DNA of 37,999 bases from Propionibacteriaceae bacterium (lineage in GTDB: Bacteria > Actinomycetota > Actinomycetes > Propionibacteriales > Propionibacteriaceae): contig JAISJO010000045.1 in NCBI GenBank assembly GCA_031261485.1, forward strand, positions 1 to 37,999, read 5' to 3'. Positions 1-37,999 of this stretch are shown here, piece after piece (position 1 is the stretch's first letter; each line of letters opens with the position of its first letter). The notes beneath the pieces are model-generated. The model was not told the DNA's origin and did not search any database. It saw only the letters and a program-made list of their open reading frames with translations. A program made the position numbers and the translations under genes.

Positions 1-362
1 TCGGCCAATTCAGCGGCCATCTCGAAGTTCATGATGTCGCCGGTGTAGTTCTTGACAATATGCAGCACACCACGGCCCTTGTCGACTTCCTTAGTCGCCG
101 CGAGCATTTGGTCGGGAACCGGCGAGGTAAAGACTTCGCCCGCGCATGCCGCATCGAGCATGCCTTCGCCCACGAATCCACCGTGGAGAGGCTCGTGGCC
201 AGAGCCACCGCCGGAGATGATGCCCACCTTGCCCTCAGGAGCGCTTAGCCGGTAGACAACTTTGTTTTCATGATCCACGCGAACAAGGTCGGCGTTGGCA
301 GCCTCGAAACCGACGAGGGAGTCAGCGACGACATCATTGACGTCATTGATGAGTTTCTTCAT
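1..362 (-). CDS. dhaK: Dihydroxyacetone kinase subunit DhaK, partial (C-terminus beyond window)
   Basis: The first 120 residues of a minus-strand gene are present, starting at the ATG at 362-360. The N-terminus reads [20 protein letters not shown] and is followed by the glycine-rich [15 protein letters not shown] and [15 protein letters not shown] motifs typical of the DhaK fold. In this family the subunit binds dihydroxyacetone covalently on a histidine; that residue lies past the window edge. Whether the enzyme is PTS-dependent (DhaK-DhaL-DhaM) or ATP-dependent cannot be told. The start is preceded by a weak purine-rich stretch (AAAGAATGAG). The gene is divergent from the radical SAM gene, with about 200 bp between them. 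Confidence 0.93.
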
Positions 363-512
363 AGGCTCATTCTTTCACGGCAAATCGCGCCGGGGTAGAG
401 GTTGGGGCATACGTGCCTGGGCATTCGAGGGTTATGCACATGCTCCCGAATGGCGTAGTCCGGGGTGGTTCGATGGACGTTGTGGCCACTTTTCGGGCCG
501 TCCGCGCATTCT

Positions 513-565
513 TTGTACCGCGTCCCACAGGCGGGTATGCCCCGGCCCGGTAGACTGTCTACATT
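513..565 (+). promoter_or_regulatory. Candidate promoter and palindrome before the radical SAM gene
   Basis: TTGTAC (513-518) and TATGCC (536-541), 17 bp apart, form a plausible promoter. A perfect 13-bp palindrome, GTAGACTGTCTAC, lies at 550-562, directly before the GTG start. It may be an operator, or its TAGACT half may be an alternative -10. This is pattern matching only. Confidence 0.35.
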
Positions 566-2536
566 GTGAGCACATCTGTCTACTCCCGCCTCGAACCCCT
601 CCTGCCCCGCGTGTCGCGCCCAGTGCAATACCTGGGGATGGAAGTCAACTCCCAAGTCAAGGACTGGGAGTCTGCTGATGTTCGCTGGTGCCTTATGTAT
701 CCGGATGCATACACCGTGGGCGCGTCCAATCAGGGGCTGGGCATCCTCTACGAGATTTTGAATGAGCGCGACGGCTTTCTGGCCGAGCGGACGTACTCCA
801 TTTGGCCTGACTTATCGGCTCTGATGAGGGAAAACGGTATTCCCCAATTCTCTTGGGAGACGTGTCGGCCTGTGCGCGATTTCGACATTCTGGGGATTTC
901 GCTGTCCACGGAGTTGGGATGCACGAACGTCCTGGAGGCTCTCGACCTGGCCGGCATCCCTCTCCATGCGAAAGATAGGTCCGAATCCGACCCCTTGGTC
1001 ATCATCGGCGGGCATTGTGCGGTCAACCCTGAACCGATGGCCGACTTTGTGGACGCGGTGGTCCTGGGCGATGGCGAGGAAGCTGTCTTGGAGATCAGCA
1101 GGATTGTACGGGAGTGGAAACAAGCCTCACCTATTGCCGATGGGGGCTTGGGGCTGGTCGACGGCTCGGATCTGAGCCCGGAGGTGACTGCCCCGGGGAG
1201 TCGCGTGGATTTGTTGGTACGCCTCGCGGCAACGGGTATGGTGTATGTTCCTTCATTGTACGACGTGGCCTACGGCGACAATCGGGCAATCACATCGGTC
1301 ACCCCCAATCGTGAGGGCGTGCCATCCCTGGTGAGAAAATGGACTCTGACCGACCTGGATGCGTGGCCCTATCCCAAGAAGCCCTTGGTTCCTGTCGCAG
1401 AAACCGTCCATGAGCGATACTCGACGGAGATATTCCGCGGTTGTCTGCGTGGGTGCCGATTCTGCCAAGCAGGGTTCATCACTCGCCCGGTGCGGGAGCG
1501 CTCTATCGACTCTATCGGTGACATGGTGGAATGTGGGTTGAAAGCGACCGGCTATGAGGAAGTAGGATTGCTTTCTCTCTCGACGGCGGACCATTCCGAA
1601 ATCGGGCCTCTCATGCATGGGCTGACAAGCCGGTATGCGGGGACCAACGTCTCGCTGTCCCTGCCTAGCACGAGGGTGGATGCCTTTACTATTGACATCG
1701 CTGAACAGTTATCGCGCAATGGCCGTCGTTCTGGCCTGACCTTCGCCCCCGAGGGCGGCACTGAGCGGATGCGGCGGGTCATCAACAAGAACGTGGACGA
1801 GGCGGACCTCCTGGGCACAGTCGAGGCGGCTTTCACGCAAGGGTGGCGCTCTGTCAAGCTGTATTTCATGTGTGGCCTGCCGACCGAAACCGATGGGGAT
1901 GTGATGGCCATCGGCGATTTGGCCAGGAAGGTCATCGACTCGGGACGGCGTATATCTGGGCGACGCGACGTGACATGTACGATTTCCATCGGCGCTTTCG
2001 TGCCCAAAGCACACACAAGTTTCCAATGGGCCGAGCAGTGCGACCCAGCGGTGGCGAATCGGCGGATGAGAGACCTGAAGCAGTCCGTCCGCGAGGACAG
2101 GCGTTACGGCAGGGCCATCATGGTCAAGTGGGCCGATGCCCTGCCCGGTCAGGTGGAAGGGCTTCTGGCTAGGGGAGATCGTCGCGTGGGCGCGGTCATC
2201 GAAGCTGTGTGGCGTGACGGCGGGCTCTTCGACGGGTGGAGCGAACATTTCTCGTTTGAGCGCTGGGAACGTTGTGCACGAGAGGTCCTGGAGCCCATGG
2301 GGGTGTCGCTGGAGTGGTACACGACCCGCGAGCGTGGCCGTGACGAGATTCTGCCCTGGGATCACCTGAGCGTGGGGATGGACCGCGATTGGTTGTGGGA
2401 CGACTGGGTGGATTCCCAGTCCGAGGTGTCGGTGGGCGATTGCCGCTGGGACGGATGCATGGACTGCGGGGTGTGCCCCTTCCTCGGGGTGTCCATACAG
2501 ATAGGACCGACCGGGAGGACACTGAGCAATGTCTAA
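566..2536 (+). CDS. TIGR03960-type B12-binding radical SAM protein
   Basis: This 656-residue protein starts at GTG 566. The N-terminal half resembles a cobalamin-binding Rossmann region (ILGISLSTELGCTNVLEALD near 108-127; VIIGGHCAVNPEP near 146-157). The radical SAM core carries the CxxxCxxC iron-sulfur motif as GCLRGCRFC with Cys293, Cys297 and Cys300. A second cysteine cluster, CRWDGCMDCGVC, sits at the C-terminus (Cys626, 631, 634, 637) and may hold another metal site. Family members are usually encoded next to a DUF2344 protein and upstream of ribonuclease E/G, and the first neighbour is here: the next ORF overlaps by 8 bp, so the two are translationally coupled. The reaction is not known to me. 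Length and architecture are normal for the family. Confidence 0.9.
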   Translation: MSTSVYSRLEPLLPRVSRPVQYLGMEVNSQVKDWESADVRWCLMYPDAYTVGASNQGLGILYEILNERDGFLAERTYSIWPDLSALMRENGIPQFSWETCRPVRDFDILGISLSTELGCTNVLEALDLAGIPLHAKDRSESDPLVIIGGHCAVNPEPMADFVDAVVLGDGEEAVLEISRIVREWKQASPIADGGLGLVDGSDLSPEVTAPGSRVDLLVRLAATGMVYVPSLYDVAYGDNRAITSVTPNREGVPSLVRKWTLTDLDAWPYPKKPLVPVAETVHERYSTEIFRGCLRGCRFCQAGFITRPVRERSIDSIGDMVECGLKATGYEEVGLLSLSTADHSEIGPLMHGLTSRYAGTNVSLSLPSTRVDAFTIDIAEQLSRNGRRSGLTFAPEGGTERMRRVINKNVDEADLLGTVEAAFTQGWRSVKLYFMCGLPTETDGDVMAIGDLARKVIDSGRRISGRRDVTCTISIGAFVPKAHTSFQWAEQCDPAVANRRMRDLKQSVREDRRYGRAIMVKWADALPGQVEGLLARGDRRVGAVIEAVWRDGGLFDGWSEHFSFERWERCAREVLEPMGVSLEWYTTRERGRDEILPWDHLSVGMDRDWLWDDWVDSQSEVSVGDCRWDGCMDCGVCPFLGVSIQIGPTGRTLSNV

Positions 2537-3401
2537 GCAACCCCCTATCCAGCAGCCACCTCCGGCGATGAGAATGCTTGTCAAGTATGGGAAGTTGGGC
2601 CCGGCCAGGTTCGCCTCCCACCGTGACTTCGCTCGTGCCTTTGAACGCGCCTTGCGGAGAGGCGACATTGACATGGCGTATTCCTCCGGCTTCAACCCCC
2701 ACCAGCGGGTCAGCTATGTGAACCCCTCGCCCACAGGTGCGGAGTCAGTCGCGGAGTACGTGGTCATCGCCCTGAAGAATGTGTGCGACCCCGACACTGT
2801 GAAGGCCGCCCTAGCCCCCGCCATGCCACCCGGCATGCCGATTCTGGAGGTGTCTACCCTAGTCGGGGACGTGTCCTTCGAAGCGAGCCTATGGGAAATC
2901 GACATCAGTTCCGATGCGGAACCTGTGGCATTGCCGACTAGTTCATCTCGTCATTCTGCGCGAAGTCGCAGAATCCATCTGACAGACGTAGATCCTGCGA
3001 CTCCGCGCAGGATGACGGAGGATTGGGTCAGTAATCAGCGTTTCCCCACGGACCTTGGCGCTCGTGTTGAACAAGCCTTGGCCGAGTTCGATGCTGCCCA
3101 AGAGGTCCTGGTGACGAGAGATGGGAAGAACGGTCCACGTACATTCGATGCAAAGGCGGCCGTCCGCTCGCTGAAAGTCGTTCCGCCGAACGCGAGCAAC
3201 AACTTACCTACTCCCGATGGTGAAAGCGTCGCATTGCAAGTAGTTATCCAGCACACAGAACCCCTAGTACGCCCCGAGGATGTGGTATCGGCTCTGCGTG
3301 CCCAAACCCCCGACCTAGACGACGGCTTTCCCCCCAGAACCAAACGCCTAGCCCAAGGCAGTGTGTCCGCCCTCCTAGCCATTGTAGGGACTCCCCGCTG
3401 A
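2529..3401 (+). CDS. TIGR03936 / DUF2344 family protein with in-frame repeat insertion
   Basis: This 290-residue protein starts at ATG 2529, inside the end of the radical SAM gene. The N-terminal part (MRMLVKYGKLGPARFASHRD, then RALRRGDIDMAYSSGFNPHQ) is the conserved DUF2344 core, a partner of TIGR03960 radical SAM proteins that is sometimes fused to them. Residues 141-163 are encoded by a 69-nt inverted repeat (2949-3017) that begins exactly on a codon boundary and keeps the frame; these Arg/Ser-rich residues look unlike the rest. It lies between the conserved core and the C-terminal part (VLVTRDGKNGPRTFDAKAAV onward), so it probably falls in a tolerant linker. The usual next gene, rne/rng, is absent; repeats and an unrelated ATPase follow. 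Confidence 0.85.
   Translation: MSKQPPIQQPPPAMRMLVKYGKLGPARFASHRDFARAFERALRRGDIDMAYSSGFNPHQRVSYVNPSPTGAESVAEYVVIALKNVCDPDTVKAALAPAMPPGMPILEVSTLVGDVSFEASLWEIDISSDAEPVALPTSSSRHSARSRRIHLTDVDPATPRRMTEDWVSNQRFPTDLGARVEQALAEFDAAQEVLVTRDGKNGPRTFDAKAAVRSLKVVPPNASNNLPTPDGESVALQVVIQHTEPLVRPEDVVSALRAQTPDLDDGFPPRTKRLAQGSVSALLAIVGTPR
2949..3017. repeat. 69-bp palindromic repeat inside the DUF2344 gene
   Basis: The left arm 2949-2975 and the right arm 2991-3017 are inverted copies matching at 24 of 27 positions, with a 15-bp spacer. The arm core is TCATTCTGCGCGAAGTCGC, resembling dispersed palindromic repeats seen in many bacterial genomes. The element is 23 codons long and in frame with the host gene. 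A degenerate single arm recurs at 33199-33217. Confidence 0.85.
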
Positions 3402-3430
3402 GCCAGTGGCGCAGCCATCGCCTCGCGTAA

Positions 3431-3510
3431 CGACCTGCACATGTCGTACTCCCCACACCCAACCCGCCTGCTGTACTGCAACTTGCCCAACCCGCCTGAC
3501 GTACTGTGGC
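3431..3510. repeat. Degenerate 27-28 bp repeats, three units
   Basis: Three units are spaced 27-28 bp apart, judged by their GTACT cores at 3446, 3473 and 3501. The clearest unit reads CCCGCCTGCTGTACTGC. The same unit recurs at 5080-5170 and 14371-14404. All three sites are intergenic; no function is evident. Confidence 0.6.
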
Positions 3511-3652
3511 GAACCTTGGCCACTTCCGTACGGATTCAGAGGCGAGCATCGGTTTTGGATCAGAGTTCGCCGATTCCGGGCCGGTTTTCGGACTGACTTT
3601 GCACCTACACCGTTCGAGCCCTCCCATCCATGACGGAGTAGGCCAAAGTTCG
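3510..3652. repeat. 143-bp element with terminal inverted repeats, copy A
   Basis: The ends are CGAACCTTGGCC (3510-3521) and GGCCAAAGTTCG (3641-3652), inverted with one mismatch. Similarity continues on both sides of the 12-mers, giving arms of about 26 bp. There is no credible ORF inside. A second element of identical length and related sequence lies at 36211-36353, with a shared core CGATTCCGGGCC. It resembles a MITE or a large palindromic repeat; I see no target-site duplication. Confidence 0.6.
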
Positions 3653-3724
3653 TCCAGTGGCGACCGCCCTCAGCTAGTTTGTACCGGGTGCTGTTCGTCT
3701 TGCGATGCACATCGCGGAGAACGT

Positions 3725-3781
3725 CGTTCATTATACTGAACGGATTGCCCGAAATGTAGTAATCTGTTCATCGTAATGAAC
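3725..3781. promoter_or_regulatory. Two palindromic operators upstream of the DUF4143 ATPase
   Basis: CGTTCA-N6-TGAACG (3725-3742) and GTTCATCGTAATGAAC (3766-3781) are palindromes of one family; both continue into GGAT. Their centres are 40 bp apart, near four helical turns, and the second ends 21 bp before the GTG start. The A/T-rich TTATAC in the first palindrome could be a -10. A dimeric repressor or activator is the likely ligand; its identity is unknown. Confidence 0.55.
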
Positions 3782-3802
3782 GGATAGGGAAGAGAGGCCA
3801 TC

Positions 3803-5029
3803 GTGGAATTGGTAAAGCGTGCTGTCTATTTGGATCAGATTGAAGGGCTCATTGATGCCCCATTCATCAAGGTCTTGGTGGGCATCCGGCGGTCGGGGAA
3901 GTCTGCGCTGATGGCTCTCACTCGGCAGATGCTCGCAGAACGAGGTGTCCCAGCCGAGCGCATCATCCACCTCAACTTCGACAATCTTGAGTGGGCCCAC
4001 CTGACTAATGCCCCGGCACTAGACTCGTACATCAAGTCGCTGACCCCGCCCGATGGCCGGTTCTATGTGCTCCTGGACGAGGTCCAGGAGGTCGAGCAGT
4101 GGGAGCGTGTCGTCAATTCTCTGTTTTCTGAGGGCAGGGCCGACATCTATGTCACCGGGTCGAACACGACATTGCTCTCGTCTCAGCTGGCTACTTATAT
4201 TGCGGGCCGCTATGTCGCTCTTGAGGTTTCCACACTGTCATTTGCTGAGCATCTTCAGTTCCGTGAGGCACTGGCACCCGGCGAAACGGGGTCACTGATG
4301 GAAGAGTTCACACGCTATCGTCAGCGTGGCGGTTTCCCCGGATTGTACGCCGCAGCCTTCGACGAGTCGCAAGTGAGAAGCATTGTCAGTGACATATACA
4401 ACTCGGTCATGATTCGAGATGTTCTTGCCCGACATGCTATCCGTGATGCTGATCTGCTGCGTCGCGTCGCCCTATTCGCCCTAGACAACGTCGGTAACCT
4501 CTTCTCGGCCCGTCGCGTCGCGGCATTCGTCAAAGCCGAGCATCGTTCCGCCAGCACTCAGACGGTTCTAAACTATCTGCTGGCCCTCACCGAGGCTATG
4601 GTCATTACCAAGGTGCCGAGATACGACATGCAGGGCAAAGCTCTCATGACGATCAACGAGAAATACTACTCGGGAGATCATGGCCTCATCACGGCCGTGC
4701 TTGGTCAGCAAAGTCATCTTCAATCTGGAATCCTGGAAAACATCGTGTGGGCAGAACTGCGCCGGAGGGGTTACACCGTCTGCGTCGGCAAACTGGAGGA
4801 TGCCGAGGTCGATTTCATGGCTGAGCGCCGAGGAGAACGGCTCTATGTTCAGGTGACCACAGTCATGTCAGGATCGGTGTCAACTCAGGAGCGAGAATTG
4901 GCCCCGCTCCAAGCCATCCATGATGCCTATCCGAAGTACATTGTGTCGCTGGACCCACTTGCCGGGACAATGATTGACGGTATTAGGCATGTCTCTATCC
5001 CCGACTTCCTCCTATCGGACGCCTATTGA
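3803..5029 (+). CDS. AAA ATPase with DUF4143 C-terminal domain
   Basis: The protein has 408 residues from GTG 3803, with an AGGGAAGAGAGG ribosome site ahead. It belongs to the AAA_14/DUF4143 family. The Walker A motif is GIRRSGKS (27-34), Walker B is FYVLLDEVQE with Asp92 and Glu93, and a sensor-like TGSN sits near 118-121. The middle portion resembles a winged-helix region. The C-terminal DUF4143 part (LENIVWAELRRRGYTV, then AEVDF and LYVQVTT) has the layout of a PD-(D/E)XK nuclease-like fold, but reads QVT where active enzymes usually have E-X-K, so catalysis is doubtful. Such ATPases are abundant and mobile, and their role is poorly known. It stands alone behind two palindromic operators and repeat elements, which suggests a laterally acquired single-gene unit. 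Confidence 0.9.
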   Translation: MELVKRAVYLDQIEGLIDAPFIKVLVGIRRSGKSALMALTRQMLAERGVPAERIIHLNFDNLEWAHLTNAPALDSYIKSLTPPDGRFYVLLDEVQEVEQWERVVNSLFSEGRADIYVTGSNTTLLSSQLATYIAGRYVALEVSTLSFAEHLQFREALAPGETGSLMEEFTRYRQRGGFPGLYAAAFDESQVRSIVSDIYNSVMIRDVLARHAIRDADLLRRVALFALDNVGNLFSARRVAAFVKAEHRSASTQTVLNYLLALTEAMVITKVPRYDMQGKALMTINEKYYSGDHGLITAVLGQQSHLQSGILENIVWAELRRRGYTVCVGKLEDAEVDFMAERRGERLYVQVTTVMSGSVSTQERELAPLQAIHDAYPKYIVSLDPLAGTMIDGIRHVSIPDFLLSDAY

Positions 5030-5079
5030 TGCGACGGTAGTTGTACGTTGTGGATGGCTTGCACGGTAAACGCACCTCA

Positions 5080-5170
5080 GCCCGTCTGCTGTACTGCGAC
5101 ATACTCAACCTGTCTGTCGAACTGCCCTACCCAACCCGCCTGCCGTATTGCCTACCGCCGACCGTACTGC
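5080..5170. repeat. Degenerate 26-28 bp repeats between the ATPase and DUF5107 genes
   Basis: About four diverged units of the repeat described at 3431-3510 occur here; clear blocks are CCCGTCTGCTGTACTGC and CCAACCCGCCTGCCGTATTG. They fill most of the 177-bp spacer between the two convergent genes (ATPase stop 5029, DUF5107 stop 5207). No T-tailed terminator hairpin is visible. Confidence 0.5.
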
Positions 5171-5206
5171 CCATACTCACGAATGTGTGCGCCTAGTGCC
5201 CTACTC

Positions 5207-8200
5207 TTACAAAAGCGACAATTGTTGCTCTATGACTTGTAACTTGCGACGCTGAGTGCCTTCCACATCCTCAGTGAAGAGGAGCATGGTGGGCAAGCTG
5301 GTGGCAAAGTAATCTATGCGAGGAGTGATCTGTTCCTGGGCCTCGACATACGCGGCCAATCCGGCTCGAAGAGAATCGGCCTCGGTGTCCCGACCCAGAC
5401 GGCGAAGCGCCATGACTGAATAGTACGTCAGATCTGAGTAAGCCAAGACTTCCATGCCCTGGAAGTCGCCACGGAACTCGGCGGCCCGTTTCCACCACAA
5501 CAGGGCCTCCTCATGATTCCCACTCGCTTCCAGCGCATCGCCCAATGCCAGCCACAGATGGGAGGCGTTGACTAGGAGATGCCGGGCTTCTCCCAGGTTC
5601 TCCGGTGGGTTCAGGCCATTGCGCATATGGGCGACTGCGTCATGTGGACGCCCCTCAGCCATGGCATGCTCGGCCAATGCGAGATGGGCGGACTCCCAGG
5701 CATCAAGCACACGGCCTTCCCCGCCTTCCCAGGGGTGGAATGATCGGTTGACAAGCAATTCCAGGGCGAATTCTGGCTCACCGCAGCGAGTCGCCAGATC
5801 AGCGGTCGCAATGGTGAGATCGTCGCGTTGCGCCACTATGTCGAGTCGGGCGCGCAGCCACCCCAAGCGCTCGGCCTCACTGACACCGAGGCGGGCATCT
5901 AGCTGGTCGGATTCGCACGCCAGCTTGGAGTCACATGGCCGAATCTCCAGCGCCCGGTCGTAGTGTCGACGGGCTTGAGCAGGGTCGTGGTTCACATTCC
6001 ATGCTGCCATCCCCAGGTTTCTCCAGGTCACGGCATCATTGGGTCGAGACTCGACAGCGATGAGCCATTGTTCGATGGCTTCGCCAGCCCTCCCCACGTG
6101 GTAGAGCCAGTTGCCCATTAGCGCGTGTCCAACTCCATGCTTGTCGTCTTCGCCACAGGTTTTCGCCTCAGCTATGACGGCAGCGACCACCTGATAGTCG
6201 TCCAACCGGCTCAGTTGGCAGGTTCCCGACTCGGCGTGTGCGATGAGGTCAGTCAGATGCTTGCGGCGGGCAGTCTTTTCAGCGTTAGTCGTAGCGGACT
6301 CTGCCTTCCTTGGCTTATCAGGAGAGGATTTGTTAGCGCGTAGCATTGCCCATAGTTCATAATACCATGCAAGCGGGAGCACTCCGACCATACCCGGATC
6401 AGCTTGTAGGGCGTGGGTGGCCGCCCGCCTTGCCACAGAACCCACTGTGTCCCAGGCGCCGAGTCTCGCATATTCTCCTGCCAGGTCAAGCAGAGTCTGC
6501 GGGTCTGTGTTGAACGGCAGTTCTAGGAGGTGGTGCGCCCACCAATCCAGTGGATCGAAAGTCAGGGTCGTCTCAGCAACCGCTCGCCCCTCAGTGTCTG
6601 TCTCTTCGTTCGCCAGGAGCATGTATGCAAGCAGGTTTCTCAGGCGCGTATTGTCTGGTTGGCTTGCCAGGCCTTGTGCCAGGTGTTCTTTCGCCTCGTC
6701 CACTTGGCCCGCCGCGAGCTCATCCGCAGCCACGATAGACAACGCGGGGCCGCGATACTGAGGGTCCCATGCCGCTTTGACAAGATGTTCATGGGCCTGG
6801 ACGCGCATGCCCAGTCGCCATTCGGCCAGGCCAGTGCGGTAGTGGGCCTCTCCCGAGAAAGGGTTGGGATTGCGATGTGTGAGACGGGCAACAGCCCTCA
6901 ACCCAGCGTCTCGAGATTGGGCAAAGAGGCCCTGTTTGTACAACTCACCACAGCGCAAGAGGAGTGACTCAACATGGGAAGGGTCGCGCCCCAAGGCTTC
7001 GTCTAGATAGGGGTCTGGGGAGCAGGTGGCGTGGCGATACTGCAGGAGATGGCGGGCTGACAGAGCCAATTCTTCCACCGAATCGATTGCGTCTGGTTCG
7101 GGCAGAGGTGTCGCGAGGGAGAACACATCCCTTGCCTCGACCACCTCCTGTCTTCCAACGGCCCCAGATTCCCCTGAGATGGAGGGCGCATCTTCGCCTC
7201 CTACTTCCAGCAGAACGGTTCCCTCGTGCACGACTTCCAGCCGAGCGCCGACCCATGGTTCGCTGACAACAGTGGTAAAGGGCTTGTCAGGGGCCAGATC
7301 TTCGGTCGTCTCCCAGGTGGCGTCGCCGTGGCTGAGTCGGATAGACAGTCCTATGCGTGGCCTGGTCACTGCCACGCCAAGGCGCACCCCGGCGTCGATG
7401 GGCTCCAGCGACACAGCAGTTTCTCGATTCGCGCTCCTCGCCACACCGATGTCGCGGATGGGGTACCAATATTGTGAGAACACTTTCGTCTCGCCAGGCA
7501 TGAGGTAGGAGAAGTCCGGTTGGTTGTCGGTGAACGCGCCTGCCATGAGTTCGACGTAAGGGCCGTCAGAATCGGTGAGCTGGCGATCCCATGCCCATCC
7601 AAATGGAGCATTGCCCCATGTCCACTGTTTCTTACCAGGGGCGATGCGGTGATCCGCCCAATAGACGAACCCAGATCTTTGGCCATGGTCGTATCCACCA
7701 AAGAAATCTTGGTTCGTGTCGACGATCATGTACGAGGTGGGCACAGGAATATTGCGATACCAGTCGAGCCGGTCAGCATCCGGGTGGTCAGCATCCACGC
7801 GTGCGGGGTAATCCACTCCATAATATCGCCCGCTGACACGGGGAAATGTGGCGCAGGCTCTCTTGGCGTGATCAGCCACCATGGTCACGTCGGGTGGGAA
7901 GAAGGATTGGTAATCGTCGCCGACCTTGGCTGCCGCATTGGCCCACCAAAGGAAGGTTTGCGGGCATTCTGTGCGATTGAACAGCCGAACGCGTACCTCA
8001 ATGAGGCTGGAATGCGGGCGCAGGCGCACTCCGTGCATGCCCTTCATGCGCGCCATGGGGTCCAGATCGGAGCACCACACGGTCACCGCGCCATCGGGTT
8101 CCTCTTCGATGGTCCAGTCCACCGGAAGATAAGTGGCCGGTCGGTGGTGCTGTGGCCAGTTGAACTCCATTCCTCCCGAGATCCATGGCCCTGTTAGCCC

Positions 8201-8557
8201 AACTAGTGCAGGTTTGATGACATTGTTCCGATAGAAGAAATCGTAATTATTCGTTCTATCCATGCCGATGTGGATGCGTCCGCCCAGTTCGGGAAGAAGC
8301 ATGAGGCGCACATACTCATTCTCCAGATGGATGCCTTGCCAAGCTCGTGGGGATGCCGTCGAGGACACGGACTCGAAGAAAGGAAGTGGGAAAACCTTTC
8401 CTGACGAGCCTTGATACACACGTGTGGAGAAGAACTCAGGGTATGGGTCGGGTTCGCCTACAGCGAAGGTGTCGATATTCACGCTCTGCGCCCACGCGGC
8501 CACGTCTTTCTCGGCCAGTGCCTCAGGACGTGGAGGAAGAGCAATAGATGATGCCAC
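5207..8557 (-). CDS. DUF5107 domain protein with TPR repeats
   Basis: This is the last gene of the sugar operon. I place the start at GTG 8557 (product 1116 residues) because AGAGGC precedes it at good spacing and it avoids a 44-bp overlap with the upstream gene; a start at 8608 is also open. The N-terminal 350 or so residues are a DUF5107 domain, a carbohydrate-associated domain with a mutarotase-like beta-sandwich look (GGRIHIGMDRTNNYDFFYR; GGMEFNWPQHHRP). A second beta-rich stretch follows. From about residue 500 to the end the protein is helical, with TPR-like units such as AHEHLVKAAWDPQYRGPALS and DAVTWRNLGMAAWNV. There is no signal peptide, so it should be cytoplasmic. The context implies action on, or sensing of, the imported glycan; the exact reaction is unknown. 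Confidence 0.85.
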   Translation of the reverse strand: MASSIALPPRPEALAEKDVAAWAQSVNIDTFAVGEPDPYPEFFSTRVYQGSSGKVFPLPFFESVSSTASPRAWQGIHLENEYVRLMLLPELGGRIHIGMDRTNNYDFFYRNNVIKPALVGLTGPWISGGMEFNWPQHHRPATYLPVDWTIEEEPDGAVTVWCSDLDPMARMKGMHGVRLRPHSSLIEVRVRLFNRTECPQTFLWWANAAAKVGDDYQSFFPPDVTMVADHAKRACATFPRVSGRYYGVDYPARVDADHPDADRLDWYRNIPVPTSYMIVDTNQDFFGGYDHGQRSGFVYWADHRIAPGKKQWTWGNAPFGWAWDRQLTDSDGPYVELMAGAFTDNQPDFSYLMPGETKVFSQYWYPIRDIGVARSANRETAVSLEPIDAGVRLGVAVTRPRIGLSIRLSHGDATWETTEDLAPDKPFTTVVSEPWVGARLEVVHEGTVLLEVGGEDAPSISGESGAVGRQEVVEARDVFSLATPLPEPDAIDSVEELALSARHLLQYRHATCSPDPYLDEALGRDPSHVESLLLRCGELYKQGLFAQSRDAGLRAVARLTHRNPNPFSGEAHYRTGLAEWRLGMRVQAHEHLVKAAWDPQYRGPALSIVAADELAAGQVDEAKEHLAQGLASQPDNTRLRNLLAYMLLANEETDTEGRAVAETTLTFDPLDWWAHHLLELPFNTDPQTLLDLAGEYARLGAWDTVGSVARRAATHALQADPGMVGVLPLAWYYELWAMLRANKSSPDKPRKAESATTNAEKTARRKHLTDLIAHAESGTCQLSRLDDYQVVAAVIAEAKTCGEDDKHGVGHALMGNWLYHVGRAGEAIEQWLIAVESRPNDAVTWRNLGMAAWNVNHDPAQARRHYDRALEIRPCDSKLACESDQLDARLGVSEAERLGWLRARLDIVAQRDDLTIATADLATRCGEPEFALELLVNRSFHPWEGGEGRVLDAWESAHLALAEHAMAEGRPHDAVAHMRNGLNPPENLGEARHLLVNASHLWLALGDALEASGNHEEALLWWKRAAEFRGDFQGMEVLAYSDLTYYSVMALRRLGRDTEADSLRAGLAAYVEAQEQITPRIDYFATSLPTMLLFTEDVEGTQRRKLQVIEQQLSLL

Positions 8558-8564
8558 AATGCCT

Positions 8565-9818
8565 CTATTCTTGTAGAAATGAATGATTGACAGATTCAAG
8601 CCAAGCAACGTTGCTCCAGAGCGGATGGTGGGGTGCCGCGTTGGAGGAAGGAGTCACTGCCCAAATGCCCGCAGCACGGGCCACATCCACACCACGTTCG
8701 ACCAGGAAACGACCGAAATCGCCGTCCTCAAAGCCGCCGTGCAACGGCGTATACCCAATCCAGCCCTCTCCGATGGCAACTGGTACATTGTGTTGCTTCC
8801 CCCATGAAGCGGCTTGACACACACGAGTTTCCACTGCGGTGGTCATAGAGTTGTGATACTCGTCGAGGTGTGCGTCGAGCCAGGCGTCCCATGCTTGCGG
8901 GTCGACGGTGTCATAGCCGTACAACATTTGGTCTGTGACGACGGTCGCTTCGAGTTTCCAGGGTTCGGGGCGACCGTATTCCTCAAAGGTTGGGGCACCA
9001 GGACACTGAAGGGAGCGCAGAAGGGGATTGGGAAAGTCGGCGCAGGCATGGCCCCGGATGTCGGTGGCCTGTTGGATGGCGTCAAGAACTCCATAGGCGT
9101 AGACATGGAACTGCCCGCAATCCATGGCGGGTTCCACCTCCCACAGATGTGCCCAGACCTTGCCGAAGCTGGCAGTGAAGCGGTGATTCGGATGGGTCTG
9201 ACGCAGGGATTCCAGCACGGGCGGTCCAGCCTTGGGCCAAGCACCGACAGGGGAGAAATCAACTTCATTGTGTATTTCGATAAACTCTATCGCATCGTCC
9301 AGGCCCGCTTCGTGAACTGCACGAAGCAGCCGGTCCCAGGCGTGGCCCAACACCTGCAATCGGGAGTCGATTGGAATGGTTGAGATCCCTCGATACCATG
9401 TGTCCTCTTGAGCGAAAGCGGTGGATTGCTGATACTCCCAACTGGACAGAGCCACCGTGATCCCCTTGTCACGGGCTAGTTCCAGGAGAGTGAAGAAGCG
9501 GTCGCGGAGGTTGAGGGTGAAGCCGCCTGGAGTGTTGTACCACCGTGTGCCTTGCCCGAAGTATCCGCCCGACTTCCGGGCACCCAGGCCAGCGATTTCC
9601 AGAGCATCGGCCACGCGGTCCAGCCCCAATTCTCCATAGAGCAGCAAAGGAGCAGCACATATTCTCAAAGTGGTGAAGCCTCTGGCGAGAGTTTGGTTCA
9701 GCGCCTCGTCAAGGTCAGCATACGGCTGGCCAGGGCCAGCTTGGGTGTACCAGGAGAAGTCCCACAAGCACAGTGTCCGCCGCTGCCCCGCGACAAGTTG
9801 TGGATTGTGTGTTCTCAT
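8565..9818 (-). CDS. Cellulase-like glycoside hydrolase (clan GH-A type TIM barrel)
   Basis: This 417-residue protein belongs to the cellulase-like family. It has no signal peptide and is probably cytoplasmic. A retaining clan GH-A active site can be read: FIEIHNEVDF gives Asn184-Glu185 (acid/base pair) and VPVAIGEGWIGYTP gives Glu351 (nucleophile). The N-terminus LCLWDFSWYTQAGPGQPYAD and the loop GGFEDGDFGRFL are likely substrate contacts. The start ATG 9818 is preceded by AAAGG at 7 nt. The gene begins 3 bp after the upstream permease stop and is followed 7 bp later by the DUF5107 gene, so it is co-transcribed. It probably hydrolyses the oligosaccharide or glycoside brought in by the transporter. 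The sugar specificity cannot be read from sequence. Confidence 0.82.
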   Translation of the reverse strand: MRTHNPQLVAGQRRTLCLWDFSWYTQAGPGQPYADLDEALNQTLARGFTTLRICAAPLLLYGELGLDRVADALEIAGLGARKSGGYFGQGTRWYNTPGGFTLNLRDRFFTLLELARDKGITVALSSWEYQQSTAFAQEDTWYRGISTIPIDSRLQVLGHAWDRLLRAVHEAGLDDAIEFIEIHNEVDFSPVGAWPKAGPPVLESLRQTHPNHRFTASFGKVWAHLWEVEPAMDCGQFHVYAYGVLDAIQQATDIRGHACADFPNPLLRSLQCPGAPTFEEYGRPEPWKLEATVVTDQMLYGYDTVDPQAWDAWLDAHLDEYHNSMTTAVETRVCQAASWGKQHNVPVAIGEGWIGYTPLHGGFEDGDFGRFLVERGVDVARAAGIWAVTPSSNAAPHHPLWSNVAWLESVNHSFLQE

Positions 9819-9821
9819 TCC

Positions 9822-10688
9822 TCAGCCTTTCGTTGCACCGGTGGTCATTCCCGCTTTCCAGAATCGTTGCAGGCCCATCATCAGCCCGACAAGGACGACC
9901 ATGGACACAGCAGATCCCGTGACCACCAGAGTATAGAAGTAAGGGTCTCGCTGGGTTTGCGAGTTCCATAGAGTCAAGCCGAGGGTGACGGGGAAGGTCT
10001 TTTCGCTGGAGAGCATGACCAATGGGAGGAGGTAGTTGTTCCAGATGGTGACAAACTGGAAGAGGAAGATGGTCACCATGGCCGGAATCATCATGGGAGC
10101 GGCGACGAGTGCGAAGATGCGACCTTCCCCTGCACCGTCCAATCGCGCAGCTTCAATGACTTCATCGGGAACCGTGGCGGAGTGGATGCGCGCCAGATAG
10201 ACCCCGAAAGGACTGACCATAGACGGCAGAAGGACTGACAGGCGGGTCCCAACCAAATCGACCGTATTGAGCAGGAAGTAGAGTGGTAGGGCGATGACGG
10301 TGGCGGGCACCATGACTCCTGCGAGAATGAGCGCGAAGAGCTTCTCCTTACCAAGAAATGAGTATTTGGCAATGCCATAGCCGCAGGCAGTGGACAGAAG
10401 AGTCGCCACAAATGCCCCCAGCCCGGAGTAGAGAACGGAGTTGGCCACCCACGTTACGAACGCAGAGTTGTTTTCAGTAAAAAGGCGTTGCAGATTGTGT
10501 AGCAACTGGGGAGTGTCTGAAAGCCACAAACCGTTGGTTCCGAACAGATCGCCGGGGCTCTTGGTTGCCGCTATGACAACCCAGGCAATGGGCAGGAGGA
10601 AATATACTGCCGCCACTAGGAGCGCGGAGGTGGTGCCGATACGCGACCAAGTCCAAGACCGCCCAGGATGCGTGGATCGTGTCACCAT
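9822..10688 (-). CDS. Carbohydrate ABC transporter permease, MalG/UgpE type
   Basis: The protein has 288 residues and six predicted membrane segments; the first is TSALLVAAVYFLLPIAWVVI. The EAA loop that docks the ATPase reads EVIEAARLDGAGEGRIFALV. It belongs to the CUT1 family of di- and oligosaccharide importers. Its start overlaps the end of the upstream permease gene by 7 bp, so the two membrane subunits are translationally coupled and should form a heterodimer. No ATPase gene is in the operon. Confidence 0.93.
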   Translation of the reverse strand: MVTRSTHPGRSWTWSRIGTTSALLVAAVYFLLPIAWVVIAATKSPGDLFGTNGLWLSDTPQLLHNLQRLFTENNSAFVTWVANSVLYSGLGAFVATLLSTACGYGIAKYSFLGKEKLFALILAGVMVPATVIALPLYFLLNTVDLVGTRLSVLLPSMVSPFGVYLARIHSATVPDEVIEAARLDGAGEGRIFALVAAPMMIPAMVTIFLFQFVTIWNNYLLPLVMLSSEKTFPVTLGLTLWNSQTQRDPYFYTLVVTGSAVSMVVLVGLMMGLQRFWKAGMTTGATKG

Positions 10689-11608
10689 GCTTGTCTACCT
10701 TTGCTGTTGACGATTCTGAGGAAGATATACGACATGGCGAAAGCGATGATGGCGACAATGACAGCCATCGCCGCAGCGACGGATGAGTTGTTCTTGGTGA
10801 ATGCGTTGGCATAGGCAGCCATGTTGGGTGTGAAGTCTGAGCTGATGGCCGTAGTCAGAGGACTGAGGACCAGTGGCTCGACGAATAGTTGGAGGGTTCC
10901 GATGACGGTGAACAAAGTGACGAGAACGATGGATCCCCTGATGAGAGGTAATTTGATGAGCCAGATGAGCTTCCATTCGCCCGCGCCATCAATGCGGGCA
11001 GCCTCGTAGATTTCGGTGGGAATGGACTGGAGGGCGGCAGTCAGGATGATCATGTTGTATCCCGCGTACAACCACAATGAGATATTGGCGATGGCGAAGA
11101 GAACGTTGGTGGAAGAAAGGGGAACAAGGCCTATGCCTATGGCTTTGAGACCTTGTAGGACGGGGCTGGTCGCAGGGATGTACAGGAAACCCCACAGCAG
11201 GGTGGCGATGACACCGGGCACGCCGTAGGGCATGAAATACACCACTCGGAAGAAGCGCGGCCATAAAGCCTTGCCTGTTTCTAGAAGCAGAGCCAAGACA
11301 GTGGCGGTGGCTACCATGAGGGGCACTTCGATGATGCAGAAGAGGAAGAGTCGGCCCAGACTGGCTTGGAAGGCGGGGCTGGAGAGAGCGTCAGTGTAGT
11401 TGCGGAGGAAGACGAACACCCGCTGCGGCGGTCCGAATCCCAGGCCGGAGGACTTTGTCGCAAAGAGCGAGTCTACAAGGGCATATGCGATCGGGGCGAG
11501 ATAGAACGCAAGGAACATCACGGTGAAGGGGGCGACGAATCCCCATGCGGGGCTGAGCCGAGTGCGTTGCCGCACGCCTGGTGTGGGGGTGTCACGTGTG
11601 AAGGCCAT
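10682..11608 (-). CDS. Carbohydrate ABC transporter permease, MalF/UgpA type
   Basis: The protein has 308 residues and six membrane segments, beginning with WGFVAPFTVMFLAFYLAPIA. The EAA loop is EIYEAARIDGAGEWKLIWLI. It is the first permease of a CUT1 importer, partner of the downstream MalG-type subunit. ATG 11608 has an AGGAG ribosome site 6 nt ahead. A 117-bp spacer with a strong hairpin separates it from the binding-protein gene, which should lower its expression relative to that gene. Confidence 0.93.
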   Translation of the reverse strand: MAFTRDTPTPGVRQRTRLSPAWGFVAPFTVMFLAFYLAPIAYALVDSLFATKSSGLGFGPPQRVFVFLRNYTDALSSPAFQASLGRLFLFCIIEVPLMVATATVLALLLETGKALWPRFFRVVYFMPYGVPGVIATLLWGFLYIPATSPVLQGLKAIGIGLVPLSSTNVLFAIANISLWLYAGYNMIILTAALQSIPTEIYEAARIDGAGEWKLIWLIKLPLIRGSIVLVTLFTVIGTLQLFVEPLVLSPLTTAISSDFTPNMAAYANAFTKNNSSVAAAMAVIVAIIAFAMSYIFLRIVNSKGRQAW

Positions 11609-11625
11609 GGCGACTCCTAGTGAAC

Positions 11626-11664
11626 GGTGGTGCTGGGTGGAAATTGTGGTTGCCCAGCACCACC
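11626..11664 (-). terminator. Intercistronic hairpin between binding protein and permease genes
   Basis: A perfect 12-bp inverted repeat: GGTGGTGCTGGG (11626-11637) and CCCAGCACCACC (11653-11664), with a 15-nt loop. There is no T-run on the transcribed strand, so it is more likely a partial terminator or a 3'-end stabiliser of the binding-protein message than a full stop. Hairpins at this position are known from the maltose operon. Confidence 0.6.
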
Positions 11665-11725
11665 AGTGGTTGGATGAAGGAATTACTCATTCACAAGGTC
11701 AGTCATTGAACTATGAATGAGACTC

Positions 11726-13057
11726 TTAAGACACCGAGATGCCTGCTGCTTTGAGTGCGTCGACCATGGCGGTCTGCGATTGTGTGAATGCGGTGCCAAG
11801 GGGGCGTTTGCTGTCGATGGCCGACTTCATATTGTCCGTGATTGCGGAGTAGAGGCTGGGCACCAAGGGCGGCCACTTCCAGCGAGAGGCGACATTGGAA
11901 TCGGACTCTGCGAAGACATCCCAGATGTCCTGTCCATCATAGAAGTCGAAGACCGTGGGATCGGATTGGAGGGAAGCGATGCTGGAGATGTCCTTGATGG
12001 AAGGCCATCCTGCTCCAATGGACACCAGGGTGGACACCGACTCAGGGTTGGAATTGAGCCAGATGGCGAATTGCGCGGCTTCGGCCGGATGCTTTGTGCC
12101 TTTGAGGACGACATTTGCGGAACCGCCTGCCCATGTTCCTGTGGCCTTTTGCCCGGCTTGCCACTGGGGCATGTAGGCAACTGCCCACTTGCCTGCTGTG
12201 TCAGGAGCGTTGCCTCGGATGATGGCATCGCCCCACGAGCCGCAAATCCAGGTTGCGATATTGCCCGACTGGATGTCGGCGTACCATTCGCTGGACATAT
12301 CGGCCTCAATCTTGACCAGGTCCTCGTCAATGAGTTTCTGCCAGAACTGAGCCACCTTCATGGTCTCAGGCCCGTCGATGTTCACTGTCCAGGAATCGGT
12401 ATTGGCCGCGAACCACACGGCACCCGCCTGTTCACTCAACCCCAGCAGCCAAGGCGTCTGATTGAAAGCGAACGCGGCGATGTAGCGCTCTGAGTTCGAG
12501 GCGTGGATCTTCTTGGCGGCATCGTAGAACTCATCCCAAGTCGTCGGCACGGAGGCACCCGCCTCAGCGAAGACATCTGAGCGGTAATAGAGGCCAAGCG
12601 GACTAGAGGCTTGGGGCACACCATATACCTTGTCGGCGAAGGTCATGGCGGCGACTTGCCAGTCCGCGAAGAGCGAGGCGGAGTCTTTGAAGTAGCTGGA
12701 GATATCTTCCGCAGCATCATTGCGCACAAAGTCGGGCAGCCAGTCGTAACCGACTTGAGCCACATCGGCGGCATTGCCCGCTTTGACTGCGGAGAACATC
12801 TTGGCGTACCCGCCGTCGGGGCCCGCAGTGATGGTCTCAAGAGTCACGTGGATGCCCGGATGTGCGGCGTTGAACTGATCGACCGCCTTGTCGATGTTGG
12901 GCACCCAGGATTGGAAGGTCAGCTCCACCGGACCGGATGCGGCGGAAGAGGCTGCTTCGGAGGGAGGATCTGTTGTTGCGGTGGCATCGGGAGAAGAGCA
13001 TCCTGCAAGGCCCAAAGCCAGGCAGACTCCCATTCCGAGGAGAATGGTGGTTCTCAT
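11726..13057 (-). CDS. Sugar ABC transporter solute-binding lipoprotein (family 1)
   Basis: I choose ATG 13057 (443 residues) over an ATG 75 nt upstream because it has an AAAGGA ribosome site and starts a clean lipoprotein signal, MRTTILLGMGVCLALGLAGC, with the lipobox cysteine at residue 20. A Ser/Thr/Ala-rich linker follows, then an SBP_bac_1 fold (VELTFQSWVPNIDKAVDQFN; DVAQVGYDWLPDFV; SGNIATWICGSWGDAIIRG). It should be anchored outside the membrane and deliver a sugar to the two permeases. It is the first gene of the operon, behind the promoter and LacI operator at 13154-13213. The ligand is not identifiable. Confidence 0.93.
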   Translation of the reverse strand: MRTTILLGMGVCLALGLAGCSSPDATATTDPPSEAASSAASGPVELTFQSWVPNIDKAVDQFNAAHPGIHVTLETITAGPDGGYAKMFSAVKAGNAADVAQVGYDWLPDFVRNDAAEDISSYFKDSASLFADWQVAAMTFADKVYGVPQASSPLGLYYRSDVFAEAGASVPTTWDEFYDAAKKIHASNSERYIAAFAFNQTPWLLGLSEQAGAVWFAANTDSWTVNIDGPETMKVAQFWQKLIDEDLVKIEADMSSEWYADIQSGNIATWICGSWGDAIIRGNAPDTAGKWAVAYMPQWQAGQKATGTWAGGSANVVLKGTKHPAEAAQFAIWLNSNPESVSTLVSIGAGWPSIKDISSIASLQSDPTVFDFYDGQDIWDVFAESDSNVASRWKWPPLVPSLYSAITDNMKSAIDSKRPLGTAFTQSQTAMVDALKAAGISVS

Positions 13058-13153
13058 TTTCGTCCTTTCAGAAGGGGAACGTTGGGGAAATCGGCACTTC
13101 CCCGGCCGACAGTGCTGTCGGTGGTGTTCCAAAGGGGCGAGGTAAATCGTTTT

Positions 13154-13213
13154 AGGTAAAACGTTTTACCTACACCATGTAGTTAGCATAGGCCGGCACG
13201 GGGACGGTGTCAA
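13154..13213 (-). promoter_or_regulatory. Sugar operon promoter with perfect LacI-family operator
   Basis: On the minus strand TTGACA (13213-13208) and TATGCT (13190-13185) are exactly 17 bp apart, a near-consensus promoter. Just downstream, over the expected start of transcription, lies the perfect 18-bp palindrome AGGTAAAACGTTTTACCT (13154-13171) with the central CG typical of LacI-family operators. A related, imperfect half (AGGTAAATCGTTTTA, 13140-13154) abuts it. Binding there would block transcription of the sugar operon. The divergent LacI gene is the obvious ligand. Confidence 0.85.
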
Positions 13214-13339
13214 GAGGGGCACCTCGGAGGGGGGATTGCTGCATCGGGGTGCAACGGCAGACTTGGGCGCAAAGAGGCTGCAAATGACGTAAGACGAGAG
13301 AGGGACACTAAACTGTGCTTCAGCCAACCAGGAGCCAAG

Positions 13340-14356
13340 ATGAAGAAACCACGCCCCGAGGTCAGTATCCGAGAGGTCGCCTCGCTGGTTGGTGTGTCCA
13401 CGGCAACAGTCTCCAACGCACTGCGGGGCAAGGGGCATGTCTCTCAAGCGACAACGGCCCGGATCGTAGCGGCGGTTGACAAGCTGGGATACGTCCCCAA
13501 TGTCGCTGCCTCTCAGTTGAGGCAGGGCTACTCCAAAGTCTTCGGAGTGGCTGTGATGAATATCGCCAACCCCTTCTTCTCCGAAATCGTCCTGGGAGTG
13601 GAGGAAGTCGCCGAGGTCACGGATTACTCAGTAGTAGTGGGCAATTCATACAACTCAGCCAAACGTGAGGCCAACTACTTGAGCCTGTTCGAGAGGCATC
13701 GCTATGACGGGGTTCTCCTTGCTCCGACCTTGGACGAGTTGCCGAACCTGGATGGTTTCGCAAGAAGGGGAACTCCTGTCGTTCTCATAGATCATGTCGA
13801 TCCGACAGGAGGGCACATCTGCGTCTCAGTGGATGATCTTCTGGGTGGCCGTCTGGCTGCCGAACATCTTCTCGCGGGTGGAGCAAGGCACGTCGCGTTC
13901 GTTGGGGACCCCCAGCGGCTGCCTCAGATGCGAGGCCGGTGCCAGGGTTGTGCGGATGCTGTGACTGGCATCGGGGCGCGATTCACGGTCATTGAGACTC
14001 CGCCATTGACTGTGCGCACCGGTCGGGAAGCGGGGCACCACCTCTCCGGATTGCCCTTGGTTGATCGTCCCGATGCAGTGCTGTGCGGAAACGATGAAGG
14101 TGCACTGGGATTGATGCAAGCACTCATTGCCGACAATGTCTCTATTCCCGATGAGATTGCTCTTGTTGGGTACGACGATATTGATTTCGCTTCGACGGCC
14201 ATCGTGCCGCTGACATCTTTGCGTCAACCAAGTCATCAGATGGGAGTCCGAGCCGCTGAACTTCTGCTGGGCTCTATCGCTGGTGAAGCAGGGTTGGAAT
14301 CCGTGCGCTTCCAACCCGAGTTGGTTGTTCGTCGCTCCACACGCAGTTACGTGTAG
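13340..14356 (+). CDS. LacI-family transcriptional repressor of the sugar operon
   Basis: The protein has 338 residues. The N-terminal helix-turn-helix reads VSIREVASLVGVSTATVSNA and is followed by the hinge helix (PNVAASQLRQG). The rest is a periplasmic-binding-protein-like effector domain (FGVAVMNIANPFFSEIVLGV; DEIALVGYDDIDFASTAIVP). It is divergent from the sugar operon, whose promoter carries a perfect LacI-type palindrome, so local repression released by the imported sugar is the likely mode. ATG 13340 has an AGGAG ribosome site. No second operator is visible in front of its own start. Confidence 0.93.
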   Translation: MKKPRPEVSIREVASLVGVSTATVSNALRGKGHVSQATTARIVAAVDKLGYVPNVAASQLRQGYSKVFGVAVMNIANPFFSEIVLGVEEVAEVTDYSVVVGNSYNSAKREANYLSLFERHRYDGVLLAPTLDELPNLDGFARRGTPVVLIDHVDPTGGHICVSVDDLLGGRLAAEHLLAGGARHVAFVGDPQRLPQMRGRCQGCADAVTGIGARFTVIETPPLTVRTGREAGHHLSGLPLVDRPDAVLCGNDEGALGLMQALIADNVSIPDEIALVGYDDIDFASTAIVPLTSLRQPSHQMGVRAAELLLGSIAGEAGLESVRFQPELVVRRSTRSYV

Positions 14357-14370
14357 AACTCTTGAGGAGT

Positions 14371-14404
14371 CGCAATCCGCCTGCTGTACTGCGACATGCC
14401 CAAC
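14371..14404. repeat. Single copy of the 27-28 bp repeat
   Basis: This unit (ATCCGCCTGCTGTACTGC followed by GACATGCCCAAC) matches the repeats at 3431-3510 and 5080-5170. It lies 15 bp after the LacI stop, in the 99-bp spacer before the convergent ugd gene. Confidence 0.5.
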
Positions 14405-14455
14405 TCTTGTGCGCCAGCACAGCGCGCTCGTACATCGTCTGTCCTCAGAGGGTAC

Positions 14456-15622
14456 CTAGTCCCGCGAGAACAGATCCCGGGTGTACACCTTGTCAGCCAC
14501 GTCTTCCAGGTCCGAGGTCCTACGGTTGGCGATGATGACGTCTGCCCGTGCCTTGAAATCCGCCAGGTCATGGACGACTTCGGAGTGGAAGAACTCGTCC
14601 TCGTCGAGGGTGGGTTCGTAGATGATGACCGGGATGCCCTTGGCTTTGATGCGTTTCATGATGCCCTGGATGGACGACGTGCGGAAATTGTCAGAGCCAG
14701 CTTTCATGACCAGGCGGTACACACCGACAATACTAGGGTTGCGAGAAAGCACATCGGTGGCGATGAAGTCCTTGCGCGTGGTGTTGGCGTCCACAATCGC
14801 CTCGATGAGGTTCTGCGGGACATTGGCATAATTAGCGAGTAATTGTTTGGTGTCTTTCGGCAAGCAGTAGCCGCCGTACCCAAAACTTGGGTTGTTGTAA
14901 TGCGTGCCGATACGCGGGTCGAGACCGACGCCCTCGATAATGGACCGCGCGTCCAGGCCCCTGATGGCGGCGTACGTGTCCAGTTCGTTGAAGTACGCCA
15001 CGCGCAAAGCGAGGTACGTGTTGGCGAACAACTTGATGGCCTCAGCCTCGGTGGAGTCGGTGAGCACGACAGGTACATCGAAGTCCAGCGCTGCCTCCGA
15101 CATGAGGCGGGCGAACAGCTCCCCGTATTTACCCTTGTCACCGACCACAATACGAGAGGGGTGCTGGTTGTCGTACAAGGCTGAGCCTTCGCGGAGAAAC
15201 TCTGGGGAGAACAAGATATGTGCCCCTGGATGAGCCTCGCGTGCGATGGCGGTGAACCCCACGGGGACGGTGGACTTGATGACAAGGACCGCGCCAGGAT
15301 TGAGTGCCAGGACTTGAGCAATGACTGATTCCACAGAGGAGGTGTCGAAGTGGTTCTTGACGGGATCGTAATCGGTCGGAGTTGCCACGATGACCAGTTC
15401 GGCCGAAGAGTATGCAGGTGTGGCATCGGTGGTCGCGGTCAGTGCGAGACTCGGGTCGGCCAGTGCTTCCTCCACGCCCGCATCCACCAGGGGTGAGTGG
15501 CGTGCGTTGATGGCGTCCACGCGAGCAGAGTTGGTGTCCACCAATGTCACATCGTGGCGGCGTGCGAGGAGAAGTCCGTTCGACAGTCCCACATAGCCCG
15601 CACCTGCGACAGTGATTTTCAT
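14456..15622 (-). CDS. ugd: UDP-glucose 6-dehydrogenase
   Basis: The 388-residue enzyme oxidises UDP-glucose to UDP-glucuronate with two NAD+. The N-terminal Rossmann motif is [16 protein letters not shown]. The catalytic cysteine lies in [15 protein letters not shown] (Cys253). Substrate motifs [12 protein letters not shown] and [16 protein letters not shown] are present. Length equals the short enterobacterial form. It is a single gene; the product may feed capsule or cell-wall polysaccharide synthesis, but no glycosyltransferase genes are nearby. The start ATG has no ribosome site; TACTGT lies 6 nt before it, so a leaderless message is likely. Confidence 0.95.
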
Positions 15623-15628
15623 GGAGTC

Positions 15629-15634
15629 ACAGTA
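15629..15634 (-). promoter_or_regulatory. -10 box of a leaderless ugd transcript
   Basis: TACTGT on the minus strand sits 6 nt before the ATG with no Shine-Dalgarno sequence between. This is the TANNNT-N6-start pattern seen at several other genes here. Confidence 0.45.
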
Positions 15635-15694
15635 TCAGGCAGGCGCCAGTGTGAGAGAAGGGGGCCGGGACTCACATAGCCTCGCCCCGCATCC

Positions 15695-16375
15695 TTACCG
15701 CTTGCGCAAGACCCATTTCGCCAGGACGTTGCCCAACCATTGCATCGATTGTACGAGGATGATCATGACGAGGCAGGCTGCCCAGACCACCCAGTCGTTG
15801 AAGCGACGGTAACCATCCGACAGCGCGAACTGCCCCAGCCCGCCAGCGGACACTGCGCCCGCGACGGCTGAGAGGTCCAAGACCCCGACGAAGAGGAAGG
15901 TGTACCCCAGAATCAGAGGGGCCAGGGCTTCCGGCACGAGAATGCGGAAGAGGATATGAAGCCGAGACGCCCCCATCGCGCGTGCCGCTTCCACGATGCC
16001 CGGGTCGGTGGCGATGAGGGACTGCTCCACAATGCGCGACGTCGCCACTGTACACACGATGACCATGGGGAAGGTAGCCGGGATTGTGCCAATGTAGTGG
16101 CCGTTCATGACCGCCATTGTCAGCGGCTTGCAGAGAACGAGGAAGATGATGAAGGGGATGGGGCGGATGACGTTCACGATGGACGACAGGACAGAGTACA
16201 CCGGCCTGTTGGCCAGCAAGCCGCCTTGGCGCGTTCCGTACAAGGTCACGCCCAGAACCATTCCGAGCAAACCGCCAATGCCCAAGGTGATGAGCACCAT
16301 GAGCAGGGTCTCGCCGATGCCGGTGATGAAGGTCTGTGTGAGGTAGTCATCCCACTTGTTTTCGAGAAGAATCAT
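15695..16375 (-). CDS. metI: D-methionine ABC transporter permease MetI
   Basis: The protein has 226 residues with a five-helix MetI-type layout (TGIGETLLMVLITLGIGGLL near the start; FPMVIVCTVATSRIVEQSLI). The coupling loop is IVEAARAMGASRLHILFRIL. It is the membrane subunit of a methionine importer. Its ATG overlaps the metN stop as ATGA, so the two are translationally coupled. It is the last gene of the metQ-metN-metI transcript. Confidence 0.93.
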   Translation of the reverse strand: MILLENKWDDYLTQTFITGIGETLLMVLITLGIGGLLGMVLGVTLYGTRQGGLLANRPVYSVLSSIVNVIRPIPFIIFLVLCKPLTMAVMNGHYIGTIPATFPMVIVCTVATSRIVEQSLIATDPGIVEAARAMGASRLHILFRILVPEALAPLILGYTFLFVGVLDLSAVAGAVSAGGLGQFALSDGYRRFNDWVVWAACLVMIILVQSMQWLGNVLAKWVLRKR

Positions 16376-17550
16376 CGGTCAGCCCCCTTTCTGTCCGTCG
16401 CTGCTTCCTCGGCCAGGGCCACCGAAGCCAATTCCACCCACGTGGGGTCGTCTTTAGGATCAATCGACGTTCCGAGGTCGGTGACCTTGATGCCATCGGC
16501 AGACAATTTCTCCAGCAGTCCGTCAATGGCAAATTCGGCCTCAACGCCGAGCGGCAATGGAGACGTCATCTCGACCACAACATTTCCCAACGGTCTGCTG
16601 CCGACCTCCGTGATAGAGCCATAGATGATCGACGAGATGACTTTGTGCTTGTCGGCAATCTTGGCGAGATTGAACTTCTCGGAGTTCAACATGGATGCGG
16701 TGACGGTCATGAGGACGAGCCTGCCGGGATGGACTTCGTGCAGGCGGTTCACGGTGTCGCGCGAGGGCCGGGAGTGGAGGGCGGTCTGAATGAAACGCTT
16801 AGTCACCGAGCGTTTGGGATGGGCGAAGACGGTGTACGTGTCGCCGTGCTCGACAATCTTCCCTTCCTCCATGACAGCCACTCTGTCGCAGATGTTCTGT
16901 ACCACGCCCATTTCGTGTGTGATAACAACGATAGTGATGCCGAGTTCTTCGTTGGCCTTCTTGAGCAGGGCCAGAACATCGGCGGTTGTTTCCGGGTCAA
17001 GGGCGGAGGTGGCTTCGTCGGCGAGGAGGATCGCGGGGGAGTGGGCCAGGGCTCGGGCAATGCCCACGCGCTGTTTCTGGCCGCCCGACAGATGAGAGGG
17101 GTAGGCACCTGCCTTGTCTGAGATACCCACGAACTCCAGCATCTGGTCAACCCTGGCGGTGACTCTCTCTTTGGTCCATCCGGCCAGTTTGAGAGGGTAA
17201 CCGACGTTCTCGGCGACAGTCTTGGCGGAAAAGAGGTTGAACTGCTGAAAAATCATGCCGATATGGGTGCGCAGCGTTCGCAGGTCCCTCTCCTTCAGAC
17301 CAGTGACATTGATTCCTTCCACGATGACATCGCCGGAATCGACCGACTCCAGGACGTTGATGAGGCGAACGAGCGTGGATTTTCCAGCGCCGGAGTATCC
17401 GATGACGCCGAAGATCTCTCCGGGGCGGATGTCGAGGCTGACGTCATCGACGGCCTTGACCGTCTTGCGTTTGGACTGGAAGTACTTCTTGGCATGGACG
17501 AAGGAAATGATGGGTGCCTGCCCAGCGGCGGCCTCGGGGGAGTCGGTCAT
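16372..17550 (-). CDS. metN: Methionine import ATP-binding protein MetN
   Basis: I choose the second ATG (17550, product 392 residues), since AGAAGGG lies 8 nt before it but only 2 nt before the ATG at 17556. Walker A is GYSGAGKST (51-59); the signature LSGGQKQR and Walker B ILLADEATSALD follow, with the switch histidine in VVITHEMG. The C-terminal 90 or so residues are a NIL domain (LVLMTVTASMLNSEKFNLAK), which in this family binds methionine and inhibits transport from inside. It powers import by MetI and MetQ. Confidence 0.93.
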   Translation of the reverse strand: MTDSPEAAAGQAPIISFVHAKKYFQSKRKTVKAVDDVSLDIRPGEIFGVIGYSGAGKSTLVRLINVLESVDSGDVIVEGINVTGLKERDLRTLRTHIGMIFQQFNLFSAKTVAENVGYPLKLAGWTKERVTARVDQMLEFVGISDKAGAYPSHLSGGQKQRVGIARALAHSPAILLADEATSALDPETTADVLALLKKANEELGITIVVITHEMGVVQNICDRVAVMEEGKIVEHGDTYTVFAHPKRSVTKRFIQTALHSRPSRDTVNRLHEVHPGRLVLMTVTASMLNSEKFNLAKIADKHKVISSIIYGSITEVGSRPLGNVVVEMTSPLPLGVEAEFAIDGLLEKLSADGIKVTDLGTSIDPKDDPTWVELASVALAEEAATDRKGADR

Positions 17551-17612
17551 CGGCATATCCCTTCTATGCGGTTTTCAGAGTCAGCGGAAAAGTGGAGCCT
17601 GAGACAGGACAA

Positions 17613-17638
17613 TGGCGGGCCGGTTGCCCGACCCGCCA
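17613..17638 (-). terminator. Intercistronic hairpin between metQ and metN
   Basis: The transcribed strand reads GGCGGGTCGG-GCAA-CCGGCCCGCC, a 10-bp stem (one G-U pair) closed by a GNRA tetraloop. There is no U-run after it. It lies in the 103-bp gap after metQ and probably causes partial termination or stabilises the metQ message. Confidence 0.6.
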
Positions 17639-17653
17639 GTAGCCTAGTCTGAA

Positions 17654-18661
17654 TCAGGCATTCTGCTTCTGCTGTTGCACGTCAGCAAGTACTTCCTGAA
17701 GCCTAGCCGGAGTCTCGTTCACGAGCACACCCGTGCCAGCGGAGTTCGCCAGCAGAGCTGCGTTCCATTCCTCGGAATGTGCCAGACGCACGATTTCGGC
17801 GAACAGCGGGAGGTCCTTGTCCTGAGCCCTGGAGACCCAGATGTTGATGAAGGGAGCCGCGCCGTCAGAGCTGGGGTCGTCTTGGGCGATGGCGTCCTGG
17901 GCGGTCAGGCCCGTGTCAGCAATATAGTCATTGTTGATAATGGCGCCAGCCGTGCCAGCATCGTCGAGCGAGCGAGCAGTCTGGTCGGCGGCAACCGCTT
18001 TGACCGTCACCTTGGAGTTGGCTGTGTCCACGTCACCGACGGAAGCGAAGAGAGAAGGAGTCCCCTCCTTGAGCTTCAGCAGACCGGCTGCCTGAAGGAC
18101 CGCGAGGCCGCGAGCCTGGTTGGTCTGGTCATCGGGAAGGGTGATGGTCGCGCCTGCGGGGATCTCGTCGACAGACTTGTATTGCTTGGAGTACAGGCCC
18201 AGCGGGTAGATGGCGGTCGAGCCAATCGGCGTCAGGTCCTTCTTCTCAGAGATGTTGTAATTCGCCAAGTAAATGATGTGTTGGAACTGGTTGAGGTCCA
18301 ACTCGCCTTCGCTCAGCGCGGGGTTCGGCTGTGCGTAGTCGGTGAAGTCCTGGAACTTCAGGTAAATGCCTTCGGCCAGAGCGGCCTTGGTCAGGACCTG
18401 GAACTGCTCGCCGCCAGCGCCGACGACACCAATCTTCACAGGGTTGTTCTTGCCGCCCTTGTCGGAATCACCGGGGACCGTGAAGCCAGGGGTGACATCA
18501 GCGGGGAGGGTGATGCCAGAATCAGGGGCACCAGTGGCTGCAGTGGACGTTGTGTCCGCAGGCGGGTTGGAGGTGGCGTCGCCACCTGGGGTCGAGCATC
18601 CGGCAAGTCCGGATAGGGCGAGTGCTGCGATGGCCACAAGACCAGTGAGCTTCTTCTTCAT
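17654..18661 (-). CDS. metQ: Methionine-binding lipoprotein MetQ (NlpA family)
   Basis: I choose ATG 18661 (335 residues) because GAGGAG precedes it and it begins a lipoprotein signal, MKKKLTGLVAIAALALSGLA followed by GC, with the lipobox cysteine at residue 22. The upstream in-frame extension is unlikely to be translated. A Thr/Pro/Gly linker is followed by a NlpA-type domain (KIGVVGAGGEQFQVL; DLNQFQHIIYLANYN; GATITLPDDQTNQARGLAVL). It should capture methionine outside the membrane for MetNI. It is the first gene of the operon and has a leader of about 215 nt with several hairpins. Confidence 0.93.
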   Translation of the reverse strand: MKKKLTGLVAIAALALSGLAGCSTPGGDATSNPPADTTSTAATGAPDSGITLPADVTPGFTVPGDSDKGGKNNPVKIGVVGAGGEQFQVLTKAALAEGIYLKFQDFTDYAQPNPALSEGELDLNQFQHIIYLANYNISEKKDLTPIGSTAIYPLGLYSKQYKSVDEIPAGATITLPDDQTNQARGLAVLQAAGLLKLKEGTPSLFASVGDVDTANSKVTVKAVAADQTARSLDDAGTAGAIINNDYIADTGLTAQDAIAQDDPSSDGAAPFINIWVSRAQDKDLPLFAEIVRLAHSEEWNAALLANSAGTGVLVNETPARLQEVLADVQQQKQNA

Positions 18662-18912
18662 TATTATTTCTCCTCGTGATAGTGGAAATTGTGGATTGGA
18701 TGTGTGGTCTGGAGGACACGACGCGAACCATAAGAGGGCCTGACCAGACGCGGGGTGGACAAACGCAGAGAAACAACGTATGGGCGTTGTACCGCGACGC
18801 GGCGAGACTCTGCGTCTACAGCATTCGCATGCCACAGGAGCGCATCGCGCTCAAACAGACTGTGGCATAACTCATGGCATCGATATTGCCGCGAAAAGGC
18901 CGGGAGTGTCAA
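18662..18912 (-). promoter_or_regulatory. metQ promoter and structured 5' leader
   Basis: On the minus strand TTGACA (18912-18907) and CAATAT (18888-18883) are 18 bp apart; the transcript should begin near 18876. The leader holds, in order: a long hairpin 18867-18830 with two exact stems (TGCCACAG/CTGTGGCA, then GAGCGC-GAT-GCGCTC); a 53-nt three-way-junction-like fold 18815-18763 (closing stem ACGCAGAG/CTCTGCGT, inner stem ACAACG/CGTTGT, small CCG/CGG stem); and GTCTGG/CCAGAC at 18749-18707, some 46 nt before the start. I find no SAM-I, SAM-IV or T-box consensus. It may be a regulatory RNA of unknown class. Confidence 0.5.
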
Positions 18913-19069
18913 GTAGTGGACGCTGGCGTTCGTCAACTGGACGGCCAGTTCGCGCGCCCACAGAGGATGTGATATAAGCCCTGCGCCAGACGCGGTGCAA
19001 CCGAGCACATGCCTCGACGCGATATGCTCATTCCAGACATTAGAAGCAGTCCACCCGATAGGAGACCAC

Positions 19070-19642
19070 ATGGTGAGCTTCGAGCACCCCCACATTCAGC
19101 CCGCCCTTGAATTTGACGTCACAGTCGAGATTCCCAAAGGTACCAAGAACAAGTATGAGATGGACCACGAAACTGGTCGCATCCGACTGGATCGGACCTT
19201 GTTCACCTCGACGCAGTACCCAAGTGACTACGGCTTTATCGAGGGAACGCTGGGCCAAGATGGTGATCCTCTCGACGCGATGATTTTCCTGGCTGAGCCC
19301 ACTTTCCCTGGTGCTCTGGTCCGGTGCCGCGCCATCGGCATGTTCCGTATGCGCGACGAGAAAGGTGGAGATGACAAGGTACTATGCATTGCCACAGCCG
19401 ATCAACGTCAGTCGAATATCCGCGAATTGACCGACTTGCAGGACCTGACGCTGCTGGAAATCGAGCACTTCTTCTCCGTGTACAAGGACCTCGAACCTGG
19501 CAAATCCGTCGAAGGTGCTGTCTGGGTCGGCCGCTCCAGCGCCGAGCGGGAAATCCGTGATTCCTGGGATCGTGCCAGAGGGACGTCGTACGAATCTGAG
19601 TTCACGCCCCCTGTTGGGTATGGGGAGCCAGAGGAAATCTGA
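19070..19642 (+). CDS. ppa: Inorganic pyrophosphatase, family I
   Basis: The start is ATG 19070 (190 residues), with AGGAG 5-6 nt ahead. The family I signature DGDPLDA spans residues 64-70, with metal-binding Asp64, Asp66 and Asp69. FDVTVEIPKGTKNKYE and YPSDYGFIEGTL complete the active site. It hydrolyses pyrophosphate released by biosynthesis, including the adenylosuccinate and tRNA charging reactions encoded nearby. It is 53 bp upstream of purA on the same strand. A possible extended -10 (TGTGATATAAG, 18968-18978) lies about 90 bp upstream. Confidence 0.95.
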   Translation: MVSFEHPHIQPALEFDVTVEIPKGTKNKYEMDHETGRIRLDRTLFTSTQYPSDYGFIEGTLGQDGDPLDAMIFLAEPTFPGALVRCRAIGMFRMRDEKGGDDKVLCIATADQRQSNIRELTDLQDLTLLEIEHFFSVYKDLEPGKSVEGAVWVGRSSAEREIRDSWDRARGTSYESEFTPPVGYGEPEEI

Positions 19643-19665
19643 GCGCCCTTCCCACCCTGAGCTAG

Positions 19666-20979
<1,314 letters not shown>

Positions 20980-21085
20980 TAAGCCGTACGTTCCGGACCC
21001 CGTTCAGCGAGGCACGAAAATGCTAGAGTGTCGCTATTGAACGTGGCATCGGTTGCTGTTGCACAGCGCGGGAGTGAGGACAATC

Positions 21086-21793
21086 ATGAATCGGGTTTTA
21101 CGGATCTTTCCTGCGGTCATTGCCGCCAGTATGTTGCTTGCGCTGGTGGGATGTTCAGGATCAAATCCGGGATCGACGACAAGTGGGCCGATAGAAGATG
21201 AACACATTGCTTCTAGTCTTACAGAGTTCTTCCAGAAATCCTTGGATGCGGTAAGCACATCTCCGGGGGAGCGCGAGATGATAGAGCGGGCAATCACGAC
21301 AGGCCAGATTGATGCGGCAGACTATGAGGTCGCGCATGTGTACTTCGCCGACTGCATGGCACAGCATGGTTTCGACCTCTCCTTCCGACAGACGGCTGAA
21401 GGGATATACATCGAACTACCCCTCTTCCTCGACGATATGTCCGGTGAGCCGAGCGCACGTGAAGAATGCACTCGGGCATATGCTCTCCTTGAGTACCTGT
21501 ATCGAGTCCAACAGGCGAATCCTGACCTGCTCATGGATCAAAGACTTGTGGCAGTTCAGTGCCTCAAGAACCGTGGTTTTGTGGATGATGGATATACGGT
21601 TGAGGACTTGGACCAGAATCTGGCAGAGTTTTCGTTTCCTTTCGACGTATTCGATGATGGGCCGAATGACTGTTTGCAGACAGCTGGCTGGGCGTTCTTC
21701 AAGGGTCAGGATAAGTCAGGGGTTCCCGAGAGTCCGGACGATAGATCAGGGGTCCCCGAGGATTCGGACGATGTTGAGACAACTGAGGAATAA
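21086..21793 (+). CDS. Hypothetical lipoprotein with acidic repeat tail
   Basis: The start is ATG 21086 (235 residues), with GTGAGGA ahead. A lipoprotein signal with lipobox LVGC (Cys23) is clear. The body has paired cysteines in blocks such as YFADCMAQHGF and VQCLKNRGFVDDGYTV, a pattern common in secreted actinobacterial lipoproteins of unknown role. The C-terminus carries two copies of a 10-residue unit, SGVPESPDDR and SGVPEDSDDV, encoded by a 30-bp direct repeat (21716-21742, 21746-21772). I do not recognise the family. Confidence 0.75.
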   Translation: MNRVLRIFPAVIAASMLLALVGCSGSNPGSTTSGPIEDEHIASSLTEFFQKSLDAVSTSPGEREMIERAITTGQIDAADYEVAHVYFADCMAQHGFDLSFRQTAEGIYIELPLFLDDMSGEPSAREECTRAYALLEYLYRVQQANPDLLMDQRLVAVQCLKNRGFVDDGYTVEDLDQNLAEFSFPFDVFDDGPNDCLQTAGWAFFKGQDKSGVPESPDDRSGVPEDSDDVETTEE

Positions 21794-21875
21794 CGTGGGG
21801 GGTTCAGTCCTTCCGCATCACCTGCTGTCTCACCCACTCTTTGGTCCCGTTGAGGTGTAGGGACGAGCACACCAC

Positions 21876-21881
21876 TATGAT
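21876..21881 (+). promoter_or_regulatory. -10 box of a leaderless transcript
   Basis: TATGAT, then GCATGC, then the ATG of the membrane protein gene at 21888; no Shine-Dalgarno sequence is present. Confidence 0.5.
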
Positions 21882-21887
21882 GCATGC

Positions 21888-22757
21888 ATGGCGAAAGTGA
21901 AATGGACGCTATGGCGGATCCTGGCGATGGTGGTGATTTTCGGCGGAATTGCCCTCGTCGTTGTCGGGTGGACGCAAGCGGAGAGTACCTTGTCTGAAAA
22001 AGGCATTTCATCTTTCACTGTACATGCGAACACGGTTGAGTCCCACTCTTTGCCTGCGCACACGCAATACTTGGTGCAGCAGAAGAGGCTTCAGGCCATC
22101 GATTCCTGCGAGGTGACAGGGCCTGGCGGAGCCGTGAAACTGACCACAATCACTCCCAGCAGTTCGTCCGACTCCACCTACCAGAACATCTACAGATTCA
22201 CCTCGGGCGATGCGGGCACTTACCAGTTTGATTGCCGAGCCAAGGCCGATGGGCGCACAGTGACCGTCAATCCCTCGGTGGGTATCGCTGGGGTTCTCAC
22301 TCGCCCTCTCAGTATCGTCGGGATTGTGGTGGCTTTGGGTGGCTTCGTCATTATCGTGCTGGCGGCGCGCGGGCAGAAGGCCGCTGCCACGAAGCAGGTC
22401 GGTCCCAGTCCTGCTCCCGTGTTCGCCCCGAACGCGCCCTACCCTGGTGCGCCCGCGCCGCAGCCTTTCGCGCCCTACCCTGGTGCGCCTGTGTATGGGC
22501 CGGGTGTACCTGCTCAGCCGACCTTCCCAACGCAACCTGGTGTGCCAGGCTATTCGGCGCCACAGGGCTATCCGGCAGTGCCAGGCTATCCGGCGGCGGG
22601 GTCATCCCCTTATCTATCGGCACCCGCACCCTATGGTCCAGATGTGCCTGCGCAGTATCCCCAGGGCTATCCTGGCCTCGCGCCTCAAACCAACTATCCG
22701 CAAGTTTCGCCTTATCCCAACCAAAATACCGTACCGGGCGAGGCCCCCAACCAGTAG
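21888..22757 (+). CDS. Membrane protein with Pro/Tyr/Gly-rich cytoplasmic tail
   Basis: The protein has 289 residues. Two membrane segments are visible at about 10-28 (ILAMVVIFGGIALVVVGW) and 141-160 (LSIVGIVVALGGFVIIVLAA). Between them lies an external domain of some 110 residues with Cys74 and Cys116, possibly a disulfide. The last 115 or so residues are low-complexity, with repeats such as YPGAP, GYPAVPGYP and YPQGYPG, probably disordered and inside the cell. Similar tails occur on actinobacterial envelope and kinase-associated proteins. The function is unknown. Its stop codon overlaps the -10 box of purD. Confidence 0.75.
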   Translation: MAKVKWTLWRILAMVVIFGGIALVVVGWTQAESTLSEKGISSFTVHANTVESHSLPAHTQYLVQQKRLQAIDSCEVTGPGGAVKLTTITPSSSSDSTYQNIYRFTSGDAGTYQFDCRAKADGRTVTVNPSVGIAGVLTRPLSIVGIVVALGGFVIIVLAARGQKAAATKQVGPSPAPVFAPNAPYPGAPAPQPFAPYPGAPVYGPGVPAQPTFPTQPGVPGYSAPQGYPAVPGYPAAGSSPYLSAPAPYGPDVPAQYPQGYPGLAPQTNYPQVSPYPNQNTVPGEAPNQ

Positions 22758-22760
22758 ACT
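22755..22760 (+). promoter_or_regulatory. -10 box of a leaderless purD transcript
   Basis: TAGACT lies 6 nt before the GTG of purD; its first three bases are the stop codon of the preceding gene. There is no ribosome site. Confidence 0.4.
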
Positions 22761-22766
22761 CATTTT

Positions 22767-24056
22767 GTGGCATTAACGGTATTAGTGGTGGGTTCCGGCG
22801 GGCGCGAGCACGCCCTGGCCCTCGGGTTGGCGCGCGACCCTGGTGTGTGCGAAGTCATCGTTGCTCCGGGAAATCCGGGCACATGGGAATTGGGGGTCTT
22901 CTACGGCATTCCGATTGGTTCTGCGTTGTGGCGGGCTATTTCTTCTCTGGACCCCCTCGATTCCTCCGCTGTGGTGGGCCTGGCCCGCGAGTTGGATGCA
23001 GCGTTGGTTGTCGTCGGTCCTGAAGCGCCCCTGGCTGCCGGTGTGGCTGACGCTGTGCGGGCGGCGGGTATCCCCTGCTTCGGGCCGAGTTCCAAAGCGG
23101 CACGACTGGAGGGCTCCAAGCAGTTCGCCAAGGAAGTCATGAAGGCTGCTGGCGTGCCCACTGCGTATTCGCATTACTGTCGCGACGCTGAGGAGGCTGC
23201 GGCGGCGCTGGACTATTTTGGCGCGCCTTACGTTGTCAAGAACGATGGACTGGCCGCTGGCAAGGGGGTTGTGGTCACGATGGACCGTGACGAAGCTCTC
23301 GCCCATGCGCAGGCTTGTGGGAGTGTCGTCATTGAGGAATACCTGGACGGTCCCGAGGTGTCATTGTTCGCTGTATGCGATGGGAGGCAGGCTGTGCCTC
23401 TGCTGCCCGCACAGGATTTCAAGAGAGTGGGCGATGAGGACACAGGCCCGAACACAGGCGGCATGGGGGCGTACTCTCCTCTGCCGTGGGCACCCGAAGG
23501 GCTCACTGAAGAGGTCATGTCGAGCGTTGTCAAGCCGGTGTTGAAGGAGATGAACCGACGCGGCGCGCCTTTCCAAGGGTTGTTGTATGTCGGACTGGCT
23601 CTCACCTCCCAGGGGTTGCGGGTCGTGGAGTTCAACGTGCGTTTCGGAGACCCTGAGACTCAGGCCATCCTGCCCTTACTCGCTTCGCCTCTGGGAGATC
23701 TGTTGTACGCGGCGGCCACTGGCTCTGTGGCAGACCATGTCTTGGAGTGGCGCGATGGATACTCGGTGGCGGTGGTGAACGCGGCCAAGGGTTATCCGGG
23801 GACTCCCGTTTCGGGAGGCGCTATCAAAATCAACGGCGTTCCCATTATTCATGCGGGCACAGCGCTCGATTCGGAAGGTGACCTCGTGGCCAGTGGCGGG
23901 CGTGTCTTCTGTGTGGCCGCACAGGGCCGAGACCTGAAACTGGCGAGGCAGGTAGCGTATTCTTGCTTGTCCGCGATTGATTTTCCCGATGGCTTCTATC
24001 GGCACGACATCGCGCTCAAGGCGGCCGAGGGACTGATACAGGTCCCGACGCTGTGA
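22767..24056 (+). CDS. purD: Phosphoribosylamine-glycine ligase
   Basis: The 429-residue enzyme couples glycine to phosphoribosylamine with ATP, the second step of purine synthesis. The start is GTG 22767. The N-terminal motif is VLVVGSGGREHALA. The ATP-grasp domain shows YVVKNDGLAAGKGVVV, and the signature FNVRFGDPETQ is present. Other pur genes of the early pathway are not in the window; purB follows after 60 bp. Confidence 0.96.
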   Translation: MALTVLVVGSGGREHALALGLARDPGVCEVIVAPGNPGTWELGVFYGIPIGSALWRAISSLDPLDSSAVVGLARELDAALVVVGPEAPLAAGVADAVRAAGIPCFGPSSKAARLEGSKQFAKEVMKAAGVPTAYSHYCRDAEEAAAALDYFGAPYVVKNDGLAAGKGVVVTMDRDEALAHAQACGSVVIEEYLDGPEVSLFAVCDGRQAVPLLPAQDFKRVGDEDTGPNTGGMGAYSPLPWAPEGLTEEVMSSVVKPVLKEMNRRGAPFQGLLYVGLALTSQGLRVVEFNVRFGDPETQAILPLLASPLGDLLYAAATGSVADHVLEWRDGYSVAVVNAAKGYPGTPVSGGAIKINGVPIIHAGTALDSEGDLVASGGRVFCVAAQGRDLKLARQVAYSCLSAIDFPDGFYRHDIALKAAEGLIQVPTL

Positions 24057-24116
24057 CGGCTTTGGGCACTGGGTGGGCTTCGTGTTCGGTGCGCCAGCAC
24101 TGAGAGAAGGAGAAAG

Positions 24117-25547
24117 ATGACTGTTTCCAATGTGCTCGCGATGCGGTATGCGTCTGGGGCGATGAGGGATATCTGGAGTCCCGAGCAGAAGGTCGTCGCC
24201 GAGCGCCACCTATGGATCGCCATTCTCAAGGCCCAGGCCGACTTGGGCGTCAGCTTCGGCGCTGACAACCCGCAGACCGTTATTTCCGCTTATGAATCCC
24301 ATGTTGACGAGGTAGACCTTTGCTCCATCGCGGCTCGGGAGAGGGTCACCCGCCATGACGTGAAAGCGCGCATCGAGGATTTCAACGCGCTGGCCGGGTA
24401 CGAGCATGTTCACAAAGGCATGACATCGCGCGACCTGACAGAGAACATCGAGCAGGCCCAAGTCCTGCGTTCCCTGGCACTGGTTCGGGCCAAGGTCGTC
24501 GCCACGCTGGCTCGCCTGGCGGAACTGTCTGTGCAGTGGGCGGACACAGCGGTGACCGGACGCACACACAATGTCGCGGCCCAAGTGACGACCTTAGGTA
24601 AGAGATTCGCCACGGTCGCTGATGAGTTGCTCGTGGCGTATTCCCGCGTGGACTCGCTCATCGCTCGCTATCCCATGCGTGGCATCAAGGGGCCGGTGGG
24701 CACCAGCCAGGACATGCTCGACCTCTTGGGTGGGGATGAAGCCAAGTTGGCTGTTCTGGAAGACAGGGTCCAGGCCGAGTTGGGATTCGCTCGACGTCTG
24801 GCTTCGACCGGGCAAGTGTACCCGCGCAGCCTCGACCTCGACGTGGTGACCTGCCTGGCGCAAATCGCCGCACCCTGTTCGAACCTCGCCACCTCCATCC
24901 GGCTCATGGCAGGAAACGAGCTTGTCACCGAGGGTTTCAAGCCAGGTCAAGTGGGCTCGTCGGCCATGCCGCACAAGATGAACACCCGCTCCTGCGAAAG
25001 GGTCAACGGCCTGAGTGTGGTCATCCGGGGCTACATGTCGATGGTCGGGGAGTTGGCCGGGGACCAGTGGAACGAGGGGGATGTGTCCTGTTCGGTGGTG
25101 CGTCGCGTCGCCCTGCCGGACGCCTTTTACGCCCTCGACGGGCTTTTCGAGACGTTCCTCACGGTGCTCCAAGATTTCGGGGCTTTCCCGGCGGTCATTG
25201 AGGCCGAGTTACGCCGTTACCTACCCTTCCTGACAACGACAAAGATTCTTATGGCTGCTGTCCGTCAGGGTGTGGGCCGCGAGCAAGCGCACGAAATCAT
25301 CAAGACACACGCGGTCGCGGCGGCTCTGTCCATGCGTGAGACCGGTGGAGCGAATACTCTTCTGGCCGACTTGGCCAGCGATGCCGGTCTGAGCCTGACA
25401 AGGGAAGACCTTGACGCACTCGTGAGCACACCCCTGGAGTTGAGTGGTGCGGCCGGGGCGCAGATTCGTGCGGTCGCTGACGCGGTCGCCGATATCGTCG
25501 CTACCGACCCGGAGGCCGCGACGTACACCCCCGGCGCTGTGCTCTAG
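24117..25547 (+). CDS. purB: Adenylosuccinate lyase
   Basis: The 476-residue enzyme splits SAICAR and adenylosuccinate, releasing fumarate. The fumarase-superfamily signature GSSAMPHKMN is at residues 280-289. The catalytic regions GMTSRDLTEN (101-110) and TGRTHNVAAQVTTLGKR are intact. A strong ribosome site, GAGAAGGAGAAAG, precedes ATG 24117. With purA it completes IMP to AMP. It ends 41 bp from the convergent trpB2 gene. Confidence 0.96.
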   Translation: MTVSNVLAMRYASGAMRDIWSPEQKVVAERHLWIAILKAQADLGVSFGADNPQTVISAYESHVDEVDLCSIAARERVTRHDVKARIEDFNALAGYEHVHKGMTSRDLTENIEQAQVLRSLALVRAKVVATLARLAELSVQWADTAVTGRTHNVAAQVTTLGKRFATVADELLVAYSRVDSLIARYPMRGIKGPVGTSQDMLDLLGGDEAKLAVLEDRVQAELGFARRLASTGQVYPRSLDLDVVTCLAQIAAPCSNLATSIRLMAGNELVTEGFKPGQVGSSAMPHKMNTRSCERVNGLSVVIRGYMSMVGELAGDQWNEGDVSCSVVRRVALPDAFYALDGLFETFLTVLQDFGAFPAVIEAELRRYLPFLTTTKILMAAVRQGVGREQAHEIIKTHAVAAALSMRETGGANTLLADLASDAGLSLTREDLDALVSTPLELSGAAGAQIRAVADAVADIVATDPEAATYTPGAVL

Positions 25548-25588
25548 GGGGTTGTCGCGGCGTCCAAGGTCGTGTGGGCAGCGCGGCC

Positions 25589-26959
25589 TTACCCAATCTG
25601 GGGCAGAAGGCTCAGACTTGCCTCAAGGTCCTCATCCGTGGGGATGTAGTCGGTCATCGTGTGGTTGTTGTACTGATCGTAAGCGGCCAGGTCGAAATAC
25701 CCGGTGCCCGTCAGGCCAAACAAGATAACCTTCTCTTCGCCGGTCTCTTTGCAAGCCAGGGCCTCATCGATGGCGCCCTTGATGGCGTGCGCGGATTCGG
25801 GGGCAGGAAGAATCGTCTCCACCTTGGCGAACTTCTTGGCCGCGTCGAACACCGCAGTTTGCTCGTAGGAACGGGCCTCCATCCGGCCATCGTGGTACAA
25901 CTTGGACAAGATGGGGCTCATCCCGTGGTAGCGCAGTCCGCCCGCGTGGTTGGCGCTGGGCTTGAAACCGGAGCCGAGGGTGTACATCTTGGCGAGCGGG
26001 GTCATGTGGCCCGCGTCGGCGAAGTCGTAAGCGTAGCGGCCTCTGGTCAGCGAGGGGCACGAAGCCGGTTCGACGGCGAGGATGCGCGGGTCGGCCTTGC
26101 CTGTCAACTTGTCTTGCATGAAGGGGGCGATGAGCCCGCCAAGGTTCGACCCGCCGCCAGCACAACCAACAATGATATCGGGGTATTCACCGAGTTGCTC
26201 TAAAGCGATCTTCGACTCAAGGCCGATGATGGACTGGTGGAGCAGGACCTGGTTGAGGACGGAGCCGAGGACATAGCGGTAACCAGGGGTGGAGACCGCC
26301 ACCTCGATTGCCTCAGAAATCGCCGTGCCCAGCGAACCGGAGTTGTTGGGGTCGGCGGCGAGGATGCGGCGGCCCACCTCAGTGGTGTCGGAGGGTGAGG
26401 CGAATACTTTCGCGTCGAAGGTCTCCATGACAGCGCGGCGGAAGGGCTTCTGCTCGTAAGACACCTTGACCATGTACACGATGAGCGGCAGTCCGAAATA
26501 CTGTGCGGCTTCGGCCAATGCCGTGCCCCATTGGCCCGCGCCAGTCTCTGTGGAGAGGCCAGTCAGACCCTCAGCCTTGGCGTAATAGGCCTGGGCGACA
26601 GCCGAGTTCAGCTTGTGGGAGCCGGACGTGTTGTTGCCCTCGAACTTGTAATAGATGCGCGCGGGGGTGTCGAGAGCCTTCTCCAAGTCGTAGGCCCGAC
26701 ACAGCGGCGAGGGGCGGTACACCTTGTAGATGTCGAGGACTTCGCCGGGGATGTCGATCCAACGGTCGGTGGCATCCATCTCCTGATGGGCAAGGGCCTT
26801 GGCGAAAATCGGGTAGAGCATTTCCTCCTGGACGATCTGGCCGTCAGGAGTCAGCATCGGATCGGGCTGTTCGGGCATGTCCGCCCGCAGGTTGTACCAG
26901 GCTGTCGGAATCTCGTCTTCACGAAGATACAAACGATGGGGCACTGTTGTGGTGGGCAT
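25589..26959 (-). CDS. trpB: TrpB2-type tryptophan synthase beta chain
   Basis: The start is ATG 26959 (456 residues), with AAGGAGG 6-7 nt ahead; a longer frame to 27157 runs through the attenuator and is not real. It belongs to the TrpB2 (TIGR01415) branch, longer than classical TrpB. The PLP lysine lies in NNTSGSHKLNSA (Lys116). STETGAGQWGTALAEAAQYF and the phosphate cup GCAGGGSNLGG are present. No trpA is adjacent, as usual for TrpB2, which can use free indole and serine. Some workers have proposed other roles for TrpB2, but here a Trp-codon attenuator precedes the gene, so the cell treats it as a tryptophan-biosynthetic gene. Confidence 0.93.
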   Translation of the reverse strand: MPTTTVPHRLYLREDEIPTAWYNLRADMPEQPDPMLTPDGQIVQEEMLYPIFAKALAHQEMDATDRWIDIPGEVLDIYKVYRPSPLCRAYDLEKALDTPARIYYKFEGNNTSGSHKLNSAVAQAYYAKAEGLTGLSTETGAGQWGTALAEAAQYFGLPLIVYMVKVSYEQKPFRRAVMETFDAKVFASPSDTTEVGRRILAADPNNSGSLGTAISEAIEVAVSTPGYRYVLGSVLNQVLLHQSIIGLESKIALEQLGEYPDIIVGCAGGGSNLGGLIAPFMQDKLTGKADPRILAVEPASCPSLTRGRYAYDFADAGHMTPLAKMYTLGSGFKPSANHAGGLRYHGMSPILSKLYHDGRMEARSYEQTAVFDAAKKFAKVETILPAPESAHAIKGAIDEALACKETGEEKVILFGLTGTGYFDLAAYDQYNNHTMTDYIPTDEDLEASLSLLPQIG

Positions 26960-27012
26960 GGAGTCCTCCTTCTGGCCAATCCGGGGAGTTGGCCTGGTTT
27001 CAAGCCGATGCG

Positions 27013-27092
27013 ACAGAAAAACCGCCGAACATCGGCGGTTTCCTTGTTTTTCTTTGCATATGCGCGCGAAAATAGACCGCCTAGAAGGCGGG
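27013..27092 (-). promoter_or_regulatory. Tryptophan attenuator upstream of trpB2
   Basis: On the minus strand, after the tandem Trp codons, four segments can be read. Segment 1 is CCCGCC (27092-27087), segment 2 GGCGGT (27081-27076), segment 3 AACCGCCGA (27040-27032) and segment 4 TCGGCGGTT (27028-27020). Segments 1:2 and 3:4 pair, while 2:3 (GGCGGT with ACCGCC) is the antiterminator. A ribosome stalled at the Trp codons covers segment 1 and frees segment 2 to block the terminator. This is the classical trp attenuation layout. Confidence 0.85.
27016..27041 (-). terminator. Attenuator terminator of trpB2
   Basis: The stem AAACCGCCGA/TCGGCGGTTT has 10 bp and a 3-nt loop, and is followed on the minus strand by TTTTTC. 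It lies 57 nt before the trpB2 ATG, inside the leader. On the plus strand it also has a T-rich tail, but no plus-strand gene ends nearby. Confidence 0.85.
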
Positions 27093-27116
27093 CCACCACG
27101 AGCTTGCGAAATGCAT
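27081..27116 (-). CDS. trpL: trp leader peptide (MHFASSWWPAF)
   Basis: A minus-strand ORF of 11 codons has two adjacent Trp codons (27098-27093) and a TAG stop at 27083-27081. It is too short for routine gene calling. It lies just upstream of the segment 1:2 hairpin and the terminator, exactly where an attenuation leader peptide should be; segment 1 overlaps its last codons. The ATG at 27116 is 6 nt after TAGTGT, the same leaderless spacing as other genes here; a GTG at 27122 in frame would add two residues. Known actinobacterial trp leaders also carry two or three adjacent Trp codons. Confidence 0.85.
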   Translation of the reverse strand: MHFASSWWPAF

Positions 27117-27122
27117 ACCCAC

Positions 27123-27157
27123 ACACTAGCGCATAATGGGAGTACGTGAAACCGCAA
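27123..27157 (-). promoter_or_regulatory. Promoter of the trp leader and trpB2
   Basis: Two readings are possible: TAGTGT (27128-27123) as a -10 placed 6 nt before the leader ATG, or TTGCGG (27157-27152) and TATGCG (27135-27130) 16 bp apart. Either gives a leaderless or near-leaderless leader peptide. Confidence 0.5.
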
Positions 27158-27189
27158 GGAGGTGGTGCGCAGTGTCGAGTGCTATTGCC

Positions 27190-27372
27190 GACAATACTGG
27201 TCGGGGTTGGGGGCCTGCCTCGGTGTCACCCCCAAAATCCTCTGACGCTAGCTTGTCTACCATGGCGCGACTTTCGTCGAGGGGCATCATCCGGTGTTTG
27301 GGGGTCCCCCGACACCGGGCGCGGCCTGCGGAGCGGGACCTGTGACGCAGGGGACTGGGTGGTCGGCATCAG
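27190..27372. repeat. Dispersed repeat of about 175-180 bp, copy 1
   Basis: From about 27190 to 27372 the sequence matches 35939-36190, apart from an 81-bp insertion in the second copy. The blocks ACCCCCAAAATCCTCTGACG and GGCCTGCGGAGCGGGACCTG are identical in both. It contains a strong palindrome, CCGGTGTTTGGGGG-T-CCCCCGACACCGG. It separates the trp leader from the lipoprotein gene and may supply the latter's start codon. Confidence 0.75.
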
Positions 27373-27827
27373 ACGCGGGTCATGTAGACCTGCCACTAAC
27401 CAGGGCCACAGCCGACTCGGGCCCGCAGGAACGCCGAGGGGGCCTTCGCCTAGCTACGCTCAGCATCGTGATGATTCTGGGATTGCTCGGGGGTTGTACA
27501 CCGGCTGAGGCGCAATGTGCTGCTCCGCAGGCTGATATCCCCGCGACAGTGGTCTCAGGGGCAATACTGACCCTGCGGGTCTCCAACCTATGGGAAGACT
27601 GTCACGACACAGGCGAAGGACGAGGTACACCCCTGACCACAGTGGAGATTGAGGCCGTCGTCGCAGGAAATACCGACGATGTCATCGCCACTGCGGGAGC
27701 ACAGGTGGGGGCCGATGCAACTGCGGTCGTGGACTTGTTCATTCCCGCCGATGTGACAGGCGCTCTTGTCATTCGCGTCCAGCCCGGCGCGGTGGTCTTG
27801 GGCACTGTCAGTGTCACGACGCCCTGA
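27342..27827 (+). CDS. Hypothetical lipoprotein, start uncertain
   Basis: The frame encodes a lipoprotein signal (LRLATLSIVMILGLLGGC) followed by about 110 residues rich in beta-strand and Ala/Val/Thr. The body is a likely secreted domain (ATVVSGAILTLRVSNLWEDC; DATAVVDLFIPADVTGALVI). No ordinary start lies just ahead of the signal. I give GTG 27342 (161 residues), with GCGGAGCGGG before it, but both lie inside the dispersed repeat; GTG 27294 is also in frame. The N-terminal 30 or so residues before the signal are unusually long, so repeat insertion may have replaced the original start. I do not recognise the family. Confidence 0.6.
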   Translation: MTQGTGWSASDAGHVDLPLTRATADSGPQERRGGLRLATLSIVMILGLLGGCTPAEAQCAAPQADIPATVVSGAILTLRVSNLWEDCHDTGEGRGTPLTTVEIEAVVAGNTDDVIATAGAQVGADATAVVDLFIPADVTGALVIRVQPGAVVLGTVSVTTP

Positions 27828-27958
27828 CAAGCGCGTCAGATTTCGATATCGAGCGGCGTTGTGCGGCGGGACCATTCAAAGTCCACGAGAGGCAACCAGT
27901 TCAGGTAGTGTTGTACTTCGGCATTCCATCCGGGGATGCCTGACTGAGGAGGACCCTT

Positions 27959-29335
27959 ATGGCCAGCGCTCTTGACAATGTTATTTCCCTTGCGAAGCGG
28001 CGGGGATTTGTTTACCCTTGCGGTGAGATTTATGGCGGCACACGGGCTGCCTGGGATTACGGCCCCTTGGGCGTCGAACTCAAAGAGAATATCAAGAAGC
28101 AATGGTGGCGGTACATGGTCACGTCGCGCTCTGACGTGGTGGGCCTGGATTCATCCGTCATCCTGCCTCGTCAGGTGTGGGTTGCATCCGGGCACGTCGG
28201 GGTTTTCAACGACCCGCTGACCGAGTGCAAGAACTGTCACAACCGCTTCCGCTCCGACACTTTGGAGGAAGAGTTCGAGAATCGCAAGGGCCGCGCGCCC
28301 TCGGGCCTGGACGAGATTCCCTGCCCGAACTGCGGGGTCAAGGGCCAATGGACCGAGCCGCGCGACTTCAACATGATGCTCAAGACGTACCTCGGCCCGA
28401 TTGAGGACGAGTCCGGGCTGCATTACCTGCGTCCCGAAACCGCCCAAGGCATCTTCATCAACTTCGCCAATGTCGTCCAATCCATGCGCATGAAGCCTCC
28501 TTTCGGCATCGGACAGGTCGGCAAGTCGTTCCGCAACGAGATCACGCCCGGCAACTTCATTTTCCGTACCCGAGAGTTCGAACAGATGGAGATGGAGTTC
28601 TTCGTCCAGCCTGGCACCGACGAGGACTGGCATCAGTACTGGATTGATTACCGCACCGATTGGTACGTTGACTTGGGGATTTCTCGGGACAACCTGCGCC
28701 ATTATGAGCATCCCAAGGAGAAGCTGTCCCATTATTCCAAGCGCACAGTGGACATCGAGTACAAGTTCGGTTTCGCTGGGTCGGACTGGGGCGAACTCGA
28801 AGGCATCGCCAACCGTACTGACTTCGACCTGGGCACCCACTCCAAGCATTCTGGCCAGGACCTCATGTACCGCGACCCGGTGACGAACGAGAAGTTCTTC
28901 CCCTATGTCATTGAGCCAGCCGCCGGACTCACCCGGTCACTCATGGCTTTCCTTGTCGAGGGGTACGCCGAGGATGAGGCGCCCAACACGAAGGGCGGGG
29001 TGGATGTGCGTACTGTCTTGCGCCTCGACCCCCGCATCGCACCGGTCAAAGCGGCCGTCCTGCCGCTGTCACGCAACGAGGACCTGTCTCCGAAGGCTCG
29101 TGACTTGGCTGCTCAGCTTCGCAAGTTCTGGAACGTCGACTTCGATGACGCGCAGGCGATTGGCAGGCGTTACCGTCGCCAAGATGAGATTGGCACGCCC
29201 TTCTGCATCACTGTGGATTTCGACACCTTGGAGGACCAGGCGGTCACGATCCGCGAGCGCGACACGATGGCTCAGGAGAGGGTGGCGTTGGACCAGGTGC
29301 AGGCGTACCTCGCCGCGCGCCTCATTGGGTGCTGA
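27959..29335 (+). CDS. glyS: Glycyl-tRNA synthetase, alpha2 type
   Basis: The 458-residue class II synthetase is the dimeric form used by actinobacteria. Motif 2 appears in [20 protein letters not shown] and motif 3 in [16 protein letters not shown]. Cys90, Cys93, Cys122 and Cys125 (CKNC and CPNC) form a likely zinc ribbon. The C-terminal anticodon domain ends at [11 protein letters not shown] 27959 has GAGGAGG ahead. It is followed directly by dusB, whose ATG overlaps the TGA stop by one base. Confidence 0.96.
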
Positions 29336-30504
29336 TGGCGGAAAGCCCATCTTTAGGGACATTGTCCCTGCCCATTCCGGTATTCCTCGCACCCATGGCG
29401 GGAGTGACCAATTCGGCGTATCGACGGCTGTGCCGTGAACAAGCGGAACTGGGGTCAGGCGGCATCCGCCCGGCAGGGGTCTTCACTTGTGAAATGATCA
29501 CCGCCCGAGGTGTGGCTGAGCGGATCAACAAGACCTTCGCCATGATGGCGCCCGATTCCGGTGACACCATAATGTCCGTACAACTGTACGGAACTGACCC
29601 CGAGACTCTGGCTCGCGCGATTGCGGTTGCGTGCGGTGAGCGAGGGGTAACTCACGTCGATCTCAACTTTGGCTGCCCTGTCCCCAAGGTGACACGAAAA
29701 GGCGGCGGGGGAGTGCTGCCATGGAAGCTGGACCGGTTCGAGGCGATACTGCGTGCTGCGGTCCAGGCGGCCCAGCCCTATGACGTTCCGGTGACCTTCA
29801 AGACTCGCATCGGGCTAGATGATGAACATGTAACAATGTATGACGCTGCCCGTCTCGCTGAAGAATGTGGTATCGCCGCCATTACCCTCCATGCCCGCAC
29901 AGTCGAACAAGCCTATGCAGGCAAGGCGCGATGGGAAGCCATTGCGGCCCTTGTCAACGCAACATCGGTCCCGATTATTGGTAACGGCGACATCTGGGAA
30001 GCTGCCGATGCCCTGCGCATGAGGGAGGAGACCGGATGCGCCGGGGTCGCCATCGGACGAGGGGCTTTGGGGAGACCGTGGCTCTTCCGCGACCTGGCAG
30101 CGGCCATGGTGGGCGGCCAAGCTGGAATCCCCACTTTGCCGACGTGTGGGCAGGTGTGCGCCATGGTGCGTCGCCATGCCGAATTGCTGGTCGAGCACTT
30201 CCACGACGAGCGTCATGCCATGTCTGATTTGCGCAAACACATGGCGTGGTATTTCAAAGGCTTCCATGTCGGAGGCGACCTGCGTCAGCAATTGGGTATG
30301 GTGGCGAGCCTCACCCACTTGGACGACTTGCTCGCCCAACTCGACCCGAATGAGCCTTTCCCGGCCCGCGAACTCCATGCTCCCAGAGGGCGTCAGGGTT
30401 CACCCCGCACCAAAGTGACCATGCCCTATGGCTGGCTTGACTCTCGCACCATGGATGGGCGTGACTTGGGACCGGACGACATGGACGCGGTCTCTGGAGG
30501 CTAG
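29335..30504 (+). CDS. dusB: tRNA-dihydrouridine synthase (DusB type)
   Basis: ATG 29335 (389 residues) overlaps the glyS stop as TGATG; GTG 29329 is an alternative. The FMN-dependent enzyme reduces uridines in the tRNA D-loop. The N-terminal motif is VFLAPMAGVTNSAYRRLC. The catalytic cysteine is in LNFGCPVPKVTRKGGGG (Cys114). FMN-binding FKTRIGLDDEH and GNGDIWEAADAL are present. The first half forms the TIM barrel, and the helical C-terminal domain contains LRKHMAWYFKGF. It is co-transcribed with glyS by translational coupling. Confidence 0.94.
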   Translation: MAESPSLGTLSLPIPVFLAPMAGVTNSAYRRLCREQAELGSGGIRPAGVFTCEMITARGVAERINKTFAMMAPDSGDTIMSVQLYGTDPETLARAIAVACGERGVTHVDLNFGCPVPKVTRKGGGGVLPWKLDRFEAILRAAVQAAQPYDVPVTFKTRIGLDDEHVTMYDAARLAEECGIAAITLHARTVEQAYAGKARWEAIAALVNATSVPIIGNGDIWEAADALRMREETGCAGVAIGRGALGRPWLFRDLAAAMVGGQAGIPTLPTCGQVCAMVRRHAELLVEHFHDERHAMSDLRKHMAWYFKGFHVGGDLRQQLGMVASLTHLDDLLAQLDPNEPFPARELHAPRGRQGSPRTKVTMPYGWLDSRTMDGRDLGPDDMDAVSGG

Positions 30505-30554
30505 CCGTCGTTTCAGCCTAAGGAAATGCCGATGGGCGCGCCTTGGCGGTCCGA

Positions 30555-30560
30555 TAGGCT
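30555..30560 (+). promoter_or_regulatory. -10 box of a leaderless mscL transcript
   Basis: TAGGCT sits 6 nt before the mscL ATG, with no Shine-Dalgarno sequence. It is also the right arm of an inverted repeat, CAGCCTA (30514-30520) with TAGGCTG (30555-30561). Confidence 0.4.
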
Positions 30561-30566
30561 GGAACC

Positions 30567-30926
30567 ATGAAGGGTTTCAAAGATTTCATCATGCGCGGCA
30601 ACCTGATTGAACTGGCTGTCGCATTCATCATGGGCGCGGTCTTCAATACGGTCGTCAAGACATTTACCGATGTCATCATGGGTTTCATCTCGAAGATCAT
30701 CGGCACTGGCCCGAACTTCGACTCGGTGACCATCGTTGGCGTGGCTGTCGGGCCGTTCCTGTCCGCCGCAGTCAACTTCCTCCTTGTCGCACTCGTGGTG
30801 TACTTCCTTATCGTCAAGCCAGTCAACATCTGGCGGGACCGCACAGCCAAGAAGGAAGAGGAGACAACCGATCCCACCGAGTTGGAAGTGCTCACTGAAA
30901 TCCGCGATCTGCTGAAGAAGGATTGA
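30567..30926 (+). CDS. mscL: Large-conductance mechanosensitive channel MscL
   Basis: The 119-residue protein forms a homopentameric channel that opens under osmotic downshock. The N-terminal amphipathic helix and pore helix read MKGFKDFIMRGNLIELAVAF and the second helix is FLLVALVVYFLIVKPVN. A charged C-terminal helix (ELEVLTEIRDLLKKD) completes it. It is a little shorter than the E. coli protein. The dgt GTG follows 7 bp after its stop. A second channel of the MscS type is encoded about 1.3 kb downstream on the other strand. Confidence 0.95.
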   Translation: MKGFKDFIMRGNLIELAVAFIMGAVFNTVVKTFTDVIMGFISKIIGTGPNFDSVTIVGVAVGPFLSAAVNFLLVALVVYFLIVKPVNIWRDRTAKKEEETTDPTELEVLTEIRDLLKKD

Positions 30927-30933
30927 GTTCACT

Positions 30934-32106
30934 GTGTCTGCGGACCACTCTCCAGACGAACCGGCGCATCCCGAGCCCACGGTTGAGTCGACCAACGAGC
31001 CTGTGACCACGAGGACGACCCTGTGGGCCTCCACCATGCAAGGCCATGTTGGCGAGGAGGGAGTACGAGCGCACGCCGACTCCCATGCCGAGATCGCGCC
31101 GGTCCGAGTGGGCCGTGAGGTGAGGGAGTCGGTCGAGGCCGAGACCCTGAGTCCGGGGGCGACACTGGCCCATGGTGGCGGGAATCGCGGCGTTCCTGAG
31201 GAGCCCGACCCCGACCGCACCTGTTTCGAGCGGGACCGGGACCGCATCATCCACTCGACGGCTTTTCGGCGTTTGGCGGGCAAGACGCAGGTCGTCGTGT
31301 ACCCCCGCGATCATCAACGTACACGCCTGACTCACGCCCTCGAAGTCGCACAAGTAGCTACTGCCATTGCGCGGGGGATTGGCGCGAACGCCACTCTGGC
31401 CGAGGCCATGGCGCTCGGGCACGACTGCGGGCACGGTCCTGGAGGGCACGCCTCAGAGGACGCTTTCTCCCCCTTCATTCCTGGCGGATACGACCATGGG
31501 CCATGGGGTGCGGACGTGGTGCTGGCTCCTCTGAACCTGTGCCTGGAAACGTACGACGCCATCCGCAACCACTCGTGGTCGCGCCCCGCTCCGGCCACGC
31601 CCGAGGGCGAGATCGTCTCCTGGGCCGACCGTATCGCCTACTGCTGTCACGACCTGGAGGACGCTCTAGGCGTGGGCATTGTGACTTTGGCTGACATACC
31701 AAGAGAGGTCGCCGAAAGGGCGGGAACGCGCCGGTCTGCCCAGTTGCGCACCTTTATTACCTCTGTCATCGAGTCGACACAGGCAATGGGCCAAGTGTCG
31801 ATGGGAGTAGAGGAAGCCGCCGCTTTGGCCGACCTGCGCCAATTCAATTACGACCGCATCTACATGAGACCCGAGTCCTTGGCCCAGTCCCAAGCGGTCA
31901 TCGAGGTTCTGCAAGCCCTTGTCGAGTGGTACATCGCCCATCCGAGTCTTCTGCCCAGCGAAGATGCGAACAATGGCGGTGATAATGCGCGAAGAGCCGT
32001 CACCTACGTCGCTGGAATGACCGACCGATTCGCCTTCTCACAAGCAGAAAGCCTCATGGATTGGGACATGTCTCGCCTCCCCGTCGGCATGGGCCGTGGT
32101 GTGTGA
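30934..32106 (+). CDS. dgt: Deoxyguanosinetriphosphate triphosphohydrolase-like protein
   Basis: The protein has 390 residues from GTG 30934. It is an HD-domain dNTPase that removes triphosphate from dNTPs. The HD residues appear as TRLTHALEVAQV and ALGHDCGHGPGGH, with a further metal Asp in VSWADRIAYCCHDLEDA. The first 90 or so residues (rich in Glu, Pro and Thr) precede the usual start of homology (RDRDRIIHSTAFRRL); they look disordered and may include non-translated sequence if a later start is used. In many actinobacteria dnaG follows this gene; here the next gene is convergent mscS. Confidence 0.9.
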   Translation: MSADHSPDEPAHPEPTVESTNEPVTTRTTLWASTMQGHVGEEGVRAHADSHAEIAPVRVGREVRESVEAETLSPGATLAHGGGNRGVPEEPDPDRTCFERDRDRIIHSTAFRRLAGKTQVVVYPRDHQRTRLTHALEVAQVATAIARGIGANATLAEAMALGHDCGHGPGGHASEDAFSPFIPGGYDHGPWGADVVLAPLNLCLETYDAIRNHSWSRPAPATPEGEIVSWADRIAYCCHDLEDALGVGIVTLADIPREVAERAGTRRSAQLRTFITSVIESTQAMGQVSMGVEEAAALADLRQFNYDRIYMRPESLAQSQAVIEVLQALVEWYIAHPSLLPSEDANNGGDNARRAVTYVAGMTDRFAFSQAESLMDWDMSRLPVGMGRGV

Positions 32107-32175
32107 CCTGGTCCCACGACTCATCCGCCAGACCGACCCCAGCCATCGCCTCCCCTGAGGAAGTGCGTGTTCGAC

Positions 32176-32202
32176 CGGTGGTTACTGAATCTGCAACCAC
32201 CG
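32176..32202. terminator. Possible bidirectional terminator between dgt and mscS
   Basis: CGGTGGTT (32176-32183) and AACCACCG (32195-32202) form an exact 8-bp stem with an 11-nt loop in the 106-bp space between the convergent genes. There is no T-run on either side, so assignment rests on position and stem alone. Confidence 0.35.
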
Positions 32203-32212
32203 ACGAGGGATA

Positions 32213-33124
32213 CTAGTCGGACGCGAGCGGAGCAAGTGGGGCGATGGACACCGTGGGCGCAATGTTAGGTGCCGGCACTTCGGCTGCGCTGAGAGCCGCC
32301 ATGGCACGTTCACGGATTTCGCGGGCCAATGCGAACTGCTCGTTGGGCGGGGTCTTGATGAGAATGCGCATTGTCAAGGTGGTGGCGGTGATGGACTCGA
32401 CACCCAGGACCTGCGGAGGTTCCAGGAGATGCTCCGCCAAGGCGTCGTCGTTTGAAACTTCATCGACCACCTGAGTCAAGATACTGGACACCAAGGCCAC
32501 GTCCGCGTCGTAGGCCACGGGCACATCGATGAGCCCGGTTGAGTATCCCTGCGACACATTGCCCACGCGCAGAATCTCGCCGTTGCGTATGTACCAAATC
32601 ATGCCGGTGCCATCGCGCAACTTGGTGATCCGCAAGGTGATGTCCTCCACGATGCCTGAGACGTCGCCGATGGTGATTTGGTCACCGACACCGAACTGGT
32701 CCTCCAGAATCATGGAGATGCCGGAGAGGTAGTCCTTGATGAGCGATTGGGCGCCGAAACCCAGGATGACCCCGCCTATGCCCGCAGAGGTGAGAAGCGG
32801 GGCCAGCGGGATGTTGAGGGTGTACAGCACCGTGAGGATTGTCACGATGACAAGCAGAATCGTCCATACCGACTTGAGTAGACGAGCCAGCGCGGCCGCG
32901 TGTACGGCTGCACGCCCGGGGGATGTTCCCGTTGTCTTTCCGAGGGCCTTGGCGGCTCTTTGGGCCAAGGTTCCCTGAGGTTTGTCCGCAAAGGCGCGCA
33001 CACGTCTGATGAAATGGTTGATGATGACGACGACAATGAAATGAGCGAGCAGAGCCCCACCGATCACCACCGCGATGGTGATGAGGGTATCTGGCCATTC
33101 CCAAGTCAGTTCGAGGGTAATCAC
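32213..33124 (-). CDS. mscS: Small-conductance mechanosensitive channel, MscS family
   Basis: The protein has 303 residues from GTG 33124. It has about three membrane segments (DTLITIAVVIGGALLAHFIV; SVWTILLVIVTILTVLYTL), then the pore helix GIGGVILGFGAQSLIKDYLS and the beta domain (DQFGVGDQITIGDVSGIVED). The C-terminal alpha/beta part is complete. It releases solutes at moderate membrane tension and complements MscL. The start has no ribosome site; TAGACT lies 6 nt upstream. Confidence 0.93.
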   Translation of the reverse strand: MITLELTWEWPDTLITIAVVIGGALLAHFIVVVIINHFIRRVRAFADKPQGTLAQRAAKALGKTTGTSPGRAAVHAAALARLLKSVWTILLVIVTILTVLYTLNIPLAPLLTSAGIGGVILGFGAQSLIKDYLSGISMILEDQFGVGDQITIGDVSGIVEDITLRITKLRDGTGMIWYIRNGEILRVGNVSQGYSTGLIDVPVAYDADVALVSSILTQVVDEVSNDDALAEHLLEPPQVLGVESITATTLTMRILIKTPPNEQFALAREIRERAMAALSAAEVPAPNIAPTVSIAPLAPLASD

Positions 33125-33130
33125 AGCATC

Positions 33131-33136
33131 AGTCTA
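33131..33136 (-). promoter_or_regulatory. -10 box of a leaderless mscS transcript
   Basis: TAGACT on the minus strand, then GATGCT, then the GTG start. Confidence 0.45.
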
Positions 33137-33198
33137 GGACGTTGTTGGCTCAGTTGCCCTTGGGTTGCTCACGAATCTCCGTGTGGCCTATGTCGTAG

Positions 33199-33217
33199 TT
33201 CTGCGCAAAGTCGCAGA
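33199..33217. repeat. Degenerate single arm of the palindromic repeat
   Basis: TTCTGCGCAAAGTCGCAGA matches the arm core of the element at 2949-3017 at 18 of 19 positions. The opposite arm is not recognisable. It lies between mscS and the PBP gene. Confidence 0.55.
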
Positions 33218-33246
33218 GTCGCAACTTGCTCACGACCTCCCATACC

Positions 33247-35142
33247 CTACTTCAGGAAACTAGCAATGAATGGACCAACATCGGCGGAGCCGCCACCATC
33301 CTTGAACCACACGCACAGGGCCAAGTCGCCCGAGGTGTATCCGGTAATCCACCCGTGGCTGTGCGGGTCATCGGAAGTTCCCCACTCGGCGGTCCCTGTC
33401 TTCGCTCCAGCGAGGACAGACCCGGCGGCACCTGCGCCTCCATTAGTCGCCACTGCCCCCATGAGTTGCTGCAAGATGGCGGCCTCACCGTTGGTTAGAG
33501 GCTTGGCTGTGGATTGTGGTTTCTTTTCCTGGACCAGCCAGGGGATAACGGTGTGCCCGGCCGAGACTGAGGCGGATACGGCGGCCATGCCGAGAGGGTT
33601 CATGAGAACCCCGCCTTGCCCGATGAGATTCATCCCCCGCATCGCGTCAGAATCCGCAGTGGGAACAGTGCCAAGATCGGCCCAGAATCCGAGGTCGTGG
33701 TCGATACCGATGCCGAGTGAGCCAGCCGCTTCCTGGAGGTTGGCAGAACTCAGACGCTCATACTCGTTGACGAAGGCCGAGTTGCACGACCACGCCAGAG
33801 CCTTCCACAAGGGGATAGTGCCGTTCTGCCAGGAGGGGTAGCCGGGGTAGTTGTTGATGATCTGACCGTGGATGTCGGCGTGGGTCGAGCAGTTCAGCAT
33901 GGAGTCGGCATTGAATCCCTGGCGGATGAGGGCAAGCGAGTCCACGATCTTGAAGGTCGAGCCAGGGGCGTACGCACCAGCGGTCGCGTCAGGGTAGGCT
34001 CCCCAGCCAGGTGAATTGGCGGCGGCCAGAATGGCCCCATCGCTGGGACGGATAATAACCATTGCGGCGGTCTTTTCCAGGTCGGCCAGGGCGGTTTCAG
34101 CGCGAGTCTGCCAGTCCCGGTTGAGGCTGACATGGATGGGCTCGCCAGCAACCGGGTCCTGCTGGAAGAGGATGGATTCAGAGGTCACCCGATCAAGGGT
34201 GGCCAGCGACCCGCGTTCCCACAGGAACACCATGTCGCCGGGAGTTCCGCGCAAGGTCTCGTCGAAGTACGCCTGCACACCGGAGGCTCCCACCTTCTCC
34301 CCAGCCTGGATGGCTCCCTCCGAGTTCTCGATGTCATCGGTCGTGGCGTCGCGCAGAGTGCCAAGGAGGGGCTGTCCGAAAGTGGAGGTCGGCCCGAGCA
34401 TGGCGGTATCGGGTTGCCCATAGGCTCCCGGCACATCGGCCACCGCCGAAGGCACGTCATATTGCCTGAGTGTGATGGCAATGACAAAGGCATGTGGTCC
34501 TGCGTCCAGCACTCGCTGGGCAAAAGCGTCCACGTCCACATCCACGATGGCGGCCAGAGTGCGGGCCGAGGATTCCCATAGCGATTCTTCGAGGTTCATC
34601 TTGTCGATGCCCACGTTGACCACGTCTGTCTTCTCCACGAGCGCGTTGCCACTCAGATCGAGAATGGGTGCACGCTCCGGCTCGAGTCGGACGCGCACGA
34701 GTCTATTTTGGCTTGTCAGATCGGAGTTGTACAGAGAAGGGTCCCAGACCACTAGCCACGAGGTGTCATAGGTCAGATGGGCGGTGGTGTCATAGGACCA
34801 GGACCCGGCAGGCAGGGTCCACGTCACGTGGAGGCTCGCGGTCGCGGTCGGACCGTCATGGGAATATACGATTGGCCCTGGCGTCACCTTCGGAGTGAGG
34901 CCACCCACCCCAGAGAAGATAGTGTCCAGTTCGTCGGCGGGCGGTTGCGCGACAAGGGGCGCAATGGAGAGATTGCGGGTCGTCAGCGCGCTGGCTAGGG
35001 CACTGACCGCGACATCCGCCTTGGGCAGGTCCTTGTACGGTCCTTCGCCACCGGAGTCGTCGCCGCACCCCACCAAGGCACTCACCAAAGCTGCGACAAC
35101 ACCTATGATGCCCCAGCGAGTCACGCGCCAGCCATTCCCCAT
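33247..35142 (-). CDS. Class B penicillin-binding protein, lipoprotein type with MecA-like N-terminus
   Basis: The 631-residue transpeptidase cross-links peptidoglycan. A short N-terminal segment ends in the lipobox LVGC (Cys26), so it is likely lipid-anchored rather than held by a membrane helix. Residues of about 35-140 resemble the NTF2-like MecA N-terminal domain, and a dimerisation region follows. The three transpeptidase motifs are intact: STFK (395-398, nucleophile Ser395), SCN (452-454) and KTG (581-583, KTGTAEWG). The architecture resembles low-affinity PBPs such as MecA and PbpA, but resistance cannot be inferred. The start ATG has no ribosome site; TACGCT lies 6 nt upstream. Confidence 0.92.
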   Translation of the reverse strand: MGNGWRVTRWGIIGVVAALVSALVGCGDDSGGEGPYKDLPKADVAVSALASALTTRNLSIAPLVAQPPADELDTIFSGVGGLTPKVTPGPIVYSHDGPTATASLHVTWTLPAGSWSYDTTAHLTYDTSWLVVWDPSLYNSDLTSQNRLVRVRLEPERAPILDLSGNALVEKTDVVNVGIDKMNLEESLWESSARTLAAIVDVDVDAFAQRVLDAGPHAFVIAITLRQYDVPSAVADVPGAYGQPDTAMLGPTSTFGQPLLGTLRDATTDDIENSEGAIQAGEKVGASGVQAYFDETLRGTPGDMVFLWERGSLATLDRVTSESILFQQDPVAGEPIHVSLNRDWQTRAETALADLEKTAAMVIIRPSDGAILAAANSPGWGAYPDATAGAYAPGSTFKIVDSLALIRQGFNADSMLNCSTHADIHGQIINNYPGYPSWQNGTIPLWKALAWSCNSAFVNEYERLSSANLQEAAGSLGIGIDHDLGFWADLGTVPTADSDAMRGMNLIGQGGVLMNPLGMAAVSASVSAGHTVIPWLVQEKKPQSTAKPLTNGEAAILQQLMGAVATNGGAGAAGSVLAGAKTGTAEWGTSDDPHSHGWITGYTSGDLALCVWFKDGGGSADVGPFIASFLK

Positions 35143-35148
35143 GCCAAT

Positions 35149-35154
35149 AGCGTA
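35149..35154 (-). promoter_or_regulatory. -10 box of a leaderless PBP transcript
   Basis: TACGCT on the minus strand, then ATTGGC, then the ATG. Confidence 0.45.
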
Positions 35155-35241
35155 GGGGGAACCCCGGAGTTAGGTTCTTCGGACACGCGGAGGTGGTGGG
35201 GTCTTTCCCCTCGTGCAGCACGAGGCGACATGGGCTCAGTA

Positions 35242-35880
35242 CTACCCCAGAAGGGCGCTCCGCAACTCGTCTACGGTGTCACAAATCAGGGTCGGCCCTG
35301 CACCCGAAATCGCGTCGCGTGTACCGGCGCCCCAGGTCACGCCGATGGAGTCCATGCCTGCGTTGTGGGCGGCGAGGATGTCGACCGCCGCATCGCCGAC
35401 GTACACGCATGTCGCAGGGTTGGCGTTGAGCTTGGCGGCGGCGAGGAGCAGCGGTTCGGGGTCAGGCTTGTGGTGTTCCACGTCGTCGTGGGCTACTAGC
35501 AGGGGGATGGTGTCGTGGAGGTGTCCTAGGTCGAGTGCCCACTGGGCGGGCTCGTCGCGTTTCGACGTGGCTGCACCGACGCGAATACCTGCCGCGACAA
35601 GGTCTTTCGCTAACTCGGGAATCCCGTAATACTCTGTGATCCACCCGGCAGTGTGCTCTTCGTTCCACTTGGTGTACACATCGAACAATTCATCGGCATG
35701 GTCAGGCACTTCCCGTTGGAACGCCTCGTACAACGACTGCCCAATCCAGGTCTTGATCTCGGCCTCGTCCCATTCGTGTCCCAAGACGGTTCTGAACGCA
35801 TATTGGTACGACGCCACGATGAGGTCCACCGAGTTCACAAGCGTACCGTCGATATCGAAAATCACTACTGGCCAAGTCAC
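35242..35880 (-). CDS. HAD-superfamily phosphatase (phosphoglycolate phosphatase-like)
   Basis: The protein has 212 residues from GTG 35880. HAD motif I is FDIDGTLVNS with nucleophile Asp9 and Asp11; motif II is GAATSKRDEP, motif III lysine is in HHKPDPEPLL, and motif IV is YVGDAAVDILAAHNAG. The helical cap lies between motifs I and II. It resembles Gph/PgmB-type phosphatases; the substrate is uncertain. The gene begins about 98 bp after the PBP start on the same strand and has its own -10-like box (TAAGGT) 6 nt before the GTG. Confidence 0.88.
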   Translation of the reverse strand: MTWPVVIFDIDGTLVNSVDLIVASYQYAFRTVLGHEWDEAEIKTWIGQSLYEAFQREVPDHADELFDVYTKWNEEHTAGWITEYYGIPELAKDLVAAGIRVGAATSKRDEPAQWALDLGHLHDTIPLLVAHDDVEHHKPDPEPLLLAAAKLNANPATCVYVGDAAVDILAAHNAGMDSIGVTWGAGTRDAISGAGPTLICDTVDELRSALLG

Positions 35881-35886
35881 CCATCC

Positions 35887-35892
35887 ACCTTA
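35887..35892 (-). promoter_or_regulatory. -10 box of a possibly leaderless HAD gene transcript
   Basis: TAAGGT on the minus strand, then GGATGG, then GTG. Here the GGATGG also resembles a weak ribosome site, so the assignment is less clear. Confidence 0.35.
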
Positions 35893-35938
35893 TCCGACCG
35901 GCATGAGGTCACGAGCAAAGGCCGCACGGCTCAATAGT

Positions 35939-36190
35939 CGTGGCTGAGGGCCTGCCTCGGTGCCACCCCCAAAATCCTCTGACGCTAGCTTGCCTACCAT
36001 GGTGGCACTACCGTCGAGGGGCGTCATGCTCGTCGGCTTCGCCGCCTTCAACGACCTTCAATCGCCTCGGAATCGAAGCGAGCTTCGTTCCTCGGCTCAA
36101 TCGGTCGTCCGGTGTTTGGGGGTCCCCCGACACCGGGCGCGGCCTGCGGAGCGGGACCTGTGACGCAGGGGGACTCGGTCGCCGACACCA
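35939..36190. repeat. Dispersed repeat of about 175 bp, copy 2, with 81-bp insertion
   Basis: It matches 27190-27372 in two blocks, about 35939-36027 and 36109-36190. The 81 bp between them (36028-36108) are absent from copy 1 and contain a near-palindrome around CGAAGCGAGCTTCG. The palindrome CCGGTGTTTGGGGG-T-CCCCCGACACCGG is conserved. No gene is seen. Confidence 0.75.
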
Positions 36191-36210
36191 GTTAGTCGCT
36201 GCCTCCTTGG

Positions 36211-36353
36211 CGAACTTTGGCCTAGTCCGTGCGATTTCTGGGGTAGCGGTCGAACTTGGCTCAAAGTACGCTCGATTCCGGGCCGAGAATGGACCACCTT
36301 TGAGCCAACTCCGCATACGACTCCCGCAGCAGGACGAAGTGGGCCAAAGTTGG
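36211..36353. repeat. 143-bp element with terminal inverted repeats, copy B
   Basis: The ends are CGAACTTTGGCC (36211-36222) and GGCCAAAGTTGG (36342-36353), inverted with one mismatch. An inner exact inverted repeat, TTGGCTCAAAG (36256-36266) with CTTTGAGCCAA (36298-36308), allows a nested hairpin. Length equals copy A at 3510-3652. Confidence 0.6.
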
Positions 36354-36628
36354 AACCGGCTGAGCACCGTTGACCCGCGCGCCCGGTCCGACGTGAACTC
36401 CGGAACGACATAGGGACAGGATGTCGGACAAAACGGGTCACTCCCCAACCCCGCCGCGCCCGGCGCGGGGGGTCCCCACATACCGGAGGACGGCCGCGCC
36501 CATATCCAACGCGCTCAAAGCTGGGCCGCCCGAGGATGTGTGGGGGTTAGCCGAGGCAGGTCGGGGAGTTGGAAACTGAGCACAGCCAAACAAGTGTTCG
36601 CGCTCGGACTCAATTTGAGACCTTCGAG
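36354..36628. other. Non-coding stretch between the 143-bp element and the trpE promoter
   Basis: No convincing gene is present. The only clear structure is a GC-rich hairpin at 36448-36473 (ACCCC then CCGCG paired with CGCGG then GGGGT). It has no T-run, and no Trp-codon cluster lies before it, so it is not an attenuator by sequence. Confidence 0.5.
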
Positions 36629-36656
36629 TTGGGGCGAGTACCGCAGATGCGATAAT
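36629..36656 (+). promoter_or_regulatory. trpE promoter, leaderless
   Basis: TTGGGG (36629-36634) and GATAAT (36651-36656) are 16 bp apart. The -10 ends 6 nt before the GTG, so transcription should begin at or next to the start codon. No ribosome site exists. Confidence 0.6.
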
Positions 36657-36662
36657 TGCCTA

Positions 36663-37999
36663 GTGACATTCCAGATACTCACTGACGGTGAGCACGTCGC
36701 CCGTTGGGCCGAGACCTTTCGGACGGCCCCGGTCGCGGCGCGTCTAACTGGGCTGGATCGCACGGCTCTTGAGGTCTTTCTTGCCTGTAAGGCGATCAGT
36801 CGTCACTGCTTCATCTTGGAGTCTCTGGAGGACGCTGAGGATTCGGGACGGTACACCTTCATTGGGTACGACCCTGTCATGGAACTCACTTGCAAAGATG
36901 GCACGCTGACCATCCACTCCGGTGCAGATGTCGAGATGGAGGTCGATTCCCCCGCCCCGTACATCACCAAGGTCGTGGCGGACACCCTCGGACCCCGCGT
37001 CGAGGGACTGCCTCCCTTTACCGGCGGCTTGGCAGGCTACATTTCCTTCGACTACCTGACGTACGCCGAACCGAGTGTGCGTCTGGACGCCGAAGACGAA
37101 GAGAACTTCCGTGACATCGACCTCATGCTCTTCGACAAGGTCATCGCCTTTGACAACCTTACAAATGAAGTATTTCTCATTGCCACAATCAAGCTAGACC
37201 TGTGGCAGGAGAACTACAACCGCGCCTTGCGAACCCTGGATGACATGGCCTCTCTGGTCACTGACGGGGCCCTGCTGACTCCTCAGCCCCTGCAAGTCAC
37301 AGGCGAGTTCGAAGCCCTGTTCGACAAGGACGGATTCGCCGACGTCATCGCTCGCGCCAAGAACCACATCTACGAGGGCGACATCTTTCAAGTGGTGCTC
37401 TCCAATCGGCTTCGCGCTCCCGCCGTCGGGAATCTCTTCGACACCTACACGCTGTTGCGCCAGACGAATCCCAGCCCGTACATGTTTTACTTCTCCTCCG
37501 ATGACCTCGAAATTGCCGGTGCCAGCCCGGAGACACTGGTCAAACTGACAGGCGAGGATGTGGTCACCTTTCCTCTGGCAGGAACTCGCCCGAGAGGCAA
37601 GACCGAGGAGGAAGACAGCCAGGCAGAAGCGGACTTGCTGGCCGATGAGAAGGAACTGGCTGAGCACAATATGCTCGTTGACTTGGGGCGCAACGACGTC
37701 GGCAAGATCGCCCAGATCGGGACCGTCGAGGTACGCGACTACCTATCGGTCCTGCGGTTCTCGCACGTCATGCACATCGGGTCCGCCGTGACTGGGAAGG
37801 TACGTCCAGGAGTATCGGCTATGGATGTTGTGGATGCCGTCCTGCCCGCCGGGACTCTCTCGGGTGCGCCCAAGATTCGTGCCTGCGAGATCATCAACGA
37901 CCTGGAAGGGATCAAGCGCGGAGTGTACGGTGGCGCCATCGGGTACATCTCCTCCACGGGGGACCTCGATACCTGCATCGCCATCCGGCTCGCCTACAA
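36663..37999 (+). CDS. trpE: Anthranilate synthase component I, partial (C-terminus beyond window)
   Basis: The first 445 residues are present, starting at GTG 36663 (VTFQILTDGEHVARWAETFR). The enzyme converts chorismate to anthranilate with a glutamine amidotransferase partner. The N-terminal feedback site shows the ILES version of the LLES motif (Ser54) that binds tryptophan. Chorismate-domain motifs follow: IAGASPETLVKL, PLAGTRPRG, DEKELAEHNMLVDLGRNDVG, HIGSAVTG and GTLSGAPKIRACEIIN. It probably begins a trp operon that continues past the window. The promoter predicts a leaderless message; unlike trpB2, no attenuator is visible. Confidence 0.95.
   Translation, partial: MTFQILTDGEHVARWAETFRTAPVAARLTGLDRTALEVFLACKAISRHCFILESLEDAEDSGRYTFIGYDPVMELTCKDGTLTIHSGADVEMEVDSPAPYITKVVADTLGPRVEGLPPFTGGLAGYISFDYLTYAEPSVRLDAEDEENFRDIDLMLFDKVIAFDNLTNEVFLIATIKLDLWQENYNRALRTLDDMASLVTDGALLTPQPLQVTGEFEALFDKDGFADVIARAKNHIYEGDIFQVVLSNRLRAPAVGNLFDTYTLLRQTNPSPYMFYFSSDDLEIAGASPETLVKLTGEDVVTFPLAGTRPRGKTEEEDSQAEADLLADEKELAEHNMLVDLGRNDVGKIAQIGTVEVRDYLSVLRFSHVMHIGSAVTGKVRPGVSAMDVVDAVLPAGTLSGAPKIRACEIINDLEGIKRGVYGGAIGYISSTGDLDTCIAIRLAY

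Follow-up and report, generated by a model that had tools for sequence, protein, structure and literature searches.

What signal controls trpB2 in a 37,999-nt stretch of DNA from a Propionibacteriaceae bacterium (the window), and what can that control tell us about the enzyme? The gene encodes a standalone TrpB-like PLP enzyme of the clostridial type (Table 1), with purB convergent downstream and glyS divergent upstream. Its product passes the cut-offs of NF009057 (672.5 bits, cut-off 366) and TIGR01415 (580.8 bits, cut-off 518.85) and does not reach that of the canonical TrpB model TIGR00263 (140.3 bits, cut-off 392.45). Judging from sequence, trpB2 appears to be controlled by ribosome-mediated transcription attenuation responding to Trp, a reading to which we give a probability of about 0.93. 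Through this regulation a debated enzyme family, TrpB2, is tied to tryptophan supply.

Leader peptide and alternative hairpins upstream of trpB2

The minus strand between 27013 and 27157 carries an 11-codon ORF with tandem Trp codons, as the preliminary description of this DNA had reported. Coordinates and folding energies bear out the rest of the anatomy given there, with segments that pair 1:2 and 3:4, a terminator T-run and then trpB2 with a ribosome site (Table 1). The 2:3 pairing, first described as GGCGGT with ACCGCC, also exists, but the stem is longer than that, being extended by an inner UUUUC/GAAAA stem. Stabilities calculated with ViennaRNA for the window leader are -9.6 (1:2), -12.4 (2:3) and -14.8 kcal/mol (3:4). 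Antiterminator and terminator are mutually exclusive, and the spacing is predicted to let stalling at the Trp codons free the antiterminator.

Table 1. Positions of the trpB2 leader elements, trpB2 and trpE in the window
Feature	Position	Strand	Remark
Putative -10 box, TAGTGT	27123..27128	-	6 nt before leader ATG; predicts leaderless leader mRNA
Leader ORF, MHFASSWWPAF, 11 codons	ATG 27116 to TAG stop 27081	-	
Tandem Trp codons	27098-27093	-	codons 7-8 of the leader ORF
Segment 1, CCGCC	27091-27087	-	pairs with segment 2; from folding, helix conserved in aligned leaders
Segment 2, GGCGGT	27081-27076	-	antiterminator 5′ arm; overlaps leader stop codon
Segment 3, AACCGCCGA	27040-27032	-	antiterminator 3′ arm and terminator 5′ arm
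Segment 4, TCGGCGGTT	27028-27020, T-run to 27017	-	intrinsic terminator 3′ arm; covarying helix
Shine-Dalgarno of trpB2, AAGGAGGA	26971-26964	-	
trpB2, 456 aa	25589..26959 (ATG 26959)	-	standalone TrpB-like PLP enzyme, clostridial type
trpE	36663..37999	+	runs off contig; no attenuator of this type found

From this arrangement we propose the following course of events. Transcription would start at or beside the leader ATG, and a ribosome would load on the predicted leaderless mRNA. At low levels of charged tRNA-Trp, the ribosome would stall at Trp7-Trp8 and cover segment 1, leaving segment 2 free to pair with segment 3; the terminator would then be blocked and trpB2 transcribed. With Trp plentiful, a ribosome at the stop codon would cover segment 2, and 3:4 would end transcription. 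Without translation, 1:2 and 3:4 would form together, giving a basal off state. The geometry fits attenuation: a ribosome stalled on the second Trp codon would leave segment 2 exposed, and one at the stop codon would cover it.

We rejected a T-box or another known Rfam leader as the identity of the element, since the Rfam models gave no qualifying match. The T-box model (RF00230) has no match at the gathering score in the window, and none at E values up to 5 within 26900-27250. The Trp_leader family (RF00513) belongs to the same mechanism class as leader-peptide attenuation; the window element scores 16.3 bits against a gathering score of 41 and is not a member of that model.

Leaders of the same type in the family and class

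The trpB2 of a congeneric genome (G179), cut by a contig end, is the only other trpB2 found with a leader of this type. Its leader, MTKRSNWWPAD, precedes the same four segments and a terminator, and a check of the kind first suggested for this locus, on Trp codons and segments in relatives, finds all of them kept there. A pattern search allowing one mismatch across 198 family genomes returned 11 rows, of which seven proved to be leaders, namely those of two trpB2, two trpD and two trpB genes and of one TrpX-like transporter gene. The others (L278-L281) were dropped as chance, without such a leader and terminator, as was a two-mismatch place (L290). A three-mismatch search, whose listed matches were mostly chance-like in these GC-rich genomes, was replaced by the one-mismatch search and by covariance models.

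In each of the seven leaders (7/7), the start of segment 2 lies 14 nt beyond that of the second Trp codon. The 3:4 helix is stabler than 2:3 in five of the seven, the window included, the exceptions being the leaders of G179 trpB2 and of the TrpX-like gene of G180. With 3:4 the stabler helix in most leaders, switching would have to be kinetic.

A covariance model built from these seven (R1) gave 32 rows in 26/198 family genomes, of which 23, in 21/198 genomes, are leaders before Trp genes: trpB (10), trpD (4), TrpX-like (3), trpS (3), trpB2 (2) and TrpE-like (1). The remaining rows comprise four dropped as chance-like (L317, L318, L321, L322), one left out (L323) and four opposite-strand shadows. 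Tandem Trp codons occur in 21/23 leaders (L308 and L309 lack them), and the WWPA ending is kept in many relatives. Within the window's genus, 8/19 genomes have a leader of this type. The targets trpD in G193 and trpB on contig C15 of G189 were named by sequence likeness and tblastn place, not by HMM. Upstream of family TrpB2 genes of the other type, a WW short ORF within 500 nt was found in 0/69 regions, with 16 further matched rows lying outside this count.

Twenty-one of the 23 leaders could be aligned; L319 and L320 were counted as leaders but fall under the threshold of alignment A3. Over the 21 aligned leaders, 95.9% of cells in helices 1:2 and 3:4 are paired; alignments A1 and A3 were built around the window element, so that pairing counts lean to it. 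Helix 1:2 pairs in 21/21 leaders, in one of them with a U-G pair. The two helices hold 22 double-change cells, compared with 7.7 in shuffles, and their covariation score was reached by 0/500 shuffles; two weaker measures were less exclusive, with 30/500 shuffles reaching the number of pairs that hold a double change and 16/500 that of further pair types. The terminator helix 3:4 itself covaries. Covariation gives no support to the 2:3 antiterminator, its pairs being almost invariant. Loss of the 3:4 stem in relatives, which had been named as an outcome that would speak against attenuation, is not what the family displays: its leaders before Trp genes keep the four segments.

These observations also bear on whether the element works mainly on translation, or as a small RNA or peptide in trans, as is reported for peTrpL of Sinorhizobium, rather than by termination. 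Leader peptides of attenuators can act in trans (PMC7298713), but we consider this very improbable here, given a covarying terminator with a U-run and a trpB2 Shine-Dalgarno sequence ~45 nt past it, inside none of the four segments.

A second model (R2) matched 95/394 genomes of the class at E values up to 0.001, the window's own genome included. By tblastn, the 29 best class loci besides the window precede a trpE(G)-like gene (22), trpS (4) or trpD (3), and all have WW; for the trpE(G) assignments the reference was L320, a fused TrpE-like protein identified by Pfam. A constitutive intrinsic terminator or 5′-UTR hairpin beside a chance WW ORF, with no Trp regulation, is accordingly a most improbable account of the window. 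GC-rich hairpins with a T-run are common on their own, but when the 201-nt region was shuffled 20,000 times with dinucleotides preserved, some WW short ORF arose in 244 shuffles and a WW ORF together with a terminator in 0, and such leaders precede Trp genes at 23 places in the family (21 with WW) and at 29/29 class loci. Attenuators of this type form a searchable actinomycete set with trpB, trpB2, trpD, trpE-like, trpS and TrpX-like transporter targets.

To survey leader starts we took, from 52 leaders of the family and class, the 41 with an ORF that starts where the model does (16 from the family, 25 from the class). A TANNNT box ends 4-8 nt upstream of the start in 39/41, against 35/8200 background places, and an SD-like site precedes 0/41 of the starts examined. 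Because the box stands just upstream in most and an SD-like site in none, leader ORFs of this type are probably leaderless, and such a start is predicted in the window organism. In agreement with this, leaderless starts of trpL1 and trpL2 have been reported in S. lividans on the basis of RNA-seq (PMC8079986).

Trp attenuators in actinomycetes are already described (PMC1262725, PMC4833913). As far as they are reported, S. lividans trpL1 and trpL2 share with our leader a leaderless Trp leader peptide, hairpins and single-gene targets (trpE, trpS), and differ from it in target gene and in the WWPA ending (PMC8079986). A class leader before trpS (L349), MTTRTCTQLWWAA, is very close to the published trpL2, MMTRTCTQLWRAA, which as presented there has one Trp codon and no U-run, unlike the window leader (PMC8079986). 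Tandem UGG, GC-rich complementary triples in alternative hairpins and a U-tract terminator are likewise described for attenuators in Streptomyces and Corynebacterium (Seliverstov 2005, PMC1262725). Those attenuators are reported before trp operons, trpS and the C. diphtheriae trpB2A operon, whose trpB is the trpB2 of that study; that source, in its accessible text, names no standalone TrpB2-family gene (PMC1262725). The attenuator type is thus known and reaches across the class, and its trpB2 target is unusual.

Two further features of the family leaders concern their targets. The TrpX-like proteins match NF041285 with E values of 1e-77 or better and 261-272 bits, below the curated cut-off of 390; at L303, L304 and L298, genes for these ABC transporter substrate-binding proteins stand under the same WW attenuator. 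In 3/19 genomes of the genus to which the window belongs (G186, G188 and G189), no trpA match was found; all three have an attenuator before trpB, and the gene under Trp-starvation control would there encode a beta subunit for which the genome has no alpha partner. Attenuated trpB coexists with trpA in G190, G194, G029, G046 and G088.

Clostridial affinity of trpB2 and T-box control in its relatives

The genome of the window holds a canonical pathway as well, with trpE in the window and trpG, trpD, trpCF, trpB and trpA on another contig (C86). Since trpB1 and trpA are present within a complete canonical set, trpB2 is an extra enzyme beside trpE/G/D/CF/B/A, and the proposal in the preliminary description that regulation acts on the last step oversimplifies the case. 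Its companion claim, that trpE lacks such a leader, agrees with our data: there is no WW short ORF on the trpE strand within 4 kb upstream, and two RNA models detect no second true copy of the attenuator in the genome, with the proviso that the stricter filters of Infernal can lose weak matches. The sole other model match is an opposite-strand shadow of the trpB2 attenuator. A GATAAT box lies 6 nt before the GTG start of trpE (window 36640-36665, plus strand); trpE may be leaderless, leaving no room for an attenuator.

Among the best 80 of 594 matches, the nearest relatives of the window TrpB2 are from Clostridia, with a top identity of 79%. Matches in its own family are mostly 48-54% identical, with one second copy at 44% and the G179 fragment at 61%. 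In a tree built from 163 sequences with FastTree, the window TrpB2 is sister to a clostridial sequence (L003, support 0.957) within a clade of 45 (0.949). This Clostridia-nested position, together with the identities, makes it likely that trpB2 was acquired horizontally, with Clostridia the probable source. The G179 fragment (118 residues) is ~70% identical to clostridial TrpB2s versus 55% to family TrpB2s, and branches basally in the clostridial-type clade (support weak, 0.708) rather than next to the window.

The usual control of these relatives is of another kind. A T-box motif lies upstream of trpB2 in 54/80 of the nearest loci (the best 80 of 594 matches), and of the other 44 tips in the window's clade 32 bear T-box labels and 12 none, the labels denoting the motif and, for 12 of the 80 nearest loci, Rfam as well. 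Rfam reports a T-box at gathering score in 8 of the 13 trpB2 loci given to it, and below gathering in 4 of 12 loci given, the nearest relative L003 among them. In both alignments read (L003 and L012), the column that we take to be the specifier holds UGG (Trp).

The actinomycete leader-peptide attenuator appears to stand, then, where most clostridial-type relatives have a T-box, which it may have replaced. The two share gene family, charged tRNA-Trp signal and antitermination outcome. In a T-box the RNA itself binds tRNA, whereas in the window leader a translating ribosome would read the Trp codons. Seen side by side, these loci offer a clear example of one type of regulatory RNA in place of another before the same gene.

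Trp-rich leaders before trpB2 in Coriobacteriia-type genomes and the probable role of the enzyme

We scored 74 upstream regions of clostridial-type trpB2 genes, including those from the class drawn around G543 (296 genomes). Trp-rich leaders were found in 47, a T-box motif in 22 and neither in 8, one of which is only 118 nt long; three of the 22 T-box-motif regions also carry a Trp-rich leader, and these are probably chance motif matches. A terminator was found for 45/47 Trp-rich leaders, as well as for L045 and L058. We call this group Coriobacteriia-type, a name that rests on L045 (Eggerthellaceae) and L058 (Collinsella tanakaei), which have the same leaders as G656 and G296. The leaders (L155-L165 and L184-L243; for example L045:2700-2870) end in GAWWWNRR or ARAWWWTRTTPLSD and are followed by a terminator and then trpB2. 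Other Coriobacteriia-type loci (L166, L188, L205 and others) have a T-box motif before trpB2, placing both control types in one class.

The Coriobacteriia-type leaders seem to represent another attenuator design, with an antiterminator that would pair with the terminator apex and 3′ arm. Among 41 distinct leaders from the 47, the stop region pairs with its own terminator apex and 3′ arm at -24.1 kcal/mol and with those of others at -19.95 kcal/mol. This advantage was reached by 0/20,000 permutations, a test that related sequences inflate, and the own partner ranks first in 7/41.

Genomes with a Trp-rich leader before trpB2 mostly have no trpA (absent in 44/47; 11/11 plus 33/36), which points to indole salvage. 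For genomes with a T-box motif before trpB2, trpA is absent in 13/19, and a control search was positive in 14/14 genomes. Attenuated trpB2 could serve as a marker of indole salvage in trpA-less Coriobacteriia. In Thermococcus, TrpB paralogues are reported to contribute to the salvage of indole (cited in PMC11085991).

What does this control say about the enzyme? The argument first made for this locus, that attenuation by Trp codons speaks for a TrpB2 that serves tryptophan synthesis, holds for a link to tryptophan supply and goes too far for the reaction, which the attenuator does not prove. Indole salvage fits best: TrpB2 most likely makes Trp when it is short, from serine and free or salvaged indole. 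We regard it as unlikely that TrpB2 instead runs another reaction, such as serine deamination or another beta-substitution, with its Trp control reporting general amino-acid starvation. That the protein falls short of the canonical TrpB model, in a genome with a complete trp gene set, would suit such a reaction; against it, the tandem codons of the leader are those for Trp, the two T-box relatives read carry UGG at the specifier position, and TrpB2 would be the indole route in the 44/47 Coriobacteriia-type genomes without a trpA match.

In the open literature searched, which includes PMC1262725 and PMC4833913 but not a paper of 2015 on actinobacterial Trp attenuation that the latter cites, we found neither a standalone trpB2 target, nor an exchange of T-box for attenuator, nor the trpA-less setting; PMC1262725 was the one paper there to mention both trpB2 and an attenuator. 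Among the T-box genes on the tree, attenuator leaders occupy three separate places: that of the window, a clade of 34 in which 32 are Coriobacteriia leaders, and a Bacteroidales MAG (L069). On balance we lean towards the view that leader-peptide attenuation has more than once taken over Trp-tRNA control of trpB2 from a clostridial T-box, accompanied by gene transfer or divergence, and that the attenuated TrpB2 would be an indole-salvage tryptophan synthase in every case. The window's genus would have used the host WWPA cassette and Coriobacteriia a WWW leader of another kind, in which the antiterminator would pair with terminator apex and 3′ arm; the Bacteroidales MAG is a possible further case. 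In that MAG, a leader MTFNAYWWWHLFTAYKS begins ~164 nt upstream of trpB2, with a hairpin that by eye resembles a terminator.
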